Source of the DNA: an uncultured Hyphomicrobiales bacterium
Lineage (GTDB): Bacteria; Pseudomonadota; Alphaproteobacteria; Rhizobiales; Beijerinckiaceae
Assembly (NCBI GenBank): GCA_903824185.1
Contig: CAIJVU010000036.1
Location: forward strand, 1-64,000
Direction of reading: 5' to 3'
DNA: 64,000 nt
Shown here: piece after piece, positions 1-64,000 of the stretch
Layout: every line of letters begins with the position of its first letter
How positions within the stretch are numbered: the stretch's first letter is position 1
The notes under the pieces: model-generated
The model's input: the letters and a program-made list of their open reading frames with translations, nothing else
Told to the model about the DNA's origin: nothing
Databases searched by the model: none
Position numbers and translations under genes: made by a program

Positions 1-983
1 AGACCCAATGCCAAAACAGGCACTCCATCGGACAAAACCAGACTGTTGCGGCTGTCTTGGGTGATCACGGGCCCAGACAGGGCCAAACCCTCGTCCTGCT
101 GCGGCAAAGCCTCATGCATGGCAGCCCATCCGCCCACATCCGACCATGCAAAATCTGCGGGGACCACGGCGACATGCCGACTTTTTTCAAACAAGGCATA
201 GTCAATCGAGATGGCTTGTGCGGCTGAAAACAAAGCTGCATCGAGCACAAAACCCTGATCTGACATCCTCCCCCCGGCAACCGCTTTTTTTGCGCAGTGC
301 CACAGATCCGGCATATGCTGTTCCGCCTCGCGGGCAAAAACACCCGCCTCGAACAAAAACATGCCGGAATTCCAGTAATAATTGCCAGCCTCCACATAAC
401 GCGCGGCCGTGGCGCGGTCAGGCTTTTCAACAAAGGCTGCGACATGGCGGGCGGGCAAGCCGGCTAAAGCATCGCCTGCATTGATATAGCCGTAATCGGT
501 GACGGGTGCCTGCGGCTTCAAGCCAAAGGTGACCAAATGGCCCGCATGTGCTGTTTCGCAGGCCTGCGCCACGGCTTGCGCAAAAGCTGCCTCATCCGGA
601 ATCAGATGATCACAGGCTAAAACCAAAATCCGGCAATCGGGCCCGTAAAGGGTGAGGCATTCCGCCACACCCGCGGCAATCGCAGGCGCTGAGTCTCGGC
701 GCACCGGCTCCAGCACAAAATGGGCGTCGCCGCCCTGTCCCGCCAATTCCTGCCAATCCGCTGCCAGCAAATGGGCCTGCCCCTGATTGGCCAGCACATG
801 CACATGGGTCACCCCTGCCTTGCGCGCCCGCAAAACGGTTTTTTGAAACAAGGATTGCCCATCAAACAACCGCAAAAACTGCTTGGGCGTTGCTTCTGTT
901 GATAGAGGCCACAGGCGGGTTCCACTGCCCCCCGATAACAAAAGGGCCACAAGAGGCTTCATTTCCAAATCGGGATTTACCAT
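1..983 (-). CDS. manC: Mannose-1-phosphate guanylyltransferase (partial, 3' end off window)
   Basis: Makes GDP-mannose from mannose-1-phosphate and GTP, a precursor of surface polysaccharides. I translated the minus strand from 983 and found about 327 codons open to the window edge. The N-terminus has the nucleotidyltransferase signature LLSGGSGTRLWP, then TPKQFL, EPVRRDSAPAIA, YGYI and FVEKPD, all characteristic of the ManC/GMP family. The ATG at 983 has AAGG seven bases upstream; an in-frame ATG at 962 is the alternative (start MKPLVALL). Whether a C-terminal isomerase domain follows cannot be seen. It is divergent from ugd across about 180 bases, which fits a shared sugar-nucleotide locus. 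Confidence 0.93.
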   Translation of the reverse strand, partial: MVNPDLEMKPLVALLLSGGSGTRLWPLSTEATPKQFLRLFDGQSLFQKTVLRARKAGVTHVHVLANQGQAHLLAADWQELAGQGGDAHFVLEPVRRDSAPAIAAGVAECLTLYGPDCRILVLACDHLIPDEAAFAQAVAQACETAHAGHLVTFGLKPQAPVTDYGYINAGDALAGLPARHVAAFVEKPDRATAARYVEAGNYYWNSGMFLFEAGVFAREAEQHMPDLWHCAKKAVAGGRMSDQGFVLDAALFSAAQAISIDYALFEKSRHVAVVPADFAWSDVGGWAAMHEALPQQDEGLALSGPVITQDSRNSLVLSDGVPVLALG

Positions 984-1166
984 TGGTTAACCTTCTGCTT
1001 GCAAGCAATTGAACCGTTTTTAGGACGAGAATGTCTAAGCAGCAAGCCATGTCGACAAAGCCCCAAAACCGCCCATCATCCATTCTGCGTTTTTGCAATT
1101 GGTGCAAATCTTTTCTTGGATTATAAGGCAGGAACGTTTCTGGACCCTTCAGAAGGATCGCCCTGA

Positions 1167-2474
1167 ATGAAAATTGCAATGATCGGCTCTGGCTATGTCG
1201 GCCTTGTTTCGGGCGTGTGTTTTGCTGATTTCGGCCATAAAGTCACTTGTATCGATGTCGACAGCGATAAAATCGCCCGATTACAGGCGGGCGTCATGCC
1301 GATTTTCGAACCGGGCCTGCAAGAGCTTGTCGCCAAAAATGTGCGGGAAAAGCGTCTGTCTTTCACAACCTCCCTCAAAGAGGGGATGGACAAAGCCGAT
1401 GCTGTCTTTATCGCGGTGGGCACACCGTCCCGCCGTGGCGATGGCCATGCCGATCTGACCTATGTCTATCAAGCCGCCGAAGAGATCGCCCGCGAAATCA
1501 AAGACTATGTGGTCATTGTAACAAAATCGACCGTGCCTGTCGGTACCGGCGATGCGGTGGAAGAGATCATCCGCAAAAACCGTCCCGATGCCCAATTTGC
1601 CGTCGTATCCAATCCGGAATTTTTGCGCGAAGGGGCTGCGATCAATGACTTCAAACGGCCCGACCGGATTGTCATCGGCACCACGGATCTGCAAGCCCGC
1701 GATGTCATGAGCGAAGTTTATCGTCCGCTCTATTTGAACCAGTCCCCGATCATGTTTACCGACCGGCGAACTTCGGAACTGATCAAATATGCCGCCAATG
1801 CTTTTCTGGCGATGAAAATTACCTTTATCAATGAAATGGCGGATTTATGCGAAGCGGTGGGTGGCAATGTGCAAGATGTTGCGCGCGGCATCGGCCTTGA
1901 TAACCGCATCGGTTCGAAATTTTTGCATGCCGGTCCGGGCTATGGCGGCTCTTGCTTCCCCAAAGACACCAAGGCACTGGCCCGCACCGCACAAGAGGCC
2001 GATGCGCCTGTGCGTCTGATCGAGACAACCATTGCGGTCAATGACCAGCGTAAAAAAGCCATGGCGCAACGGATTATCAAAGCCTGCGGCGGCTCTGTCA
2101 AAAACAAAACCATTGCCATTCTAGGCCTGACCTTCAAGCCCAATACCGATGATATGCGCGATGCGCCGGCCCTCGATATCATTCCAGCCCTCCAGCAAGC
2201 AGGCGCAACCATCCGTGCCCATGACCCCGAAGGCATGGAACACGCCAAAACCATGCTCGATCATGTGCAGTTTTGTGACGATGCCTATCAGGCCGCACAG
2301 GAGGCCGATGCCATTGCCATTGTTACCGAATGGGATGCCTATCGCGCGCTTGATCTTGCGCAATTAAAAGAGGTGATGAAAACACCGATTTTGGTTGATT
2401 TGCGCAATATTTATCGCAGCAGTGAAATGGCCCGCCACGGCTTCACCTATATCGGCATCGGCCGCTCGCATTAA
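1167..2474 (+). CDS. ugd: UDP-glucose 6-dehydrogenase
   Basis: Oxidises UDP-glucose twice with NAD to UDP-glucuronate for exopolysaccharide or LPS sugars. At 435 residues it has the usual length. The N-terminal Rossmann motif GSGYVGLVSG (about residues 7-16) is followed by the substrate-binding region EFLREGAA, and the catalytic cysteine sits in GPGYGGSCFPKDT (around residue 260). The C-terminal domain has GLTFKPNTDDMRDAP. The start ATG has AAGGA about nine bases upstream. The stop TAA overlaps the stop of the convergent outer-membrane gene by sharing bases 2472-2473. Confidence 0.97.
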   Translation: MKIAMIGSGYVGLVSGVCFADFGHKVTCIDVDSDKIARLQAGVMPIFEPGLQELVAKNVREKRLSFTTSLKEGMDKADAVFIAVGTPSRRGDGHADLTYVYQAAEEIAREIKDYVVIVTKSTVPVGTGDAVEEIIRKNRPDAQFAVVSNPEFLREGAAINDFKRPDRIVIGTTDLQARDVMSEVYRPLYLNQSPIMFTDRRTSELIKYAANAFLAMKITFINEMADLCEAVGGNVQDVARGIGLDNRIGSKFLHAGPGYGGSCFPKDTKALARTAQEADAPVRLIETTIAVNDQRKKAMAQRIIKACGGSVKNKTIAILGLTFKPNTDDMRDAPALDIIPALQQAGATIRAHDPEGMEHAKTMLDHVQFCDDAYQAAQEADAIAIVTEWDAYRALDLAQLKEVMKTPILVDLRNIYRSSEMARHGFTYIGIGRSH

Positions 2475-3085
2475 AGCCTGTAGTCAAATCCGGCACGCAC
2501 CAAATTGGTATTGGATTCCAAAGGCAATTGCGGTGTAGAACGGGTCGAAAAGGCTGGCTTGCCAAATTCATAGCGCAGGACATCGGCGCGCAGAATGATT
2601 TTATCGGTCAAGGCATAGGACAGGTTCACGCCGCCGACATAGCCCGTGACCGACTTGTCGGAAAAGCCAGTGAGATCATGATAAGCCAAGGTTGTGTAGG
2701 CAAGACCACCTTGCAAGGCGACCATCAAATTGCCGGACACATAGCCAAGCCGACCTTTGAGCGAGGTCAAGAAATTCTGCTTATAGGATCCGGTCGCATA
2801 GCCCTTGGCGTGCAGGCCCGCGGCTGTCAGATCCGCCTCCGCACCAATGAGAAGGCTGTTATATTGAATATTATACCCTGCTTGCGCCCCGCCCAATGTG
2901 CCGGTGGTGGTGGTATGACCAGCCATCCCGACGCCCACACCCAGATGCCCGCCGAGATAAAGCCCGTTGATATTGGCGTTCATCATGGTTTGGGCGCGAA
3001 GAGATGTCGCCTGACAAAGAAGTGCCATTCCCACACCGCATAGAAGGGGAAAGAAATACTGACAAAATGCAGACCGCCGCGCCAT
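2471..3085 (-). CDS. Small outer-membrane beta-barrel protein (Omp25/Omp31-like)
   Basis: A 204-residue protein with an N-terminal signal (hydrophobic stretch around residues 10-28, cleavage plausible after SLRA/Q), then alternating strands rich in Gly, Tyr and Leu. Sequences such as GLYLGGHLGVGVG, GAQAGYNIQYNSLLIGAEADL, LTSLKGRLGY and the ending LVRAGFDYRL resemble the eight-stranded outer-membrane immunogenic proteins of alphaproteobacteria. The last residue is Leu rather than the more common Phe. Function beyond membrane structure cannot be read from the sequence. It converges on ugd with overlapping stop codons. Confidence 0.8.
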   Translation of the reverse strand: MARRSAFCQYFFPLLCGVGMALLCQATSLRAQTMMNANINGLYLGGHLGVGVGMAGHTTTTGTLGGAQAGYNIQYNSLLIGAEADLTAAGLHAKGYATGSYKQNFLTSLKGRLGYVSGNLMVALQGGLAYTTLAYHDLTGFSDKSVTGYVGGVNLSYALTDKIILRADVLRYEFGKPAFSTRSTPQLPLESNTNLVRAGFDYRL

Positions 3086-3278
3086 TCTGATCCCGCTTCT
3101 TCGATTTCCCTGTGGTAAGGCTCAAAGAAATTACATCAAATCGAGACGAAGACGCCGAACAAACCTCCATCGCAGTTAATCAAATCTTAACAGCCCGCAA
3201 GTCTTGTCTCAGACAATCAATCCGACATAAACTCGGATTGATCCGAGATCCCTTGCGCCTTTTCTTTGAGACCTTGCC

Positions 3279-4205
3279 GTGAAAACACCTCCATTTCCCA
3301 TGCTGACCGGACGCATAACCGCCATCATTGTGACCCATGACAGCGCAGGGGTTTTGGAAAAATGTCTGACGGCGCTTCGCCAGCAAAATGCAACCCTGAT
3401 TGTGGTGGATAATGCCTCCAATGATCATAGCGTTGCGATTGCTGAGAAGGCAGGCGCCCTGGTGCTGCGCAACGAGCACAATCAGGGATTTGGCCGCGCC
3501 ATGAATCTCGGCCTCTCAAAAGCCAGTACGGATCTTGTTTTGTTTATCAATCCTGATCTTGTGATTGCCGATGGCGCTTTGTCAGCCCTAGAGGCGGCTG
3601 AAATCCGTTATCCCGATGCAGCTTTATTTGGCCCGCATTTAATCGAACCGGGTGGACGGATTTTCTTTCCTAAAAAATCCTTGTTATCGCCCTATCTGCA
3701 TAATGAGATCGGCAAAGACTGGAAGCCGAATGGTGATTGTTGTGTGCCGCATATTTCGGGTGCCTGCATGCTGATGCGGCGCAATCAGGCTTTGGAACTA
3801 GGCGGCTTCGACCCCGAGATATTTTTATTTTATGAAGATGATGATCTCTGCCGTCGGGTGATCGAGGCGGGTTTTTCAATCATCTATGTGGACCATGCCT
3901 TGGCGCATCATGATCGCGGCCATTCAACCGCTCCCCGACCGGGACGCGCCTATAAAAGCCGTTGGCATTTGAGCTGGTCGCATCACTATATTGCGCAAAA
4001 ATGGAATATTCCTGCCCCGACTTCAGGCCTCAAACTCAAAAATACGCTCAAATATTGGTTGGCCCGCCTGACCCATAATCAAGCGCGCATCGAGCGTTAT
4101 GCGGGCACTTTGGACGGAATCAAGGCCTTTGAAGCCGGACTAACAGCGCTTGAGCAAGAAGGCCTGTCCAAAACCATCCCTTTGGCGCTCAATGACCGGA
4201 CGTGA
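3279..4205 (+). CDS. Family 2 glycosyltransferase (rhamnosyltransferase-like)
   Basis: Predicted cytoplasmic-face transferase that adds a sugar to a polysaccharide or LPS intermediate. The GT-A fold motifs are visible: IIVTHDS near the start, IVVDNASNDHS around residue 40, NQGFGRAMN, a FINPD motif for nucleotide-sugar/metal binding, and FFYEDDDLCRR-type (FLFYEDDDL) catalytic-region sequence near residue 190. The start is GTG at 3279; an ATG seven codons later (3300) would give MLTGRITAIIV and is a good alternative. The sugar and acceptor are unknown. ManC and Ugd upstream suggest a polysaccharide role. Confidence 0.88.
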   Translation: MKTPPFPMLTGRITAIIVTHDSAGVLEKCLTALRQQNATLIVVDNASNDHSVAIAEKAGALVLRNEHNQGFGRAMNLGLSKASTDLVLFINPDLVIADGALSALEAAEIRYPDAALFGPHLIEPGGRIFFPKKSLLSPYLHNEIGKDWKPNGDCCVPHISGACMLMRRNQALELGGFDPEIFLFYEDDDLCRRVIEAGFSIIYVDHALAHHDRGHSTAPRPGRAYKSRWHLSWSHHYIAQKWNIPAPTSGLKLKNTLKYWLARLTHNQARIERYAGTLDGIKAFEAGLTALEQEGLSKTIPLALNDRT

Positions 4206-4263
4206 ACAAAGTTCCATTCCCCATTGAAAAACCGCGTGATTGTGACATAAGTATGAACGTCGT

Positions 4264-4289
4264 CGATTGATCCCAAAGATCGATTGATC
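4264..4289. promoter_or_regulatory. Direct repeat CGATTGATC x2 upstream of TRAP operon
   Basis: CGATTGATC occurs at 4264-4272 and again at 4281-4289, a 17-base start-to-start spacing, about 85-110 bases before the dctP start. The position suits a regulator-binding site, but the regulator is unknown and this is inference from repetition only. Confidence 0.35.
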
Positions 4290-4371
4290 AAAAATTTTAC
4301 CCAAGGTTGGCCAAGGCCCACAGAATGGCTGGCAGCCTTAGGGACTTGTGTGTTTTGTGGAGGAACATCTG

Positions 4372-5388
4372 ATGCTCAATCGTCGCCTTTTTCTCGGCGC
4401 TACTCTTGCAGCCCCTGCCCTTCTGAAAAGCATAGGCCAAGCACGAGCAGCCACAACCTTAAAAATTTCCCATCAATTTCCCGGCGGCACCATCGATCAA
4501 GGGGATTTCCGTGATCGGTTGTGCCTGAAATTCGCGCAAGAATTGGGCAAGCAAAGCAATGGCGCATTGACAGCCCAAGTCTATCCCGGCTCATCGCTGA
4601 TGAAAACCAATGCGCAATTCTCCGCCATTCGAAAAGGCGCCTTGGATATGACATTTTACCCTCTCTCTTATGCAGGGGGCGAATTGCAAGAAACCAATAT
4701 CGGTCTGATGCCGGGTTTGGTGACCTCTTATGAGCAAGGGGCGGCGTGGAAAAAAGCACCCATCGGCCAAAAACTGTCGCAGTTTTTGTCTGACAAGGGT
4801 GTCATGATTATTTCATGGGTCTGGCAGTCCGGCGGCTTGGCCAGTCGCGGCGCACCCATTCTTGCGCCTGCCGACGCCAAAGGCTTGAAAATTCGCGGCG
4901 GATCGCGCGAGATGGATATTGTCTTCCAAGCAGCCGGTGCCGCGACCCTCAATATCCCCTCCAATGAAAGCTATGCCGCCATGCAAACAGGGGCCTGTGA
5001 TGCGGTTTGCACGTCATCGACCTCTTTGATTTCGTTCCATCTCGATGAATTGTCCAAAGGCCTCACCTCGGGCAAAGGCAGTTTCTACTGGTTCATGTTC
5101 GAACCCTTGCTGATGTCGAAAATCATTTTTGACGGCCTGCCCAAAGACCAGCAAGACTTGATCATGTCGGTGGGCGCCTCGCTTGAAAGCTTTGGCACCG
5201 AAGGGGCCAAAAGCGATGATGTCGAAGTCGAAAAGATCTTTGCCAAGGCCGGCGCAAAAGTGCAGTCCCTGGATAGCCAGACCCTTTCGCAATGGCGCAA
5301 TCTGGCGCGGGATACCGCATGGAAAGACTTTGCCAACCGCAATGCAAGCTGCGCTGAATTCCTGAAACTGGCCGAGGCCGTTGCATGA
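4372..5388 (+). CDS. dctP: TRAP transporter solute-binding protein (DctP family)
   Basis: Periplasmic receptor of a tripartite ATP-independent transporter. The 338-residue product begins MLNRRLFLGATLAAPALLKS, a signal peptide with a twin-arginine-like NRRLFLGA start, cleaved near ARAA. Family motifs include ISHQFPGG, VYPGSSL, GAPILAPADAKGLKIRGG and TGACDAV. ATG at 4372 is chosen over upstream GTG 4348 because GGAGG lies eight bases before it. It overlaps the next gene by four bases (ATGA). The ligand is unknown; DctP proteins usually bind organic acids. Confidence 0.92.
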   Translation: MLNRRLFLGATLAAPALLKSIGQARAATTLKISHQFPGGTIDQGDFRDRLCLKFAQELGKQSNGALTAQVYPGSSLMKTNAQFSAIRKGALDMTFYPLSYAGGELQETNIGLMPGLVTSYEQGAAWKKAPIGQKLSQFLSDKGVMIISWVWQSGGLASRGAPILAPADAKGLKIRGGSREMDIVFQAAGAATLNIPSNESYAAMQTGACDAVCTSSTSLISFHLDELSKGLTSGKGSFYWFMFEPLLMSKIIFDGLPKDQQDLIMSVGASLESFGTEGAKSDDVEVEKIFAKAGAKVQSLDSQTLSQWRNLARDTAWKDFANRNASCAEFLKLAEAVA

Positions 5389-5945
5389 GTCATGGTGCAC
5401 AGGAATTCCAAGCCTCTCGTCCCGCACAGACCCGAAACCGCACCGATCTGATCGGCAAATTGCTTGCTCTGACAGGCTGGCTGAATGACGTGATGATGTT
5501 GATGGGCGGTATCACGCTGGTTTTGGCCTGTCTGGTGCTGACCTATTCCGTTGTGGTCCGCTATGCGTTGAAAGTGCCAACGGATTGGCAGGATGAAACC
5601 GCTATTTTCCTGTTAGTGGGCGCGACATTTTTATCAGCCTCAGCCATTCAAGCGCGTCGGGGCCATATCGGCATCGAGGCGCTGGCCAGTCTGTTAAGTC
5701 CGTCCGTTAACCGTTTCAGACTGTTGATGGTGGATGTCTTGTCTTTTGCCTTTTGTGCTTTTTTTACATGGAAAAGTTTTACGCTGTTTCATGAAGCCTG
5801 GCTTGATGACCAGCACTCCTCCTCCACATGGGGGCCGCCCTTGATTATTCCCTATGGTCTGATGGCCGCAGGGATGGCGCTTTTGACCGTGCAAATTTTG
5901 TTACAAGCTCTGGATGGCTTTTTGAATCCGGAGGACGCCGCATGA
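5385..5945 (+). CDS. dctQ: TRAP transporter small permease (DctQ)
   Basis: The 186-residue small membrane subunit bridging the binding protein and large permease. Four hydrophobic segments are visible, around residues 35-58, 68-86, 113-135 and 150-173, as in DctQ. The motif DWQDETAIFLLVGATFLSAS and the following RRGHIGIE are characteristic. It overlaps dctP upstream and dctM downstream by four bases each (ATGA), so the three subunits are translationally coupled. Confidence 0.9.
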   Translation: MSHGAQEFQASRPAQTRNRTDLIGKLLALTGWLNDVMMLMGGITLVLACLVLTYSVVVRYALKVPTDWQDETAIFLLVGATFLSASAIQARRGHIGIEALASLLSPSVNRFRLLMVDVLSFAFCAFFTWKSFTLFHEAWLDDQHSSSTWGPPLIIPYGLMAAGMALLTVQILLQALDGFLNPEDAA

Positions 5946-7291
5946 GCACTGGAACCATTGGTCTGCTTTATGGCGTTGCAACACTGGCCGTGATGTTTTC
6001 CGGCATGCCAATCGCCTTCGGTTTGGGGGCGGTGGCTGTTGTCTTTATGGCCATCTTCATGCCGCATGCGGCCCTCGATACCGTGACGCAGAATGTCTAT
6101 GAGGAAATGTCATCCATTACCTTATTGGCCATTCCGCTTTTCATTCTCAAAGGTGCCGCCATCGGCCGCTCGCGTGCAGGACAAGATCTCTATCTCGCCA
6201 TGCATGCCTTCATGCATAAAATTCCGGGCGGCTTGGGAATTGCCAATGTCTTTGCCTGCGCTTTGTTTGCCGCCATGGCCGGTTCATCGCCCGCAACCTG
6301 TTCCGCCATCGGATCGGCTGGCATTCCCGAAATGCGCAAGCGCGGCTATTCGGGACGCTTTGCAGCCGGTGTGATCGCCGCAGGGGGCACATTGGGGATT
6401 TTGCTGCCACCCTCGATCACCATGATCCTTTATGCGGTGGCCGCCGAACAATCGCTGGGACGTCTGTTTCTGGCAGGCATCGGTCCGGGCCTGTTATTGG
6501 TCGCCCTCTTTGCCCTCTATGCCGTCTATCGTTTCCGCATCGAATATAAAGAAGCCGAACGCGCTTATGAAACGACCGGAAAAGAAGCCCTGATTTTAGC
6601 GCGCGACACCATGACACGCGCTGAAAAATTCGCTCTGCTTCCGCGCGTGCTTCCCTTCATCGTCTTGCTAACCGGCGTCATGGTCGCACTTTATGGCGGT
6701 TATGCCACACCGTCCGAAACAGCCGGTCTGGGCGGCATTCTTGCGCTTGGTTTGATTGCGATTGTCTATGGCGTTTGGTCTCCCAAAGAGGTCAACCCCA
6801 TTTTGCAAGCGACCTTGCGTGAGTCGACCATGCTGATGATGATCATCGGCATGTCGCTGCTTTATTCCTATGTGATGAGCTATCTGCATATTTCCCAAGC
6901 GACAGCCCAAGCGATTGTTGCGCTCAATCTATCGCGCTGGATGTTGTTGGCCGCCATTTTATTGATGGTTGTGGTGCTCGGCTTTTTCCTGCCGCCAGTC
7001 TCCATCATCTTGATGACGGCCCCGATCATTCTGCCGCCCCTGAAAGCGGCGGGATTTGATCTCGTGTGGTTTGGCATTGTCATGACCATTGTGATGGAAA
7101 TGGGGTTGATCCATCCCCCCGTCGGCCTCAATATTTTTGTAATCAAAAATATTGCGCCTGATATTCCGTTATCGGAAGTGATCTGGGGAACTCTGCCTTT
7201 CGTATTTTTGATGTTGTGCGCGGTGCTTCTGTTGTGTGTCGTGCCCGATATTGCAACCGGCCTGCCTGATCTTGTCATGGGCGCGAAATAA
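5942..7291 (+). CDS. dctM: TRAP transporter large permease (DctM)
   Basis: The 449-residue sodium-driven transport subunit with about a dozen hydrophobic segments. Recognisable DctM stretches include FSGMPIAFGLGA, AMAGSSPATCSAIG, GVIAAGGTLGILLPPSI, PSETAGLGG and MEMGLIHPPVGLNIFV. The start at 5942 overlaps the dctQ stop; an upstream in-frame start at 5828 lies inside dctQ and is rejected. With dctP and dctQ it makes a complete TRAP system. Confidence 0.95.
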   Translation: MSTGTIGLLYGVATLAVMFSGMPIAFGLGAVAVVFMAIFMPHAALDTVTQNVYEEMSSITLLAIPLFILKGAAIGRSRAGQDLYLAMHAFMHKIPGGLGIANVFACALFAAMAGSSPATCSAIGSAGIPEMRKRGYSGRFAAGVIAAGGTLGILLPPSITMILYAVAAEQSLGRLFLAGIGPGLLLVALFALYAVYRFRIEYKEAERAYETTGKEALILARDTMTRAEKFALLPRVLPFIVLLTGVMVALYGGYATPSETAGLGGILALGLIAIVYGVWSPKEVNPILQATLRESTMLMMIIGMSLLYSYVMSYLHISQATAQAIVALNLSRWMLLAAILLMVVVLGFFLPPVSIILMTAPIILPPLKAAGFDLVWFGIVMTIVMEMGLIHPPVGLNIFVIKNIAPDIPLSEVIWGTLPFVFLMLCAVLLLCVVPDIATGLPDLVMGAK

Positions 7292-7308
7292 ACCGGAGCA
7301 TGGATCTT

Positions 7309-8166
7309 ATGTCGATCGACCCCCATCTTGAAAAAGAATATGACAATCGGGGACGCGTGCCCGAACACCCTGCCCTGATTGCCAACTGGACGGAACAGTC
7401 AACCGCCTATCGCGCGCAAAGCATGGCGGATGGAACCGCTTTGCTTGATGTCGCTTATGGCGATGATCCCCGCCAGAAGCTTGATCTGTTCGGGCCTGAT
7501 CTGGACGGGAGCGGTGAAAGTCCTTTGTTGGTTTTCATCCATGGCGGCTATTGGCGGGCCCTTGATCGCGGCCCCTTCAGCCATATGGCCAAGGGGCCGA
7601 ATGCCCATGGGGTGACCGTTGCCGTGCCCAGCTATCGCCTGTGTCCGCATGTCAGCCTGTCGGAATTGGTCGATGATCTGCGCCAAGCCATCGTCTTTTT
7701 ATATCATCGCTACAAGCGGCCCATGGCCGTGACAGGCCATTCGGCCGGCGGCCATCTGACAGCCTGTCTGCTCGGCACCGATTGGCACGCCTATGATCCG
7801 TCTTTGCCAGCCAACATCGCGCGCCATGGCTATGCCATATCAGGCCTGTTTGATTTGGAAGTAATGTTGAAAACCAGCCTCAATGCCGATCTCAAACTCT
7901 CGCCGGAGGAGGCCCGCTGCCTGTCCCCCGCCCTATGGACCCTGCCTGCGCCTGTGGAATTGGATGCCGTTGTCGGCAGCACGGAAAGTGATGAATATCA
8001 CCGCCAAAGCCGCCTGATTGCCGAGCGTTGGGGCGCCCAAGGGGCCCAAACCAGCTGGTCTTTGTTGGAAAGCGACAATCATTTCACCGCCATCATGCCA
8101 CTGGCTGATCCAAAGAGCCCCATGACGCAGCGGGTCGTCGCACTGGCGAAATCAGCGCAAGGCTGA
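7309..8166 (+). CDS. Alpha/beta hydrolase, arylformamidase-like
   Basis: A 285-residue hydrolase. It has the oxyanion-hole HGGYWRA motif near residue 75, typical of kynurenine formamidase and related esterases, and the nucleophile elbow GHSAGGH (Ser around residue 145). A late Asp and the His in DNHFT near the C-terminus complete a plausible Ser-Asp-His triad. ATG 7309 has GGAG ten bases upstream; ATG 7300 leaves only one base and is less likely. It follows dctM by 17 bases, so it is probably in the TRAP operon and may cleave an imported amide or ester. Substrate unproven. Confidence 0.82.
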   Translation: MSIDPHLEKEYDNRGRVPEHPALIANWTEQSTAYRAQSMADGTALLDVAYGDDPRQKLDLFGPDLDGSGESPLLVFIHGGYWRALDRGPFSHMAKGPNAHGVTVAVPSYRLCPHVSLSELVDDLRQAIVFLYHRYKRPMAVTGHSAGGHLTACLLGTDWHAYDPSLPANIARHGYAISGLFDLEVMLKTSLNADLKLSPEEARCLSPALWTLPAPVELDAVVGSTESDEYHRQSRLIAERWGAQGAQTSWSLLESDNHFTAIMPLADPKSPMTQRVVALAKSAQG

Positions 8167-8215
8167 TAAAGACAAGCGCAGACCTATTGATCATTGATGA
8201 CAGAGAGCAGAGGCG

Positions 8216-8452
8216 ATGAAGACTTTTTTTGTTGAGATCAAATGCAAGCTCGGCAAGACCTATGATGTCGCAAGCCGCTTGGCAGACGCTGAAATCGCTT
8301 CTGAAATTTATTCCATTGCCGGTCATTTTGATATTCTGGCCAAATTCCATATCGATGACAGCGTCGATATCGGCCATTTTGTCGGCGAAAAAGTGCAAAC
8401 CATCCCCGATATCGTCGACACCCACACCATCATCACTTTCAAGGCATTTTAA
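8216..8452 (+). CDS. Stand-alone AsnC/Lrp ligand-binding (RAM) domain protein
   Basis: A 78-residue protein covering only the C-terminal effector/oligomerisation domain of Lrp/AsnC regulators, without a helix-turn-helix. FFVEIKCKLGKTYDVA, IYSIAGHFDILAKF and DTHTIITFKAF match the beta-alpha-beta pattern. Such proteins form rings that bind amino acids or related small molecules; their targets are mostly unknown. It lies 49 bases after the hydrolase and may end the TRAP transcription unit. A 16-base direct repeat starts just before its stop codon. Confidence 0.85.
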   Translation: MKTFFVEIKCKLGKTYDVASRLADAEIASEIYSIAGHFDILAKFHIDDSVDIGHFVGEKVQTIPDIVDTHTIITFKAF

Positions 8453-8482
8453 ACACTTCAGGCCTTTTTTAAACACTTCAGG
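8447..8482. repeat. Short tandem direct repeat, 16 bp x2
   Basis: TTTTAAACACTTCAGG occurs at 8447-8462 and 8467-8482. It spans the stop codons of the AsnC-domain gene and of convergent mog, so a small local duplication probably set the present 3' ends. Confidence 0.8.
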
Positions 8483-9029
8483 ACTTGGGACGAAAAGCCA
8501 CGCAGGTTGCCGGATTGGTTTCAAGCCTGTAGCCGCCGATCAAATCCAGACAATAAGGCACGGCCGGAAAAACCGCATCCAGACAGGTGCGGATGGCTGA
8601 GGGCTTTCCCGGAAGATTGATAATCAGGCTTTGCCCGCGCAACACCGCCTCCTGTCGCGACAAGATGGCCGTCGGCACGTCTTTCAAACTCGCCATGCGC
8701 ATCAATTCACCAAAACCCGGCATCACACGATCCGCCACCGCCAAGGTCGCCTCAGGCGTCACATCGCGCGGCGCGGGGCCGGTTCCGCCCGTCGTCAAGA
8801 TCAGTGAACAGCCAGCCTGATCCGCAAGCTCTTTCAAAACCGCTTCGATCTGGGCCTGTTCATCGGGCACGATCCGCATTTCAGGCCGCCAGGGCACGGC
8901 CAAGAAATCCTGCAAGGCCGCCACAATACCCGGCCCGCCTTTGTCTTCATAGGTTCCGGCAAAGGCCCGATCAGAAATGGTCACAATCCCAATCGGCAAC
9001 AGTTCGGGGGCTTGGGGTGAGGGCATCAT
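8478..9029 (-). CDS. mog: Molybdopterin adenylyltransferase (MogA/MoaB family)
   Basis: Adenylates molybdopterin before molybdenum insertion. The 183-residue product has the MoCF-domain motifs IGIVTISDRA, GTYEDKGGP, the nucleotide-binding LILTTGGTGPAPRDVTPEAT, and LIINLPGKPSAI. ATG 9029 (GGAA about eight bases upstream) is preferred over the TTG at 9044. It is divergent from cysQ. Confidence 0.9.
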   Translation of the reverse strand: MMPSPQAPELLPIGIVTISDRAFAGTYEDKGGPGIVAALQDFLAVPWRPEMRIVPDEQAQIEAVLKELADQAGCSLILTTGGTGPAPRDVTPEATLAVADRVMPGFGELMRMASLKDVPTAILSRQEAVLRGQSLIINLPGKPSAIRTCLDAVFPAVPYCLDLIGGYRLETNPATCVAFRPKS

Positions 9030-9160
9030 TGGTGTTTCCGTCAAGACAAGGGGTCAGGCGCGCTTGTCGACGATAGACACCACTCAAAATTTGTCCAGTC
9101 TTGCCATAAATCCTGAAACCAGATCTTGCCGAAACCAGTGGACCATGCTCATAAGAAAAT

Positions 9161-10003
9161 ATGCAAACGGATTGGCGTCCCCTTGACCCGACTGTGCCCG
9201 ACCACGAACGTGATCAATGGGCACTGGCTTTTGCGCGCATTGCCATTGCAGCAGGCAATGCCATTTTGCGCGTCGAAAAAACCATGGCCAAGGCCCTGAC
9301 GAAAACGGACGGCTCGCCTGTGACAGAGGCCGACGAGGCTGCCGAAGCCATCATTCTCGAACAGTTAAACCGTCTTGCGCCGTGGTTGCCGGTTGCAGCC
9401 GAAGAGAGCCATGCCGCAGGACACAGGATCACGCAAAGCCCCTGTTTCGCTTTGGTGGATCCTTTGGACGGCACCAAGGAGTTTTTACGCGGCAACGGGG
9501 AATACAGCGTCAATATCGCTCTGATCCGCCACCATCAGCCAGTCGCGGGGGCCATTTATGCACCGGCCTTGGGCGAGATCTGGTGGGGCGGCCTTTCCGC
9601 CTCTTGCGCACAAGGAAATAGTGAGGACTGTCTCGCGCAGGCTGTGCCCATCCATTGCCGCCCTGCGCCGGACACAATCGATGTCTTGGCCAGTCGCTCC
9701 CATCATTCGAATATGCTGGATGACTTCCTGAAAGACTATGCGGTCGGACACTGCAGCTTTTCAGGATCCTCGCTGAAATTCTGCCGGATTGCCGAAGGCA
9801 AAGCCGATCTTTATCCGCGCTTCAGACCCACGATGGAATGGGACACAGCTGCAGGCCACGCAATCCTTTTGGCGAGCGGCGGCAATCTGACCCATCTCAA
9901 TGGCGATGAATTTCTATATGGCCTGCCTGAAACGACATGGGAAAACCCGCCCTTCATTGCCTTTGGCGATCAGCACTTACGGCCCCAGAAAAAAGCCGAC
10001 TGA
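9161..10003 (+). CDS. cysQ: 3'(2'),5'-bisphosphate nucleotidase (CysQ)
   Basis: Member of the lithium-sensitive inositol monophosphatase superfamily; CysQ dephosphorylates PAP from sulfate assimilation. The three metal-binding motifs are present: AAEESHA (around residue 86), DPLDGTKEF (around 104-112) and WDTAAGHAIL (around 228). The stretch SGSSLKFCRIAEGKADLYPR is characteristic of CysQ. Length 280 is usual. Histidinol- or inositol-phosphatase activity cannot be ruled out. It converges on gntR with nine bases between the stops. Confidence 0.87.
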   Translation: MQTDWRPLDPTVPDHERDQWALAFARIAIAAGNAILRVEKTMAKALTKTDGSPVTEADEAAEAIILEQLNRLAPWLPVAAEESHAAGHRITQSPCFALVDPLDGTKEFLRGNGEYSVNIALIRHHQPVAGAIYAPALGEIWWGGLSASCAQGNSEDCLAQAVPIHCRPAPDTIDVLASRSHHSNMLDDFLKDYAVGHCSFSGSSLKFCRIAEGKADLYPRFRPTMEWDTAAGHAILLASGGNLTHLNGDEFLYGLPETTWENPPFIAFGDQHLRPQKKAD

Positions 10004-10012
10004 AATCAGGCT

Positions 10013-10777
10013 TTAATCAAAAATAGAATCACCATGCGTTTCGACATAGGCGGCTAGGGCCAGCGTATGCTCGCGCGACAAGCGCTCGGCCAGATCCGCA
10101 TCATGGCGCTCCAAGGCTTCGATTATCGCCAGATGGTCGCGGATCGAGCGGGAGGCCCGATCATCACGCCCGATCGTCAATTGGCGGATACCGCGCACAT
10201 GCAACAAGAGATTATCCGTCAGATCGACCAGAATTTGCGAACCACTCAAACGGATCAGGGTTTGATGAAAGGTGATATTGGCAGCGGAATATTCACTGAG
10301 ATTTTCTTGCGGCGTGCGGGTTTCGGTAAAGCTCACGAAAATACCGCGCAAGGTCGCAATTTCGCTTTCCGTAATGCGCGCGGCCAAGAGCCGTGCCGCC
10401 ATGCTTTCAAGCGCCGCCCACGCCTCGATCATGCCGATCACTTCGCGTTTGGTTTTTTTCAAAACCATAATGCCTTTGCGTGGCACAGAGCGAACAAAGC
10501 CCTCTTGTTCGAGCATGGCAATGGCTTCGCGCACCGGCGTCCGGCTCACACCGAGCTTCTCAGACAGCTGCCGCTCATCGAGCCATGACTGGGTCGCGGT
10601 CCCATAAATATCCATGCCGATCACGGCTTGTTTTAAAATGCCATAGACCTTGGTTTTAAAGGAGACTTCGGGCGCAATGCGTTTAATCACCAGATCTTGC
10701 GAAGGCCCGTCTGTCACGGGCCAGCGCATTTTGGGCTTCAACACATTCGCGGCCTTAGAATGAGCGGCCTTGGCCAT
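10013..10777 (-). CDS. GntR-family transcriptional regulator, FadR/FCD subfamily
   Basis: A 254-residue one-component regulator. A winged helix-turn-helix at about residues 45-110 contains LDERQLSEKLGVSRTPVREAI and LEQEGFVRSVPRKG; the C-terminal FCD effector domain follows, with metal-type His residues (ITFHQTLIRLSG, RDHLAIIEAL). A copy of the 17-bp oxalate-locus operator lies about 100 bases upstream of the start, and four more lie in front of oxc, the small ORF, oxlT and the acyl-CoA synthetase. FCD regulators usually bind TGG...CCA palindromes, so this gene is the best candidate for the regulator and is probably autoregulated. The effector may be oxalate or a CoA ester (inference). Confidence 0.93.
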   Translation of the reverse strand: MAKAAHSKAANVLKPKMRWPVTDGPSQDLVIKRIAPEVSFKTKVYGILKQAVIGMDIYGTATQSWLDERQLSEKLGVSRTPVREAIAMLEQEGFVRSVPRKGIMVLKKTKREVIGMIEAWAALESMAARLLAARITESEIATLRGIFVSFTETRTPQENLSEYSAANITFHQTLIRLSGSQILVDLTDNLLLHVRGIRQLTIGRDDRASRSIRDHLAIIEALERHDADLAERLSREHTLALAAYVETHGDSIFD

Positions 10778-10874
10778 GGCAACGTCCTCACCTCAGGCCT
10801 CAGCGACCCTGATTTTAGAGTGGTTTTCTATGTTTCAGGGTTCGATTTTGAACCGGAAAACCAACAAATACAAC

Positions 10875-10891
10875 TGGTATCCCAAAAGCCA
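10875..10891 (-). promoter_or_regulatory. Candidate GntR operator upstream of gntR (site E)
   Basis: Read on the minus strand the site is TGGCTTTTGGGATACCA, with 17 bases and all the invariant TGG, TGG, AT and CCA positions of the family (consensus TGGCATYTGGNATRCCA). It lies about 100 bases before the gntR start, which suggests autoregulation. Confidence 0.65.
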
Positions 10892-10909
10892 AGTGGCCAA
10901 TTCCACCAT

Positions 10910-10937
10910 AAAAACAAGGAGGGTGACACCCTCCTTG
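10910..10937 (-). terminator. Rho-independent terminator of pyk
   Basis: Ten-base stem CAAGGAGGGT/ACCCTCCTTG (10915-10924 with 10928-10937) with a three-base loop, followed on the minus strand by five Ts. It starts immediately after the pyk stop codon and insulates gntR from pyk. Confidence 0.9.
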
Positions 10938-10940
10938 CCC

Positions 10941-12353
10941 TTAAACGGTGGCAATGCGCAGATTATTGGTTGATCCCTGCGTGCCAAAGGGAATGCCGGA
11001 AACAATCACAATCGTATCTCCGGGCTTGGCAAAACCGCATTCACGGGCGTGGAAAATAGCCTGCGCGACCATTTCATCATAAGAGCCGCCGCCCGTGGAT
11101 TGCACCTCCTGCGTCCCCCACAGCAAGGCCAAACGCCGTGCCGTGGCAAGGCTCGGTGTAATGGTCAGAATGGGAACGCTGGGCCGTTGACGCGCAATCC
11201 GGATTGCGGATGTGCCGCTCTGGGTAAAAGCGACCACGCCCGCAGCCCCGATCGAAGTGGCGACATCGGCGGCAGCGGCGGCAATCAAATGTTGCGGATG
11301 GGGTTCGACCGGCGGATGCAGCGCATGAATGAGCGGCGGATAGGAATGGTGCCGCTCGGTATGCATGATGATGTGATCCATGATTTCCACGGCTTCCAGC
11401 GGATATTGGCCGGAGGCGGACTCTGCGGACAGCATCACCGCATCCGCCCCGTCATAAATTGCCGTGGCCACATCGGAGGCTTCGGCACGGGTCGGGGTCG
11501 GGGATGAAATCATCGATTCCAGCATCTGGGTGGCGATGATCACCGGCTTGCCCGCCATACGGCAGGCGCGGACCAAATCCTTTTGCGCGCCGGGCACATC
11601 CTCTGGCGGAATTTCAACCCCCAGATCGCCACGCGCCACCATGATCGCATCCGCAAGACGCACCAGCTCATCCATCGAGGCCAGAGCCGAGGGCTTTTCG
11701 ATCTTGGCGAGAACTCCGGCGCGGCCGCCCACCAATCCATGCGCCTCGATCAAATCAGCGGGACGTTGCACAAAGGAAAAGGCGACCCAATCCACCCCGA
11801 GCTCCAGACCAAAAGCCAGATCTTCCCGATCCTTTTCGGTGATGGGCGAGAGATCGAGAACCGTATCGGGCAGATTGACCCCTTTGCGGTCTGTAACAGG
11901 GCCACCATTGATCACCCGCGCTTCAATCGCTGTGTCGGTCAAGCGTTCCACTTGCAAGCGCACTTTGCCGTCATCAATCAACAGATGATGTTTGGGCATG
12001 ACGGCATCGAAGATTTCCTTGTGCGGAAGCGGGAGGGTATGCGCCTCTGACGTCTCTTTGGCGAGCACGAAACGGACGATTTCGCCCTTTTCCAGCATCA
12101 TCCGCCCGCCATTGACCATGCCCAATCTGATTTTGGGCCCCTGCAAATCCTGCAAAATGGCAATGGGGTGGTTCACCTCTTTTTCGACGCTGCGGATCAC
12201 CTCATAGCGCTCGCGGTGATCTTCGTGGCTGCCATGGCTGAAATTGAGGCGGAACACATCAACGCCGGCATCAAATAATTTGCGGATCATCTCAGGGGAA
12301 GAACTGGCCGGCCCCAATGTAGCAACAATCCGTGCACGACGTTCGCGTCTCAT
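10941..12353 (-). CDS. pyk: Pyruvate kinase
   Basis: Transfers phosphate from PEP to ADP, the last step of glycolysis. The 470-residue protein carries RIVATLGPASSS at the N-terminus, the RLNFSHGSH motif, LQDLQGPKIRLG, the active-site region KIEKPSAL and MVARGDLGVEIP, and the C-terminal domain with VVAFTQSGTSA. AGGAG lies close upstream of the ATG. It sits between gntR and frc but has its own terminator and no operator, so it is probably not part of the oxalate regulon. Its functional opposite, ppdK, is also in this window. Confidence 0.97.
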   Translation of the reverse strand: MRRERRARIVATLGPASSSPEMIRKLFDAGVDVFRLNFSHGSHEDHRERYEVIRSVEKEVNHPIAILQDLQGPKIRLGMVNGGRMMLEKGEIVRFVLAKETSEAHTLPLPHKEIFDAVMPKHHLLIDDGKVRLQVERLTDTAIEARVINGGPVTDRKGVNLPDTVLDLSPITEKDREDLAFGLELGVDWVAFSFVQRPADLIEAHGLVGGRAGVLAKIEKPSALASMDELVRLADAIMVARGDLGVEIPPEDVPGAQKDLVRACRMAGKPVIIATQMLESMISSPTPTRAEASDVATAIYDGADAVMLSAESASGQYPLEAVEIMDHIIMHTERHHSYPPLIHALHPPVEPHPQHLIAAAAADVATSIGAAGVVAFTQSGTSAIRIARQRPSVPILTITPSLATARRLALLWGTQEVQSTGGGSYDEMVAQAIFHARECGFAKPGDTIVIVSGIPFGTQGSTNNLRIATV

Positions 12354-12497
12354 CCTGATCTCCTGATATGCGCTGAGTGTTCAAACTATTTGGTTGGTTA
12401 TGCATTCTATCCAACCCCCTTTGGCAAGGATTGGCAATACAAAGCCTGCACAGACCAGCCTTTAAAGCGGGATGATGACACGAAAATTACGAAGATA

Positions 12498-12528
12498 CAA
12501 AAACGGCCCCGCTCGCTGAGCAGGGCCG
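12498..12528 (-). terminator. Rho-independent terminator of oxc-frc
   Basis: Interrupted stem CGGCCC-C-GCTC / GAGC-A-GGGCCG with a three-base loop (12504-12528), followed on the minus strand by TTTTT. It lies about 27 bases after the frc stop. Confidence 0.88.
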
Positions 12529-12554
12529 CTTGATGATCGACGGCTGGATGTGGC

Positions 12555-13808
12555 TCAGCCTGTCGCGCCGGATGCCTTGATCGCCTCGATTTGCGTGGCA
12601 GGCAGTTTCAAGACATCCCGCAAAATCTCATCCGTATGTTCGCCCAGCAAAGGCGAACGCACGACATTGGCGGGGCTATCGGACAATTTGATGGGATTGC
12701 CGACAGAGAGATATTTACCGCGTTCGGGATGATCGACCTCAACCAGTGTGCCGGTTGCCCGCAAGGACTTGTCCTCGGCAATCTCTTTCATGGAGAGGAT
12801 CGGACCGCAAGGAATGTCATATTGATTGAGAATATCCATGGCCTCGAACTTGGTTTTGGTCATGGTCCATTGTTCGATGCGGGTGAAAATCTCGTTCAAG
12901 CGTGACAGGCGGGCAGCGGGCTTTGCGTAATCGGCATGGGTCTTCCAGTCAGGCTCGCCGATGACATCACAAATTTTTTCCCAGACAGGCGCTTGGGTAA
13001 TGAAATAAATATAGGCATTGGGATCTGTCTCCCAGCCCTTGCATTTCAAGATGCGGCCCGGCTGGCCGCCACCGGAATCATTGCCGGCGCGCGGGGTGGC
13101 ATCGCCAAAAGCAATCCCTTCCCCATATTGGCTATATTCTTTCAACGGGCCGTGATCGAGGCGTTGCTGATCGCGCAATTTGACGCGGCAGAGATTCAAC
13201 ACGCCGTCTTGCATGGCGCAGGTCACCATCTGCCCCTTGCCGGAATGGGTGCGCTGATAAAGGGCTGTGACAATCCCCAGAGCCAGATGCAGACCTGTAC
13301 CGGAATCACCGATTTGAGCGCCTGTCACCAAGGGCAAGCCGTCGCGGAAACCGGTGGTGGAAGCCGCGCCGCCTGTGCATTGCGCCACGTTTTCATAGAC
13401 CTTGCAGTCTTCATAGGGACCGGGGCCAAAGCCCTTGATGGAGGCCACAATCATCCGCGGATTCATCGCGTGAATGACCTCCCAAGGAAAGCCCATCCGG
13501 TCAAGCACACCGGGTGCGAAATTTTCGACCAGCACATCACAGGTTTTGATCAGATGCTCGAGAACCTCTTTGCCTTTCTGGTTTTTGGTATCGAGCGTAA
13601 TCGAGCGCTTGTTGTGATTGAGCATGGTGAAATAAAGACTGTCGACATTCGGGATGTCTTGCAATTGCCCACGCGTGATATCGCCCGTGCCGGGACGCTC
13701 GACCTTGATCACATCCGCCCCGAACCATGCCAATAATTGTGTGCAGGTCGGACCCGATTGCACATGCGTGAAGTCCAGAATTTTAACGCCTTCGAGTGCT
13801 TTGCTCAT
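12555..13808 (-). CDS. frc: Formyl-CoA:oxalate CoA-transferase
   Basis: Class III CoA-transferase that moves CoA from formyl-CoA to oxalate, giving oxalyl-CoA and formate. The 417 residues match Frc length. The catalytic Asp lies in [14 protein letters not shown] (around residue 169) and the mobile glycine loop appears as [17 protein letters not shown] (around 255-270). The N-terminus [20 protein letters not shown] is close to known Frc proteins. It follows oxc with a 12-base gap, so the two form an operon. Confidence 0.96.
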
Positions 13809-13820
13809 CGGAGTTTTCCC

Positions 13821-15545
13821 TTATTTCTTTTTGACAACACTTTGCGGATTCAAATTACCGATGCGGCCACTTTCCGTGCCCGATGACGGATCGATGACCG
13901 CATTGATCAGAGTGGGTTGACCGCTCTCAATCGCAGCCTTCACCGCCGTCAATAATTCAGAGGGGCTGGTCGCTGTCACGCCGACACCACCAAAAGCCTG
14001 CATCATCAAATCATAGCGCGAGTCTTTGACAAAGACGGTTGTCGCGGGATCCGTGCCATTGGTGTTGACATCCGTGCCGCGATAAATCCCGTTATTGTTG
14101 AAAACAACAATGCATATAGGAAGATTGTAGCGGCAGATGGTTTCAACCTCCATGCCGGAGAAACCAAAGGCACTATCCCCTTCCACCGCCAAAACGGGTT
14201 TACCCGTTTCAATGGCAGCTGCAATGGAAAAGCCCATACCGATCCCCATCACGCCCCATGTGCCGACATCAAGGCGTTTGCGTGGCTGATACATATCAAT
14301 CACACCACGGGCCAGATCGAGCGTATTGGCGCCCTCATTCACAAGGATCATATCGGGATGGTCTTTGATGACGCTGCGCAGAACGCCCAAGGCGCCATGG
14401 AAATCCATAGGTGATTTGTTGTTCATCAGACGCGGTGCCATCTTGGCGATGTTCTCATCGCGTTTGGCCGCGACCATGTCCATCCAAGCGGCTGGCGGTT
14501 TTGGCCAATTGGTCCCCATGCCCTGCAAAAATGCTGTCACGCAAGAGCCGATATCGCCGACCACAGGGGCGACGATTTCGACATTGGAGTCCATTTCTTT
14601 GGGCTCGATATCGATCTGGATAAATTTCTTCGGCGCGTCACCCCATGTCTTGCCCTTGCCATGCGACAGGAGCCAATTCAGACGCGCCCCGATCAGCATC
14701 ACCACATCGGATTCTTTCAAGACCGTTGAACGCGCAGCACCCGCTGATTGCGGATGCGTATCGGGCAGCAAACCCTTGGCCATGCTCATCTGCAGGAAAG
14801 GCACACCGCTGGTTTCGATGAATTCACGAATGGAGGCATCCACTTGCGCATAAGCAGCCCCTTTGCCCAAAATGACAAGCGGGCGTTGGGCTGATTTCAA
14901 TACATCGAGCGCACGCTTGATCGAGGCTGCAGCTGGGATTTGCGCAGGTGCGGCATCAATCACCTTCACCAGTGATTTGGCCCCTTGCTCCGCATCCATA
15001 ACCTGCGAGAAAAGCTTGGCCGGCAAATCAAGATAGACACCCCCCGGACGACCGGACACCGCAGCCCGGATGGCACGGGCAATGCCGATCCCGATATCAG
15101 CCGCGTGCAGAATGCGGAAGGCGGCTTTGCACAAAGGCTTGGCAATCGCCAGCTGATCCATCTCCTCATAGTCGCCTTGCTGCAAGTCAACAATTTCGCG
15201 CTCCGACGAGCCGGAAATCAAGATCATGGGAAAGCAATTGGTGGTTGCATTGGCGAGCGCCGTCAAACCATTCAAAAATCCGGGGGCCGAGACGGTGAGA
15301 CAAATGCCGGGTTGCTTGGTGAGATAACCCGCAATCGCCGCCGCATTGCCTGCATGTTGCTCATGCCGGAAAGAGATCACCCGAATCCCGGCGGCCTGCG
15401 CCATACGCCCCAGATCGGTGATGGGAATACCCGGCACATTGTAAATGGTTTTCACGCCATTGAGCTTCAAGGCATCGATGACAAGGTGAAATCCGTCTGT
15501 CAGTTCACGGTCTTCGCCGGAATGGGCAACCGAAGCATCACTCAT
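13821..15545 (-). CDS. oxc: Oxalyl-CoA decarboxylase
   Basis: ThDP-dependent enzyme converting oxalyl-CoA to formyl-CoA and CO2. Length 574 is usual. The catalytic Glu is in [17 protein letters not shown] (around residue 60), and the ThDP signature runs from [16 protein letters not shown] to [13 protein letters not shown] (around residues 470-505). The start has GGAGGAA upstream. Transcription probably begins in the 15.5-15.8 kb gap, where operator site A lies about 210 bases before the start. It forms an operon with frc. Confidence 0.97.
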
Positions 15546-15755
15546 GAGCTATTCCTCCATATGGCTTTCTAAAGACATTTGTACCCAAGCTTAGGAACGA
15601 ACTGAACCCCGCGGGGTTGGGGTCTTGCATAAAAAAGCAGTTATCAACGACAGACCACGCCAAGATCAAACCGGTTTAAGACTGCCTTCTCCGCATAAAA
15701 AGAAACAAGCGCAGAAGTGAAACGGTATATGACGGCTGTTTAATAGTGGAAAAAC

Positions 15756-15772
15756 TGGCATACCAAATGCCA
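15756..15772 (-). promoter_or_regulatory. Candidate GntR operator upstream of oxc (site A)
   Basis: Minus-strand sequence TGGCATTTGGTATGCCA, one base different from site B and one from site D. It sits within the 19-base inverted repeat CTGGCAT-N5-ATGCCAG (15755-15773), about 210 bases upstream of oxc. Confidence 0.75.
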
Positions 15773-15931
15773 GATGTCAATGAAGGAGCATTCATGGGGA
15801 TATAACATTAAACAATTGATAAAATTGGTTTTTTCATAAATTAAATCCGTCAAATACCCCTTTGCATCCCCCTCTTTTTTCATTGCAATGCAAAAATTGA
15901 ATAGCTGCACCGCAATATTTTTGTTGGTATG

Positions 15932-15948
15932 TGGCATCTGGTATGCCA
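15932..15948 (+). promoter_or_regulatory. Candidate GntR operator upstream of the 44-residue ORF (site B)
   Basis: TGGCATCTGGTATGCCA on the plus strand, nearly identical to site A in the opposite orientation 160 bases away. It lies about 105 bases before the small ORF at 16055. Sites A and B together bracket an AT-rich stretch that probably holds divergent promoters. Confidence 0.72.
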
Positions 15949-16054
15949 AGATATGTTCCAGCATTTCTTTTCAACCCCTTTGCCCCCTCTGAGGCGCTTG
16001 TCGAACAAAGCCCTGTGTTCAAGGACTTGCCCTTTGACTGATGGAGTGACCGCC

Positions 16055-16189
16055 ATGTCTTCGACTATTCATATGCCTGCCCAACGTCTCTCTTTGCTCA
16101 GCCTGTGCTCTGCCTTTATCGAAGCCGCAGGACTGATCTTGATCGCCGCTTATTCGCGCCAAGATGACATCGAGCCTTTTGGTCTTTGA
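16055..16189 (+). CDS. Small hydrophobic protein in oxalate locus (44 residues)
   Basis: I do not recognise this protein. The 44-residue reading frame starts at ATG 16055 with GGAG at 16043-16046, exactly eight bases upstream. It contains a hydrophobic or amphipathic helix, RLSLLSLCSAFIEAAGLILIAAYS, here only named by its ends (about residues 11-34), then a charged tail ending DDIEPFGL. A strong terminator follows at 16251-16278 and operator B lies upstream, so it appears to be a complete single-gene unit regulated with the oxalate genes. It could be a small membrane protein or a leader peptide. In-frame extension to 15929 has no support. Confidence 0.55.
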   Translation: MSSTIHMPAQRLSLLSLCSAFIEAAGLILIAAYSRQDDIEPFGL

Positions 16190-16250
16190 TCGCGGATTTC
16201 CGCGCGAGGCCGCATTAAAAATTCTTTTTTTCTCTCAATGTTTCAGAAAA

Positions 16251-16278
16251 GGTCGGGCTTAATGCCCGACCTTTTTTT
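16251..16278 (+). terminator. Rho-independent terminator after the 44-residue ORF
   Basis: Eight-base stem GGTCGGGC/GCCCGACC with a five-base loop followed by seven Ts. There is no other plus-strand gene upstream of it, so it supports transcription of the small ORF. Confidence 0.92.
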
Positions 16279-16365
16279 GATCAAAACGCCGTTTTGATCA
16301 CACTCAAACCGTCCGGCCCAAGGATGCCCTCCTATCGCAGCGCAATGAAAAAGACACTTGCAAAC

Positions 16366-16382
16366 TGGTGTATGGGATACCA
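16366..16382 (+). promoter_or_regulatory. Candidate GntR operator upstream of oxlT (site C)
   Basis: TGGTGTATGGGATACCA, 17 bases, sharing the invariant positions and the TGGGATACCA half with site E. It lies about 170 bases before oxlT. Confidence 0.6.
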
Positions 16383-16422
16383 AGATCATTAAGGCAGGTA
16401 TGATCCATTGCGCCTGTTGCAT

Positions 16423-16443
16423 GTCAGGACCAGTGATCCTGAC
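16423..16443. promoter_or_regulatory. Inverted repeat GTCAGGA-N7-TCCTGAC upstream of oxlT
   Basis: A perfect 7+7 base inverted repeat with a seven-base spacer, about 110 bases before oxlT. It does not resemble the GntR operator, so it may bind a second regulator; no protein can be assigned. Confidence 0.45.
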
Positions 16444-16550
16444 CAGACGAAAAGAGTATCGCGTTTTCTCAGTACCTTCAGTATCCAATACGTAAAAGCA
16501 TACGCATACGCCTATCAAACGTTCGGACATTATCAGGGGGGAAACACACA

Positions 16551-17978
16551 ATGCTTCATCACGAAGAAGGCGAAGGCGTCCGTGTGAGCGATACCTATCG
16601 TTGGTTCCAGCTGGCCATCGGCGTTGTCTGCATGGTCATGATTGCCAATTATCAATATGGCTGGACATTTTTTGTGCCCGATATCCAAAAGCAATTTGGC
16701 TGGAAGCCATCCGATATTCAGGTGGCCTTCACTCTCTTTGTTTTGTTCGAGACATGGCTTGTCCCGATTGAAGGCTGGTTTGTGGATCGGTTTGGGCCGC
16801 GCCTTGTGATCCTGATCGGTGGTGTTTTATGCGGTATCGGCTGGTGGATGACCTCACGCGCCACCACACTCGGCGGCTTTGATGGGTATTACGCGGCCAT
16901 GATTATTTGCGGTATCGGGGCGGGCGGTGTCTATGGCACCTGTGTTGGCAATGCCTTGAAATGGTTTCCCGACAAACGCGGACTGGCTGCGGGCATCACA
17001 GCCGCAGGCTTCGGGGCCGGATCGGCTCTGACTGTTGTTCCCATCCAAAACATGATCAAGGATCAAGGCTTCCAACAAACCTTTTTCAATTTTGGCGTCG
17101 GGCAAGGGCTCATCATCTGTGTTCTCGCCTTCTTTCTCATGGCCCCCAAATCGGGGCAAGTTCCCAAAACAAATGTCAATTTGCGTGTGGTCCAAAGCCG
17201 TCGCCAATATAAGCCCAGTGAAATCATCGGCCCTGTTCAATGGTGGATCGCAGCCTCCATCGGGATCGGTTGCATAGGCCTTCTGATGTCCATGCAAGGG
17301 CAATTATTTTACTTCCAGCTGGTCTTGGCCGCGCTTATTTTTATAGTCGGCGGAACCATTATTTATAAGCGTGGCGAACCGGTTTTTCTTCTGATGTATT
17401 TCATGTTCGTCATTGTCGGTGCTGGCGGTTTGATGGTCACAGCCAATCTCAAACCCATCGCCGCCAATTTGAAGATTGCGGATCAGCCTGTGACGATCGT
17501 CTGGACCATGACAGCCATTACATGGGCCGCCACCATTGACCGCATCCTGAATGGATTGACGCGCCCCTTCTTTGGTTGGGTCTCGGATAAAATCGGACGC
17601 GAGCAAACCATGTTCATTGCCTTTGCTTTGGAAGGCATCGGCATTTATCTGCTTTATCTCTATGGCTCTGATCCCTTACTGTTTGTCTTACTGTCAGGAT
17701 TTGTGTTTTTTGCTTGGGGCGAAATTTATTCGCTGTTTCCCTCCACATGCACCGACACATTCGGCTCGCAATATGCCGCAACCAATGCCGGACTGCTCTA
17801 TACGGCCAAAGGCACAGCCGCTTTGCTGGTTCCTTTCGGCAGTCTGATCCAAGAAGCAACAGGAAGCTGGGACACGGTTTTTCTGATTGCGGCAGGCGCC
17901 AATATTCTGGCATCCGTTCTGGCACTTGTGGTGCTCAAGCCTTGGCGCGCACGGGTGATTGCCGCAAACGGATTATGA
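16551..17978 (+). CDS. oxlT: Oxalate/formate antiporter (OFA-family MFS)
   Basis: Predicted inner-membrane exchanger of oxalate for formate. The 475-residue protein has twelve hydrophobic segments. Its OFA-like features include NYQYGWTFFVPDIQ in helix 1, WFVDRFGPR between helices 2 and 3, GIGAGGVYGTCVGNALKWFPDKRGLAAG, NGLTRPFFGWVSDKIGRE in the second half, and LLYTAKGTAALLVP where the conserved transport lysine of OxlT would be expected. GGGGGGAAA upstream provides a strong ribosome site. Operators and a separate inverted repeat lie in the preceding gap. Because Oxc makes formate from oxalate, exchange here would also drive proton consumption (family knowledge). Confidence 0.9.
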   Translation: MLHHEEGEGVRVSDTYRWFQLAIGVVCMVMIANYQYGWTFFVPDIQKQFGWKPSDIQVAFTLFVLFETWLVPIEGWFVDRFGPRLVILIGGVLCGIGWWMTSRATTLGGFDGYYAAMIICGIGAGGVYGTCVGNALKWFPDKRGLAAGITAAGFGAGSALTVVPIQNMIKDQGFQQTFFNFGVGQGLIICVLAFFLMAPKSGQVPKTNVNLRVVQSRRQYKPSEIIGPVQWWIAASIGIGCIGLLMSMQGQLFYFQLVLAALIFIVGGTIIYKRGEPVFLLMYFMFVIVGAGGLMVTANLKPIAANLKIADQPVTIVWTMTAITWAATIDRILNGLTRPFFGWVSDKIGREQTMFIAFALEGIGIYLLYLYGSDPLLFVLLSGFVFFAWGEIYSLFPSTCTDTFGSQYAATNAGLLYTAKGTAALLVPFGSLIQEATGSWDTVFLIAAGANILASVLALVVLKPWRARVIAANGL

Positions 17979-18004
17979 ATAGAGACCCCACCATCCAAGC
18001 CAAC

Positions 18005-18032
18005 AAAAAAGGCCGTGAAAACGGCCTTTTTT
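18005..18032. terminator. Bidirectional terminator between oxlT and terC
   Basis: Six As, stem GGCCGT/ACGGCC with GAAA loop, six Ts. Usable on both strands, between two convergent genes. Confidence 0.93.
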
Positions 18033-18057
18033 CATGCGTCAACCGCTCCCCCCCCCG

Positions 18058-18756
18058 TCACATGGCGCCTGTTGTGGGGGCGCTTTTTTGAAGATGGCGG
18101 TGGATGTAGCTGAAACCCAAAACGAACAGAACGCCTAAAACACCCACCGGCTTTTGCAGGCTGTGCAACAAGCTTTGATCAACATAGTCGCTCCATGCCG
18201 GATCGGCCAAAATCATATCACCAGCCACCCAGCCCAGAAGCGCCGACCCCACCCAGACAAGGATGGGAAAACGGTTCAGGATAAACATCACAACATTGGA
18301 ACCTGCAATGATCAAAGGCATGGAAATCACAAGGCCCGCGATCAACAAAACAACATTGTCCTTGGCAATGGCGGCAATGGCCAACACATTGTCGAGGCTC
18401 ATGACAACATCGGCCACAGCAATTGCTCGAACGGCATTGAAAATACGATCTGAGGTTTTGATATTTCCGGTATGCGCATCCGCATCGTCAATCAAAAGCT
18501 TGATGGCAATCCAGAACAACAGCAACCCGCCGCAGATGCGAAGATAGGGTGTGTCCAAAAGATGCGTCAGCAAAAAGGTAAAAAGAATACGCAAACCGAC
18601 CGCCACGCCTGCGCCTAAAATCATACCCATTTTTTTCTGATGGACAGGCAAATCGCGGCATGCGAGGGCAATGACCAAAGCATTGTCACCCGACAATAAA
18701 ATATTGATCCAGATCAGCTGCAAAATGCTCAGTGCCAAGGCCGTATCATAAGTCAT
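18058..18756 (-). CDS. TerC-family integral membrane protein
   Basis: A 232-residue protein of the TerC/YjbE family with about seven hydrophobic segments. The paired acidic membrane motifs are visible: INILLSGDNALVIALA near residue 20 and VADVVMSLDNVLAIAA near residue 115. Family members are linked to metal (manganese) efflux or tellurite resistance; substrate is not shown here. ATG 18756 with AGGAA nine bases upstream is preferred to 18822. It is convergent with oxlT and lies between operator-controlled genes, but no operator is close to its start. Confidence 0.88.
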   Translation of the reverse strand: MTYDTALALSILQLIWINILLSGDNALVIALACRDLPVHQKKMGMILGAGVAVGLRILFTFLLTHLLDTPYLRICGGLLLFWIAIKLLIDDADAHTGNIKTSDRIFNAVRAIAVADVVMSLDNVLAIAAIAKDNVVLLIAGLVISMPLIIAGSNVVMFILNRFPILVWVGSALLGWVAGDMILADPAWSDYVDQSLLHSLQKPVGVLGVLFVLGFSYIHRHLQKSAPTTGAM

Positions 18757-19002
18757 GATCTTTGGTTCCTGATGATCATCGCAACAAACTATCGTCCCAT
18801 GGATGGTTCCATTGACAGACAAGAAAAAGCGGTAGCCAGATTGGGCACGGATTGCAAGAACACGCTTTCAAACCATCGCGCCGCCAGCCCGCCAAAAACC
18901 TCTCTTGCCAGATGAAAAAGCAAACAAAATCAAAGGATCCGCTGCAATGCAAAAAAGTTTTTCCGGCACAGGCTTTAAATGCAACTTGACAGTGACCTTT
19001 GT

Positions 19003-19019
19003 TGGCATGCCAAATGCCA
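19003..19019 (-). promoter_or_regulatory. Candidate GntR operator upstream of the acyl-CoA synthetase (site D)
   Basis: Minus-strand sequence TGGCATTTGGCATGCCA, one base from site A. On the plus strand it contains the perfect 12-base palindrome TTGGCATGCCAA. It lies about 108 bases before the synthetase start and 247 bases before terC. A TTGACA at 18986 is the nearest -35-like element. Confidence 0.75.
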
Positions 19020-19126
19020 GTATTAATGTGTAAGCAGTCTTTTGTACCGACATAATGCGTGGGACTGTTTTTCCTCCCCATTATGTTGTCCCAATAAAAC
19101 ATGAAACACGTGGAGGAGAACCGGCC

Positions 19127-21262
19127 ATGGCCCATGACACAGCAACTGTTCGTAAAGTTATTGACGGCGTAAAAGCGTCTGGCCGCACGGCCCTGACGGC
19201 ACCGGAAGCAAAGCTGGTGTGCGATGCGTTTCATATTCCTCTTCCCAAAGAAGATATGGCCACCTCGGCAGAGGCTGCAGCTAAAAACGCGGCCTCTATC
19301 GGCTTTCCGGTTGTGATGAAAATTGTATCGGCGGACATCCTGCATAAAACCGATGCGGGCGGTGTGATCGTTGGCGTGAAGTCAGCGGATGAAGCAAAGA
19401 CGGCCTATGACACCATCATCGCCAATGCCAAACGCTATAAAGCCGATGCCAAAATTGACGGCGTGCAAATCCAGCAAATGCTGCCTTCGGGCGCGGTTGA
19501 AACCTTGATCGGCTCCATCACAGACCCCTCCTTTGGCAAATTGGTTGCCTTTGGCTTGGGGGGTGTGTTTGTCGAGGTTCTCAAAGATTTGACCTTCCGT
19601 CTGGCGCCCGTCAATGAAACCGAGGCGATGGAAATGCTCGGATCCATCAAAGCACAGGAGATGCTGGATGGCGTGCGCGGCGCTGCGGCTGTTGACCGGC
19701 ATGCGCTTGCTAAAATACTCGTCAATGTCTCTGCCTTGCTCAAAGCCTTTCCTGAAATTTCCGAGCTTGATCTCAACCCTGTTTTTGCAACTTCCAAAGG
19801 CGCCACGGCCGTCGATGCCCGCATCGTTTGTGATTTTGAACATCATCAAGAACGCTATCGGCCTGATCAGGCCGAAATCATCCGCGCGACCAACCGTATT
19901 TTCAAACCAAAAGCGGTGGCCGTCATTGGTGCCTCCAATGAAGCGGGAAAGATTGGCAATTCGGTTATGAAAAACCTGATCAATGGCGGCTATAAAGGCA
20001 CCATTGTTCCTGTTCACCCCAAAGCCAGTGAAATCGAAGGCATCAAAGCCTATCCCTCCATCAACGACTATCCCGGCATTGTCGATGTCGCCGTCTTTGC
20101 CGTGCCTGCGCATCTCTGCGTCGCGGCCATGGAAGATGTGGGCAAAAAACAGGTGCCGGGTGCCGTGATGATACCCTCAGGCTTTGCCGAAACCGACAAC
20201 CAACCCTTGCAAGACGAATTATTGGCGATGGCGCGCAAATATAATGTGCGCATCATGGGCCCGAATATTTACGGCTTTTATTACACGCCGGAAAATCTCT
20301 GCGCGACCTTCTGCACCGCTTTTGATGTCAAAGGCCATGCGGCCTTGTCTTCACAATCGGGCGGGGTCGGCATGTCGATCATCGGCTTTGCCCGTTCAAC
20401 CAAGATGGGCGTTTCGGCCATTGTAGGGCTTGGCAATAAATCAGATCTAGATGAAGATGATTTGCTCACCTTCTTTGAACAAGACGACAATACCCATGTG
20501 ATCGCGATGCATTGCGAGGATCTCAAAGACGGTCGCTCCTTTGCAGAGGTCGCCAAGCGCGTCTCCCAGAAAAAACCGGTCATCATGCTCAAAGCAGGCC
20601 GGACGGCCTATGGTGCCAAAGCAGCGGCCTCCCATACTGGCGCGCTGGCTGGCAATGACAAAATCTACGACGACATCTTGAAAGCATCGGGTGTGATCCG
20701 CGCCCCCAGCCTGCGCTCCATGCTTGAATATGCGCGCGGCGTGCAGGTGCTCCCGACACCGAAAGGCGAAAATGTCGTCATCATCACGGGTGCGGGCGGA
20801 TCGGGCGTTTTATTGTCCGATGCCTGCTTTGATAACGGGCTGACGCTGATGAAAATGCCGGATGATCTCGATGCCGCCTTCCGCAAATTCATTCCGCCGT
20901 TTGGTGCGGCTGGCAATCCGGTTGATATTACGGGTGGTGAGCCTCCCAAAACCTATCAAAACACCATCCGGCTCGGTCTCGAAGATGACCGGATCCATTC
21001 CCTGATTCTTGGCTATTGGCATACGATTGTCACACCGCCCATGGTCTTTGCGCATCTGGTCGCGGAGGTGGTGGAAGAATTCAGAGCGAAGGGCATCAAC
21101 AAACCGGTCGTGGCCTCGCTTGTCGGCGATGTGCAGGTGGAGGAGGCCTGTGCCTATCTCTATGACCATGGTGTGGTGGCCTATCCCTATACAACCGAAA
21201 CACCGGTCGAGGTTCTCGGTGCCAAATATAAATGGGCCCGGGCTGCAGGCCTTTTAAAATAA
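19127..21262 (+). CDS. Acyl-CoA synthetase, NDP-forming (acetate-CoA ligase ADP-forming family)
   Basis: A 711-residue single-chain enzyme of the ADP-forming acyl-CoA synthetase superfamily. An ATP-grasp domain comes first (HKTDAGGVIVGVKS, then GLGGVFVEVLKDLTFRLAP, ELDLNPVF), then the CoA-binding Rossmann domain (AVIGASNEAGKIGN, around residue 265) and the ligase domain with the phosphohistidine loop AASHTGALAGND (around residue 505). ATG 19127 has GGAGGAG upstream. The substrate cannot be read. An oxalate-locus operator and the nearby frc/oxc suggest oxalate or formate activation to prime the CoA cycle (inference). A generic acetate- or pimeloyl-type ligase is the alternative. Confidence 0.88.
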   Translation: MAHDTATVRKVIDGVKASGRTALTAPEAKLVCDAFHIPLPKEDMATSAEAAAKNAASIGFPVVMKIVSADILHKTDAGGVIVGVKSADEAKTAYDTIIANAKRYKADAKIDGVQIQQMLPSGAVETLIGSITDPSFGKLVAFGLGGVFVEVLKDLTFRLAPVNETEAMEMLGSIKAQEMLDGVRGAAAVDRHALAKILVNVSALLKAFPEISELDLNPVFATSKGATAVDARIVCDFEHHQERYRPDQAEIIRATNRIFKPKAVAVIGASNEAGKIGNSVMKNLINGGYKGTIVPVHPKASEIEGIKAYPSINDYPGIVDVAVFAVPAHLCVAAMEDVGKKQVPGAVMIPSGFAETDNQPLQDELLAMARKYNVRIMGPNIYGFYYTPENLCATFCTAFDVKGHAALSSQSGGVGMSIIGFARSTKMGVSAIVGLGNKSDLDEDDLLTFFEQDDNTHVIAMHCEDLKDGRSFAEVAKRVSQKKPVIMLKAGRTAYGAKAAASHTGALAGNDKIYDDILKASGVIRAPSLRSMLEYARGVQVLPTPKGENVVIITGAGGSGVLLSDACFDNGLTLMKMPDDLDAAFRKFIPPFGAAGNPVDITGGEPPKTYQNTIRLGLEDDRIHSLILGYWHTIVTPPMVFAHLVAEVVEEFRAKGINKPVVASLVGDVQVEEACAYLYDHGVVAYPYTTETPVEVLGAKYKWARAAGLLK

Positions 21263-21301
21263 ACCGCTTTTAAAATAAACCTCAGACCAAAACACGAAAG
21301 A

Positions 21302-21334
21302 GCCGCCCCTGTTTCATCAGGGGCGGCGTTTTAT
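21302..21334 (+). terminator. Rho-independent terminator after the acyl-CoA synthetase
   Basis: Ten-base GC-rich stem GCCGCCCCTG/CAGGGGCGGC with a six-base loop followed by GTTTTATT. Confidence 0.92.
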
Positions 21335-21524
21335 TGGAAAAAAAAGAAAGTTAAAAAGTCCAGATTTGAAAAAGAATGGCTAACGCCCGGCAATCATTTC
21401 GTGATGCAGCAAATCAACCAAACACCGATCTAGAAAACGGGGACCGGTGCTCCCTCCGGCAGGCTTATCCGATGCTTCATCGAAAAGAGTGAACCATCAA
21501 ACAGGGGCCGAAAAGACCGTCACA

Positions 21525-21881
21525 TCAAGCGGCAACCAAGGCCGCATCAGACCCCATGTTTGGCTCGCATTCCAAAGAGCTTGCCATGGGTGCCGTCTCT
21601 GTATCCGCACGCGCAAGCGTCAGGCTCTTCATCAACTCGATTTCGAGCGCGCATTGTTCTGGCGATCCGGAATGAACGAGGAAGAAGCGTTCAACACGCA
21701 GACCACGACCGGGTGCAATAGACACCTCAAAGACGGCGCGCTGACCGGGCAACACATGCGGTATGCCCATTTTGCGTAAAGCTGCGATATGAAAAAACGT
21801 ATCGCCCAGCGGTTGATCAGGCAGCATAAATCCGTAACCGCGTTCGTCATTAAAAAATTTCACAGAACCGCTAACGATCAT
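21525..21881 (-). CDS. Cold-shock domain protein with C-terminal extension
   Basis: A 118-residue protein. The first 65 or so residues are a cold-shock (CspA) RNA/DNA-binding domain: SGSVKFFNDERGYGFML carries the RNP1-like motif and DTFFHIAAL the RNP2-like motif. About 50 further residues, ending in a low-complexity Ala/Glu/Ser tail, have no family I know. The ATG at 21881 directly precedes the domain; the longer start at 21917 adds twelve unsupported residues. It stands alone, convergent with the synthetase gene. Confidence 0.87.
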   Translation of the reverse strand: MIVSGSVKFFNDERGYGFMLPDQPLGDTFFHIAALRKMGIPHVLPGQRAVFEVSIAPGRGLRVERFFLVHSGSPEQCALEIELMKSLTLARADTETAPMASSLECEPNMGSDAALVAA

Positions 21882-22318
21882 AGTACAACCCCCCAGAGGC
21901 ATCGACAAAAAAATCAAATCTCAACACATCTGTCTGCTCTCTTCATCGATCTCAGAACTCCCACTCTGATCTCGATCGTGACGTCATCACTCAGAATTCA
22001 GACATGCGTCTTGAGGTTGTATTGTCCAGACTTTTGTCGTGTTGAAAATTACTTGTTTAAGTTACTTGTTTTAATGTATCGCCCCCTAAGCGTTCGCAAT
22101 CGAGATGGACAGATCGAGCAAAATTTAATGTAATCCATTGAAATATAATGTTATTTTTTTACCTCCTTCAAACGCTCGTCACACGTCCCTTTGTGAGAAA
22201 TTGCCTCTCTCAAAAAAGAGCCCACAAAAAAATATAAAAATTTTGACTGTCCAAAATCATCAGTTGCGGAGACATCACGGGCTCATAACGCACACGAATC
22301 GCCGCCCCCTTTAAATGC
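21882..22318. other. AT-rich intergenic region between csp and autotransporter
   Basis: About 437 bases. It is visibly richer in A and T than the flanking housekeeping DNA, with runs of T and A around 22150-22240. As the 5' region of csp it may encode a long untranslated leader, common for cold-shock genes, but I see no defined structure, terminator or gene. Confidence 0.4.
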
Positions 22319-24883
22319 TTAGAAACCAACGCGGAGCGTCCCCCGCAGACCTTGCCCAACATAGGCAGCACCCGTGGCAGTCGTCATCAAATATTCCAGC
22401 TGACCTGTCACAGACCCCGCACCAGACGCCTTCAACCCAAGACCGGCTGTATAAGATTGGCGAGCCTTGGGTGACGCTGTCAGGAGATAGGTTGTCTGCG
22501 GATCAGCGGTGTATGAAAGTGTCTGCGTTGAGACGCCATCCAATGTATGACGCATTTCCAACCGAAGCGTCGGCGATATGATCCCTTGATCGATCACAAA
22601 ATCATATTGCCCATGCACACCTAATACGATGGCGTTTGAGGCATAGGATGCTTGATCAAAAGTCAGAGCAAACAGATCCGGCCCCGTTTCACTAGAGGCG
22701 GCAAGCCACGTCTTGCTCCAATCATAGGTCGCATAGGGGGATACGCGAAACGCTCCAAACCGCTCGTCCCACGCAGCTGTCAGAGAGCCTGATAAAGTAT
22801 TTCCTGTGCGCTCCCCAAACAAGTTATCGCCTGCATTGCTATCAAAGCGTTTCGATTTCATTCTTATATCACCATAGCCAATCATACCATCGAGATAGAA
22901 TTTATCGAAAACATTCCATGACTGATAAAGAGATCCCGTCCAAGACATTGAACGGTTTTTTGTGCTCTCTTGGTCGAGCGTATCGCGCGAGGTAAATACA
23001 CCCACGGCAACACCCACTTTCCAATTGCTTTGAATTTGGCGATCCAACCCCAATCCAATGGATTGCGTTGTTGATTTCAATTTTTCGGTGAGGCCGTCGA
23101 TCTTATTCTCTCCCACCGTAATCTGGCCCGAAGTCCAAACCGCATAGTCCGTTGCTGGTAAGGAAGGCGAAACAGAACGGCTCTCATTCACATCACGAGG
23201 CTTTATTTGACGATCAATCGCAGCAAGAGCGCCATATCGATCATTGCTGGCCAGAGACGTTTTTTCCAATGGCGCATAGGCCAGCGCGGATCCATTTCTT
23301 GGCTCAACAAAAGTAATCCCATTCGTAAAAGCAGACACCGGCTCATGCAGCAATTCAAGACGGCGCTGGACCACGCTGGTCTGGAGCGAGAGGACACGTT
23401 GAATGGTGGATGTCTGGCTCGAAAGAAGCGATTTCACTTTAATGTTGGTCACTGGGTTGGACCTATTCGCCGTTACCGCCACCACATTACTGGTTGACGC
23501 ATTATAGTTGACGTCACCAGAATAGGTTGCAACCAGCGACGAGGCCCCCAACGGTAAAGCATTTGTTGCCAGACTAGCCACACCGTTATTGATGGAGACG
23601 GCCCCAAAGGTCGTGGAGCCATCTTTGAACGTCACTGACCCTGTGGCAACACTCGGCACCACAACCGCGCTCAATGTCACTTTCGTCCCCAAAACAGGCG
23701 CTGCATTTGATACGCTCAGTGTTACCGTTGTTGGCGCTTTACCTGAAGTAATATTGACAGTCAGGCTGGCCGCTTTCCAATTCGCATTCCCTGCTAAATC
23801 GATCTTGATGGCGCAAACACCCGAAGCCAGAAAACTGATCTTCGTCACTTGGTCAACAGAACAGATCAACGGTGTCGTACTTGTATAGGTAAACCCAGAA
23901 AGTTGTGAATTGGCTGTTGCAGACAATGTCCCCGTTTGCCCCACAACACCTGCCGTCGGACCAGAATAGGTGATCACCTGATCGCTGCTTGTGAAGGTAA
24001 CTCTAAGGGGCGTAGACGTAGCGGTATCATAGGTTGAATCAGCCATAATAGTGGCTGTCACAGAACAAGAGGCCGCTTTGGAGGCTGTTAGGGTTGAAGC
24101 GCTTATGGAGCACGCATTATCCGGATCGGATACAATCGCGTAGCTCACGCTGCCGATGCCACTTGTACCCATTGATGACAAAGTGACACTGGTATTAAAT
24201 GGCGTTGGATTAACATTGGCTGCCACTGCAATTGTCTGGCTTATCAAAACAGGGGTAACCTGCAAATCGAATGGGATCGTTGAAATTGCCTGATAACTAT
24301 CTTTGACGATGAGCTTGTATGTTTTATTCGGTGTCAGAGCGCTGGGCGTTCCTGTGATGCTGATTTTGCTGCCCGTGCCTGTCAGTGAAAGCCCTTGCGG
24401 CAAGGGCGTAGACGGGTCCATGCTATATGTATTGGGTGTAAACCCACCACTCACATCAACAATATCTATTGCAGCTGACTGGTTTTGTTTTAAATTGATT
24501 GACGGATTTAAGAGAGTGGCCGTCAATGGATCTGCAATTACTAAATTGACATTGTAAGTTCCGATACGTTTTGCGCCATTAGTAAAAAAAGAAAAAACGT
24601 TGTAACTTATAGTGTACGAGCCTGCTGGATTGCTAGAACCCGTCAGCTTGCCAGCGCCGTCAATACTCCAATTTCCTGATGCTGAAATTATTAGATAAAA
24701 TAAAGAACTATCATTCTGTGTATTCAGATTGATGGTAATATTATCGCCGACATAATAACGGTTCGCAGCTGTAACAGTTCCGGCGCGCGCGCTATTCATA
24801 GATAAAAAAATCACTGCCAACAGAATGAATTTGCAAAAGAAAAAACGGCATGACGGGAAGCGATCACAGACATAAAAAGACAT
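22319..24883 (-). CDS. Autotransporter with Ig-like repeats and C-terminal beta-barrel
   Basis: An 854-residue surface protein. A signal peptide (CKFILLAVIFLSMNSARA, cleaved near residue 34) leads into several Ig-like domains: a putative-Ig/Ca-binding type domain with LPQGLSLTGTGSKISITGTP near residue 170, then repeats with VTLSSMG and a typical Ig3-type unit GSVTFKDGSTTFG near residue 430. Residues about 600-854 form the autotransporter barrel (AVWTSGQITVGE, SIGLGLDRQIQ, TLDGVSTQTLSYTADP) ending in the canonical LRGTLRVGF. Probably an adhesin or repeat-rich surface protein; the ligand is unknown. ATG 24883 is chosen as it directly precedes the signal peptide. Confidence 0.88.
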   Translation of the reverse strand: MSFYVCDRFPSCRFFFCKFILLAVIFLSMNSARAGTVTAANRYYVGDNITINLNTQNDSSLFYLIISASGNWSIDGAGKLTGSSNPAGSYTISYNVFSFFTNGAKRIGTYNVNLVIADPLTATLLNPSINLKQNQSAAIDIVDVSGGFTPNTYSMDPSTPLPQGLSLTGTGSKISITGTPSALTPNKTYKLIVKDSYQAISTIPFDLQVTPVLISQTIAVAANVNPTPFNTSVTLSSMGTSGIGSVSYAIVSDPDNACSISASTLTASKAASCSVTATIMADSTYDTATSTPLRVTFTSSDQVITYSGPTAGVVGQTGTLSATANSQLSGFTYTSTTPLICSVDQVTKISFLASGVCAIKIDLAGNANWKAASLTVNITSGKAPTTVTLSVSNAAPVLGTKVTLSAVVVPSVATGSVTFKDGSTTFGAVSINNGVASLATNALPLGASSLVATYSGDVNYNASTSNVVAVTANRSNPVTNIKVKSLLSSQTSTIQRVLSLQTSVVQRRLELLHEPVSAFTNGITFVEPRNGSALAYAPLEKTSLASNDRYGALAAIDRQIKPRDVNESRSVSPSLPATDYAVWTSGQITVGENKIDGLTEKLKSTTQSIGLGLDRQIQSNWKVGVAVGVFTSRDTLDQESTKNRSMSWTGSLYQSWNVFDKFYLDGMIGYGDIRMKSKRFDSNAGDNLFGERTGNTLSGSLTAAWDERFGAFRVSPYATYDWSKTWLAASSETGPDLFALTFDQASYASNAIVLGVHGQYDFVIDQGIISPTLRLEMRHTLDGVSTQTLSYTADPQTTYLLTASPKARQSYTAGLGLKASGAGSVTGQLEYLMTTATGAAYVGQGLRGTLRVGF

Positions 24884-25505
24884 AATGAGTTGGCTCCGGC
24901 TTTTTGCAAAGCCCAAGCACTCCCCCACGGATCAGTGAGGGCAAAAACCGTTAAATATGCTGAAAATATCTTTGCCAAGATAGCTTCAGGCATCGTAGCG
25001 ATTTTATTCTTTGATGGACTTTGGGGGATTTTCAAAAATAAAGGCGTGCATGCGGACGCAACACAACTCAAAAATAATTTTATAATAACACTGAAAACAA
25101 ATTGTCTTTTACTAGTGAATAAAATGAATTGAAAAAAAATTACAAGACAATTGCAAGAGTGTCTTTAAATTAAGGCTTAATAGGCGTCAAGCAGGATTAC
25201 GACACATGAGGCAATTTTCAAATAAAAAAATCAATCGTGTGAGAAGCTAGTATAAAATGAAGACGGAAGTGATGTGACTCTATCATCAATCAAATGAAGA
25301 ATGCTCTTTTGCAAATCATCACACCACCACAACCTGAATCATCGAGCTAAATATTTTTCCCGCAACACTAATCTCAATCATGCGCCTCTCAAATCTATTC
25401 TCTAAAGAGATATTTCTAGGGCTTGCATCACGCACACGCATCGCAGCTCCCGTCTCACAGACGAGAACAGCGTGCAGAAACAAAGATCTGGGAGTGAAAA
25501 GGCTG
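24884..25505. other. AT-rich intergenic region before tRNA-Gln
   Basis: About 620 bases, strongly AT-rich around 25070-25250. Short reading frames here (for example 24890-25132) lack a ribosome site and recognisable protein features. Promoters for the autotransporter are likely; I see no gene. Confidence 0.4.
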
Positions 25506-25580
25506 TGGCTGGGGCGGGAGGATTCGAACCTCCGCATGGCGGAATCAAAATCCGCTGCCTTACCGCTTGGCTACGCCCCA
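25506..25580 (-). tRNA. tRNA-Gln (anticodon TTG)
   Basis: On the minus strand the acceptor stem TGGGGCG pairs with CGCCCCA, followed by discriminator G and an encoded CCA. The anticodon stem GCGGA/TCCGC holds the loop TTTTGAT, giving anticodon TTG. The T arm has GGAGG-TTCGAAT-CCTCC. 75 bases including CCA. Confidence 0.97.
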
Positions 25581-25810
25581 ACAGTGCGGAAGTGGGCGGA
25601 CCATAATCGCAGCGGGCGCTTCATGCAACAGCTTCCATCACAATTTTGGAAAAGATCGGAATTATCCCAAAAAAACGCCCAATTATCCTTTTTTATCCGG
25701 TTTTTTCTGCCTTTTGACCCGATTGAGGGCTTAAAACCCCCGCCCCGCCTCGGGAAAGAGGCTTGCTCCACCCCCCTGCCATGGGTATAAGGACGGCCAT
25801 CCATCACTGG

Positions 25811-25887
25811 CGGAGCGTAGCGCAGTCTGGTAGCGCACCTCGTTCGGGACGAGGGGGTCGTAGGTTCAAATCCTATCGCTCCGACCA
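25811..25887 (+). tRNA. tRNA-Pro (anticodon CGG)
   Basis: Acceptor stem CGGAGCG pairs with CGCTCCG, discriminator A and encoded CCA follow. The anticodon stem CCTCG/CGAGG closes loop TTCGGGA, anticodon CGG. The T arm has TAGG-TTCAAAT-CCTA. 77 bases. Confidence 0.97.
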
Positions 25888-26110
25888 CTTTCCCGCTTCT
25901 CAACAGGCTTGAACCAGACCAAGATAGGCTGGGATAGACACAAAAACGCTGCTTAAGACGCCTATCTCGCGATATTTTGACCCTGAAAAAAGAGTTTTCG
26001 GTTCTTTCCAAACAAAGTTTCGCCTATTTTGCAGAGCCACAACATATGCAATTGTAGGAGGAGGCGGGTGAACCCGCTCCATAAAAATTGTCAGCGGGAA
26101 GGATGCGATC

Positions 26111-27739
26111 ATGCTCGGGCTCATGCAGAACTGGCCATTACTGATCAGCAAGGTGATCGATCACGCGGCCAGTCAATTCGGCAATCAGGAAATTGTCAGT
26201 CGACTGGTCGAAGGCACCATCCATCGCGAAACCTACCAGACCATGCGAGGCCGCGCGCTGCAACTCGCTAAATCCCTGACCGTATCCGGCATCAAAAACG
26301 GCGACCGCATCGCAACCCTTGCCTGGAACACCCATCGTCATCTTGAACTCTGGTATGGCATTACTGGCCTTGGCGCGATTTATCACACCGTCAATCCACG
26401 CCTGTTTGATGACCAGATCATTTACATCATCAACCATGCCGAAGACCGCTTGCTGTTTCTTGATCTCACCTTTGTGCCCTTGGTCGAACGCATTGCGCCG
26501 AAGCTGACCACCATCGAGCGTTTTGTTATCCTCACAGATGCCGCGCATATGCCGCAAACCACGCTTAAAAATGCGATTGCCTATGAGGATTATATCGCGC
26601 AATCCGATAGCGATTTTGTCTGGGCGGTGTTTGATGAAAATACCGCAGCCGGCCTTTGCTACACATCCGGCACAACAGGCAATCCAAAAGGCGTTTTATA
26701 TTCGCACCGCTCGAATGTTTTGCATGCCATGGCGCATGTGGCGCCCGATTTCTTCAATATTTCATCGCATGACAGTGTCATGCCAGTTGTGCCGCTGTTT
26801 CACGCCAATAGCTGGTCTTTGGGCTTCTCCGCACCCATGGTCGGCGCGCGACTGGTGATGCCGGGCGCGAAACTCGATGGCCCCTCTTTGCATGAATTGC
26901 TGGAAAACGAACGCGTCACCATGACGGCTGCGGTGCCCACGGTGTGGCTGGCTTTGCTTGACCATCTCAACCGCACACAGGGAAAACTGACCACGCTGAA
27001 ACGGGTGGCCATCGGCGGTTCGGCCTGTCCGCGCGCCATGACCGAAGCCTTCGAAAAACATTACGGCGTCACCGTGGCCCATGCATGGGGCATGACGGAA
27101 ATGAGTCCCTTGGGTTCTTTCTGCTCCATCAAGCCCGATCTTGCAGGGCTTGACGATGACGCGCTCTACAGCCTGAAAATGAAGCAAGGGTTTCCGGCCT
27201 TTACAGTCGAGATGAAAATCACCGATGACAAAGGCACGCCCCTGCCCCATGACGGCAAAACATTTGGTCGGCTGAAAGTCCGCGGCCCCGCCGTGGCCCG
27301 TCATTATTACGGCTATGAGAATGAAAACATGCTTGATGATGCAGGCTTTTTTGACACCGGCGATGTCGCGACCATCGACCCACATGGCTATATGCATATC
27401 ACCGACCGCTCGAAAGATGTCATCAAATCGGGCGGCGAATGGATCTCCTCGATTAAGCTGGAAAATCTGGCCATTGCGCATCCTTGCGTGGCGGAAGCGG
27501 CTGTCATCGGTGTCGCCCATCCCAAATGGGACGAGCGCCCTTTGCTGATCATCGTGCGCAAAAAAGACGCTGTGCTGGAACGCGATGAAATTTTGCATTT
27601 TTTCGAGGGCAAAATTGCCAAATGGTGGATGCCCGACGATGTCGTGTTTATCGACGAAATTCCGCATACCGCGACCGGCAAAATCCAGAAAACCGCATTG
27701 CGGGATATGTTTGCAAACCATCGCTTGCCCAGGGCTTAA
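26111..27739 (+). CDS. Acyl-CoA synthetase (AMP-forming), DmdB/long-chain type
   Basis: Activates a carboxylic acid to its CoA ester via an acyl-AMP. The 542-residue enzyme has the AMP-binding P-loop CYTSGTTGNPKGV (around residue 188), HAWGMTEMSP (around 325), the TGDVATIDPHGYMHITDRSKDVIKSGGEWIS hinge region (named here by its ends, around 420-450) and the catalytic lysine in TATGKIQK near the C-terminus. It most resembles the medium-chain/3-methylmercaptopropionyl-CoA ligase (DmdB) group. GGAAGGA precedes the ATG. A repeat-dense gap follows. Substrate is not determinable. Confidence 0.9.
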   Translation: MLGLMQNWPLLISKVIDHAASQFGNQEIVSRLVEGTIHRETYQTMRGRALQLAKSLTVSGIKNGDRIATLAWNTHRHLELWYGITGLGAIYHTVNPRLFDDQIIYIINHAEDRLLFLDLTFVPLVERIAPKLTTIERFVILTDAAHMPQTTLKNAIAYEDYIAQSDSDFVWAVFDENTAAGLCYTSGTTGNPKGVLYSHRSNVLHAMAHVAPDFFNISSHDSVMPVVPLFHANSWSLGFSAPMVGARLVMPGAKLDGPSLHELLENERVTMTAAVPTVWLALLDHLNRTQGKLTTLKRVAIGGSACPRAMTEAFEKHYGVTVAHAWGMTEMSPLGSFCSIKPDLAGLDDDALYSLKMKQGFPAFTVEMKITDDKGTPLPHDGKTFGRLKVRGPAVARHYYGYENENMLDDAGFFDTGDVATIDPHGYMHITDRSKDVIKSGGEWISSIKLENLAIAHPCVAEAAVIGVAHPKWDERPLLIIVRKKDAVLERDEILHFFEGKIAKWWMPDDVVFIDEIPHTATGKIQKTALRDMFANHRLPRA

Positions 27740-27754
27740 GTGGCCAAGCCTGAG

Positions 27755-27846
27755 GCCTGTTGGCCGGTGGCTTCACTTAAAAATCCTCAGGCCTGTTGGC
27801 CGGTGGCTTCACTTAAAAATCCTCAGGCCTGTTGGTCGGTGGCTTT
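27755..27846. repeat. 36-bp tandem repeat, about 2.5 copies
   Basis: Units at 27755-27790 and 27791-27826 are identical, starting GCCTGTTGGCCGGTGGCTTC and ending ATCCTCAG; a third partial copy (27827-27846) has one change (GGTCGG). They begin 16 bases after the acyl-CoA ligase stop. Contiguous units with no spacers, so not a CRISPR. Confidence 0.95.
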
Positions 27847-27853
27847 TTGAAAT

Positions 27854-28113
27854 GCGTGAAGTCGGCAAACCGGTCCCTAGAAAAAAGAACTCGTCACACC
27901 TTAAACATACCCCACCCTGCGTCATTGCGAGCCGCCGCAGACGGCGCGGCAATCCATGCTTTGTTAGGCACCCACCCGCGCTGCTTTGCTTGTCCTCTGG
28001 ATTGCTTCCCGCCACGCTGCGCGCGCGGTCGCAATGACGCGGTGAGGGGGAGGCAAAGCGTGTAATCGGCAGACCGGTCGCCATACCTAAAGCGTGAGCT
28101 CAGCAGACCGGCC
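27854..28113. repeat. Three dispersed 22-bp direct repeats (GCGTG...ACCGGYC)
   Basis: Related 22-base copies at 27854-27875, 28058-28079 and 28092-28113 share GCGTG at the left and GCARACCGGYC at the right. They flank the palindromic element at 27919-28040 in the ligase-aroC gap. Confidence 0.7.
27919..28040. repeat. Palindromic interspersed element (GTCATTGCGAG type), copy 1
   Basis: Terminal inverted repeats GCGTCATTGCGA (27919-27930) and TCGCAATGACGC (28029-28040) plus inner arms GCAATCCA (27949-27956) and TGGATTGC (27998-28005). A related copy lies at 41119-41216. It has no coding capacity; it resembles REP/MITE-like genome repeats. Confidence 0.85.
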
Positions 28114-28225
28114 CCTTAATCGCCCAACCACACCTGAAAATGGCATTTTCCTTCTCATTTGACCCCGCGCGCCAAGGCTTTTAAAGATTAAACCCAATCG
28201 AATAAGCGGCGCAGGCGGTAAAACC

Positions 28226-29341
28226 ATGTCACACAATACCTTTGGTCATTTGTTTCGCGTGACCACCTTCGGAGAAAGCCATGGCCCGGCTTTGGGCTGT
28301 GTTGTGGATGGCTGCCCGCCCGGTCTGGCTTTGACTCAGGCCGATATTCAGGCCGAACTCGACCGCCGCAAGCCGGGCCAATCGCGTTTTACCACCCAAC
28401 GCCGCGAGCCCGATCAGGCCGAAATTCTCTCGGGCGTGATGCCGGATGGCGATGGCTATGTGACCACCGGTACCCCGATTACCATTAAAATCGACAATAC
28501 CGACCAAAGATCCAAGGATTACGGCGATATTGCCGCAAGCTATCGCCCCGGCCATGCCGATTTTACCTATGACGCCAAATATGGTGTGCGCGATTATCGC
28601 GGCGGCGGACGCTCGTCTGCCCGCGAAACCGCCTCCCGCGTGGCCGCGGGCGCCATTGCGCGCAAGGTCATCCCCGAGATCCGGATTCGTGCTGCCCTTG
28701 TCCAGATGGGCCCGCATGCCGTGGACCGCAGCCGCTGGGACTGGGAGGAAGTTGGCCGCAATGATTTCTTCTGTCCCGATTCGGCCATGGCCGCCTTTTA
28801 TGCCGATTATCTTGATGGCATCCGCAAATCCGGCTCCTCCATCGGGGCGATTATCGAGGTTGTTGCCGAAAACGTCCCCGCAGGATGGGGCGCGCCTGTC
28901 TATGGCAAGCTGGATTCCGATCTCGCGGCCGCCATGATGTCCATCAATGCGGTCAAAGGGGTTGAGATCGGCGACGGGTTTGCAGCAGCCAGCCTGTCCG
29001 GCGAAGACAATGCTGATGCCATGCGCACATCCGATACCGACCACCCGCATTTTCTATCCAATCATGCCGGTGGAATTTTGGGCGGAATTTCCACCGGCCA
29101 ACCCCTTGTGGTGCGGTTTGCGGTGAAGCCAACCTCCTCCATTCTCACCCCGCGCCCAAGCGTTGACAAATTTGGCCGCGATGTCGATGTCATGACCAAA
29201 GGCCGGCATGATCCCTGTGTCGGGATCAGGGCCGTTCCGGTCGCCGAAGCCATGATGGCCTGCGTGCTGGCGGATCATAAATTGCGTCACCGCGGGCAGG
29301 TCGGGGCCTCGTCTTTCTGGCCTTTTCCCTTGACCAATTGA
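28226..29341 (+). CDS. aroC: Chorismate synthase
   Basis: Converts EPSP to chorismate with reduced FMN, the end of the shikimate pathway. Length 371 is usual. Signatures are present: [20 protein letters not shown] at the N-terminus, [16 protein letters not shown] around residue 130, and the C-terminal motif [18 protein letters not shown]. The preceding 486-base gap is filled with repeats and no strong ribosome site is seen. The RibBA-type gene follows on the same strand, an order common in alphaproteobacteria. Confidence 0.97.
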
Positions 29342-29421
29342 TGCAAACATTCCATTGGAACGCCAACACCTGATGACATTCTTTCCCGGACCGACACATT
29401 CGCAATGGAAGGCTGCAAGCC

Positions 29422-30492
29422 GTGCTGAATAAAGTAACAGAAGCCATCGAGGCCATCGCACGTGGTGAACTGGTCATTGTAACCGATGATGACGACCGTG
29501 AAAATGAAGGCGATTTGATTTGCGCGGCCTCGCTGTGCACGCCCGATAAAATGGCGTTTATTATCCGTAATACCTGCGGGATCGTCTGCGCGCCGGTGAC
29601 AGCAGAAGACGCGCGCCGCTTGCATCTCAACCCTATGGTGGCGGTCAATGACGCACCATTGGGGACAGCCTTCACGGTGACTGTTGATGTCAAACATGGC
29701 CTGACAACCGGCATTTCTGCCGAACAACGCTCCAATACCGTCCGCGCTCTCGCCAATGGCAATATGGGCGCCACAGATTTTGTCAGACCCGGACATGTGT
29801 TTCCGCTGGTCGCCCGTGATGGCGGCGTGTTGATGCGTTCGGGCCATACCGAGGCGGCGGTTGATCTCTGCCGTTTGGCAGGCCTACCACCGGTCGGTGT
29901 CATTTGCGAATTGGCCAATGATGACGGCACTGTGATGAAGGGCGAGCAAATCGACAGCTTCGCGCAAAAACATTCCTTGGTGCGGATCTCGGTGGCCGAT
30001 CTGATCGCTTATCGCCAGCAACGCGAAAACCTCGTAGAGCGTGTTTCGACGTTTCCGGTCATGACTGAAATCGGTGAATTGACCGGCCACGCCTATGTCA
30101 CCCCCTTTGATAGCGTCAACCATTTTGCCTTTGTCTATGGCCGTATCGGCGATGGCGAGGCCATGACCACGCGCCTGCATCGTGCCAATGTCTTGGCTGA
30201 CACATTCGGGGGCGGCCATGACATCAAGGCTGCCCTGCACCGCTTCAAGGATGAAGGGCGCGGCGTGCTCGTCTATCTGCGCGATGGCTCGGCCGGCGTG
30301 CCGCTGCAGCCGCTGGAAGTGCATGAAGGTGCGGATGAACAACGCGCGCGGCAATGGCGCGAAGTCGGGCTTGGAGCGCAGATTTTACGCGATCTGGGCG
30401 TGCGCTCGATCATCAATCTCTCATCGCGTGCCCGCGCTTATGTCGGCCTTGCAGGCTTTGGCATCGAAATCAAAGAAACCAAACCGCTCTGA
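29422..30492 (+). CDS. ribB: Dihydroxybutanone phosphate synthase with degenerate GTP cyclohydrolase II domain (RibBX-like)
   Basis: The N-terminal 200 residues are an intact 3,4-dihydroxy-2-butanone 4-phosphate synthase (riboflavin pathway), with TDDDDRENEGDL, TCGIVCAP and the RSGHTEAAVDL motif. The C-terminal half aligns with GTP cyclohydrolase II, but the zinc-binding region normally written as EC...RCDCG reads GDGEAMTTRLHR and FGGGHDIKAAL, so all three cysteines are missing. It should therefore lack cyclohydrolase activity, as described for RibBX proteins. The start is GTG with GGAAGG upstream. A separate ribA must exist elsewhere. Confidence 0.92.
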   Translation: MLNKVTEAIEAIARGELVIVTDDDDRENEGDLICAASLCTPDKMAFIIRNTCGIVCAPVTAEDARRLHLNPMVAVNDAPLGTAFTVTVDVKHGLTTGISAEQRSNTVRALANGNMGATDFVRPGHVFPLVARDGGVLMRSGHTEAAVDLCRLAGLPPVGVICELANDDGTVMKGEQIDSFAQKHSLVRISVADLIAYRQQRENLVERVSTFPVMTEIGELTGHAYVTPFDSVNHFAFVYGRIGDGEAMTTRLHRANVLADTFGGGHDIKAALHRFKDEGRGVLVYLRDGSAGVPLQPLEVHEGADEQRARQWREVGLGAQILRDLGVRSIINLSSRARAYVGLAGFGIEIKETKPL

Positions 30493-30539
30493 GCGGTCAA
30501 TCCCATCAACAAACAATTCTGTTTCAGGTTTGAAGTCAC

Positions 30540-31469
30540 TTAACCGCGCATCAGGGTCATGACATGGGCGGCGACGGATTTTGACAGACCTTCGAGATCG
30601 TAGCCACCTTCCAGCACGGAAACGATCCGCCCCTTGCAGGCCTTGTCGGCAATGGCCATCAGTTTCGATGTCGCCCAAGCAAAATCGGTCTCGTCCAGAT
30701 TGAGATTGGCAAGCGGATCGCGATGATGGGCATCAAAGCCCGCCGAAATCAAAATCAGATCGGGACTGAAATCGGTGACACGCGGCAGGATGACACTGTC
30801 CATGGCTTCGCGGAAATAATCTGAGCCGTCACCGGCGCGCAGCGGCGCATTGACAATGGTATGATGGGCGCCCTGCTCACTCGTTGCGCCCGTGCCCGGA
30901 TAAAGAGGCATTTCATGGGTCGAGCAATAGAGCACGGACGGATCATTCCAGAAAATATCCTGCGTGCCATTGCCGTGATGGACATCCCAATCAACAATGG
31001 CCACACGCTCGGCACCATATTTCTTCTGGGCATAGCGGGCCGCAATGGCCACATGATTGAAAAAGCAAAAACCCATCGCGGTTGCTTTTTCAGCATGATG
31101 GCCGGGCGGACGGCTCGCACAAAAGGCATTGGATACAAGGCCCGTCATCACTTCATCGACAGCCAGAGTCGCACCACCCACGGTGCGCATGACCGCTTCC
31201 CATGTGCCGGGGGACATCGTGGTATCCCCGTCAAGACGCACAAGCCCTTCGGCCGGACTGGCTTCTTCCAAGGCATGCACATAATCCTCGGGATGGCAGA
31301 GCAGCACATGCGCCAAATCCCCCATCGGCGCCTGTTCACGCGTGAGATGGGCGAACCGCTCATGCTCCAAAATCCGCTCGACCACCTTGATCCGGTCCAC
31401 ACGCTCGGGATGGCCGGGCGGGGTCTCATGGCGGGCATAGGCGGAGTGGTGAACAAGCAAGGTGGTCAT
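30540..31469 (-). CDS. Histone deacetylase family protein (class II, AcuC/AphA-like)
   Basis: Zinc-dependent amidohydrolase acting on acetylated amines or lysines. The 309-residue protein shows RPPGHHAEKATAMGFCFFNHVAIAA (around residue 130, named by motif), the zinc ligands Asp and His in DWDVHHGNGTQ and the third Asp in AGFDAHHRDPL, plus LEGGYDLEGL near the end. ATG 31469 with AAGGAA upstream is chosen over a TTG at 31475. Location after aroC and ribB is common in this class; the physiological substrate is unknown. Confidence 0.92.
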   Translation of the reverse strand: MTTLLVHHSAYARHETPPGHPERVDRIKVVERILEHERFAHLTREQAPMGDLAHVLLCHPEDYVHALEEASPAEGLVRLDGDTTMSPGTWEAVMRTVGGATLAVDEVMTGLVSNAFCASRPPGHHAEKATAMGFCFFNHVAIAARYAQKKYGAERVAIVDWDVHHGNGTQDIFWNDPSVLYCSTHEMPLYPGTGATSEQGAHHTIVNAPLRAGDGSDYFREAMDSVILPRVTDFSPDLILISAGFDAHHRDPLANLNLDETDFAWATSKLMAIADKACKGRIVSVLEGGYDLEGLSKSVAAHVMTLMRG

Positions 31470-31529
31470 GGGCAATTTCCTTGTGGCCAGCCGGATGTTT
31501 TCAAGACCGCGCGACCGGTCATCATCGGA

Positions 31530-32120
31530 TCAGTTCGTCCGGACATGAGCATAAATCCGTTGCGGCGGAATGAACAACACAATTTCATCGCCTGCTGCAA
31601 TCCGGCCCTCTTTTTCGACATAGGCCACAAGGCCGCGTTTGTTCTTGGCTTTTTTGGGAAAATCAAGACCATGGCCGGGATAATGCCGCTCGATGATCTC
31701 GGCGGGAAAACGGCACGGTGCATTTTCAAGATCGATAATCAAGCTCGCGCCGGAGGAAAACATCAAACGGGTCGAGGGGGGCAAAAGCGTCAGATCAGGG
31801 ATGCCCTTGGTGACCAGATTGGCGCCAAGCCACATCGGATCAAGCGCCGGAACGTCCAAGGCCGCGGCAATAACGGCAAGCTCTTCTTGAGAGACGAGTG
31901 AGACCTGCCGATTATTCATGACAGGCGTGCCGCGCTGATATTGTTTGAGCATGCGGCTGTCGGAGGGACGGATGCGCGAGGCATGGCAATCGCCGACAAT
32001 CCCATCAAAATTAAGATCAAGATGCGGTTGGGCCTGTTTTTCCAAACCCGTTTCCCGCAGAGGGCTCGCGTAGCAAGCGATCACCTGCCCCGTCCAGTTC
32101 AGTTTTTCCAAAATAGCCAT
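31530..32120 (-). CDS. MOSC domain protein
   Basis: A 196-residue protein of the molybdenum cofactor sulfurase C-terminal (MOSC) superfamily. GIVGDCHA, RQVSLVSQEEL, LGANLVTKGI and the conserved cysteine in IDLENAPCRFP (around residue 125) support this. Members bind a sulfur-carrying Moco or hydroxylamine-type substrates. ATG 32120 begins the family alignment; an upstream start at 32270 is unsupported. A role alongside mog in this genome is possible but not shown. Confidence 0.88.
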   Translation of the reverse strand: MAILEKLNWTGQVIACYASPLRETGLEKQAQPHLDLNFDGIVGDCHASRIRPSDSRMLKQYQRGTPVMNNRQVSLVSQEELAVIAAALDVPALDPMWLGANLVTKGIPDLTLLPPSTRLMFSSGASLIIDLENAPCRFPAEIIERHYPGHGLDFPKKAKNKRGLVAYVEKEGRIAAGDEIVLFIPPQRIYAHVRTN

Positions 32121-32236
32121 GAAGTGCGCCACCCGTCTCTTGAGATATGGAGGATCTTTATCGCAAGAGACGGGGGCCAACACAACAGCCGGATGGGGAC
32201 GGCTGTATCTCGGATGGACCTGAGCGGAGGCCGCTC

Positions 32237-32434
32237 TTAGTCGGTTTGCCGGTCCACATCCCTCAGGCAAGGCGGCAAGGGATGCGCGGGCTTGTCTTGA
32301 TGAACCTGCGCTTTCGCCTTCAGGGCTTCAGCAGCCGCTGCAATTGCGGCCATCCGGATCGCGCCGTGATGCAGGGTCTGGGAGGATGGGGTCGAGGTGT
32401 CCTTTTTCGGGGTACCGGAAACAGTCTTGGGCAT
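32237..32434 (-). CDS. Hypothetical small Ala/Lys-rich protein (65 residues)
   Basis: I do not recognise this. A 65-residue frame begins MPKTVSGTPKKDTST, has an Ala-rich helix (IAAAAEALKAKAQ) and ends CLRDVDRQTD. No clear ribosome site is visible before the ATG. It fills most of the gap between the MOSC gene and the amidase, but may be chance. Confidence 0.3.
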   Translation of the reverse strand: MPKTVSGTPKKDTSTPSSQTLHHGAIRMAAIAAAAEALKAKAQVHQDKPAHPLPPCLRDVDRQTD

Positions 32435-32668
32435 GGCAGTTCAACTTTTGATTTTTGTGGGGCCTCTTTCGAAGCATTTTCCACACTATGCCGTCTTAAC
32501 CTTAACAGCCCATGAACAAAGCAAAGCCAGCAACAGATTTTGCCAAAAAATTGCAAAACACCCGCAATCAGACAGAACCTGATATTGGGGCTTGCCGCGC
32601 GGTTTTCTGCGGTTAGTCTAGGGGCATTATGGGGGAGCGGTTTCCCTCATCAAATCGGGATGTCGCGT

Positions 32669-34099
32669 ATGGCCAATGATCCGAGTTTAATTGCGCTGTC
32701 AGCGCATGAAATTGTCGACTTGCTCAGAATCGGGGCTGTGACCCCGCTGGATCTGCTCGACACGCTGGAAGCCCGCATTGCCAAAGTCGACCCTGCGTTG
32801 AACGCCTTGCCGACCTTGTGCTTCGAGCGCGCCCATATGCATGCGCGCGAATTGATGAAGCGGCCACCTGTCGAGCGCGGCCATCTCGCTGGCCTGCCCA
32901 TCCCGATCAAAGACCTCACCGAGGTTGCGGCGGTTCGCACCACCTATGGATCACCGATTTTCAAAGACCATGTGCCGCTGCATTCGGATGTGTTGGTCGA
33001 GACCATCGAGGATGAGGGCGGGATCATTTACGCCAAATCCAATACACCGGAATTCGGTGCCGGTGCCAATACATTCAATGAAGTGTTCGGCATGACCCGC
33101 AATCCTTGGAATACCAGCCTGTCAGCTGCTGGCTCGTCGGGCGGGGCTGCCGCGGCGCTGGCCTCGGGCATGGCATGGCTGGCGCATGGGTCGGATATGG
33201 GCGGATCACTGCGCAATCCCGCGAGCTTCTGCGGTGTGGTTGGTTTGCGGCCAAGCCCCGGTCGTGTCGCCACCGATCCCGGCAATAAAGTCGACCGGCT
33301 TTTGAGCGTGGAAGGACCGATGGGTCGCAGCGTGGAAGATGTCGCCTTGCTGTTTGATGCCATGCTGGGCGAAAGCCCGAAAGATCCGGTTTCGCTTCCT
33401 CGCCCCGCCGGGGAAAGCTATGTGCAATATGCGCGTTCAGGCTGGGTGCCGGAAAAAATCGCTTATTCGGACGACCTTGGCATCACACCGGTGGATCCCG
33501 AAGTGGCCGCCATCTGCCGCAAAGCGGCCTACAAGCTGCAAGACGCCGGTGTTGTCGTGGTTGATGCCCATCCCGACCTCAAAGAGGCCCATGATTGTTT
33601 TGGTGTCTTGCGGGCCATGAGCTTTGCCACCTCCCATGCCGAGAAACTCGCCAAGCATCGTGATTTGCTCAAGCCAGACGTGGTGTGGAATATCGAGAAA
33701 GGCTTGCAGCTATCGATGCATGATGTGGTGCGCGCGGAAGCGCAGCGGGCCGAAATGATCCGCCGCACCAATGAATTTTTCGATGACTATGATTTGCTGC
33801 TCTGCCCTGCAACGATCGTGGCGGCTTTTCCGGTCGAGCAACGCTATCTTGAAAGCTGCAATGGCCATACCTTCGCCAATTATGTCGAATGGCTGGGGAT
33901 CGTCTATGCCATCACGCTGACAACCGCCCCTGCTTTATCATTGCCTTGCGGCATGACCAAAGACGGGCGTCCGGTCGGTTTGCAAATTGTCGCGCGACCC
34001 CGCCGCGAATGGAAATTGCTGGCAGGGGCTAAATTGCTGGAAACCCTGCTCGGGCATCTCTGCAAAACACCGATTGATCCCAACATCACGCATCGGTGA
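32669..34099 (+). CDS. Amidase (amidase signature family)
   Basis: Hydrolyses an amide bond; related to the GatA subunit. The Ser-cisSer-Lys triad is visible: Lys in LPIPIKDLTE (around residue 80), cis-Ser in SAAGSSGGAAAALASG (around 155) and nucleophile Ser in GSDMGGSLRNPASFCG (around 180). The C-terminus has PALSLPCGMTKDGRPVGLQIVA. Length is about 476. Start is uncertain: ATG 32669 has weak GGGA eight bases upstream, ATG 32660 is a close alternative. No gatB or gatC is adjacent, so this is more likely a catabolic amidase than Glu-tRNA amidotransferase. Confidence 0.88.
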   Translation: MANDPSLIALSAHEIVDLLRIGAVTPLDLLDTLEARIAKVDPALNALPTLCFERAHMHARELMKRPPVERGHLAGLPIPIKDLTEVAAVRTTYGSPIFKDHVPLHSDVLVETIEDEGGIIYAKSNTPEFGAGANTFNEVFGMTRNPWNTSLSAAGSSGGAAAALASGMAWLAHGSDMGGSLRNPASFCGVVGLRPSPGRVATDPGNKVDRLLSVEGPMGRSVEDVALLFDAMLGESPKDPVSLPRPAGESYVQYARSGWVPEKIAYSDDLGITPVDPEVAAICRKAAYKLQDAGVVVVDAHPDLKEAHDCFGVLRAMSFATSHAEKLAKHRDLLKPDVVWNIEKGLQLSMHDVVRAEAQRAEMIRRTNEFFDDYDLLLCPATIVAAFPVEQRYLESCNGHTFANYVEWLGIVYAITLTTAPALSLPCGMTKDGRPVGLQIVARPRREWKLLAGAKLLETLLGHLCKTPIDPNITHR

Positions 34100-34115
34100 G
34101 CATCAAACCTGAATT

Positions 34116-34146
34116 AAAAAAAACGGGGCCGAAAGCCCCGTTTTTT
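34116..34146. terminator. Bidirectional terminator between amidase and bioY
   Basis: Eight As, stem CGGGGC/GCCCCG with five-base loop, six Ts, between two convergent genes. Confidence 0.93.
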
Positions 34147-34168
34147 GTGTCTAAAAAGCAAGAACCGT

Positions 34169-34762
34169 TTATGAGAGACGCGACCAGAGATCAGCGCCTT
34201 TTTGCAACACGGTGCCCAGCGCGATTTTAACCGCCGTTGACGGCAGGAACGGCAGCACGCCCAAAAGCCATGCTTTGTCATAGCCGATCAACAGGCCCAG
34301 ATAGGCATAGCCCGAAACAAACATCAGAGCATGACCCACCAGCATCAAAGCCAGCAAAGATGGCAGGCTGCGGGCCATGCCACGATCCGCCATGGCACCC
34401 GTGACAACGGCTGCAATCAAAAATCCGAAAAGGTAACCGCCTGTTGGTCCCATCATATAAGCAAGACCGACACCGCGCTCAGGCGTATCGGCGAAAACCG
34501 GCAGGCCCAAAGCGCCTTCCAGCAGATAGCCCAACACCACTGCAGCCCCCATGCGCAAACCGCATGACGCACTGATCATCAAGACCACCATGGTCTGCAT
34601 GGTCATGGGTACGGGATAAAAGGGCACTTTGACTTTGGCCGACAAGGTGAGCAGCAAGGTGCCAAACAGCGCAAGACAAACCGTGCGCAGCAAGCGTCCC
34701 TGTTGGGACTCAATGGGCCACATACGATCAACAATGGTCAGTGAAGCGGTTTTGGAGCTCAT
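34169..34762 (-). CDS. bioY: Biotin transporter BioY
   Basis: The membrane substrate-binding (S) component of an energy-coupling-factor biotin transporter. The 197-residue protein has six hydrophobic segments, the motif KVPFYPVPMTMQTM and MGPTGGYLFGFL, hallmarks of BioY. ATG 34762 is preferred to 34768 because AAGGG is eight bases before it. No bioM or bioN is seen next to it, so it may work alone or with distant partners. Confidence 0.93.
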   Translation of the reverse strand: MSSKTASLTIVDRMWPIESQQGRLLRTVCLALFGTLLLTLSAKVKVPFYPVPMTMQTMVVLMISASCGLRMGAAVVLGYLLEGALGLPVFADTPERGVGLAYMMGPTGGYLFGFLIAAVVTGAMADRGMARSLPSLLALMLVGHALMFVSGYAYLGLLIGYDKAWLLGVLPFLPSTAVKIALGTVLQKGADLWSRLS

Positions 34763-34983
34763 CAACATCGCCCTTATAATGGTGCCATAAACGAAAACAT
34801 CGAAAACGATCTATCCATCCGTGCCAGACCGCAAGGCCCGCACATCCGGATCATGAGGATTTTTCTAGACCAAATGTTCGGCTTTGCCTAGGGTCAGACC
34901 CCTTAGTTCCTTGGAATGAGATCAAGACGTCGTCAAAGATCCGATGAACGCTTGAACCCAAGCAAAATACGCGGCTGCGGAGA

Positions 34984-35901
34984 ATGATTGTGAGCGAAAC
35001 ACCCACTTTTGACAAAGATGCTGCACCGCAACCCGAACGGCTTGAGAGCGTCTCCCCTCTCCTGCGCCGCCTTGTCGCCCCCAATGGCGGGCCTTTTACC
35101 GCAACCGGAACCTGCACCTATATTGTCGGCCATGGCAAAGTCAGTGTTGTCGACCCCGGCCCCGATGATCCGGCCCATCTCGAACGGCTGATCACAGCCT
35201 TGGGGCATGAGCGCATCGAACAGATCGTTCTCACCCATACCCATCGCGATCATGCCGATGGGGTGGCACGGCTCAAGGCTTTGACGGGGGCGCGTGTCTA
35301 TGGTTGCGCCCCCCATCATTCGGCCCGCCCGCTGGCGGAGGGGGAAAGCAATCCGCTCGATGCCAGCGCCAATAAAGACTATGCCCCCGATGTCGAGATG
35401 AAAGAAGGCGATGTCATGAGCGGTGCAGACCACCAGCTTGAAGCCGTTTTTACGCCCGGCCATACCGCCAACCATCTGTCTTTTATCATCCGTGAGGAAA
35501 AACGATTGCTGTCTGGCGATCATGTCATGGCGTGGTCCACATCCATCGTGGCCCCGCCCGACGGCTCAATGGGCGATTACATGCGCTCGCTGGAAAAATT
35601 ACTGCCTCTGGAGATGGAGAACTATTGGCCCGGACATGGTGGACCGGTGCGCGAACCCCAACGTTTCGTCAGAGCCTTGATCCATCACCGCCGCATGCGG
35701 GAGGGATCGATCCTGCATCGCATTACCGAAGGGGATCGCTCGATTGCCGATATTGTCACGGCTATCTATCAAAATCTGGACCCGCGCCTCATCCATGCCG
35801 CACGTCTGTCGGTCTTTGCGCATCTTGAAGATCTGGTTGAGCGTGGCAGCGTGCGCTGCGATGGCCCCTTGGCTCTGGATGGACTGTTCATCAAAGCGTG
35901 A
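34984..35901 (+). CDS. Metallo-beta-lactamase fold hydrolase (LACTB2-like)
   Basis: A 305-residue MBL-fold protein. The metal motif HTHRDHADG lies around residue 82, with further ligands in TPGHTANH, SGDHVMAW and YWPGHGG. The C-terminal helical domain after residue 230 (VRALIHHRRMREGSIL) is like that of LACTB2, an endoribonuclease-related group. Substrate is unknown. ATG 34984 leaves only two bases to GGAG; GTG 34990 is equally possible. It converges on the phosphatase gene with a short gap. Confidence 0.87.
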   Translation: MIVSETPTFDKDAAPQPERLESVSPLLRRLVAPNGGPFTATGTCTYIVGHGKVSVVDPGPDDPAHLERLITALGHERIEQIVLTHTHRDHADGVARLKALTGARVYGCAPHHSARPLAEGESNPLDASANKDYAPDVEMKEGDVMSGADHQLEAVFTPGHTANHLSFIIREEKRLLSGDHVMAWSTSIVAPPDGSMGDYMRSLEKLLPLEMENYWPGHGGPVREPQRFVRALIHHRRMREGSILHRITEGDRSIADIVTAIYQNLDPRLIHAARLSVFAHLEDLVERGSVRCDGPLALDGLFIKA

Positions 35902-35918
35902 TCGCGTCGAATTTAAAC

Positions 35919-36515
35919 TCAGACCCAGCGATACTGGCCTTTTTCCAGCACCAAAACGCGGCCCTGCCAAATATCGACTTCGGCCGCCTCATGCGGATCA
36001 ACCTCTGCCAGATCATGCAACAAGACCCGCGCCACACCACCATGGGCGACCACAATCTGGTCCCCCGTCACCGCCTGCAACCAAGGCGCTAGGCGCTGGC
36101 TCAAAAGCTTGTAACTTTCGCCTTCGGGGGGTTCGGTCAACCACTTGTCTTTTTCACGCAAAGCGGCGCGTTGCGGATCACTGTGCCGGACCTCTTTCCA
36201 CGTCAGACCTTCCCAGCGACCAAAGGACAATTCTTTCAAACGCGCATCGCGTTCAAATGCATCCTCGTCGAGTTCGAGCGCACGGCGGGCCAAGCGTGCG
36301 GTTTCAACCGTGCGGGACAAGGGACTGGCCACCCACGGCACAGCCGTCGGATCGATCAGGGTTTTCAGCCTGCGCCCCGCCTCTTCGGCCTGTGCGCGCC
36401 CGAGATCATTCAGCGGAATATCGTGTTGTCCCTGCAACCGGCCTTCGCGGTTCCATGAGGTTTCACCGTGACGAACAAAAAACAGACGCAAACCGCTGAG
36501 GGACACAGAGATCAC
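35919..36515 (-). CDS. Histidine phosphatase family protein
   Basis: A 198-residue branch-1 histidine phosphatase (phosphoglycerate mutase-like). The phosphohistidine motif FFVRHGETSWN is near residue 12, LGRAQAEE and SPLSRTVETA follow, and the second catalytic His is in VVAHGGVARVL. Its ATG overlaps the fabI stop by four bases, so it is translationally coupled to fabI. Substrate unknown. Confidence 0.9.
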   Translation of the reverse strand: MISVSLSGLRLFFVRHGETSWNREGRLQGQHDIPLNDLGRAQAEEAGRRLKTLIDPTAVPWVASPLSRTVETARLARRALELDEDAFERDARLKELSFGRWEGLTWKEVRHSDPQRAALREKDKWLTEPPEGESYKLLSQRLAPWLQAVTGDQIVVAHGGVARVLLHDLAEVDPHEAAEVDIWQGRVLVLEKGQYRWV

Positions 36516-37342
36516 GCCTTATCAAGCGTGATATCGGGTGCATCGGGATTTTTCATGCCAACGACATGATAGCCCGCATCCACATGCAAAATTTCGCCTG
36601 TCATGCCGCGACCCATATCGGACACCAGATAAACGGCGGTATCACCGACTTCCTCGATGGTTACCGTGCGGCGCAAAGGCGCGTTATACTCGTTCCATTT
36701 CAGGATATAGCGGAAGTCGCCAATGCCAGAGGCGGCAAGGGTTTTGATCGGTCCGGCGGAAATGGCATTGATGCGAATATTTTTGGGGCCGAGATCAGCC
36801 GCGAGATAACGCACCGAGGCTTCAAGCGCTGCTTTGGCAACGCCCATCACATTGTAATGAGGCATCCATTTTTCCGCGCCGTAATAAGTGAGGGTCACCA
36901 TCGAGCCCCCCTCTTTCATCAGCTTTTCCGCACGCTGCGCAATCGCAGTAAAGGAATAACAAGAGATCAGCATCGAACGGCTGAAATTATCCGCCGAGGT
37001 GTCGACATAGCGTCCGGTCAACTCGTCCTTGTCCGAGAAGGCGATGCAATGAATGACAAAATCAATCTGCCCCCATGCCTTCTCAATTTCAGAAAAGGCT
37101 GCATCGATGGTCGCGGGATCGGTCACATCACAATGGCCGACAACCAGAGCGCCCAATTCGGCAGCAAGGGGTCGCACCCGCTTTTCCAATGATTCACCCT
37201 GATAGGTAAAAGCCAGTTCCGCCCCCGCATCATGGGCCGCCTTGGCAATGCCCCACGCAATGGAACGATTATTGGCCACACCCAGAACAAGACCGCGTTT
37301 ACCGGCCAGAAGGGTGGATTTTTGTGACTCAGTCGCGCTCAT
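36512..37342 (-). CDS. fabI: Enoyl-[acyl-carrier-protein] reductase (NADH)
   Basis: Last reduction of fatty acid elongation. The 276-residue SDR-fold protein has GLVLGVANNRSIAWGIA at the N-terminus, HCIAFSDK, and the catalytic YGAEKWMPHYNVMGVAK region, where Tyr and Lys are spaced Y-x6-K. RINAISAGPIKTLAASG follows. It lies downstream of dnaJ and overlaps the phosphatase gene, a layout common in alphaproteobacteria. Confidence 0.96.
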   Translation of the reverse strand: MSATESQKSTLLAGKRGLVLGVANNRSIAWGIAKAAHDAGAELAFTYQGESLEKRVRPLAAELGALVVGHCDVTDPATIDAAFSEIEKAWGQIDFVIHCIAFSDKDELTGRYVDTSADNFSRSMLISCYSFTAIAQRAEKLMKEGGSMVTLTYYGAEKWMPHYNVMGVAKAALEASVRYLAADLGPKNIRINAISAGPIKTLAASGIGDFRYILKWNEYNAPLRRTVTIEEVGDTAVYLVSDMGRGMTGEILHVDAGYHVVGMKNPDAPDITLDKA

Positions 37343-37456
37343 CGTCTATCTATCTCGCAAAATTCATTCAGACGGCTACCTATAGAGCCGTAAAGTTAAT
37401 TTTTCTCTTAAACCAAATAGAGGGGTCTCACCACCCCATCTCCACAATAAATGCGC

Positions 37457-38386
37457 TTAAAGACCGTCCCGACGGCGGCGCATCAAAGCCTCCAGCTCGG
37501 GATCGGGCTGCTGCGGGACCGTCACATCAAGGGACACCAAAAGATCCCCCCGCGCTTCGGCGCCAGCGGCTAAGCCCTTGCCACGCAAGCGTAAAATACG
37601 ACCGGTCGAGGAACGCGGCGGAATATCCATTTCCACCTCGCCCTGCAAAGTGGGCACACGCATGCGCCCGCCCAAAATGGCTGTTTCCAGAGGAATGGAT
37701 AAATGATGGCGCAAATTGCTGCCCTCGATCACAAAACGCTGATCCGGTGCAATCTTCACGGTCACATAGGCATCGCCCGCCGGACCACCATCACTCCTTT
37801 TTTGTCCCTGCTCCTTGAGCCGGATGGTTTTACCGTCCGTCACCCCCACCGGAATTTTGACATCAAGCACCCGTCCATCGGGAAAGGTCATGCGTTTGAC
37901 AGCGCCGGAAACGGTATCGGCCAATGAAATGGTCGCCTCGACCCGAATATCGGCGCCCGCTGCATTGGCCCTGCGGCCGCGCGGATCCTTGTTTTTAAAC
38001 CGAAACAAATCCGCGAACAAATCAGAGGGGTCAATGCCCGAAGCCCCGCCACCCGAAAAAGGGCCGCCCGCGCCAAAGCCAAAATGAAACCCTTGCGAGG
38101 ATCCGCCTGCCGACGAGCGCGGCTGCGATGGATCAAACCCCTGAAACCGTTGTTTGCCCTCGGCATCAATTTCGCCGCGGTCAAATTGCTGACGCTTGCT
38201 GCTATCCCCGAGAATTTCATAGGCCGTGTTGAGTTCGGCGAATTTCTCTTTCGCCTTCGGATCGGATTGATTGTGATCGGGGTGCCACGTCTTCGCCAGA
38301 CGACGAAACGCCTTTTTAACGTCGGCCTCATTGGCCGAACGCCCCACACCCAGAACCTCGTAAGGATCCCTTGCCACGTCTGTCAT
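37457..38386 (-). CDS. DnaJ-class molecular chaperone (CbpA-like, no zinc finger)
   Basis: Co-chaperone of DnaK. A J domain at about residues 5-70 has PYEVLGVGRSANEADVKKAFR and the HPD motif in WHPDHN, then a Gly/Phe-rich linker (SSQGFHFGFGAGGPF) and two C-terminal substrate-binding domains (DGRVLDVKIPVGV, LRLRGKGL). The cysteine-rich zinc finger is absent, so it is a type B/CbpA-like member. ATG 38386 is chosen; the longer frame to 38650 adds 88 residues without family support. Confidence 0.92.
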   Translation of the reverse strand: MTDVARDPYEVLGVGRSANEADVKKAFRRLAKTWHPDHNQSDPKAKEKFAELNTAYEILGDSSKRQQFDRGEIDAEGKQRFQGFDPSQPRSSAGGSSQGFHFGFGAGGPFSGGGASGIDPSDLFADLFRFKNKDPRGRRANAAGADIRVEATISLADTVSGAVKRMTFPDGRVLDVKIPVGVTDGKTIRLKEQGQKRSDGGPAGDAYVTVKIAPDQRFVIEGSNLRHHLSIPLETAILGGRMRVPTLQGEVEMDIPPRSSTGRILRLRGKGLAAGAEARGDLLVSLDVTVPQQPDPELEALMRRRRDGL

Positions 38387-38607
38387 TCTCCGCTGCTGCC
38401 CCTCACTTAGGGCAGTAAAAGACTTAAATCCATCGCAAATGTGGCGATTATACAGGCAATCTTCAATAGCTGGCCGCAATATCGGGTCGATGCCACGAAG
38501 ACGGGGCCCTGCCTCTTCCGAAAAGACGAGAGGACGGTGCCTGCCTCCGCACAAACGCGGTCTAGCAGCAAGAAAAAGCCCTTGGGACCAGGCAGAAGAC
38601 CACTGTC

Positions 38608-39156
38608 TTAGGGGCGGTTGACCTTGAACGCCGCATCGACCACGCGCCAATTGGCGTAGCCTTCAGCCCCCAAGCCCTGACGGCAGGCGGTTCCGGGCCA
38701 TTGCTGGCGCTCGACGTCTTTGCTGGCACGTTTGTTTTCAATCGTGGCGTTGAAATCCCGGCATAATTGCTCGTCATGCACGAAGGCCACGCCGCGCGCG
38801 GAAAAACTGCCGCGGATCTGGCCGGATTGCCCTGTCCAGAGGCTGGCTTGGCCGTCATTCATGGGATCAAGCGCATGTTCGAGCGCCGCCAGAGCACGCG
38901 GGCGGTCCGCATCATCGAGCACTTGCCAAGAGAAACCCGTGCGATCACCCGCCAAAGAGCCGGTAATATCAAAAAGATCGATCTGTTTCACCGATGAGGC
39001 CGATAATGTACCGGCCACCTCGACACAGCCGCCCAAAGGCAGCATCAAGGCCATAATAACCGGTATCCATGGCGACAATGATGACAAAATGGGAAAGTAC
39101 CATCTGTTTTTGCTGCCAACAACCCTATATGATGTCCGAGAACCGCTATGCGGCAT
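38608..39156 (-). CDS. Predicted lipoprotein, surface-antigen-like
   Basis: A 182-residue protein of unclear function. A hydrophobic stretch is followed by a lipobox-like LPLGGC, so it is probably lipid-anchored. The rest contains [25 protein letters not shown] and a late pair of cysteines, resembling RT0821/Lpp0805-type surface proteins. ATG 39156 has AAGGA nine bases upstream. The long signal region (about 30 residues before the hydrophobic stretch) is unusual. Confidence 0.7.
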
Positions 39157-39213
39157 TCTGACTATCCTTCGCAAAACCCCACTCTTGCGACAGTCATGCA
39201 ACAGGAAATCTTA

Positions 39214-39816
39214 ATGACCGGTGACTTTCAGGAAGAAAAAAATCCCTTTTCGCTTTTTGCGCGCTGGTTTGCCGAGGCGGAAGCGTCCGAAATCAATGAT
39301 CCCAACGCCATGACGGTGGCAACCGTCGATGAGGACGGCCTGCCGGATGCGCGCATTGTCTTGATGAAGGATTATGACGAACAGGGCTTTGTTTTTTACA
39401 CCAATACCCAATCCGCCAAGGGTCAGGAGCTCAAAGCCCATCCGAAAGCGGCTTTGGTTTTTCATTGGAAAAGCCTGAGACGGCAGGTGCGGGTGCGCGG
39501 GCTGGTCAGCCCCGTGAGCGAGGCCGAAGCCGATGCCTATTTTGACAGCCGCCCGCGTGACAGCCGCATCGGGGCATGGGCCAGCCAGCAATCGCGCCCG
39601 CTCGAAAGCCGGTTTGCGCTGGAAAAAGCGGTGGCAAGCTATGCCGCCCAATATGCGATCGGCCGTGTTCCGCGTCCCCCGCATTGGTCGGGATACCGCA
39701 TCGCCCCGCTCAGCATCGAATTCTGGCAAGATCGGCCGTTCCGTCTGCATGACCGCTTGAAATTCATGCGCGAGACTGTCGATGCCCCCTTCACGACATC
39801 GCGTCTATACCCCTGA
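39214..39816 (+). CDS. pdxH: Pyridoxamine/pyridoxine 5'-phosphate oxidase
   Basis: FMN enzyme that makes pyridoxal 5'-phosphate. The 200-residue protein has [44 protein letters not shown] and the C-terminal signature [21 protein letters not shown] 39214 has AGGAAA upstream and starts the alignment; ATG 39148 and 39196 are earlier alternatives. It is divergent from the lipoprotein gene. Confidence 0.95.
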
Positions 39817-39865
39817 CACCCTTGTTCAAGCCTGAACAGACTCCGTTTTTTGAGAGGAATTGAGG

Positions 39866-40618
39866 ATGCCGCAATCGAGAGAGAACAGCCCGCAGCGCAC
39901 CATGCTGCTGACTGGCGCCAGCCGCGGCATTGGACACGCCACCGTGAAACGATTTTCGGCGGCGGGCTGGCGGGTGATCACCTGCTCGCGTCATCCCTTC
40001 CCCGAAAACTGCCCGTGGGAAATGGGGCCGGAGGATCACATTCAGGTTGATCTGTCCGATGCCGACAATACGCTGGAGGCCATTCACGAGATCCGCTCGC
40101 GCCTGCCGCAAGGCAGACTGGATGCGCTCGTCAACAATGCCGGCATTTCACCGAAAGGCAATGGCGGCAGCAGGCTCGGCACCATCGAAACCGATCTCGC
40201 GGATTGGCAAAAGGTGTTCCAAGTCAATTTCTTTGCACCGGTGATGTTGGCGCGCGGGCTGATCGCAGAACTGGAAAGCGCCAAAGGGTCGGTGGTCAAT
40301 GTGACCTCCATTGCGGGTTCGCGCGTGCATCCCTTTGCGGGCGCCGCTTATGCAACCTCCAAATCCGCCTTGGCCGGACTGACGCGGGAAATGGCGGCTG
40401 ATTTCGGCCCGCGCGGCATTCGCGTCAATGCCATTTCGCCCGGGGAAATCGACACCGCCATTCTCTCCCCCGGCACTGACAGGCTGGTGGCGCAAATCCC
40501 CCTGCGGCGTCTCGGCACGCCCGAAGAAGTCGCCAAGGCGATTTACTTTCTGTGCACCGAACAATCGTCTTATGTGAACGGTGCGGAAATCCATATCAAT
40601 GGCGGGCAGCACGTGTGA
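39866..40618 (+). CDS. Short-chain dehydrogenase/reductase
   Basis: A 250-residue NAD(P)-dependent oxidoreductase. The cofactor motif TGASRGIGHA is near residue 16, NNAG in the middle, catalytic Ser in TSIAGSR, and the active-site YATSKSAL Tyr-x3-Lys near residue 157. The ending EQSSYVNGAEIHINGG is a classical SDR C-terminus. Substrate unknown. GAGGAA precedes the ATG. Its stop overlaps the start of the Nudix gene. Confidence 0.93.
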   Translation: MPQSRENSPQRTMLLTGASRGIGHATVKRFSAAGWRVITCSRHPFPENCPWEMGPEDHIQVDLSDADNTLEAIHEIRSRLPQGRLDALVNNAGISPKGNGGSRLGTIETDLADWQKVFQVNFFAPVMLARGLIAELESAKGSVVNVTSIAGSRVHPFAGAAYATSKSALAGLTREMAADFGPRGIRVNAISPGEIDTAILSPGTDRLVAQIPLRRLGTPEEVAKAIYFLCTEQSSYVNGAEIHINGGQHV

Positions 40619-41058
40619 GTGACGACAGGCTTTATCCGCCCCGCCCGATCCTTGCGGCCAGTTTGGCTGTCTTTCGTGACGGCAAGGTGCTGATTGCCTC
40701 GCGCACCGCCCCGCCGGCCCAAGCGCTGTTTTCATTGCCGGGCGGCGTGGTGGAAATCGGCGAGACCTTGCAAGAGGCCGCCTTGCGCGAAGTGATGGAG
40801 GAGGTCGGCGTCGCGGCGGAAATTGTGGGCTTTGCCGATCATGCCGAAGTGATCCAACGCGACAGCGATGGCCGCATTAAACGCCATTTCGTCATCACCT
40901 GTTTTGCCGGACGCTGGATCAGCGGCGAAGGCCATACCAGCGCCGAAGCAGGCGCTGTGTTATGGGTTGACCCCGATGCGATGGGCTCGATCCCGACCAC
41001 CAAAGGCCTCCCCACCACTTTGCGCAAAGCGAAGGCAGTGGTTGAGGGTGAGAAATAA
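40615..41058 (+). CDS. Nudix hydrolase
   Basis: A 147-residue phosphohydrolase. The complete Nudix box GGVVEIGETLQEAALREVMEEVG (named by pattern GX5EX7REUXEEXGU) starts about residue 43. The start is GTG at 40615, overlapping the SDR stop as GTGA, so the pair is coupled. Substrate (for example an ADP-sugar or nucleotide) is unknown. Confidence 0.92.
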   Translation: MSDDRLYPPRPILAASLAVFRDGKVLIASRTAPPAQALFSLPGGVVEIGETLQEAALREVMEEVGVAAEIVGFADHAEVIQRDSDGRIKRHFVITCFAGRWISGEGHTSAEAGAVLWVDPDAMGSIPTTKGLPTTLRKAKAVVEGEK

Positions 41059-41118
41059 AACGCTTTATCTGAGCGGATGAGGATCAAGAGATGATTTGCG
41101 CAAAAAATCCTCACCACC

Positions 41119-41216
41119 GCGTCATCGCGAGCGAAGCGTGGCGATCCATTTTTTAAACTCGCATACATTGTGTTGCATGGATTGCCGCGCGGCTTTTCAA
41201 GCCGCTCGCAATGACG
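41119..41216. repeat. Palindromic interspersed element, copy 2
   Basis: GCGTCATCGCGAGC at 41119-41132 pairs with GCTCGCAATGACG at 41204-41216, with inner GGCGATCCA and TGGATTGC arms. A half copy (GCTCGCAATGACGG) follows at 41249-41262. Related to the element at 27919-28040. Confidence 0.8.
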
Positions 41217-41310
41217 GTGGAGAGAGGGCGTGGTGATAAAATATACCGCTCGCAATGACGGGAGCAGAGTAATCGTGGCGATCAAAAACGCATCAATCGA
41301 GGCGTGGGGA

Positions 41311-42645
41311 TCAGCGCGGCAGGGCCTCGTTGAACAAGACAGGCTCGCCGAGCGAAGGGGTGACAAGCGCCCCCTCCCACATCACGCGATGGCCGCGCAC
41401 AATGGTGCCGATGGGCCAGCCTGTCACCTGTTTGCCCTCATAAGGCGACCACTGGCTTTTCGAGGCGATCCAATCGCGCGTGATCACCTGTTGGCGCTTC
41501 ATATCCACAATGGTGAAATCGGCATCATAGCCAACCGCAATCCGGCCTTTGGTCGCCAAACCAAACAGCCGCGCCACACCGGCACTTGTCAGATCGACAA
41601 AGCGCTCCAGCGACAGCCGGCCTGCATTGACGTGATCCAGCATCAGCGGCACCAATGTTTGCACGCCTGTCATGCCCGAGGGAGAATTGGGATAGGGCTT
41701 GGCCTTCTCCTCCAATGTATGGGGCGCATGGTCAGAACCCAGAACATCAGCCACGCCTTGCGCAATGCCCCACCACAAGGCGTCGCGATGGCGCGCCTCG
41801 CGCACCGGCGGATTCATCTGCGCCAGCGTCCCCAAGTCCCTGTAACAATCGGGCGCGATCATAGTGAGATGATGCGGCGTGATTTCGCAACTGGCGACGT
41901 CTTTGTGCTTGGCGAGAAAACGGATCTCCTCTTCGGAGGTGATATGCAGCACATGCACCCGCGCCCCTGTTTCATGCGCCAGACGCACCAAGCGCTCGGT
42001 GCAATGCAAGGCCACCTGTTCGCTGCGCCAGACGGGATGGGAGGAGGGATCATTGTCGATGCGCAAATCCTTGCGCTCGCGCAACATCATTTCATCTTCT
42101 GAGTGAAAAGCCGCGCGGCGCCGGATTGCCGACAAAATGGCTTTGACGCCCGCATCATCCTCCACCAGCAAGGAGCCTGTCGAAGAGCCCATGAACACTT
42201 TGATACCCGCCGCACCCGGCAACCGCTCCAGCTCCGGCAGATCTTTGACATTGTCATGCGTGCCGCCCACCCAAAAGGCAAAATCGCAATGCATCCGGTG
42301 ATGCCCGCGCCGGATCTTGTCTTCCAACGTGGCGGCATCGGTGGTCAGGGGATTGGTATTGGGCATTTCGAAAACGGCGGTCACGCCCCCCATGACAGCG
42401 GCGCGCGAGCCTGATTCGAGATCCTCCTTGTGATCAAGCCCCGGCTCGCGGAAATGCACCTGATCATCGATCACGCCCGGCAGGACATGCAGCCCCTCGC
42501 AGGAGACAACCTCGCCCCCTGCAGCTTGATCAAGACTGCCAATCGCAACAATCCGCCCGTCTTTGACGCCGATATCGCGTTTTCCGATACCGTCCTGATT
42601 GATAACAATGCCGTTTTTCAAAATGAGATCATAAGTCTGCGCCAT
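41311..42645 (-). CDS. pyrC: Dihydroorotase (class I)
   Basis: Cyclises carbamoyl-aspartate in pyrimidine synthesis. The 444-residue amidohydrolase has GVIDDQVHFREPG (metal His pair, around residue 55-65), GIKVFMGSSTG, HILHITSEEE-type VHVLHITS, and the metal Asp in VLGSDHAPHT around residue 300. ATG 42645 has GGGG six bases upstream and begins MAQTYDLI; the start at 42663 is less likely. Other cyclic amidohydrolases (allantoinase) are less similar. Confidence 0.93.
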   Translation of the reverse strand: MAQTYDLILKNGIVINQDGIGKRDIGVKDGRIVAIGSLDQAAGGEVVSCEGLHVLPGVIDDQVHFREPGLDHKEDLESGSRAAVMGGVTAVFEMPNTNPLTTDAATLEDKIRRGHHRMHCDFAFWVGGTHDNVKDLPELERLPGAAGIKVFMGSSTGSLLVEDDAGVKAILSAIRRRAAFHSEDEMMLRERKDLRIDNDPSSHPVWRSEQVALHCTERLVRLAHETGARVHVLHITSEEEIRFLAKHKDVASCEITPHHLTMIAPDCYRDLGTLAQMNPPVREARHRDALWWGIAQGVADVLGSDHAPHTLEEKAKPYPNSPSGMTGVQTLVPLMLDHVNAGRLSLERFVDLTSAGVARLFGLATKGRIAVGYDADFTIVDMKRQQVITRDWIASKSQWSPYEGKQVTGWPIGTIVRGHRVMWEGALVTPSLGEPVLFNEALPR

Positions 42646-42745
42646 TGTTCGCCCCTTTTTCATGCAAGCCCTTGAGGACTACCCCAAAGCGGCATAGGTA
42701 AGGTAAACACGAATGGCAATCAACAAAAGGACATGATCAACAACA

Positions 42746-43597
42746 ATGCCAACCGCCCGCCTGTCTGATCGGGGTGTGATCGAGGTCGCAGGGCCTGATG
42801 CTGCAGACTTCCTGAACCGCCTTTTAACCAATCAAGTGCCTGAGCAGCCCGCCCCGCAGGCCAGCTATGCCGCTTTGCTGACACCGCAAGGCAAAGTGCT
42901 GGCCGATATGCTGATTGTCCGTCATCCGCAGCAATCGGACGGGTTTTTACTCGATTGCGCCAGAATTTCTATCCCCGAGGTGCTCAAACGCTTCACCCTG
43001 TATAAATTACGGGCCGCTCTTACCGTGAAAGAGGCCAGCGACCACTGGTCGGTTGAAGCTGGCTGGGGCGCGCCGCAGCCTTTTGGCCCGCAGGATGACA
43101 CCAGACATGTCTTTGACGACCCCCGCCATCGGGCGATCGGACAACGCGCCATGGTCAGCGGACCGTCTCAACTTGATTCGGACAGCGTGGCCTATCACAG
43201 CCATCGCATCAGTTTGGGTCTTGCCGAAGGCGGCAAGGATTTTGACTATGGCAGTGTTTTTCCGCATGAGATCAATCTCGATCATGTGCATGGCCTTGAT
43301 TTCCAGAAGGGCTGTTATGTCGGCCAAGAAGTTGTCTCGCGCATGGAGCATCGCGGCACCGCCCGCAACCGGATTGTGCCGGTGACATTGGCTGCCGGAG
43401 AGAACCTTGCCCAAGGCACGCCCCTCATGGCCGGTTCCCTGACCATCGGCCATCTCGGTTCAACCAATGCGGAAGGACAAGGCTTGGCCCTGTTGCGCAT
43501 TGACCGTGTTCAAGAGGCGCAGGCCAAGCAGCAAACCATCACGGCGGGCGGCCTTGCATGCCTGCCCCATATTCCCGATTGGGCGCAACAGGCATGA
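42746..43597 (+). CDS. ygfZ: Folate-binding Fe-S assembly factor (YgfZ/CAF17)
   Basis: Tetrahydrofolate-binding GcvT-like protein needed to assemble some Fe-S enzymes. The signature KGCYVGQEV is near residue 190, preceded by FPHEINLDHVHGLDF. N-terminal LLTNQVPE and LTPQGKVLADM fit. Length 283 is usual. Its stop overlaps tag by four bases. Confidence 0.93.
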   Translation: MPTARLSDRGVIEVAGPDAADFLNRLLTNQVPEQPAPQASYAALLTPQGKVLADMLIVRHPQQSDGFLLDCARISIPEVLKRFTLYKLRAALTVKEASDHWSVEAGWGAPQPFGPQDDTRHVFDDPRHRAIGQRAMVSGPSQLDSDSVAYHSHRISLGLAEGGKDFDYGSVFPHEINLDHVHGLDFQKGCYVGQEVVSRMEHRGTARNRIVPVTLAAGENLAQGTPLMAGSLTIGHLGSTNAEGQGLALLRIDRVQEAQAKQQTITAGGLACLPHIPDWAQQA

Positions 43598-44208
43598 CAA
43601 ATGAAACATCGGTGATCTTGCATTCGGACGGGCGCAAACGCTGCCCTTGGCCCGGCCTTGACCCGCTTTACGTGCATTATCACGACACGGATTGGGGCGT
43701 GCCGGAATATGATAGCCGCGCCTTGTTTGAAAAGCTGATTTTAGACGGCTTTCAGGCAGGTCTGTCGTGGATCACGATTTTGCGCAAACGCGAGGCGTTC
43801 CGCAAAGCCTTTGACGGGTTTGATCCGCAAAAAATCGCCCGCTATTCGGACAAGAAAATCCAAAGCCTGATGCAAAATACAGACATTGTCCGCAATCGCG
43901 CCAAAATTCTCGGCACGGTCAAAGGCGCGCAACTTTATCTGGAGATTGAAAGCCAACAGGGCTTTTCCAATTTTTTGTGGGATTTTTCCGATGGCCGTCC
44001 GCGCCAGAATGCGTTTAAAACCTCGCGCGATGTCCCCACCCAAGACGCGCTCTCAGAAACCATTTCCAAAGAGTTGAAACGACGCGGGTTCAATTTTGTC
44101 GGCCCCACCATCATCTATGCCTTTATGGAAGCGGTCGGCATGGTCAATGACCACCTTACCGATTGTTTCCGGCATGAGGAGGTTCGCGCGCTGGGAGAAC
44201 GCTTGTGA
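43594..44208 (+). CDS. tag: DNA-3-methyladenine glycosylase I
   Basis: Removes 3-methyladenine from alkylated DNA. The 204-residue protein has RCPWPGLDPLYVHYHDTDWGVP at the N-terminus (family signature, with a zinc-binding Cys), FEKLILDGFQAGLSW, and NFVGPTIIYAFMEAVGMVNDH near the end, including the zinc His/Cys residues. ATG 43594 overlaps the ygfZ stop. Confidence 0.95.
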   Translation: MTNETSVILHSDGRKRCPWPGLDPLYVHYHDTDWGVPEYDSRALFEKLILDGFQAGLSWITILRKREAFRKAFDGFDPQKIARYSDKKIQSLMQNTDIVRNRAKILGTVKGAQLYLEIESQQGFSNFLWDFSDGRPRQNAFKTSRDVPTQDALSETISKELKRRGFNFVGPTIIYAFMEAVGMVNDHLTDCFRHEEVRALGERL

Positions 44209-44813
44209 CGGACAAGACAAAACCATTGAGCCCGCCACGCGCCTGGCAGCGGATGCTGTCGGGTCGCAGACTGGATTTGCTGGACCCGTCCCCGCTGGAT
44301 ATTGAAATCGAGGATATCGCGCATGGCCTGTCGCGCGTGGCGCGTTGGAACGGCCAAACCCAAGGCGATTATGTCTTTTCTGTTGCCCAACATAGTCTTT
44401 TGGTCGAGCAGATCGCGCGCACGCTGTCACCGGGTTTGGGCGCCAAAGAGCAATTGACGATTTTGCTGCATGATGCCGCCGAATATGTCATCGGCGATAT
44501 GATTTCGCCGTTTAAAAATGCCTTGGGCATGGATTACCGGCAATTTGAAGCACGTTTGCAAAATGCCATTCATCTGCGTTTTGGACTGCCCGCGCATAGC
44601 TCGGCCTCATTGGCCCGCGTGACCAAATCAGCCGACAAAGGCGCTGCCTATTGCGAGGCCACTTTATTGGCAGGCTTTTCGGAAAGCGAGGCACGGGAAT
44701 TTTTTGGTCCGCCCCCCGCTTTGACCCGCGAGGCAAAGGCGCTGCTTGCGCCTCTCCCTGCCGGAGACATCAAAGCCATGCTGATCGATCGCGTCTTTGT
44801 GTTGATGGATTAA
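44205..44813 (+). CDS. HD-domain phosphohydrolase
   Basis: A 202-residue protein with the HD metal motif: VAQHSLLV (first His) and LLHDAAEYVIGD (His-Asp) in a YfbR-like arrangement. Family members act on 5'-deoxynucleotides or similar phosphates. The GTG start overlaps the tag stop (GTGA), so ygfZ, tag and this gene are translationally coupled. Substrate not determined. Confidence 0.88.
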   Translation: MTDKTKPLSPPRAWQRMLSGRRLDLLDPSPLDIEIEDIAHGLSRVARWNGQTQGDYVFSVAQHSLLVEQIARTLSPGLGAKEQLTILLHDAAEYVIGDMISPFKNALGMDYRQFEARLQNAIHLRFGLPAHSSASLARVTKSADKGAAYCEATLLAGFSESEAREFFGPPPALTREAKALLAPLPAGDIKAMLIDRVFVLMD

Positions 44814-44925
44814 TCTTGAAAAGCAGGATAGGCCCCGTTTTTACTAAAAACATCGTCATAAAAGAGTCTGGTCAATGCGCTAGGCTTTCGGCACAATAGA
44901 GTTGTAAAACGGATGACCAGTTACG

Positions 44926-45444
44926 ATGCCGACGATCCATGTTTCTTCACTTGCGCGTTTGCATGACACCGTGCGCCAAACCGGCGCCCGTCATATGATT
45001 ACGCTCATCAATGCCTCGACACCGTTTGAGCGCCCGCCGAGCATCAGCGCCGAGCGCCATCTCTATATCGGTGTCAGTGATATAGCCTCCCCGATTGACG
45101 GCCATATCATGCCCGGCCATGCCCATGTCCAGACCTTGCTTGATTTTGTGAAAACATGGGATCAAGCGCATCCCTTAGTGATCCATTGCTGGGCGGGGAT
45201 CAGCCGCTCGACAGCCGCCGCCTATATCACGCATTGCGCGCTCTCTCCGGATCAGAACGAGGCGGCCCTTGCCCGCCGCCTGCGCAAAGTCTCCCCTTCG
45301 GCAACCCCCAATCCCGCTTTGATCGCGGCAGCCGATGATCTGCTGAAACGGCGCGGACGCATGATTGCAGCCATTCAATCCATCGGGCGCGGTGCCGATG
45401 CCTTTGAAGGCACGCCCTTTCATTTTCCTGCCCATGATGATTGA
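44926..45444 (+). CDS. Protein tyrosine phosphatase-like protein
   Basis: A 172-residue cysteine phosphatase. The P-loop VIHCWAGISRSTAAAY (Cys-x5-Arg) lies around residue 86-96. It may act on tyrosine-phosphorylated proteins or small phosphates. It lies six bases before nadQ, so they may share a transcript. Confidence 0.85.
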   Translation: MPTIHVSSLARLHDTVRQTGARHMITLINASTPFERPPSISAERHLYIGVSDIASPIDGHIMPGHAHVQTLLDFVKTWDQAHPLVIHCWAGISRSTAAAYITHCALSPDQNEAALARRLRKVSPSATPNPALIAAADDLLKRRGRMIAAIQSIGRGADAFEGTPFHFPAHDD

Positions 45445-45450
45445 TCACCC

Positions 45451-46473
45451 ATGATCACCAAAGCATCGGCTATCCCTGCCTCATCGCCACTCCCCCTGCT
45501 GGAAATCGATCTGGCGGCGGCGGTCGTGACGCTGAACCAGCAAACACCGCAGATTCTCGTGGCCCGCAACGCGCAACAAGATGTGAAAGCGCCGGATTTG
45601 TGGTCATTGCCCTCCGGCCGGTTCGAGCCGACCCAATCCCGCACCCTCGAAATTGCGCTCAGAGGCTTTGTGAGCACGCAAGCAGGTTGTGAGCTCGGCT
45701 ATGTCGAGCAACTCTACACCTTCGGGGATCGTGGTCGCGCGGCGGAAAGCGAGGAAGGGCACCGCCATGTCGTGTCCATCGGCTATCTGGCCCTCACCAA
45801 TGCGCTGGCAGGACAAACAGGGCTGCCGCGCACCGCCCGCCTTCATCCGTGGTACAGCTTTTTTCCCTGGGAGGATTGGCGGGCCGGTCGTCCGTCCATC
45901 CTCGACAAAGAAATCATGCCGCAGCTCAATGCCTGGGCCTCAGACAGCGCTGGCGAACGGGCTGACAGCGCCCGCCGCGCTTTGCCGCGCAAAGCCCGTT
46001 TGCGACTGTGTTTCGGGGCGGATGGCAGCCCGTGGGACGAGGAAAAAGTGCTGGAACGCTATGAATTGCTCTATGAGGCCGGTTTGCTAGAGGAGGCGCG
46101 ACGCGATGGCCGCTCCGCCGCCCTCTCGCGAGCCAGTCTGCCGTCTTTGGGCGATGCCATGACCCATGATCACCGGCGGATTTTGGCCACCGCCATGGGG
46201 CGTTTGCGCGGCAAGCTCAAATATCGGCCTGTGGTCTTTGAATTGATGCCGGACATTTTCACGCTGACCGCCTTGCAACATACGGTGGAAGCGATTTCGG
46301 GGCGGCATGTGCACAAACAAAATTTCCGCCGCTTTGTGGAAAATACCGCGCTGGTTGAGCCGACAGGCCAGCAATTGATGACGCGCGGACGTCCGGCACA
46401 GCTGTTTCGCTTCCGGCCCGATGTGTTGCAGGAGCGGCCAGCCCCCGGCTTGCGGCTGCGCGGACGCAACTAA
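45451..46473 (+). CDS. nadQ: NAD biosynthesis regulator NadQ (Nudix-like domain plus winged helix)
   Basis: A 340-residue protein of the COG4111/NadQ group related to NrtR. The N-terminal 150 residues are Nudix-like (DLWSLPSGRFEP...) but lack the catalytic REUXEEXGU box, so they probably bind NAD intermediates rather than hydrolyse them. The C-terminal part (YRPVVFELMPDIFTLTALQHTVEAI, HVHKQNFRRFVEN, FRFRPDV) is the winged-helix DNA-binding domain typical of NrtR. In other alphaproteobacteria this family represses nadABC; two matching palindromes lie in front of nadA at 57774 and 57880. Confidence 0.88.
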   Translation: MITKASAIPASSPLPLLEIDLAAAVVTLNQQTPQILVARNAQQDVKAPDLWSLPSGRFEPTQSRTLEIALRGFVSTQAGCELGYVEQLYTFGDRGRAAESEEGHRHVVSIGYLALTNALAGQTGLPRTARLHPWYSFFPWEDWRAGRPSILDKEIMPQLNAWASDSAGERADSARRALPRKARLRLCFGADGSPWDEEKVLERYELLYEAGLLEEARRDGRSAALSRASLPSLGDAMTHDHRRILATAMGRLRGKLKYRPVVFELMPDIFTLTALQHTVEAISGRHVHKQNFRRFVENTALVEPTGQQLMTRGRPAQLFRFRPDVLQERPAPGLRLRGRN

Positions 46474-46585
46474 TCTGTTGTTTATATGGCAAAAGCTGTG
46501 GTTTTTGGGCTCCAAGCCTTGCATTTTTCGCCCAACCCCTGCCAAGTCGTGACAGTCATACCGCATCCGAAGTGAGTCGTTCCCG

Positions 46586-46843
46586 ATGAGCAAAGCCGTC
46601 ACCGCACCTCAGGCCGTTGAAAGTCTCGGCTTCGAACAGGCCATGGCCGAACTGGAATCCATCGTCCAAATGCTGGAACGCGGCGATGTGGCCTTGGAAC
46701 AATCCATCACGCTTTACGCCCGCGGCGAGGCCCTGAAAGCCCGTTGTGACACCTTGTTGCGGCAGGCCGAGATGAAAATCGAGCAAATCACCCTCACCGC
46801 CGACGGACAGGCCGGCGGCACAACGCCTTTCCAGACCAGCTGA
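46586..46843 (+). CDS. xseB: Exodeoxyribonuclease VII small subunit
   Basis: An 85-residue subunit that partners with XseA in single-strand exonuclease VII. FEQAMAELESIVQMLERGDVALEQSI and YARGEALKARCDTLLRQAE match the coiled two-helix structure. It precedes dxs, the usual neighbour. Confidence 0.93.
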   Translation: MSKAVTAPQAVESLGFEQAMAELESIVQMLERGDVALEQSITLYARGEALKARCDTLLRQAEMKIEQITLTADGQAGGTTPFQTS

Positions 46844-46929
46844 GCGCCCTTAACGCCCCCTCAGTCATTGCAGGCGCAGGCTACAGGGTGTAAAGGCTTC
46901 TCCCTGACCTTTTAGCTGGATATCCGCGC

Positions 46930-48846
46930 GTGAGCCGCATTTCGACCCCTCTGCTTGACCAAGTCCGCGACCCCGCTGAGCTGCGGCGGCTCGCCCCTGC
47001 GCAATTGAAACCTTTGGCCGATGAATTGCGCGCCGAAATGATCAGCGCGGTCTCGGTGACCGGCGGGCATTTGGGCGCGGGTCTGGGTGTCGTCGAACTC
47101 ACAGTGGCGCTGCATTATGTCTTCAACACACCCGATGACCGATTGATCTGGGATGTCGGGCATCAGGCCTATCCGCATAAAATTCTGACCGGACGGCGCG
47201 ACCGGATCCGCACGCTTCGCCAAGGCGGTGGACTTTCGGGTTTCACCAAGCGAGATGAAAGCGTTTACGATCCCTTCGGCACCGCCCATTCCTCGACCTC
47301 GATTTCAGCCGGACTGGGCATGGCCGTCGCCCGCGATCTGTCGCATGGCGACAATGCCGTGATTGCGGTGATTGGCGATGGCGCCATGTCGGCTGGCATG
47401 GCCTATGAAGCCATGAACAATGCAGGGGCCATGCATTCGCGCCTGATCGTCATTCTCAATGACAATGACATGTCGATTGCCCCGCCCACAGGCGCGATGT
47501 CCGCCTATCTGGCTCGCTTGGTGTCTGGCAATACCTATCGCGGTATTCGCGAGGCCGCCAAACAGCTGGCGACCCATTTGCCGAAATTTTTCTACAACAA
47601 GGCCAAACGCGCGGAAGAATATGCGCGCGGTTTCTGGACCGGCGGAACCTTGTTCGAAGAACTCGGATTTTATTATGTCGGCCCCATCGATGGTCACAAT
47701 CTCGACCATTTGCTGCCGGTTCTGGAAAATGTGCGCGACAGCAAAACCGGCCCCGTGCTGGTGCATGTGGTGACGCAAAAGGGCAAAGGCTATGCGCCCG
47801 CCGAAGCCGCCGATGACAAATATCACGGCGTCTCCACCTTTGATGTGATTACCGGCACCCAAGCCAAACCCAAGGCCAATGCGCCGTCTTACACCAATGT
47901 CTTTGCCCAGAGCCTGATCAAAGCCGCTGACAAAGATGACAGAATCGTCGCCATCACCGCCGCCATGCCGACCGGTACAGGCCTTGACCGGTTTTCGCAG
48001 GTGCATCCGGATCGCTGCTTTGATGTGGGCATTGCCGAACAACATGCCGTCACCTTTGCCGCAGGTCTTGCAACCGAAGGCTATAAGCCCTTTTGCGCGA
48101 TCTATTCGACCTTTTTGCAACGCGGCTATGATCAGGTGATCCATGACGTGGCGCTGCAAAACCTGCCTGTGCGCTTTGCGCTGGATCGCGCGGGTCTTGT
48201 GGGCGCGGATGGCCCGACCCATGCCGGTGCCTTTGACATCGCCTATCTCGCCTGTCTGCCCAATATGGTTGTCATGGCAGCGGCTGATGAAGCCGAATTG
48301 GTGCATATGGTGGCGACCGCTGCGGCCTATGATGACGGCCCGACCGCTGTGCGCTTCCCGCGCGGCGAAGGCGTGGGCGTTGAGATCCCCGATCAGGGAG
48401 ACATTCTGCCCATCGGCAAAGGGCGGATGATCCGTGAAGGATCAAAAATTGCTCTGCTGACCTTGGGCACCCGCTTACAGGAAGCCTTGAAAGCAGCCGA
48501 TGAACTGGCCCGTCTTGGTCTCTCCGCCAGCGTCGCCGATGCCCGTTTTGCCAAGCCCATCGATACCGATCTCATCGATCAATTGGCGGCCCATCATGAT
48601 GTCTTGATCACGTTGGAAGAAGGGTCATCCGGCGGGTTCGGTGCGCTTGTTCTCAACCACCTGAATGAAACAGGGGCTATTGGACGGGGATTGAAAATCA
48701 AAGTCATGACCCTTCCCGACCGTTTCATTGATCACGACAAGCCTGAAAAAATGTATGCGGAAGCAGGGCTTGATGCCAAGGCGATCGTGGAAAAAGCGCT
48801 GGCGCTTTTGGGCCGTGATCATGCGGCCAGCCCCATCCGCGCGTGA
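46930..48846 (+). CDS. dxs: 1-deoxy-D-xylulose-5-phosphate synthase
   Basis: ThDP enzyme starting the MEP isoprenoid pathway and giving the precursor of thiamine and pyridoxal. Length 638 is usual. Present are [21 protein letters not shown], the ThDP motif [19 protein letters not shown] to [26 protein letters not shown] and the C-terminal [10 protein letters not shown]. The start is probably GTG at 46930; the preceding spacing gives no strong ribosome site. It is followed by tlyA. Confidence 0.97.
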
Positions 48847-48855
48847 GCCGTCATC

Positions 48856-49608
48856 ATGGCAGCCCGCAAACGCGCGGATCAGGTTTTGGTTGCGCGCCAT
48901 TATTATGACAGTCGCGCCAAGGCCCAAGAGGCGATTTCTGCAGGGCTTGTGAGCGTTGACGGGATGGTGCTGAAAAAACCATCCGACATGATCCACCCAA
49001 ATGGAATTATTACAGCCGAAAAGCCCTATCCCTGGGTGTCGCGCGGCGGGGTCAAACTCGACCATGCGTTACAAGAATTCAATCTGGATCCGCGCGGACA
49101 GATTTGTCTCGATATCGGCGCATCAACGGGTGGTTTCTCGCATGTGCTGCTCGACAGACAGGCCGACCATGTCTGGGCCGTTGATGTCGGACATGACCAG
49201 CTGCATCACAGCTTGCGCAATCATCCGCGCCTGACGGTTTTGGAGGGGCAGGACATCCGCAAACTCAACCCTGACGCCTTCGCCGATGCACCAACATTGA
49301 TTGTCATGGATGTCAGCTTTATTTCCGTCACCCTGATCCTGGAGCATGTCACCGCGTTGGCAGCAGAGCACGCGGATCTGGTGGTTCTGATCAAGCCACA
49401 ATTTGAAGTCGGCAAAGCGCATATCAGCAAAAACGGTCTCGTGAAAGATGCAGCCATTCAACACGCGATTTGCGAACAAATCCGTGATAGGGTGACAGCA
49501 CTTGGCTGGACGATCTACGGCCTTATCCCCTCGCCGATCTCCGGCGGCGATGGCAATATCGAATTTCTGCTGGGCGCATCGCGCAAGAAAGCCTCAACCG
49601 CATGTTAA
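48856..49608 (+). CDS. tlyA: TlyA-family rRNA methyltransferase
   Basis: A 250-residue protein with an N-terminal S4 RNA-binding domain (RADQVLVARHYYDSRAKAQEAI) and a Rossmann methyltransferase core (CLDIGASTGGFSHVLLDRQA, VDVGHDQL, IVMDVSFISVTL). TlyA proteins 2'-O-methylate 16S and 23S rRNA; older annotation calls them hemolysins. The 3' end overlaps the next methyltransferase gene by seven bases. Confidence 0.92.
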   Translation: MAARKRADQVLVARHYYDSRAKAQEAISAGLVSVDGMVLKKPSDMIHPNGIITAEKPYPWVSRGGVKLDHALQEFNLDPRGQICLDIGASTGGFSHVLLDRQADHVWAVDVGHDQLHHSLRNHPRLTVLEGQDIRKLNPDAFADAPTLIVMDVSFISVTLILEHVTALAAEHADLVVLIKPQFEVGKAHISKNGLVKDAAIQHAICEQIRDRVTALGWTIYGLIPSPISGGDGNIEFLLGASRKKASTAC

Positions 49609-50870
49609 AACTCACACGTCAAGTAACCATCGACCGGCTGGGCGCGCAAGGCGATGGCATTGCGCATGATGATCAGCACGATATTTTTATTCCCAATACT
49701 TTGCCCCATGAGCAGGTGAATATCACCCAGGATGGCACACGGGGCGAGGTGGTGGACATCATAACGCATTCACCTTCGAGACAGTCGGCTCCTTGTGCAT
49801 TTTTCGGTCAATGCGGCGGCTGTATTTTACAACATGCCACACCCGATTTTTATCAAGACTGGAAACTCAAAACACTGCTGGAAACCTTGAGGCAAGCGGG
49901 CATCACCATCACGCCCGAGCCGATGATTGCAGCCCATGGGCAGGGACGACGTCGCGTTACCTTGCATGCGCGGCGGGAAAACGGACAATGGCAGGTGGGT
50001 TTCATGGCAAGACGCAGCCATACCTTGATTACCATTGATCACTGTCTGCTCCTCGCCCCCGGCCTGTCACAGGGGCTGCCTGCTGCCCAAACCCTTGTCG
50101 AGGCCTTAGGCGGCGACAAACCGCTGGACGTGCAGTTAACGGCCACCGAAAGCGGGCTTGATGCCGATATCAGGGGCCATGGCCCGATCTCCGATGGCAA
50201 GCGCCGTGTGCTAGCAACGACGGCCCATCATCTGGGGCTCGCGCGCCTGACCTTGCATCACGACATCATCATCGAACAGACAACCCCAAGCCTGACCATG
50301 GGCGCATCGACCCTGATCCCGCCGCCGGGCGGTTTTTTGCAAGCCACCGAAAAAGGCGAGCAAGAGCTAGGGCAATTGGTGATGCAGGCCGCGCATCATG
50401 CCAAGATGGTGGCCGATCTTTTTGCCGGTGTCGGGACGTTTTCACTGCGACTGGCCCAACAAGCCCGCGTGCATGCGGTTGAAAGCGATGCCCCCGCCCT
50501 TGCAGCGCTGGATCGCGCCGCACGCAACACGCCGCATTTAAAGCCGATCACTTGCGAAACACGCGATTTGTTCAAGCGGCCTTTGCAGGTGCTCGAACTC
50601 AACCCCTTTGATACTGTGGTATTTGATCCGCCGCGCGCCGGTGCGGAAGCACAGGTCAGACAATTGGCCCGTTCGGATGTGCGCACCGTCATTGGCGTAT
50701 CCTGCAATGCCGCAACCTTTGCCCGTGATGCAAAAATTTTAATGGAAGGCGGCTATGAATTAGAAACATTATGGCCGGTCGATCAATTTCTCTATTCCGC
50801 CCATCTCGAACTTGTTGCACGCTTCAGCAAAGCAAAAGCGCCCAAGAAACAACGCCGTTTATTTGGATAA
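49602..50870 (+). CDS. TrmA/RlmD-family RNA methyltransferase
   Basis: A 422-residue SAM-dependent uracil-C5 methyltransferase. An Fe-S cysteine set appears in CAFFGQCGGCILQHATPDFYQDWK (about residues 66-90), the SAM site in DLFAGVGTFSLRLAQQ (around 270) and catalytic DPPRAGAEAQ and VSCNAATFARDA near residue 345-370. The catalytic Cys is in VSCNAA. Target base (23S or tRNA) is undetermined. Overlaps tlyA. Confidence 0.92.
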   Translation: MLKLTRQVTIDRLGAQGDGIAHDDQHDIFIPNTLPHEQVNITQDGTRGEVVDIITHSPSRQSAPCAFFGQCGGCILQHATPDFYQDWKLKTLLETLRQAGITITPEPMIAAHGQGRRRVTLHARRENGQWQVGFMARRSHTLITIDHCLLLAPGLSQGLPAAQTLVEALGGDKPLDVQLTATESGLDADIRGHGPISDGKRRVLATTAHHLGLARLTLHHDIIIEQTTPSLTMGASTLIPPPGGFLQATEKGEQELGQLVMQAAHHAKMVADLFAGVGTFSLRLAQQARVHAVESDAPALAALDRAARNTPHLKPITCETRDLFKRPLQVLELNPFDTVVFDPPRAGAEAQVRQLARSDVRTVIGVSCNAATFARDAKILMEGGYELETLWPVDQFLYSAHLELVARFSKAKAPKKQRRLFG

Positions 50871-50875
50871 ATCAG

Positions 50876-52318
50876 ATGACGCACGCTACCCCTCCTGATC
50901 GGTCCACGCTGATCCACGATTTGTCCGCACTGATCGGTGCAAAATATGTGCTGCATGAAGACAGCGACATGCAGCCTTTCGAGCGCGAATGGCGCGGCAT
51001 CTTTCACGGCAAGGCGCTGCTTGTCGTCAGACCCGCCAACACGCAGGAGGTTGCAGCCGTCTTGCGCTATGCCCATCACCACCACCTGCGCATCATCCCG
51101 CAAGGGGGTAATACCGGCCTTGTCGGCGGCAATTCACCCGACGAGACTGGACAAGACATCATCTTGTCGCTCAACCGTCTCAACACCATTCGTGACGTGG
51201 ACCCCTTATCCGATACGATGACGGTGGATGCAGGGGTGACATTGCTCACTGCGCAAAACGCCGCTGAAGAGGCAGGACGCCTGTTTCCCCTCTCACTGGC
51301 CTCTGAGGGCAGTTGCACGATTGGCGGCAATCTCGGCACCAATGCAGGCGGTACAGCCGTGCTCGCTTATGGCAATGCGCGCGATCTCGTGTTGGGGCTG
51401 GAAGTGGTCTTGGCGGATGGACGGATCTGGAACGGTTTGGGCAAATTGCGCAAAGACAATACCGGCTATGATTTGAAGCATTTGTTTATCGGTTCGGAAG
51501 GCACGTTGGGGGTGATCACCGCCGCCGTTTTGAAACTGTTTCCCAAGCCCGATCACATCGCCACGGTCTATTGCGGACTGCAGTCCCCCAAAGCAGCGCT
51601 CGATCTGTTGGCGCTAGCCAAACAACGCATGGGGCCATCGGTGACCACCTTCGAATTGCTGCCGCGGCTGGGCATTTATATGAGCGTCACCCATATGGGC
51701 GGGCGTGAGCCTATGGCACAAGAACATCCATGGTATGTCTTGATGGAATTGTCCTCGGCTTCCGACCCGCATCTGGAAGAGCGCTGCCAGACCTTGCTGG
51801 AAGAAGCGCTTGAAAACGATTTGATCATTGATGCAACCATAGCCACAAGCCTTGAGCATCGCCATGCTTTCTGGCGGCTGCGCGAAATGCTGCCCGAAGC
51901 ACAAGGCTTTGAAGGCGGCTCGATCAAACATGATATTTCGCTGCCGCTATCGGATGTGCCCGCATTCATCGAGGTCGTGAACAAAGACTTGCTCGATTGG
52001 ATGCCATCCTGCCGCCCCATGCCCTTCGGCCATTTGGGGGACGGGAATTTGCATTACAACATCACGCAACCCATCGGCATGGACAAAAAAGCCTTTATGG
52101 ATCGCCGCGAAGAGGCGCATGCCATTGTCTATCGCCATGTGAAGGCGCTCAACGGTTCCATCTCAGCCGAACATGGTGTGGGCCGGCTGAAAAAACATCT
52201 GCTGCCCGATGTCAAAGATCCGGTCGCGTTAGAGCTGATGCGCCTTTTGAAAACAAGCCTCGACCCGCACGGCATTCTCAATCCGGGCCGCGTGATTGAT
52301 GCCGTAAAACACGACTAA
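50876..52318 (+). CDS. FAD-binding oxidoreductase (D-2-hydroxyglutarate/D-lactate dehydrogenase type)
   Basis: A 480-residue flavoprotein. The PCMH FAD-binding domain contains IIPQGGNTGLVGGNSP (around residue 80) and GSEGTLGVITAAVLKLFPKP; the C-terminal domain has MPFGHLGDGNLHYN and SAEHGVGRLKK, the metal- and substrate-binding parts of 2-hydroxyacid dehydrogenases. ATG 50876 follows the methyltransferase stop by six bases. The substrate may be 2-hydroxyglutarate, lactate or glycolate. Confidence 0.92.
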   Translation: MTHATPPDRSTLIHDLSALIGAKYVLHEDSDMQPFEREWRGIFHGKALLVVRPANTQEVAAVLRYAHHHHLRIIPQGGNTGLVGGNSPDETGQDIILSLNRLNTIRDVDPLSDTMTVDAGVTLLTAQNAAEEAGRLFPLSLASEGSCTIGGNLGTNAGGTAVLAYGNARDLVLGLEVVLADGRIWNGLGKLRKDNTGYDLKHLFIGSEGTLGVITAAVLKLFPKPDHIATVYCGLQSPKAALDLLALAKQRMGPSVTTFELLPRLGIYMSVTHMGGREPMAQEHPWYVLMELSSASDPHLEERCQTLLEEALENDLIIDATIATSLEHRHAFWRLREMLPEAQGFEGGSIKHDISLPLSDVPAFIEVVNKDLLDWMPSCRPMPFGHLGDGNLHYNITQPIGMDKKAFMDRREEAHAIVYRHVKALNGSISAEHGVGRLKKHLLPDVKDPVALELMRLLKTSLDPHGILNPGRVIDAVKHD

Positions 52319-52322
52319 GGCG

Positions 52323-54092
52323 TTAAGAGGCCAGCGCCGCAAAAGCAGCCTCCAGCGCCTCGGCGCCTTCAACAACCGTGCGGCTCAGGCCTTGCGCCTC
52401 GCTGGCAATTTGGGCGGCAAAAAAGCGGGCCAGCACAATCTCGGCCTCGCCATCCCCCGCATGGGCTGCAACAAGACCACGCTTGGCCAAGGCAACCCCG
52501 CCTTGCGCCACCCCGAACAGACGCAGATAAGGCGTGGCACCGGCCAAAGCCTGCTGCGGATGCTCTTTGAGCTGCGCCATCATGAATTGCGTTGCCGTCG
52601 ATAAAGCCTCCACCGCATCGCGCAGCCTTGGCGCTGTCTCCCCGAAAGCGGGATGATTGCTCCGCTCAACCTCGCCAATCACCTGCCGCATGCTGTCAAG
52701 CTGCGCCTGCATCACATCGCCGTTTTGCAAGGGTAATTTGCGGGTGACCAAATCAATGGCCTGAATGCCATTGGTTCCCTCGTAAATGGCGGCAATACGG
52801 GAATCGCGCCAGTGCTGTGCTGCGCCCGTCTCCTCGACAAAGCCCATGCCGCCATGGACCTGCACGCCCAAAGACGACATTTCAATGCCGATATCGGTGG
52901 AATAGGCTTTGGCAATCGGTGTGAGTAAAGCCGCACGGTCCGCCGCTTGTTTGCGTTTACCCTCATCGCTTTCACGATGCGCCCGATCAAGCGCCTCGGC
53001 GGTCATGTAGCAAATCAGGCGGGCGGCCTCGGTTTGCGCTTTCATCAGCAAAAGCATGCGGCGGATATCGGGATGATCCAGAATGGGGCTCATGCCCTCG
53101 CCTTGATGCCCTGCAGCCCGTCCCTGCTTGCGCTCTTTCGCGTAAGACAGGGCTTGCTGGAACGCGCGATCCGCAATGCCCACCCCTTCAATGCCCACCG
53201 CCAGACGCGCGGCATTCATCATCGTGAACATGCAAGCAAGCCCGCGGTTTTCTTCGCCGACCAGATAGCCGACCGCGCCCCCTTTATCACCGAATATCAT
53301 CGTGCAGGTGGGCGAGGCATGGATGCCCAATTTATGCTCGATACTGTGGCAGTATAAATCATTATGCGCACCCAGACTGCCATCGGCATTGACCAGAAAT
53401 TTCGGCACCACAAATAAGGAAATCCCGCGCGTGCCTGCAGGCGCGTCGGGCAAACGCGCCAAGACCAGATGCAAGATATTGTCGGTGATGTCGTGCTCGC
53501 CATAGGTGATGTAAATTTTCTGCCCGATAATGCGATAGCTGCCGTCATCGGCTCGCTCGGCCCGCGCCCGCAAGGCATTGAGGTCTGATCCGGCCTGCGG
53601 CTCGGTCAGGTTCATCGTGCCCATCCACGCACCCGACACCAGTTTTTCAAGATAGGTGGCTTTCAAAGACTCGGAGCCATGGGTCTGCAAAGCCTCGATA
53701 GCACCGGCTGTCAGAACAGGCCCCAGCGCGAAGGCCATGGAGGCGGCCGTCCACATTTCCCCGCAGGCCGATTGCAAGAGATGGGGCAGGCCCTGCCCGC
53801 CAAAATCGGGCTCGGCGATCAGGCCGTTCCAGCCCGCGCCCGCCCAATCCTGATAGGTCTCTTTCCAGCCGGGCGGCATGATGACCCGCCCGTCCTTGAA
53901 CTGCGCCCCGTGCTTGTCACCGATATGATTGAGCGGCGCGATCCGGTCGGTGGCAAATTTGCCCGCTTCTTCCAAAATGGCATCGGTCAATCCGTCCTCG
54001 ACTTCCGGCAACAAGCCGTCCTCGATCATGGCATCCAAACCGGCCACCTTCAAAGCCAGACGAATATCTTTAACCGGAGCCTGATAATGCAT
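52323..54092 (-). CDS. Acyl-CoA dehydrogenase (DmdC-like)
   Basis: A 589-residue FAD enzyme. N-terminal DUF-type helix region (MHYQAPVKDIRLALK, as in DmdC), then GPVLTAGAIEALQTHGS, MNLTEPQAGSDLNALR, the catalytic-domain segment QVHGGMGFVEETGAAQHWRDSRI and the ending IYEGTNGIQAIDLVTRKLP. This arrangement is like 3-methylmercaptopropionyl-CoA dehydrogenase; other long acyl-CoA dehydrogenases cannot be excluded. Convergent with the flavoprotein gene. Confidence 0.9.
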   Translation of the reverse strand: MHYQAPVKDIRLALKVAGLDAMIEDGLLPEVEDGLTDAILEEAGKFATDRIAPLNHIGDKHGAQFKDGRVIMPPGWKETYQDWAGAGWNGLIAEPDFGGQGLPHLLQSACGEMWTAASMAFALGPVLTAGAIEALQTHGSESLKATYLEKLVSGAWMGTMNLTEPQAGSDLNALRARAERADDGSYRIIGQKIYITYGEHDITDNILHLVLARLPDAPAGTRGISLFVVPKFLVNADGSLGAHNDLYCHSIEHKLGIHASPTCTMIFGDKGGAVGYLVGEENRGLACMFTMMNAARLAVGIEGVGIADRAFQQALSYAKERKQGRAAGHQGEGMSPILDHPDIRRMLLLMKAQTEAARLICYMTAEALDRAHRESDEGKRKQAADRAALLTPIAKAYSTDIGIEMSSLGVQVHGGMGFVEETGAAQHWRDSRIAAIYEGTNGIQAIDLVTRKLPLQNGDVMQAQLDSMRQVIGEVERSNHPAFGETAPRLRDAVEALSTATQFMMAQLKEHPQQALAGATPYLRLFGVAQGGVALAKRGLVAAHAGDGEAEIVLARFFAAQIASEAQGLSRTVVEGAEALEAAFAALAS

Positions 54093-54246
54093 GACATTTC
54101 CTCATTCAGTAGCGTGACGACGCCTTTTAATGGTCCCAGTGCCGTGGTTGAATTTTATTGGCATTTCCACCCAGACGCATGATAAAGCCCAAAGGAGCTT
54201 GCGCAGACTAACGCGCCCCACCCATTTTTCAACCGATGCGGGTACC

Positions 54247-55260
54247 GTGACCAAAAAATCTTCCCCCGCCAATCCTGACCTTGGTGGCATAACACGCGAC
54301 ACAAAGCGTCTTGTCCCCGATCACCGCGGGCTGGACGAGGCGGCATCGCTGTTAAAATCAGGCCAGCTTGTCGCTTTTCCCACGGAAACCGTCTACGGAT
54401 TGGGCGCGGATGCCACCAATCCCCAAGCCATTGCGGCGCTTTATGCCGCCAAGGGCCGCCCGCAATTCAATCCGCTGATCGCCCATATTGCCGATCATGC
54501 CGATGCTGAGCGCGAAGGTCGCTTCAATCCGCTTGCCTTGGAGCTTGCCAAGGCTTTTTGGCCGGGCCCCTTGACCTTGGTGGTGCCGCGGTCGGAAAAC
54601 GGCACCGTCTGTGACCTGACGTGTGCGGGGCTGGACAGTGTGGGGTTGCGCTTTCCATCCCACCCCATTGCCCGTGCCTTGATTGAAAAAGCCGGACGTC
54701 CCATCGCAGCCCCCTCCGCCAACCGGTCGGGACATATCAGCCCGACAGAATCCGATCATGTCTGGTCCGATCTGTCAGGCCGCATTGATGCCTTGATCGA
54801 GGCCTATGCCAGCCCTGTCGGCGTGGAATCAACCATCATCGCCTGTCTCGACACCACGCCGCGCTTATTGCGCCATGGCGGGATCACGCAAGAAGAGATT
54901 TTTGAAAAAACCGGATTACGCCTGCACAGCATGGAAGGCGGCGCTGTGATCGCTCCGGGCATGCTCGACAGCCATTATGCGCCGGATGCACGGGTCAGAC
55001 TCAATGCACAATCGGTAACTGCGGCGGAAGCGGTGTTGCTGTTCGGCCCCGTTTCGATTGAGGGGGCAGACCATGCCAAAGCACGCCTTAATCTCAGCCC
55101 GCGCGGCGATTTAACAGAAGCTGCGGCGCATCTTTACGATTATTTGCGGCGGCTTGATCGCATCGGGTGCCAAGCCATCGCCATTGCGCCTATTCCCGAC
55201 CATGGTCTGGGGGCGGCTATCAATGACCGTTTGCGCCGCGCCGCAGCGCCACGATCCTGA
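54247..55260 (+). CDS. L-threonylcarbamoyladenylate synthase (TsaC/Sua5 type)
   Basis: Makes threonylcarbamoyl-AMP for the t6A modification of tRNA. The YrdC domain shows FPTETVYGLGADAT, KGRPQFNPLIAHI and APSANRSGHISPTES; a second, Sua5-specific domain at residues about 220-337 makes this the long form. GTG 54247 follows GGGT; the ATG at 54130 would add 39 residues without family support. It is divergent from the acyl-CoA dehydrogenase. Confidence 0.93.
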   Translation: MTKKSSPANPDLGGITRDTKRLVPDHRGLDEAASLLKSGQLVAFPTETVYGLGADATNPQAIAALYAAKGRPQFNPLIAHIADHADAEREGRFNPLALELAKAFWPGPLTLVVPRSENGTVCDLTCAGLDSVGLRFPSHPIARALIEKAGRPIAAPSANRSGHISPTESDHVWSDLSGRIDALIEAYASPVGVESTIIACLDTTPRLLRHGGITQEEIFEKTGLRLHSMEGGAVIAPGMLDSHYAPDARVRLNAQSVTAAEAVLLFGPVSIEGADHAKARLNLSPRGDLTEAAAHLYDYLRRLDRIGCQAIAIAPIPDHGLGAAINDRLRRAAAPRS

Positions 55261-55282
55261 ACGAAACGTTCTGAGGCTAAGA

Positions 55283-56266
55283 TCAGATCTTAACGACAAG
55301 TCGCCCGCGCACCTGTCCATCCAAAAGCGCCTTGGCCTGCGCGGGCACGGCATCGAGAGCAATGGTGGTTGTCATGGCCTCAAGATGCGACAGATCAAGA
55401 TCCTTCGCCAGACGCTTCCATGCCTGTTCGCGTTTCGCGCGCGGACACATCACGCTGTCGATGCCCAGCAAAGCCACACCGCGCAAGATAAACGGGGCCA
55501 CCGATGTCGGGAGATCCATACCCTGTGCAAGACCGCAAGCAGCCACCGCACCGTTATATTTGGTTTGCGCCAAGAGATTGGCCAGCGTATGCGAGCCGAC
55601 ACTGTCAATGCCCGCCGCAAAGCGTTCACGTCCCAAAGGCTTGCCGGGGGCGGATAGCTCCGCACGGTCGATCACCTCAGAGGCGCCCAATGCTTTGAGA
55701 TAATCGCTTTCTTGCACGCGCCCCGTTGAAGCCACCACCTGATAGCCAAGCTTGGCCAGCAAGGTAATGGCCACAGAGCCCACACCGCCTGCAGCTCCTG
55801 TCACGAGGACCGGCCCTTGCTCAGGCGTGATCCCGTAAGTTTCAAGCGCCATCACCGCCAACATGGCTGTATAGCCTGCGGTGCCGATGGCCATGCATTG
55901 GGCGGGCGTCAATCCCTCGGGCTTGTGCAACAACCAATCCGCCTTCACCCGTGCGCGCTCGGCATAGGCGCCCAAATGGGTTTCACCTACGCCCCAGCCG
56001 TTCAGGATTACCTCTTCACCGACTTTGAAACGATCGGATTGCGAGGACAGCACGGTGCCTGCAAAATCGATCCCCGGGATCATCGGAAACCGCCGGACAA
56101 CGGGGGCTTTTCCGGTGATGGCCAATCCATCTTTGTAATTGATGGTGGAATGGCTGACCGCAACCGTCACATCCCCCTCCATCAAAAAGCTGTCATCGAC
56201 CTCACGGAAGCCGAGTGATTGTCCTTGCTCGTTTTTATCAAGCACCAAGGCACGAAAATGCGACAT
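55283..56266 (-). CDS. acuI: Acrylyl-CoA reductase / YhdH-family quinone oxidoreductase
   Basis: A 327-residue MDR-family reductase. FRALVLDKNE, PMIPGIDFAGTVL, GTAGYTAMLAVMALE and VLVTGAAGGVGSVAITLLAKLGYQV match AcuI/YhdH, which reduces acryloyl-CoA to propionyl-CoA with NADPH. ATG 56266 has AGGAG nine bases upstream. It lies 20 bases after the MFS gene and is probably in its operon. Confidence 0.87.
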   Translation of the reverse strand: MSHFRALVLDKNEQGQSLGFREVDDSFLMEGDVTVAVSHSTINYKDGLAITGKAPVVRRFPMIPGIDFAGTVLSSQSDRFKVGEEVILNGWGVGETHLGAYAERARVKADWLLHKPEGLTPAQCMAIGTAGYTAMLAVMALETYGITPEQGPVLVTGAAGGVGSVAITLLAKLGYQVVASTGRVQESDYLKALGASEVIDRAELSAPGKPLGRERFAAGIDSVGSHTLANLLAQTKYNGAVAACGLAQGMDLPTSVAPFILRGVALLGIDSVMCPRAKREQAWKRLAKDLDLSHLEAMTTTIALDAVPAQAKALLDGQVRGRLVVKI

Positions 56267-56286
56267 CAGACGGGTCTCCTTTGCGA

Positions 56287-57522
56287 TTAGGCCGGATTGG
56301 CGGCGGGACGCACAACGGCTGCTTCCCGGATCGGCAGATTGATAAGGGCCGAGAAAATACCCAGACCAATCGACAGCCACCAAACGATATTATAGGAGCC
56401 CGTGCGTTCATAAAGGACGCCCCCGAGATAGACGCCGAGAAAGCCGCCGAGCTGATGCGAGAAGAAGGTAAAGCCATAAAGCATCGCCATATAGCGCGTG
56501 CCAAACATCAACATCACCAGACCCGATGTCGGCGGTACGGTGGAAAGCCACAAGAGACCGATCAAGACGCCGAACAAATAGGAGTTTTCCGGCGAGGCGG
56601 GCAGCATGATAAACATGAACACAGCCAGAGAACGCCCCAGATAAATCGCGGCCAACAAATAGCGTTTGGACGTCCGCCCCGACCAATAGCCCGACAAAAG
56701 CGAGCCCACCGCATTCGACAGTCCGATCAAGGCCAAGGTCCAACCGCCCACCGACGCTGGCAAGCCAAGATCACGCAAATAAGCAGGCATATGGGCCGTG
56801 ATAAAAGCCAGTTGAAAACCACAGGTAAAAAAGCCGATAACCAGCAACAAATAGCTGGGATGACGAAAGGCTTCGGCAAGCGCTTGTTTGATGGATTGCT
56901 GGGGTGCCGCACCGGCTTGCGCCTGTCCGAGCGACCGTGTCGCCAAGGGGATTGATAAAGGCAAAACCAGCAACAACGTCAGACCGAACAACATGGTCGT
57001 ATCCATCCAGCCGATCGAACCGATCAATTGATTGGCGATGGGAGGAAACAGGAATTGTCCGAAAGAGCCCGCGGCCGTTCCCGCACCAAAGGCCAGAGGC
57101 CGCATATGCTCCGGCAACATTTTGCCAAAGGCTGCCAAAACGACATTGAAGGAACAGCCTGACAGGCCGAAACCGATCAGAACACCCGCTGTCATCACGA
57201 GCTCATTGGGCGTATCCGCATAGGCCATAAAGGCCTGCCCCAAAGCATATAAAATGGCGCCGCCGCACAAAACACGCGTGGTGCCAAAACGATCAGCCAA
57301 AGCGCCTGCAAAAGGCTGGCCGACACCCCACAACAGGTTCTGGATCGCCACCGCAAAGGAAAAGACCTCGCGGTTCCAGCCATGCTCCTGGCTGATCGGA
57401 ATTTGAAACAAGCCGATGGAGGAACGCGGCCCGAAGGTCAGAAGACCGATCAAACAGCCCGCCAAAACAATCAGACCCGGTGTAAAAGAGCGCTGAAGAC
57501 GCGTCATGTGGTTCCATCCCAT
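56287..57522 (-). CDS. MFS transporter (monocarboxylate-type)
   Basis: A 411-residue major facilitator with twelve hydrophobic segments. FAGALADRFGTTRVL is the classic motif between helices 2 and 3, with GFGLSGCSFNVVLAAFGKM in helix 4. It resembles the MCT/OFA-like group that moves organic acids. ATG 57507 is a possible shorter start. Adjacent to acuI. Substrate unknown. Confidence 0.85.
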   Translation of the reverse strand: MGWNHMTRLQRSFTPGLIVLAGCLIGLLTFGPRSSIGLFQIPISQEHGWNREVFSFAVAIQNLLWGVGQPFAGALADRFGTTRVLCGGAILYALGQAFMAYADTPNELVMTAGVLIGFGLSGCSFNVVLAAFGKMLPEHMRPLAFGAGTAAGSFGQFLFPPIANQLIGSIGWMDTTMLFGLTLLLVLPLSIPLATRSLGQAQAGAAPQQSIKQALAEAFRHPSYLLLVIGFFTCGFQLAFITAHMPAYLRDLGLPASVGGWTLALIGLSNAVGSLLSGYWSGRTSKRYLLAAIYLGRSLAVFMFIMLPASPENSYLFGVLIGLLWLSTVPPTSGLVMLMFGTRYMAMLYGFTFFSHQLGGFLGVYLGGVLYERTGSYNIVWWLSIGLGIFSALINLPIREAAVVRPAANPA

Positions 57523-57763
57523 CTCAATAAGAGCAAAATTGATGATTTATATACGCAAGGAACAGTCAGGCTTCACCCAAACAAGATAGCATTCATCCCT
57601 TGATTGCCAAATGCCCTGAACATGTGATCGAAGACACGAAAGCTGGAAAGAGGCGAATCCAAGAAACACATCGATCCTTTTAAGGCCAAAACCACGTTCG
57701 GCTTATAACAAAACCGCAACCCTCTTACCAAGAAAGATACTAGCCAGAGCCGCAGAGAGGGAT

Positions 57764-57790
57764 TATAATACTTATGCTCAATTTGAGTAT
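57764..57790 (+). promoter_or_regulatory. nadA promoter and first NadQ-like operator
   Basis: A TATAAT at 57764-57769 follows TAGCCA (57741-57746) at 17 bases, so transcription should start near 57776. The 17-base palindrome ATGCTCAATTTGAGTAT (57774-57790, one mismatch) covers that start point, well placed to block initiation. Confidence 0.72.
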
Positions 57791-57879
57791 TTCGCTGATT
57801 TGACGATGGATCTTTCAAAGGCCCCACAAGAGCTGAAAAGATCACCGGAGGCAGGTCGGTCTTTTTTTGGGATCTAGAT

Positions 57880-57896
57880 ATGCTCAAATAGAGCAT
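57880..57896 (+). promoter_or_regulatory. Second NadQ-like operator, adjoining the nadA ribosome site
   Basis: ATGCTCAAATAGAGCAT, with arms extending to TATGCTC-N5-GAGCATA (57879-57897). It sits directly before the GGAG ribosome site of nadA. It matches the first operator and the pattern known for NadQ in related bacteria. Confidence 0.72.
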
Positions 57897-57909
57897 AATG
57901 GAGCGAGCC

Positions 57910-59001
57910 ATGTCCCCTACCGCGTCCCTTTCCGCTTCTCAGGCAAGCCAGACCCCGCAACTGGCAACGCGTGCTTTGCCGGCTGGTCTTGCGCGTCTGC
58001 CCAAGCCCGATCTGACATGGTCGCCTGCCATCGAGCGGGCCACAGCGCCGATTTATGAGCGCCTGAAAGACATTATTCCCCCCGTGGAATGGCCCTTCAT
58101 GGCTCCTTACATCCATGCCATCAACCGCCTGAAAAAAGAACGCAATGCGGTAATCCTGGCCCATAATTACCAGACCCCCGACATTTTCCACGGGGTTGCC
58201 GATGTCGTCGGCGATAGTCTGCAGCTGGCCCGCCTTGCCACCAAGGCCGAAGGCGATATCATTTTGCAATGTGGCGTGCATTTCATGGCGGAAACGTCAA
58301 AACTGCTCAATCCCGACCGCATGGTGCTCATCCCCGATAGCCAAGCGGGATGCTCGCTGGCCTCCTCCATTACGGGCGCCGATATCCGTTTGCTGAAACA
58401 GCGCTATCCCGGCGTGCCGGTGGTCACTTATGTGAACTCCACCGCCGATGTGAAAGCCGAAACCGATATTTGCTGCACCTCGTCCAATGCGGTGCAGGTG
58501 GTGGAAAGTCTGGGCAGCGACCGCGTGATCTTTTTGCCGGATGAATATCTCGGCCAATATGTGCAGTCCCTGACCAAAGTGAAACTTATTCTCTGGAAAG
58601 GCCATTGCGAAGTGCATGAGCGCTTCACCGGCCCCGAATTGCGCGCCTATCGGGACGCCGATCCATCTGTGCAGATCATCGCCCATCCCGAATGTCCGCC
58701 CGACGTCTTGGCGGAAGCAGACTTCACAGGTTCGACCGCTCACATGATTGATTGGGTCAAAAGCCACAAGCCAGCCAAGGTCGTGATGGTGACCGAATGC
58801 TCCATGGCTTCGAATGTGGCCGCCGAGGTGCCCGAAGTTGATTTCATCAAGCCGTGCAATCTCTGCCCGCATATGAAGCGGATCACCTTGCCGAAAATTC
58901 TCGACAGCCTTCTCAATCTCACCGAAGAAGTGGTGATTGACGAGGCGATTGCAGCGCGGGCCCGTTTACCAATTGAGCGCATGATCAATCTCAAAATCTG
59001 A
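57910..59001 (+). CDS. nadA: Quinolinate synthase
   Basis: 4Fe-4S enzyme condensing iminoaspartate with DHAP to quinolinate. The 363-residue protein has the three cluster cysteines in [20 protein letters not shown] and [30 protein letters not shown] is typical. ATG 57910 has GGAG six bases upstream; ATG 57898 lies within the operator arm and is less likely. NadC follows by 27 bases; no nadB is between them. Confidence 0.96.
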
Positions 59002-59028
59002 AGACAATGATGCAAGGGATACCCCATC

Positions 59029-59883
59029 ATGAGTAGTGGTTTTCTGAATCCCTTGCTGATCCAAGACGCGGTCCGTCGGGCGCTTGATGAGGATTTGGGA
59101 CGGGCGGGGGATATCACAACCCAAGCCACCATCCCCGCCTCCAGCATTGCCCATACGGTGATCGCCGCCCGCGAAACAGGGGTGATTGCGGGCTTACCGC
59201 TGGCCGAAGCCGCCTTTCATATGATCGCGCAAGGCATCCGCTTTACCCCGCGGCTTGGGGATGGAACGCTGGTGCAAGCAGGGGATGTGATTGCCGAAAT
59301 CGAAGGATCGGCCCGCGCGATTTTGTCGGCGGAACGCGTGGCTTTGAATTTTCTAGGTCGCATGTCAGGCATCGCCTCGCTGACCCAGCGCTATGTCGAC
59401 GCCGTGTCGGGAACGGAAGCGTGCATTGTCTGTACGCGCAAAACCACCCCCGGCCTGCGCGCCTTCGAAAAATACGCCGTGCGCTGCGGCGGGGGCTCCA
59501 ATCACCGCTACGGCCTTGATGATGCGATGCTGATCAAAGACAATCATATCGCGGTGGCAGGCTCGGTGAAACAAGCCCTGCAAGCGGCCAAAGCCGCGGC
59601 TGGTCATCTCGTGAAAATCGAGATCGAGGTGGATACGCTGGCACAGCTGCACGAGGTTTTGGCGGAAGGGGCCGATGTGGTCCTGCTCGACAATATGGAC
59701 ATCAAAACCTTGAAACAGGCGGTCGCACTGATTGAAGGCGCGATGCTCACCGAAGCCTCCGGCGGTGTGACGCTCGACACGGTCACAGCCATTGCGGAAA
59801 CCGGCGTCGACATGATTTCGGTAGGTGCCCTGACCCATTCACCGCGCGTGCTGGATCTGGGTCTCGATATCACAATCCGCTAA
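59029..59883 (+). CDS. nadC: Nicotinate-nucleotide pyrophosphorylase (quinolinate phosphoribosyltransferase)
   Basis: Converts quinolinate and PRPP to nicotinate mononucleotide. The 284-residue protein shows [25 protein letters not shown]-type [26 protein letters not shown] (named by motif), LIKDNHIA and EIEVDTLAQ. Its 3' end overlaps the small membrane protein gene on the opposite strand by 14 bases. Confidence 0.97.
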
Positions 59884-60181
59884 ACAGGCTATCAATATCC
59901 AAACGGCCATCGAGAAAGCCGCTGGTTCCCATCGTAATCAGGGTTGCAACAATCACCCCGATAAACCGCCAAGGCATGGTCAAGGGCGGCAGTGTCTTGT
60001 GGTCGATCTTGGGCCGCAAAGCCGCTTCCACCAAAAAAGCGATGATCAAGGGCCAGCTATAGGCCGGAAAACCGCCTTGCACCATCTGCGGAAATATATG
60101 AACAGCAAGCCCTATCAAAAAGGCGGACGGCCATAAAACGGCGATGAAGATCACAGCCGTTTGATTGGGCTTGAAGGGCAA
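59870..60181 (-). CDS. Hypothetical small integral membrane protein
   Basis: A 103-residue protein with three hydrophobic segments (about residues 9-30, 41-55 and 72-88). I do not recognise the family. It begins with TTG at 60181, five bases after the ppdK stop, so it is probably translated from the ppdK message. Overlaps nadC by 14 bases. Confidence 0.65.
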
Positions 60182-60186
60182 GGCTT

Positions 60187-62865
60187 TTAAGCCTGACCCG
60201 CTGGCTTCACACCCAATGCGGCCTGCGCTGCGGCGAGACGCGCGATCGGCACGCGATAGGGCGAGCAGGAGACATAATCGAGACCCACCTCGTGGCAGAA
60301 GGCCACCGAGGCCGGATCACCCCCATGTTCGCCGCAAATACCGAGCTTGATATCCGGACGGGTCTTGCGACCACGCTCGACACCGATGCGCACCAATTCA
60401 CCAACCCCGTCCCGATCAATTGTCACGAAAGGATCAGAGGGCAAAATGCCTTGAGCCGTGTAAGCGCCCAAGAAGCTGGCCGCGTCATCGCGTGAAATGC
60501 CCAAGCCTGTCTGTGTCAGATCATTGGTACCGAAGGAGAAGAATTCCGCCGTTTGCGCGATCTCATGCGCCACAAGACAAGCGCGCGGCAGTTCGATCAT
60601 AGTGCCCACTTGATAATCGAGTGTGGCCCCTTTTTCTTTTGCAACAGACTCTGCCATCGCATCAATCCGGGCTTTGACGAGATCAAATTCCGGCTTGCCA
60701 AACACCAGCGGTACCATCACTTCGGGGATCACCGCTTCACCGGTGGCTTTGGCGGCATCGACCGCCGCCTCAAAAATAGCCCGAGCCTGCATTTCGGCAA
60801 TTTCGGGATAGGCAATCGCCAGACGGCAACCGCGGAAACCCAGCATCGGATTGAATTCATGCAATTCATTGGCCCGACGACGCAGCTTCTCTGCGCTCTG
60901 CCCCATCGCCTTGGCGACATCCGCAATTTCCTCATCGGTATGCGGCAGGAATTCATGCAAAGGCGGATCAAGCAAGCGGATGGTGACCGGCAAGCCCTTC
61001 ATGATGGAAAACAATTCGAAGAAATCGCTGCGCTGCATCGGCAGTAATTTGGCCAAGGCGGACCGGCGGCCCTTTTCATCATCGGCCAAAATCATTTCAC
61101 GGACCGCGACAATCCGTTCGCCCTCAAAAAACATATGTTCGGTGCGGCACAGACCAATCCCTTCCGCCCCGAAGCCGCGCGCCGTCCGCGCATCGGTGGG
61201 CGTATCGGCATTGGTGCGCACCTTCAGGCTGCGGATTTCATCCGCCCATTGCATCAAGGTGTTGAATTCGCCCGACAGCTCCGGCTCCTGCATCGCCACA
61301 TGGCCTTGCAAGACCTGCCCCATCGAGCCGTCAATGGTGATGAAATCGCCTTTTTTCAACGTCACACCACCGGCAATCATGGTCTGGCTGGCGTAATCAA
61401 CGCGCAAGCCACCCGCGCCCGACACACAGGGCTTGCCCATGCCGCGCGCCACCACAGCCGCATGCGAGGTCATGCCGCCACGGGTTGTCAAAATACCTTC
61501 TGCCGCATGCATGCCGTGAATATCTTCCGGTGAGGTTTCCACCCGCACCAGAATGACTTTCCGACCCGCTGCTTTCGCGGCTTCCGCATCATCGGAATCA
61601 AACACAATCTCCCCTGCCGCCGCACCGGGCGAGGCTGGCAGACCGGTTGCCACAATCTTGCGTTCGGCCTTGGGATCAATGGTTGGATGCAACAACTGGT
61701 CAAGCGCTCCGGGCTCGATACGGCCCACCGCCTCATGTTTGGTGATCAGACCTTCATTGACGAGATCAACGGCGATTTTCAGCGCCGCCTTGGCGGTGCG
61801 CTTGCCGTTGCGGGTTTGCAGCATCCATAATTTATTGCGCTCGATGGTGAATTCGACATCCTGCACATCGCGGTAATGGCTTTCGAGCAGACCGCAAATG
61901 CGGACAAATTCGTGATAGGCTTCGGGCATCGCATGTTCGAGCGAAGGCTTGTCCGAACCTGCTTCGATGCGCGCGATTTCCGTGATGTTTTGCGGGGTTC
62001 TGATCCCGGCCACCACATCTTCGCCCTGCGCATTGATCAGGAATTCGCCATAGAGTTCTTTTTTGCCGGTCGAGGGATTGCGGGTAAAGGCCACACCGGT
62101 GGCCGAAGTTTCCCCCAAATTGCCAAATACCATCGACTGCACATTGACCGCGGTTCCCCAGCTGGCCGGAATATTATGCAATTCACGATATTTGATGGCG
62201 CGCGCATTCATCCATGAGCCGAACACCGCACCGACCGCACCCCATAATTGCTCATGCGGATCTTGCGGGAAAGGCTTGCCCGTTTCACGCTCAACCAGCG
62301 CTTTATAAGAGCCAATCAAAGCCTTCCATTCATCGGCTTTCAGATCGGTGTCGAGATGGTAACCCTTGCGGTCTTTATATTCTTCGAGAATGTCCTCGAA
62401 GTGATGATGATCCACTTCCAGCACGACATTGGAATACATCTGGATGAAACGACGATAGCTGTCATAGGCAAAGCGCGCATCGCCGGAACTCGCCGCAATC
62501 GCTTCCACCGTGACATCATTGAGACCGAGATTGAGCACGGTATCCATCATGCCCGGCATCGAGGCACGGGCACCCGAGCGCACCGACAACAAAAGCGGAT
62601 TTTTCGCATCGCCAAAAACACGACCCGCAATCTGGCCCACTTTATCGAGCGCTGCCTGAACCTGCGTTTTCAGATCCGGCGGATAGGTCTCTTTGTTTTC
62701 GTAATAATAGGTACAAACTTCGGTGCTGATAGTCAGACCGGGAGGAACTGGCAGGCCGAGATTGCTCATCTCCGCCAAATTGGCTCCCTTGCCGCCGAGC
62801 AAATTACGCATATCCGACTGCCCTTCGGCACTGCCGTCACCGAAAGAATAAACCCATTTTGTCAT
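60187..62865 (-). CDS. ppdK: Pyruvate, phosphate dikinase
   Basis: Interconverts pyruvate, ATP and Pi with PEP, AMP and PPi, serving gluconeogenesis or glycolysis reversal. The 892-residue protein has an N-terminal ATP-grasp domain (GGKGANLAEMSNLGLPVPPG), the phosphohistidine motif GGMTSHAAVVARGMGKPCVSG around residue 460, and the C-terminal PEP/pyruvate domain with GLCRTEHMFF and GICGEHGGDP. It is followed by the small membrane gene. Opposes pyk functionally. Confidence 0.97.
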   Translation of the reverse strand: MTKWVYSFGDGSAEGQSDMRNLLGGKGANLAEMSNLGLPVPPGLTISTEVCTYYYENKETYPPDLKTQVQAALDKVGQIAGRVFGDAKNPLLLSVRSGARASMPGMMDTVLNLGLNDVTVEAIAASSGDARFAYDSYRRFIQMYSNVVLEVDHHHFEDILEEYKDRKGYHLDTDLKADEWKALIGSYKALVERETGKPFPQDPHEQLWGAVGAVFGSWMNARAIKYRELHNIPASWGTAVNVQSMVFGNLGETSATGVAFTRNPSTGKKELYGEFLINAQGEDVVAGIRTPQNITEIARIEAGSDKPSLEHAMPEAYHEFVRICGLLESHYRDVQDVEFTIERNKLWMLQTRNGKRTAKAALKIAVDLVNEGLITKHEAVGRIEPGALDQLLHPTIDPKAERKIVATGLPASPGAAAGEIVFDSDDAEAAKAAGRKVILVRVETSPEDIHGMHAAEGILTTRGGMTSHAAVVARGMGKPCVSGAGGLRVDYASQTMIAGGVTLKKGDFITIDGSMGQVLQGHVAMQEPELSGEFNTLMQWADEIRSLKVRTNADTPTDARTARGFGAEGIGLCRTEHMFFEGERIVAVREMILADDEKGRRSALAKLLPMQRSDFFELFSIMKGLPVTIRLLDPPLHEFLPHTDEEIADVAKAMGQSAEKLRRRANELHEFNPMLGFRGCRLAIAYPEIAEMQARAIFEAAVDAAKATGEAVIPEVMVPLVFGKPEFDLVKARIDAMAESVAKEKGATLDYQVGTMIELPRACLVAHEIAQTAEFFSFGTNDLTQTGLGISRDDAASFLGAYTAQGILPSDPFVTIDRDGVGELVRIGVERGRKTRPDIKLGICGEHGGDPASVAFCHEVGLDYVSCSPYRVPIARLAAAQAALGVKPAGQA

Positions 62866-63089
62866 GCGCCTGATCCTTTTATGTCGCTTTTGCGAACGTG
62901 CATCCCTTTGCCGATCTTGCCTGAAAAATCAATCCGCCATTGGGATCAGTCCCGCACCAGAGCCCGAAACTGGCCACTTTTCTAGCCAATTTTACCTGAA
63001 CGCGGCCTGAATAGACCAAAATAGTTGCAGAGCGCGGCCCCTTTTATTGTGCGCCGCAATATCTGATTCGCCGGAAAAGGGGGGCCGGA

Positions 63090-64000
63090 TTACCCCACAA
63101 TCAAGGCAAAATCGGCCACAAGACGCGTGGCGGAGCGCAAACTCGCCAACAAAGCCAAGCGATTGCCGCGCAAAGCCGGCTCATCCGCATTCACGGTGAC
63201 CTGTTCAAAAAAGGCATCAACCGCCGGACGGACCTTGGCAAGCGCTGCCAGCGCCTTGGCAAAATCATGGGCGGCCACCGCCGGTTCCACCGCATGCACA
63301 GCCGCCTCAAGCGCCTGCGCCAAGGCTTTTTCCTCGTCTTGGCGCAACAAGGCGGGATCAACGGGCTTATCGAATGCCGCGTCGCCGTCTTTTTTCTCTT
63401 CGGCGCGCAAAATATTGGCGGCCCGTTTGGTGCCCGCCAACAGATTGGCCCCGTCCTCAGAGGCGAGGAAAGCGGATAAAGCCTCGACCCGCCGCACGAT
63501 CAGCAAGAGATCATCGGTTTGGCCAGACGCCAGCACCGCATCAATCAGATCATGGCGTGATCCGGACTCGCGCAGATAAACTTTCAAACGGTCGTGGAAG
63601 AAGCCCATCAAATCCAAAGCGCGCGCATCAATGCCGTCTTTGGTCAGATTGAAATGCGTGCCGCCACGCATCTTGTCGATCAGAACCAGATGGCGGGACA
63701 ATTCGACACCGAGTGAGATCCCGAGTTTGTTATCCAAAACCAGCCGGATCACACCCAAAGCGGCACGGCGCAAAGCATAGGGGTCTTTCGAGCCGGTCGG
63801 CTTTTCCTCGATGGCCCAAAAGCCTGCCAGCGTATCAAGCTTGTCGGCCAGAGCCACCGCCACAGCGACCTTGTCAGACGGTACGTGATCGGACGGGCCT
63901 TGCGGCTTGTAATGATCCTCAATCGCTTGGGCGACAGACGCATCCTCGCCTTGCAATTCGGCATAGCGCCGCCCCATCAGGCCCTGCACTTCGGGGAATT
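63090..64000 (-). CDS. glyS: Glycyl-tRNA synthetase beta subunit (partial, 5' end off window)
   Basis: The C-terminal 300 or so residues of the tetrameric-type GlyRS beta chain. The visible start [19 protein letters not shown] and [28 protein letters not shown] are diagnostic. The frame is open to the right edge. The ppdK gene follows 224 bases downstream on the same strand, a pairing seen in many alphaproteobacteria. Confidence 0.94.

Follow-up and report, generated by a model that had tools for sequence, protein, structure and literature searches.

Small Proteins of Comparable Size and Setting

Transporters and kinases can be modulated by small membrane proteins such as AcrZ, KdpF and MgrB, and MFS transporter small subunits are annotated beside transporters of the OFA family. 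The DUF1127 proteins of alphaproteobacteria are of similar size (~45-55 aa), are transcribed as units of their own and include the VtlR/LsrB targets BAB1_0914 of Brucella and Atu1667 of Agrobacterium; they are tied to a particular carbon source, in their case L-fucose (PMC12595884), and bind sensor kinases (PMC12501420). For VtlR of Brucella the motif CAATGCAGCCATGCA has been published (PMC12595884); the box proposed for VtlR reads GCAT-N3-TG-N3-T, and the targets of VtlR in Agrobacterium include AbcR1 and a ~300-nt RNA (PMC7486931).

The gene described here, sm44, lies in a window of 64,000 nucleotides (the whole stretch of DNA that was analysed) belonging to the 2.8-Mb genome of a freshwater alphaproteobacterium, G000, whose oxlT has its nearest relatives in sequences labelled Hyphomicrobiales. 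It resembles AcrZ, KdpF and MgrB in having one short helix, an exposed tail and co-regulation with a pathway, with no sequence kinship claimed, and differs from them in that the character of its helix changes between genera. The OFA-linked subunits, which serve as a lead only, are alike in being small hydrophobic ORFs near an OFA-family MFS gene; sm44 differs in its lack of an NCBIfam match and its inconstant adjacency to oxlT. The likeness to the DUF1127 proteins extends to size, separate transcription, a putative LysR-type promoter element of similar form and the tie to a carbon source; unlike them, sm44 shows no sequence match (hhalign probability < 1%), is not arginine-rich and carries an extra GntR operator.

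sm44 and the Oxalate Locus

The 44-aa ORF is a real gene, and its features are collected in Table 1. The order of the locus is GntR/FCD regulator, pyruvate kinase-like gene, frc, oxc, 509 bases, sm44, its terminator, oxlT, TerC-like gene and acyl-CoA-synthetase-like gene, where the pyruvate kinase-like and TerC-like names were assigned by eye. The GntR/FCD protein is described as an unnamed oxalate regulator because all NCBIfam models score below their cut-offs; here the pyruvate kinase-like gene stands between it and frc, and in other genera it adjoins oxc. A sequence-only reading had credited the frame with a correctly spaced GGAG, a near-canonical operator upstream, a strong dedicated terminator and the standing of its own unit inside the locus, and all of these hold: the GGAG lies ~8-11 nt 5' of the ATG start codon and is found in 5/5 genus members, the operator lies 107 nt 5' of the start codon with zero mismatches to the oxc operator pattern, the hairpin is far more stable than its shuffles, and the place beside oxc is conserved. 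The hairpin was not listed by a simple terminator scan, probably because A/T pairs lengthen its stem into the T-tract.

Table 1. Positions of sm44, its control elements and the surrounding oxalate genes in the window.
Feature	Position	Strand	Evidence or remark
GntR/FCD regulator, which probably represses the regulon	10013..10777	-	PF07729, PF00392; weaker operator upstream at 10875-10891
frc, formyl-CoA transferase	12555..13808	-	TIGR03253 above cut-off
oxc, oxalyl-CoA decarboxylase, constant divergent neighbour of sm44	13821..15545	-	NF006721/TIGR03254 above cut-off
Twin operator in the oxc-frc promoter, TGGCATTTGGTATGCCA (CTGTCAATG on the + strand)	15756..15772	-	just after conserved TTGACA; conserved in five genomes
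Putative VtlR/LsrB-like LysR-type box, TGCAATGCAAAAATTGAATAGCTGC	15884..15908	+	spacing to operator; register as before DUF1127 genes
GntR/FCD-type operator of sm44, TGGCATCTGGTATGCCA	15932..15948	+	one of three zero-mismatch genome matches; fixed spacing in 6/7 loci, one mismatch in the seventh
Shine-Dalgarno region of sm44	16041..16048	+	sequence; GGAG in all five genus members (five-genome alignment)
sm44, small protein gene, 44 aa, MSSTIHMPAQRLSLLSLCSAFIEAAGLILIAAYSRQDDIEPFGL	16055..16189	+	homologues in 4/4 other genus members and two second-genus genomes; dN/dS 0.13-0.41
Intrinsic terminator of sm44	16247..16280	+	hairpin -24.4 kcal/mol, z = -6.6 vs shuffles; then U-tract
oxlT, oxalate/formate antiporter	16551..17978	+	TIGR04259, 593 bits; own weaker operator 16366-16382
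Third zero-mismatch operator, before the acyl-CoA-synthetase-like gene	19003..19019	-	preceded by TGCAATGCAAAAA at 18943
Acyl-CoA-synthetase-like (ADP-forming) gene	19055-21262	+	

Promoter Elements

When the operator pattern TGGYATNTGGYATGCCA is searched with zero mismatches, three sites only are returned from 2.8 Mb, in the promoters of oxc, sm44 and the acyl-CoA-synthetase-like gene; the copies before oxlT and the GntR gene are weaker. The sm44 operator comes after a TTGGTA hexamer (TTGGYA in relatives) in the same register as TTGACA in the oxc promoter, and a position just after such a hexamer would be typical of repression. Other genera have this operator type before oxc, oxlT, formate dehydrogenase genes or the GntR gene itself, which makes the GntR/FCD protein the likely binder. 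As judged from sequence, sm44 is a protein-coding, monocistronic gene in its own transcription unit; with a predicted operator shared with oxc and a place in the locus, it is also a member of the oxalate regulon. The same operator type stands before a gene recognized by eye as formate dehydrogenase-like in relatives (L031, L032 and L033, about 3671-3682, minus strand), which suggests that the GntR regulon extends to formate oxidation. At the acyl-CoA-synthetase-like gene, the TGCAATGCAAAAA sequence is followed 60 nt on by the zero-mismatch operator, and that gene is probably in the same regulon because the same pair of elements precedes it.

The second element upstream of sm44 takes the form TGCAATGCAAAAA-N5-TAGCTGC and lies 48-50 nt 5' of the operator in the six loci, from two genera, in which both motifs are matched; in the seventh (G001) the element is present and the operator has one mismatch. 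The next-best match to the element in the genome lies before a 53-aa DUF1127 gene. Such a gene, also of 53 aa, occurs at L183 (G000:C28, about 37486-37790), and 114 nt before it lies a near-canonical VtlR-type box, CGCATAGCTGCATTC. A matrix derived from DUF1127 promoters recovers the sm44 element in the same register at p <= 0.01 in 4/7 loci; in the remaining three its best match is weak, displaced or found on the opposite strand. Compared with the VtlR box, the GCAT half is degenerate in the sm44 element, and because part of that half is missing the VtlR/LsrB-like activator stays a putative assignment. Matches to the element in a class-wide search were mostly chance, with one near a DUF1127 gene.

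Conservation of the Coding Sequence

Homologues of sm44 were sought with tblastn and a profile and are present in the remaining four genomes of the genus at 50-56% identity (5/5 carriers), each placed divergently from oxc and each with an ATG, a GGAG and 43 codons. The homologue search and dN/dS test proposed in the sequence-only reading place relatives' copies beside oxc under purifying values, with pairwise dN/dS of 0.13-0.41 (nine pairs with finite dS). Within the last 13 codons, pN is 0-0.07 against a pS of 0.22-0.46 among G001-G004, and the variable columns across all five genomes number 2, 2 and 10 at the first, second and third codon positions. The BLOSUM sum of the real frame is 1316 against a null of 678 +/- 76, in which alignment columns with the same consensus base were exchanged; 0/5000 of these shuffled alignments reach the real value, so that conservation at the codon level is present in relatives. 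All five proteins begin with MSS and end in AY[ST]R.DDIEPFGL, the tail DDIEPFGL being invariant, and sequence comparison marks the C-terminal tail as the most constrained part.

This frame-specific conservation, seen in two genera, leaves a negligible likelihood for a chance ORF without function, a reading for which the lack of a database family would speak. The same data bear on a dual-function transcript, that is, a ~300-nt regulatory RNA that also encodes the peptide. The monocistronic unit with its terminator and the RNAs driven by VtlR in Agrobacterium (PMC7486931) would suit such a transcript, but the 5'UTR and the 3' region diverge between genus members where the codons do not, and Rfam gives no match; this reading is quite unlikely.

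Structure and Family Assignment

AlphaFold2, run on the single sequence with no alignment, predicts one helix at residues 8-39 with a mean pLDDT of 80. In the window's genus the best 19-residue Kyte-Doolittle mean is 1.6-2.2, hydrophobic enough for the membrane, and the net charge is -1 to -3; in a second genus, g11, described below, the mean is 1.2-1.3 and the helix is amphipathic (moment 0.51-0.57), charged and not transmembrane-like. The earlier description of a short hydrophobic helix with a charged tail therefore stands for the window's genus.

Pfam and NCBIfam scans of the family members gave no match, in keeping with the earlier view of an uncharacterised protein with a gene of a length usually missed by annotation; tblastn against plasmids gave no sm44 match either. 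Membership of DUF1127 (PF06568) was rejected: there is no Pfam match at E <= 10, hhalign against the relatives' DUF1127 alignment, with the profile core L.D..L.DIG..R.DI, gives 0.1-0.3% probability, and the negative net charge in the window's genus is not that of an arginine-rich protein. A small subunit of an OFA transporter was likewise set aside, as the 44 aa have no NCBIfam match and oxlT is non-adjacent in G001-G004, and so was a fragment of OXC, FRC, OxlT, GntR or the acyl-CoA-synthetase-like protein, local alignments to which are no better than those of shuffled peptides.

A Second Genus and a Probable Single Origin

When the divergent flank of oxc or GntR was inspected in the family's other genera, an SD-preceded ORF of 44-45 codons came to light in two genomes of g11, with the sequence MATNVLYGAR(R)QSSLLDRV.ASV.AFLN.V.EINRRNGAV.PFGL. 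The arrangement is that of the window, with GntR/oxc leftward and the small ORF rightward, followed by a terminator and oxlT, and the promoter module is alike. The genus-only profile did not report these copies at E <= 0.05, and a profile-profile comparison of the two groups gives a probability of 39% and an E of 3e-4, which is weak when taken alone. M1, R11, R35 and PFGL are fixed across both genera while the helices diverge, a pattern that hints at a functional role for the tail rather than the helix; the simplest reading is that a membrane-seeking helix of loose sequence would present a conserved C-terminal docking tail.

The g11 proteins also bear on the idea of a secreted peptide, in which the helix would be a signal peptide cut after SAA/SEA (relatives) or IAA (window), freeing ~12 residues, YSRxDDIEPFGL. 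Small residues do occupy -1 and mostly -3, and the 12-residue end is conserved in the five genus members, but the charged, amphipathic g11 helices have no signal-peptide character; the signal-peptide reading is unsupported by the second genus and has only a slim chance.

In the OXC tree the seven carriers group as a single clade (support 95/87), with one change on the tree, and a single origin is likely for that reason. Taken jointly, place, promoter, length, tail and tree indicate a likely common origin for the genus and g11 copies. Among 22 family genomes with oxc, the carriers are G000, G001, G002, G004, G014 and G054 only; as most oxc loci of the family are without sm44, the gene is dispensable for oxalate use in general. 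A profile search of ~300-400 family and 400 order genomes gave, outside the two genera, only weak matches, mostly within long frames and taken as chance, and a scan for the C-terminal motif in 80 oxlT loci (Bradyrhizobium and others) found no further family members.

Neighbouring Genes across Carriers

The invariant neighbour of sm44 is oxc or the GntR-oxc unit. The antiporter gene oxlT adjoins sm44 in 3/7 carriers only (the window and the two g11 loci); it is ~6 kb off, beyond frc, in G001 and non-adjacent in G002-G004. Downstream of sm44 in G001-G003 lies a convergent gene, and G004 has the same flanking sequence on a short contig. The convergent genes of G001-G003 (L113 9968-12500; L111 12428-14960; L114 3485-6029) are a pair encoding a large membrane protein, histidine kinase-like by eye and with no Pfam or NCBIfam match, and a LuxR-type response regulator; the pair is missing from the window and from beside the g11 copies.

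A leader peptide sensing oxalate was one of two roles offered in the sequence-only reading, and gene order contradicts a leader peptide or attenuator of oxlT. In the window the idea drew on the shortness of the ORF and on the terminator that separates it from oxlT, but in G001-G003, where the downstream gene is convergent, there is no co-directional gene to control; selection acts on the amino acids, and oxlT is served by an operator of its own. The oxalate-sensing leader is very unlikely because of the convergent gene in relatives (with the same flank in G004) and the terminator and separate oxlT operator in the window and g11.

The other proposed role, a small membrane protein acting with OxlT, would make sm44 a subunit or regulator specific to OxlT; it draws on the hydrophobic helix of the window's genus and on oxlT being the next gene in the window and both g11 loci. 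The gene order in G001-G004, where oxc stays the neighbour, weakens the case for OxlT alone, and the separate promoter and terminator and the lack of transmembrane character in g11 also speak against it; the role gains no specific support and is unlikely.

The main rival, somewhat unlikely, is that sm44 is a signalling adaptor which, like DUF1127 proteins or MgrB, would bind a sensor kinase or regulator and link oxalate catabolism to a wider response. The putative VtlR-like element common to the promoters of sm44 and of a small DUF1127 gene in the same genome, the known binding of DUF1127 proteins to sensor kinases (PMC12501420) and the kinase-like/LuxR pair of G001-G003 are consistent with it. 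However, sm44 is not a DUF1127 protein, and the kinase-pair link is inconstant since the pair is missing from the window and the second-genus loci.

Proposed Role and Implications

It is probable from the sequence comparisons that sm44 is a real accessory part of oxalate metabolism. The preferred role, held with about as much confidence as doubt, is that of a small accessory protein that belongs to the oxalate/formate regulon, is induced along with it and would tune the pathway through docking of its tail. The GntR/FCD regulator would repress oxc-frc and sm44 together until oxalate or a signal derived from oxalyl/formyl-CoA appears, and a LysR-type (VtlR/LsrB-like) activator may add a general carbon-status input. 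The product would form a single helix, of hydrophobic character in the window's genus and amphipathic in g11, that lies on the inner membrane or is inserted into it, and the fixed tail ...PFGL could dock onto a partner encoded by the same regulon. The likeliest candidate for that partner would be the OXC/FRC pathway, its transport step or the oxidation of formate, with docking tuning the activity, stability or membrane placement of the partner. A wider and more tentative possibility is that sm44 is the first member of a new family, the tail-docking 'PFGL proteins'. Such proteins would bind an enzyme or a transporter involved in CoA-dependent oxalate breakdown and control it, which would make them regulators of the pathway at the protein level; their own production would depend jointly on a GntR repressor specific to oxalate and a LysR activator that conveys carbon status globally.

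The degradation of oxalate by way of CoA is important in soil, freshwater and the gut. Its enzymes and its antiporter have been studied well, whereas no small accessory protein of the pathway was found in the open-access literature searched. Anchoring on a shared operator finds diverged small genes that profile searches miss, as with the g11 copies, which fell below the threshold of the genus-only profile. sm44 is a concrete gene to delete or tag, and if the proposal is true, the existence of such a co-regulated protein with its conserved docking tail would suggest that oxalate degradation is also controlled after translation.
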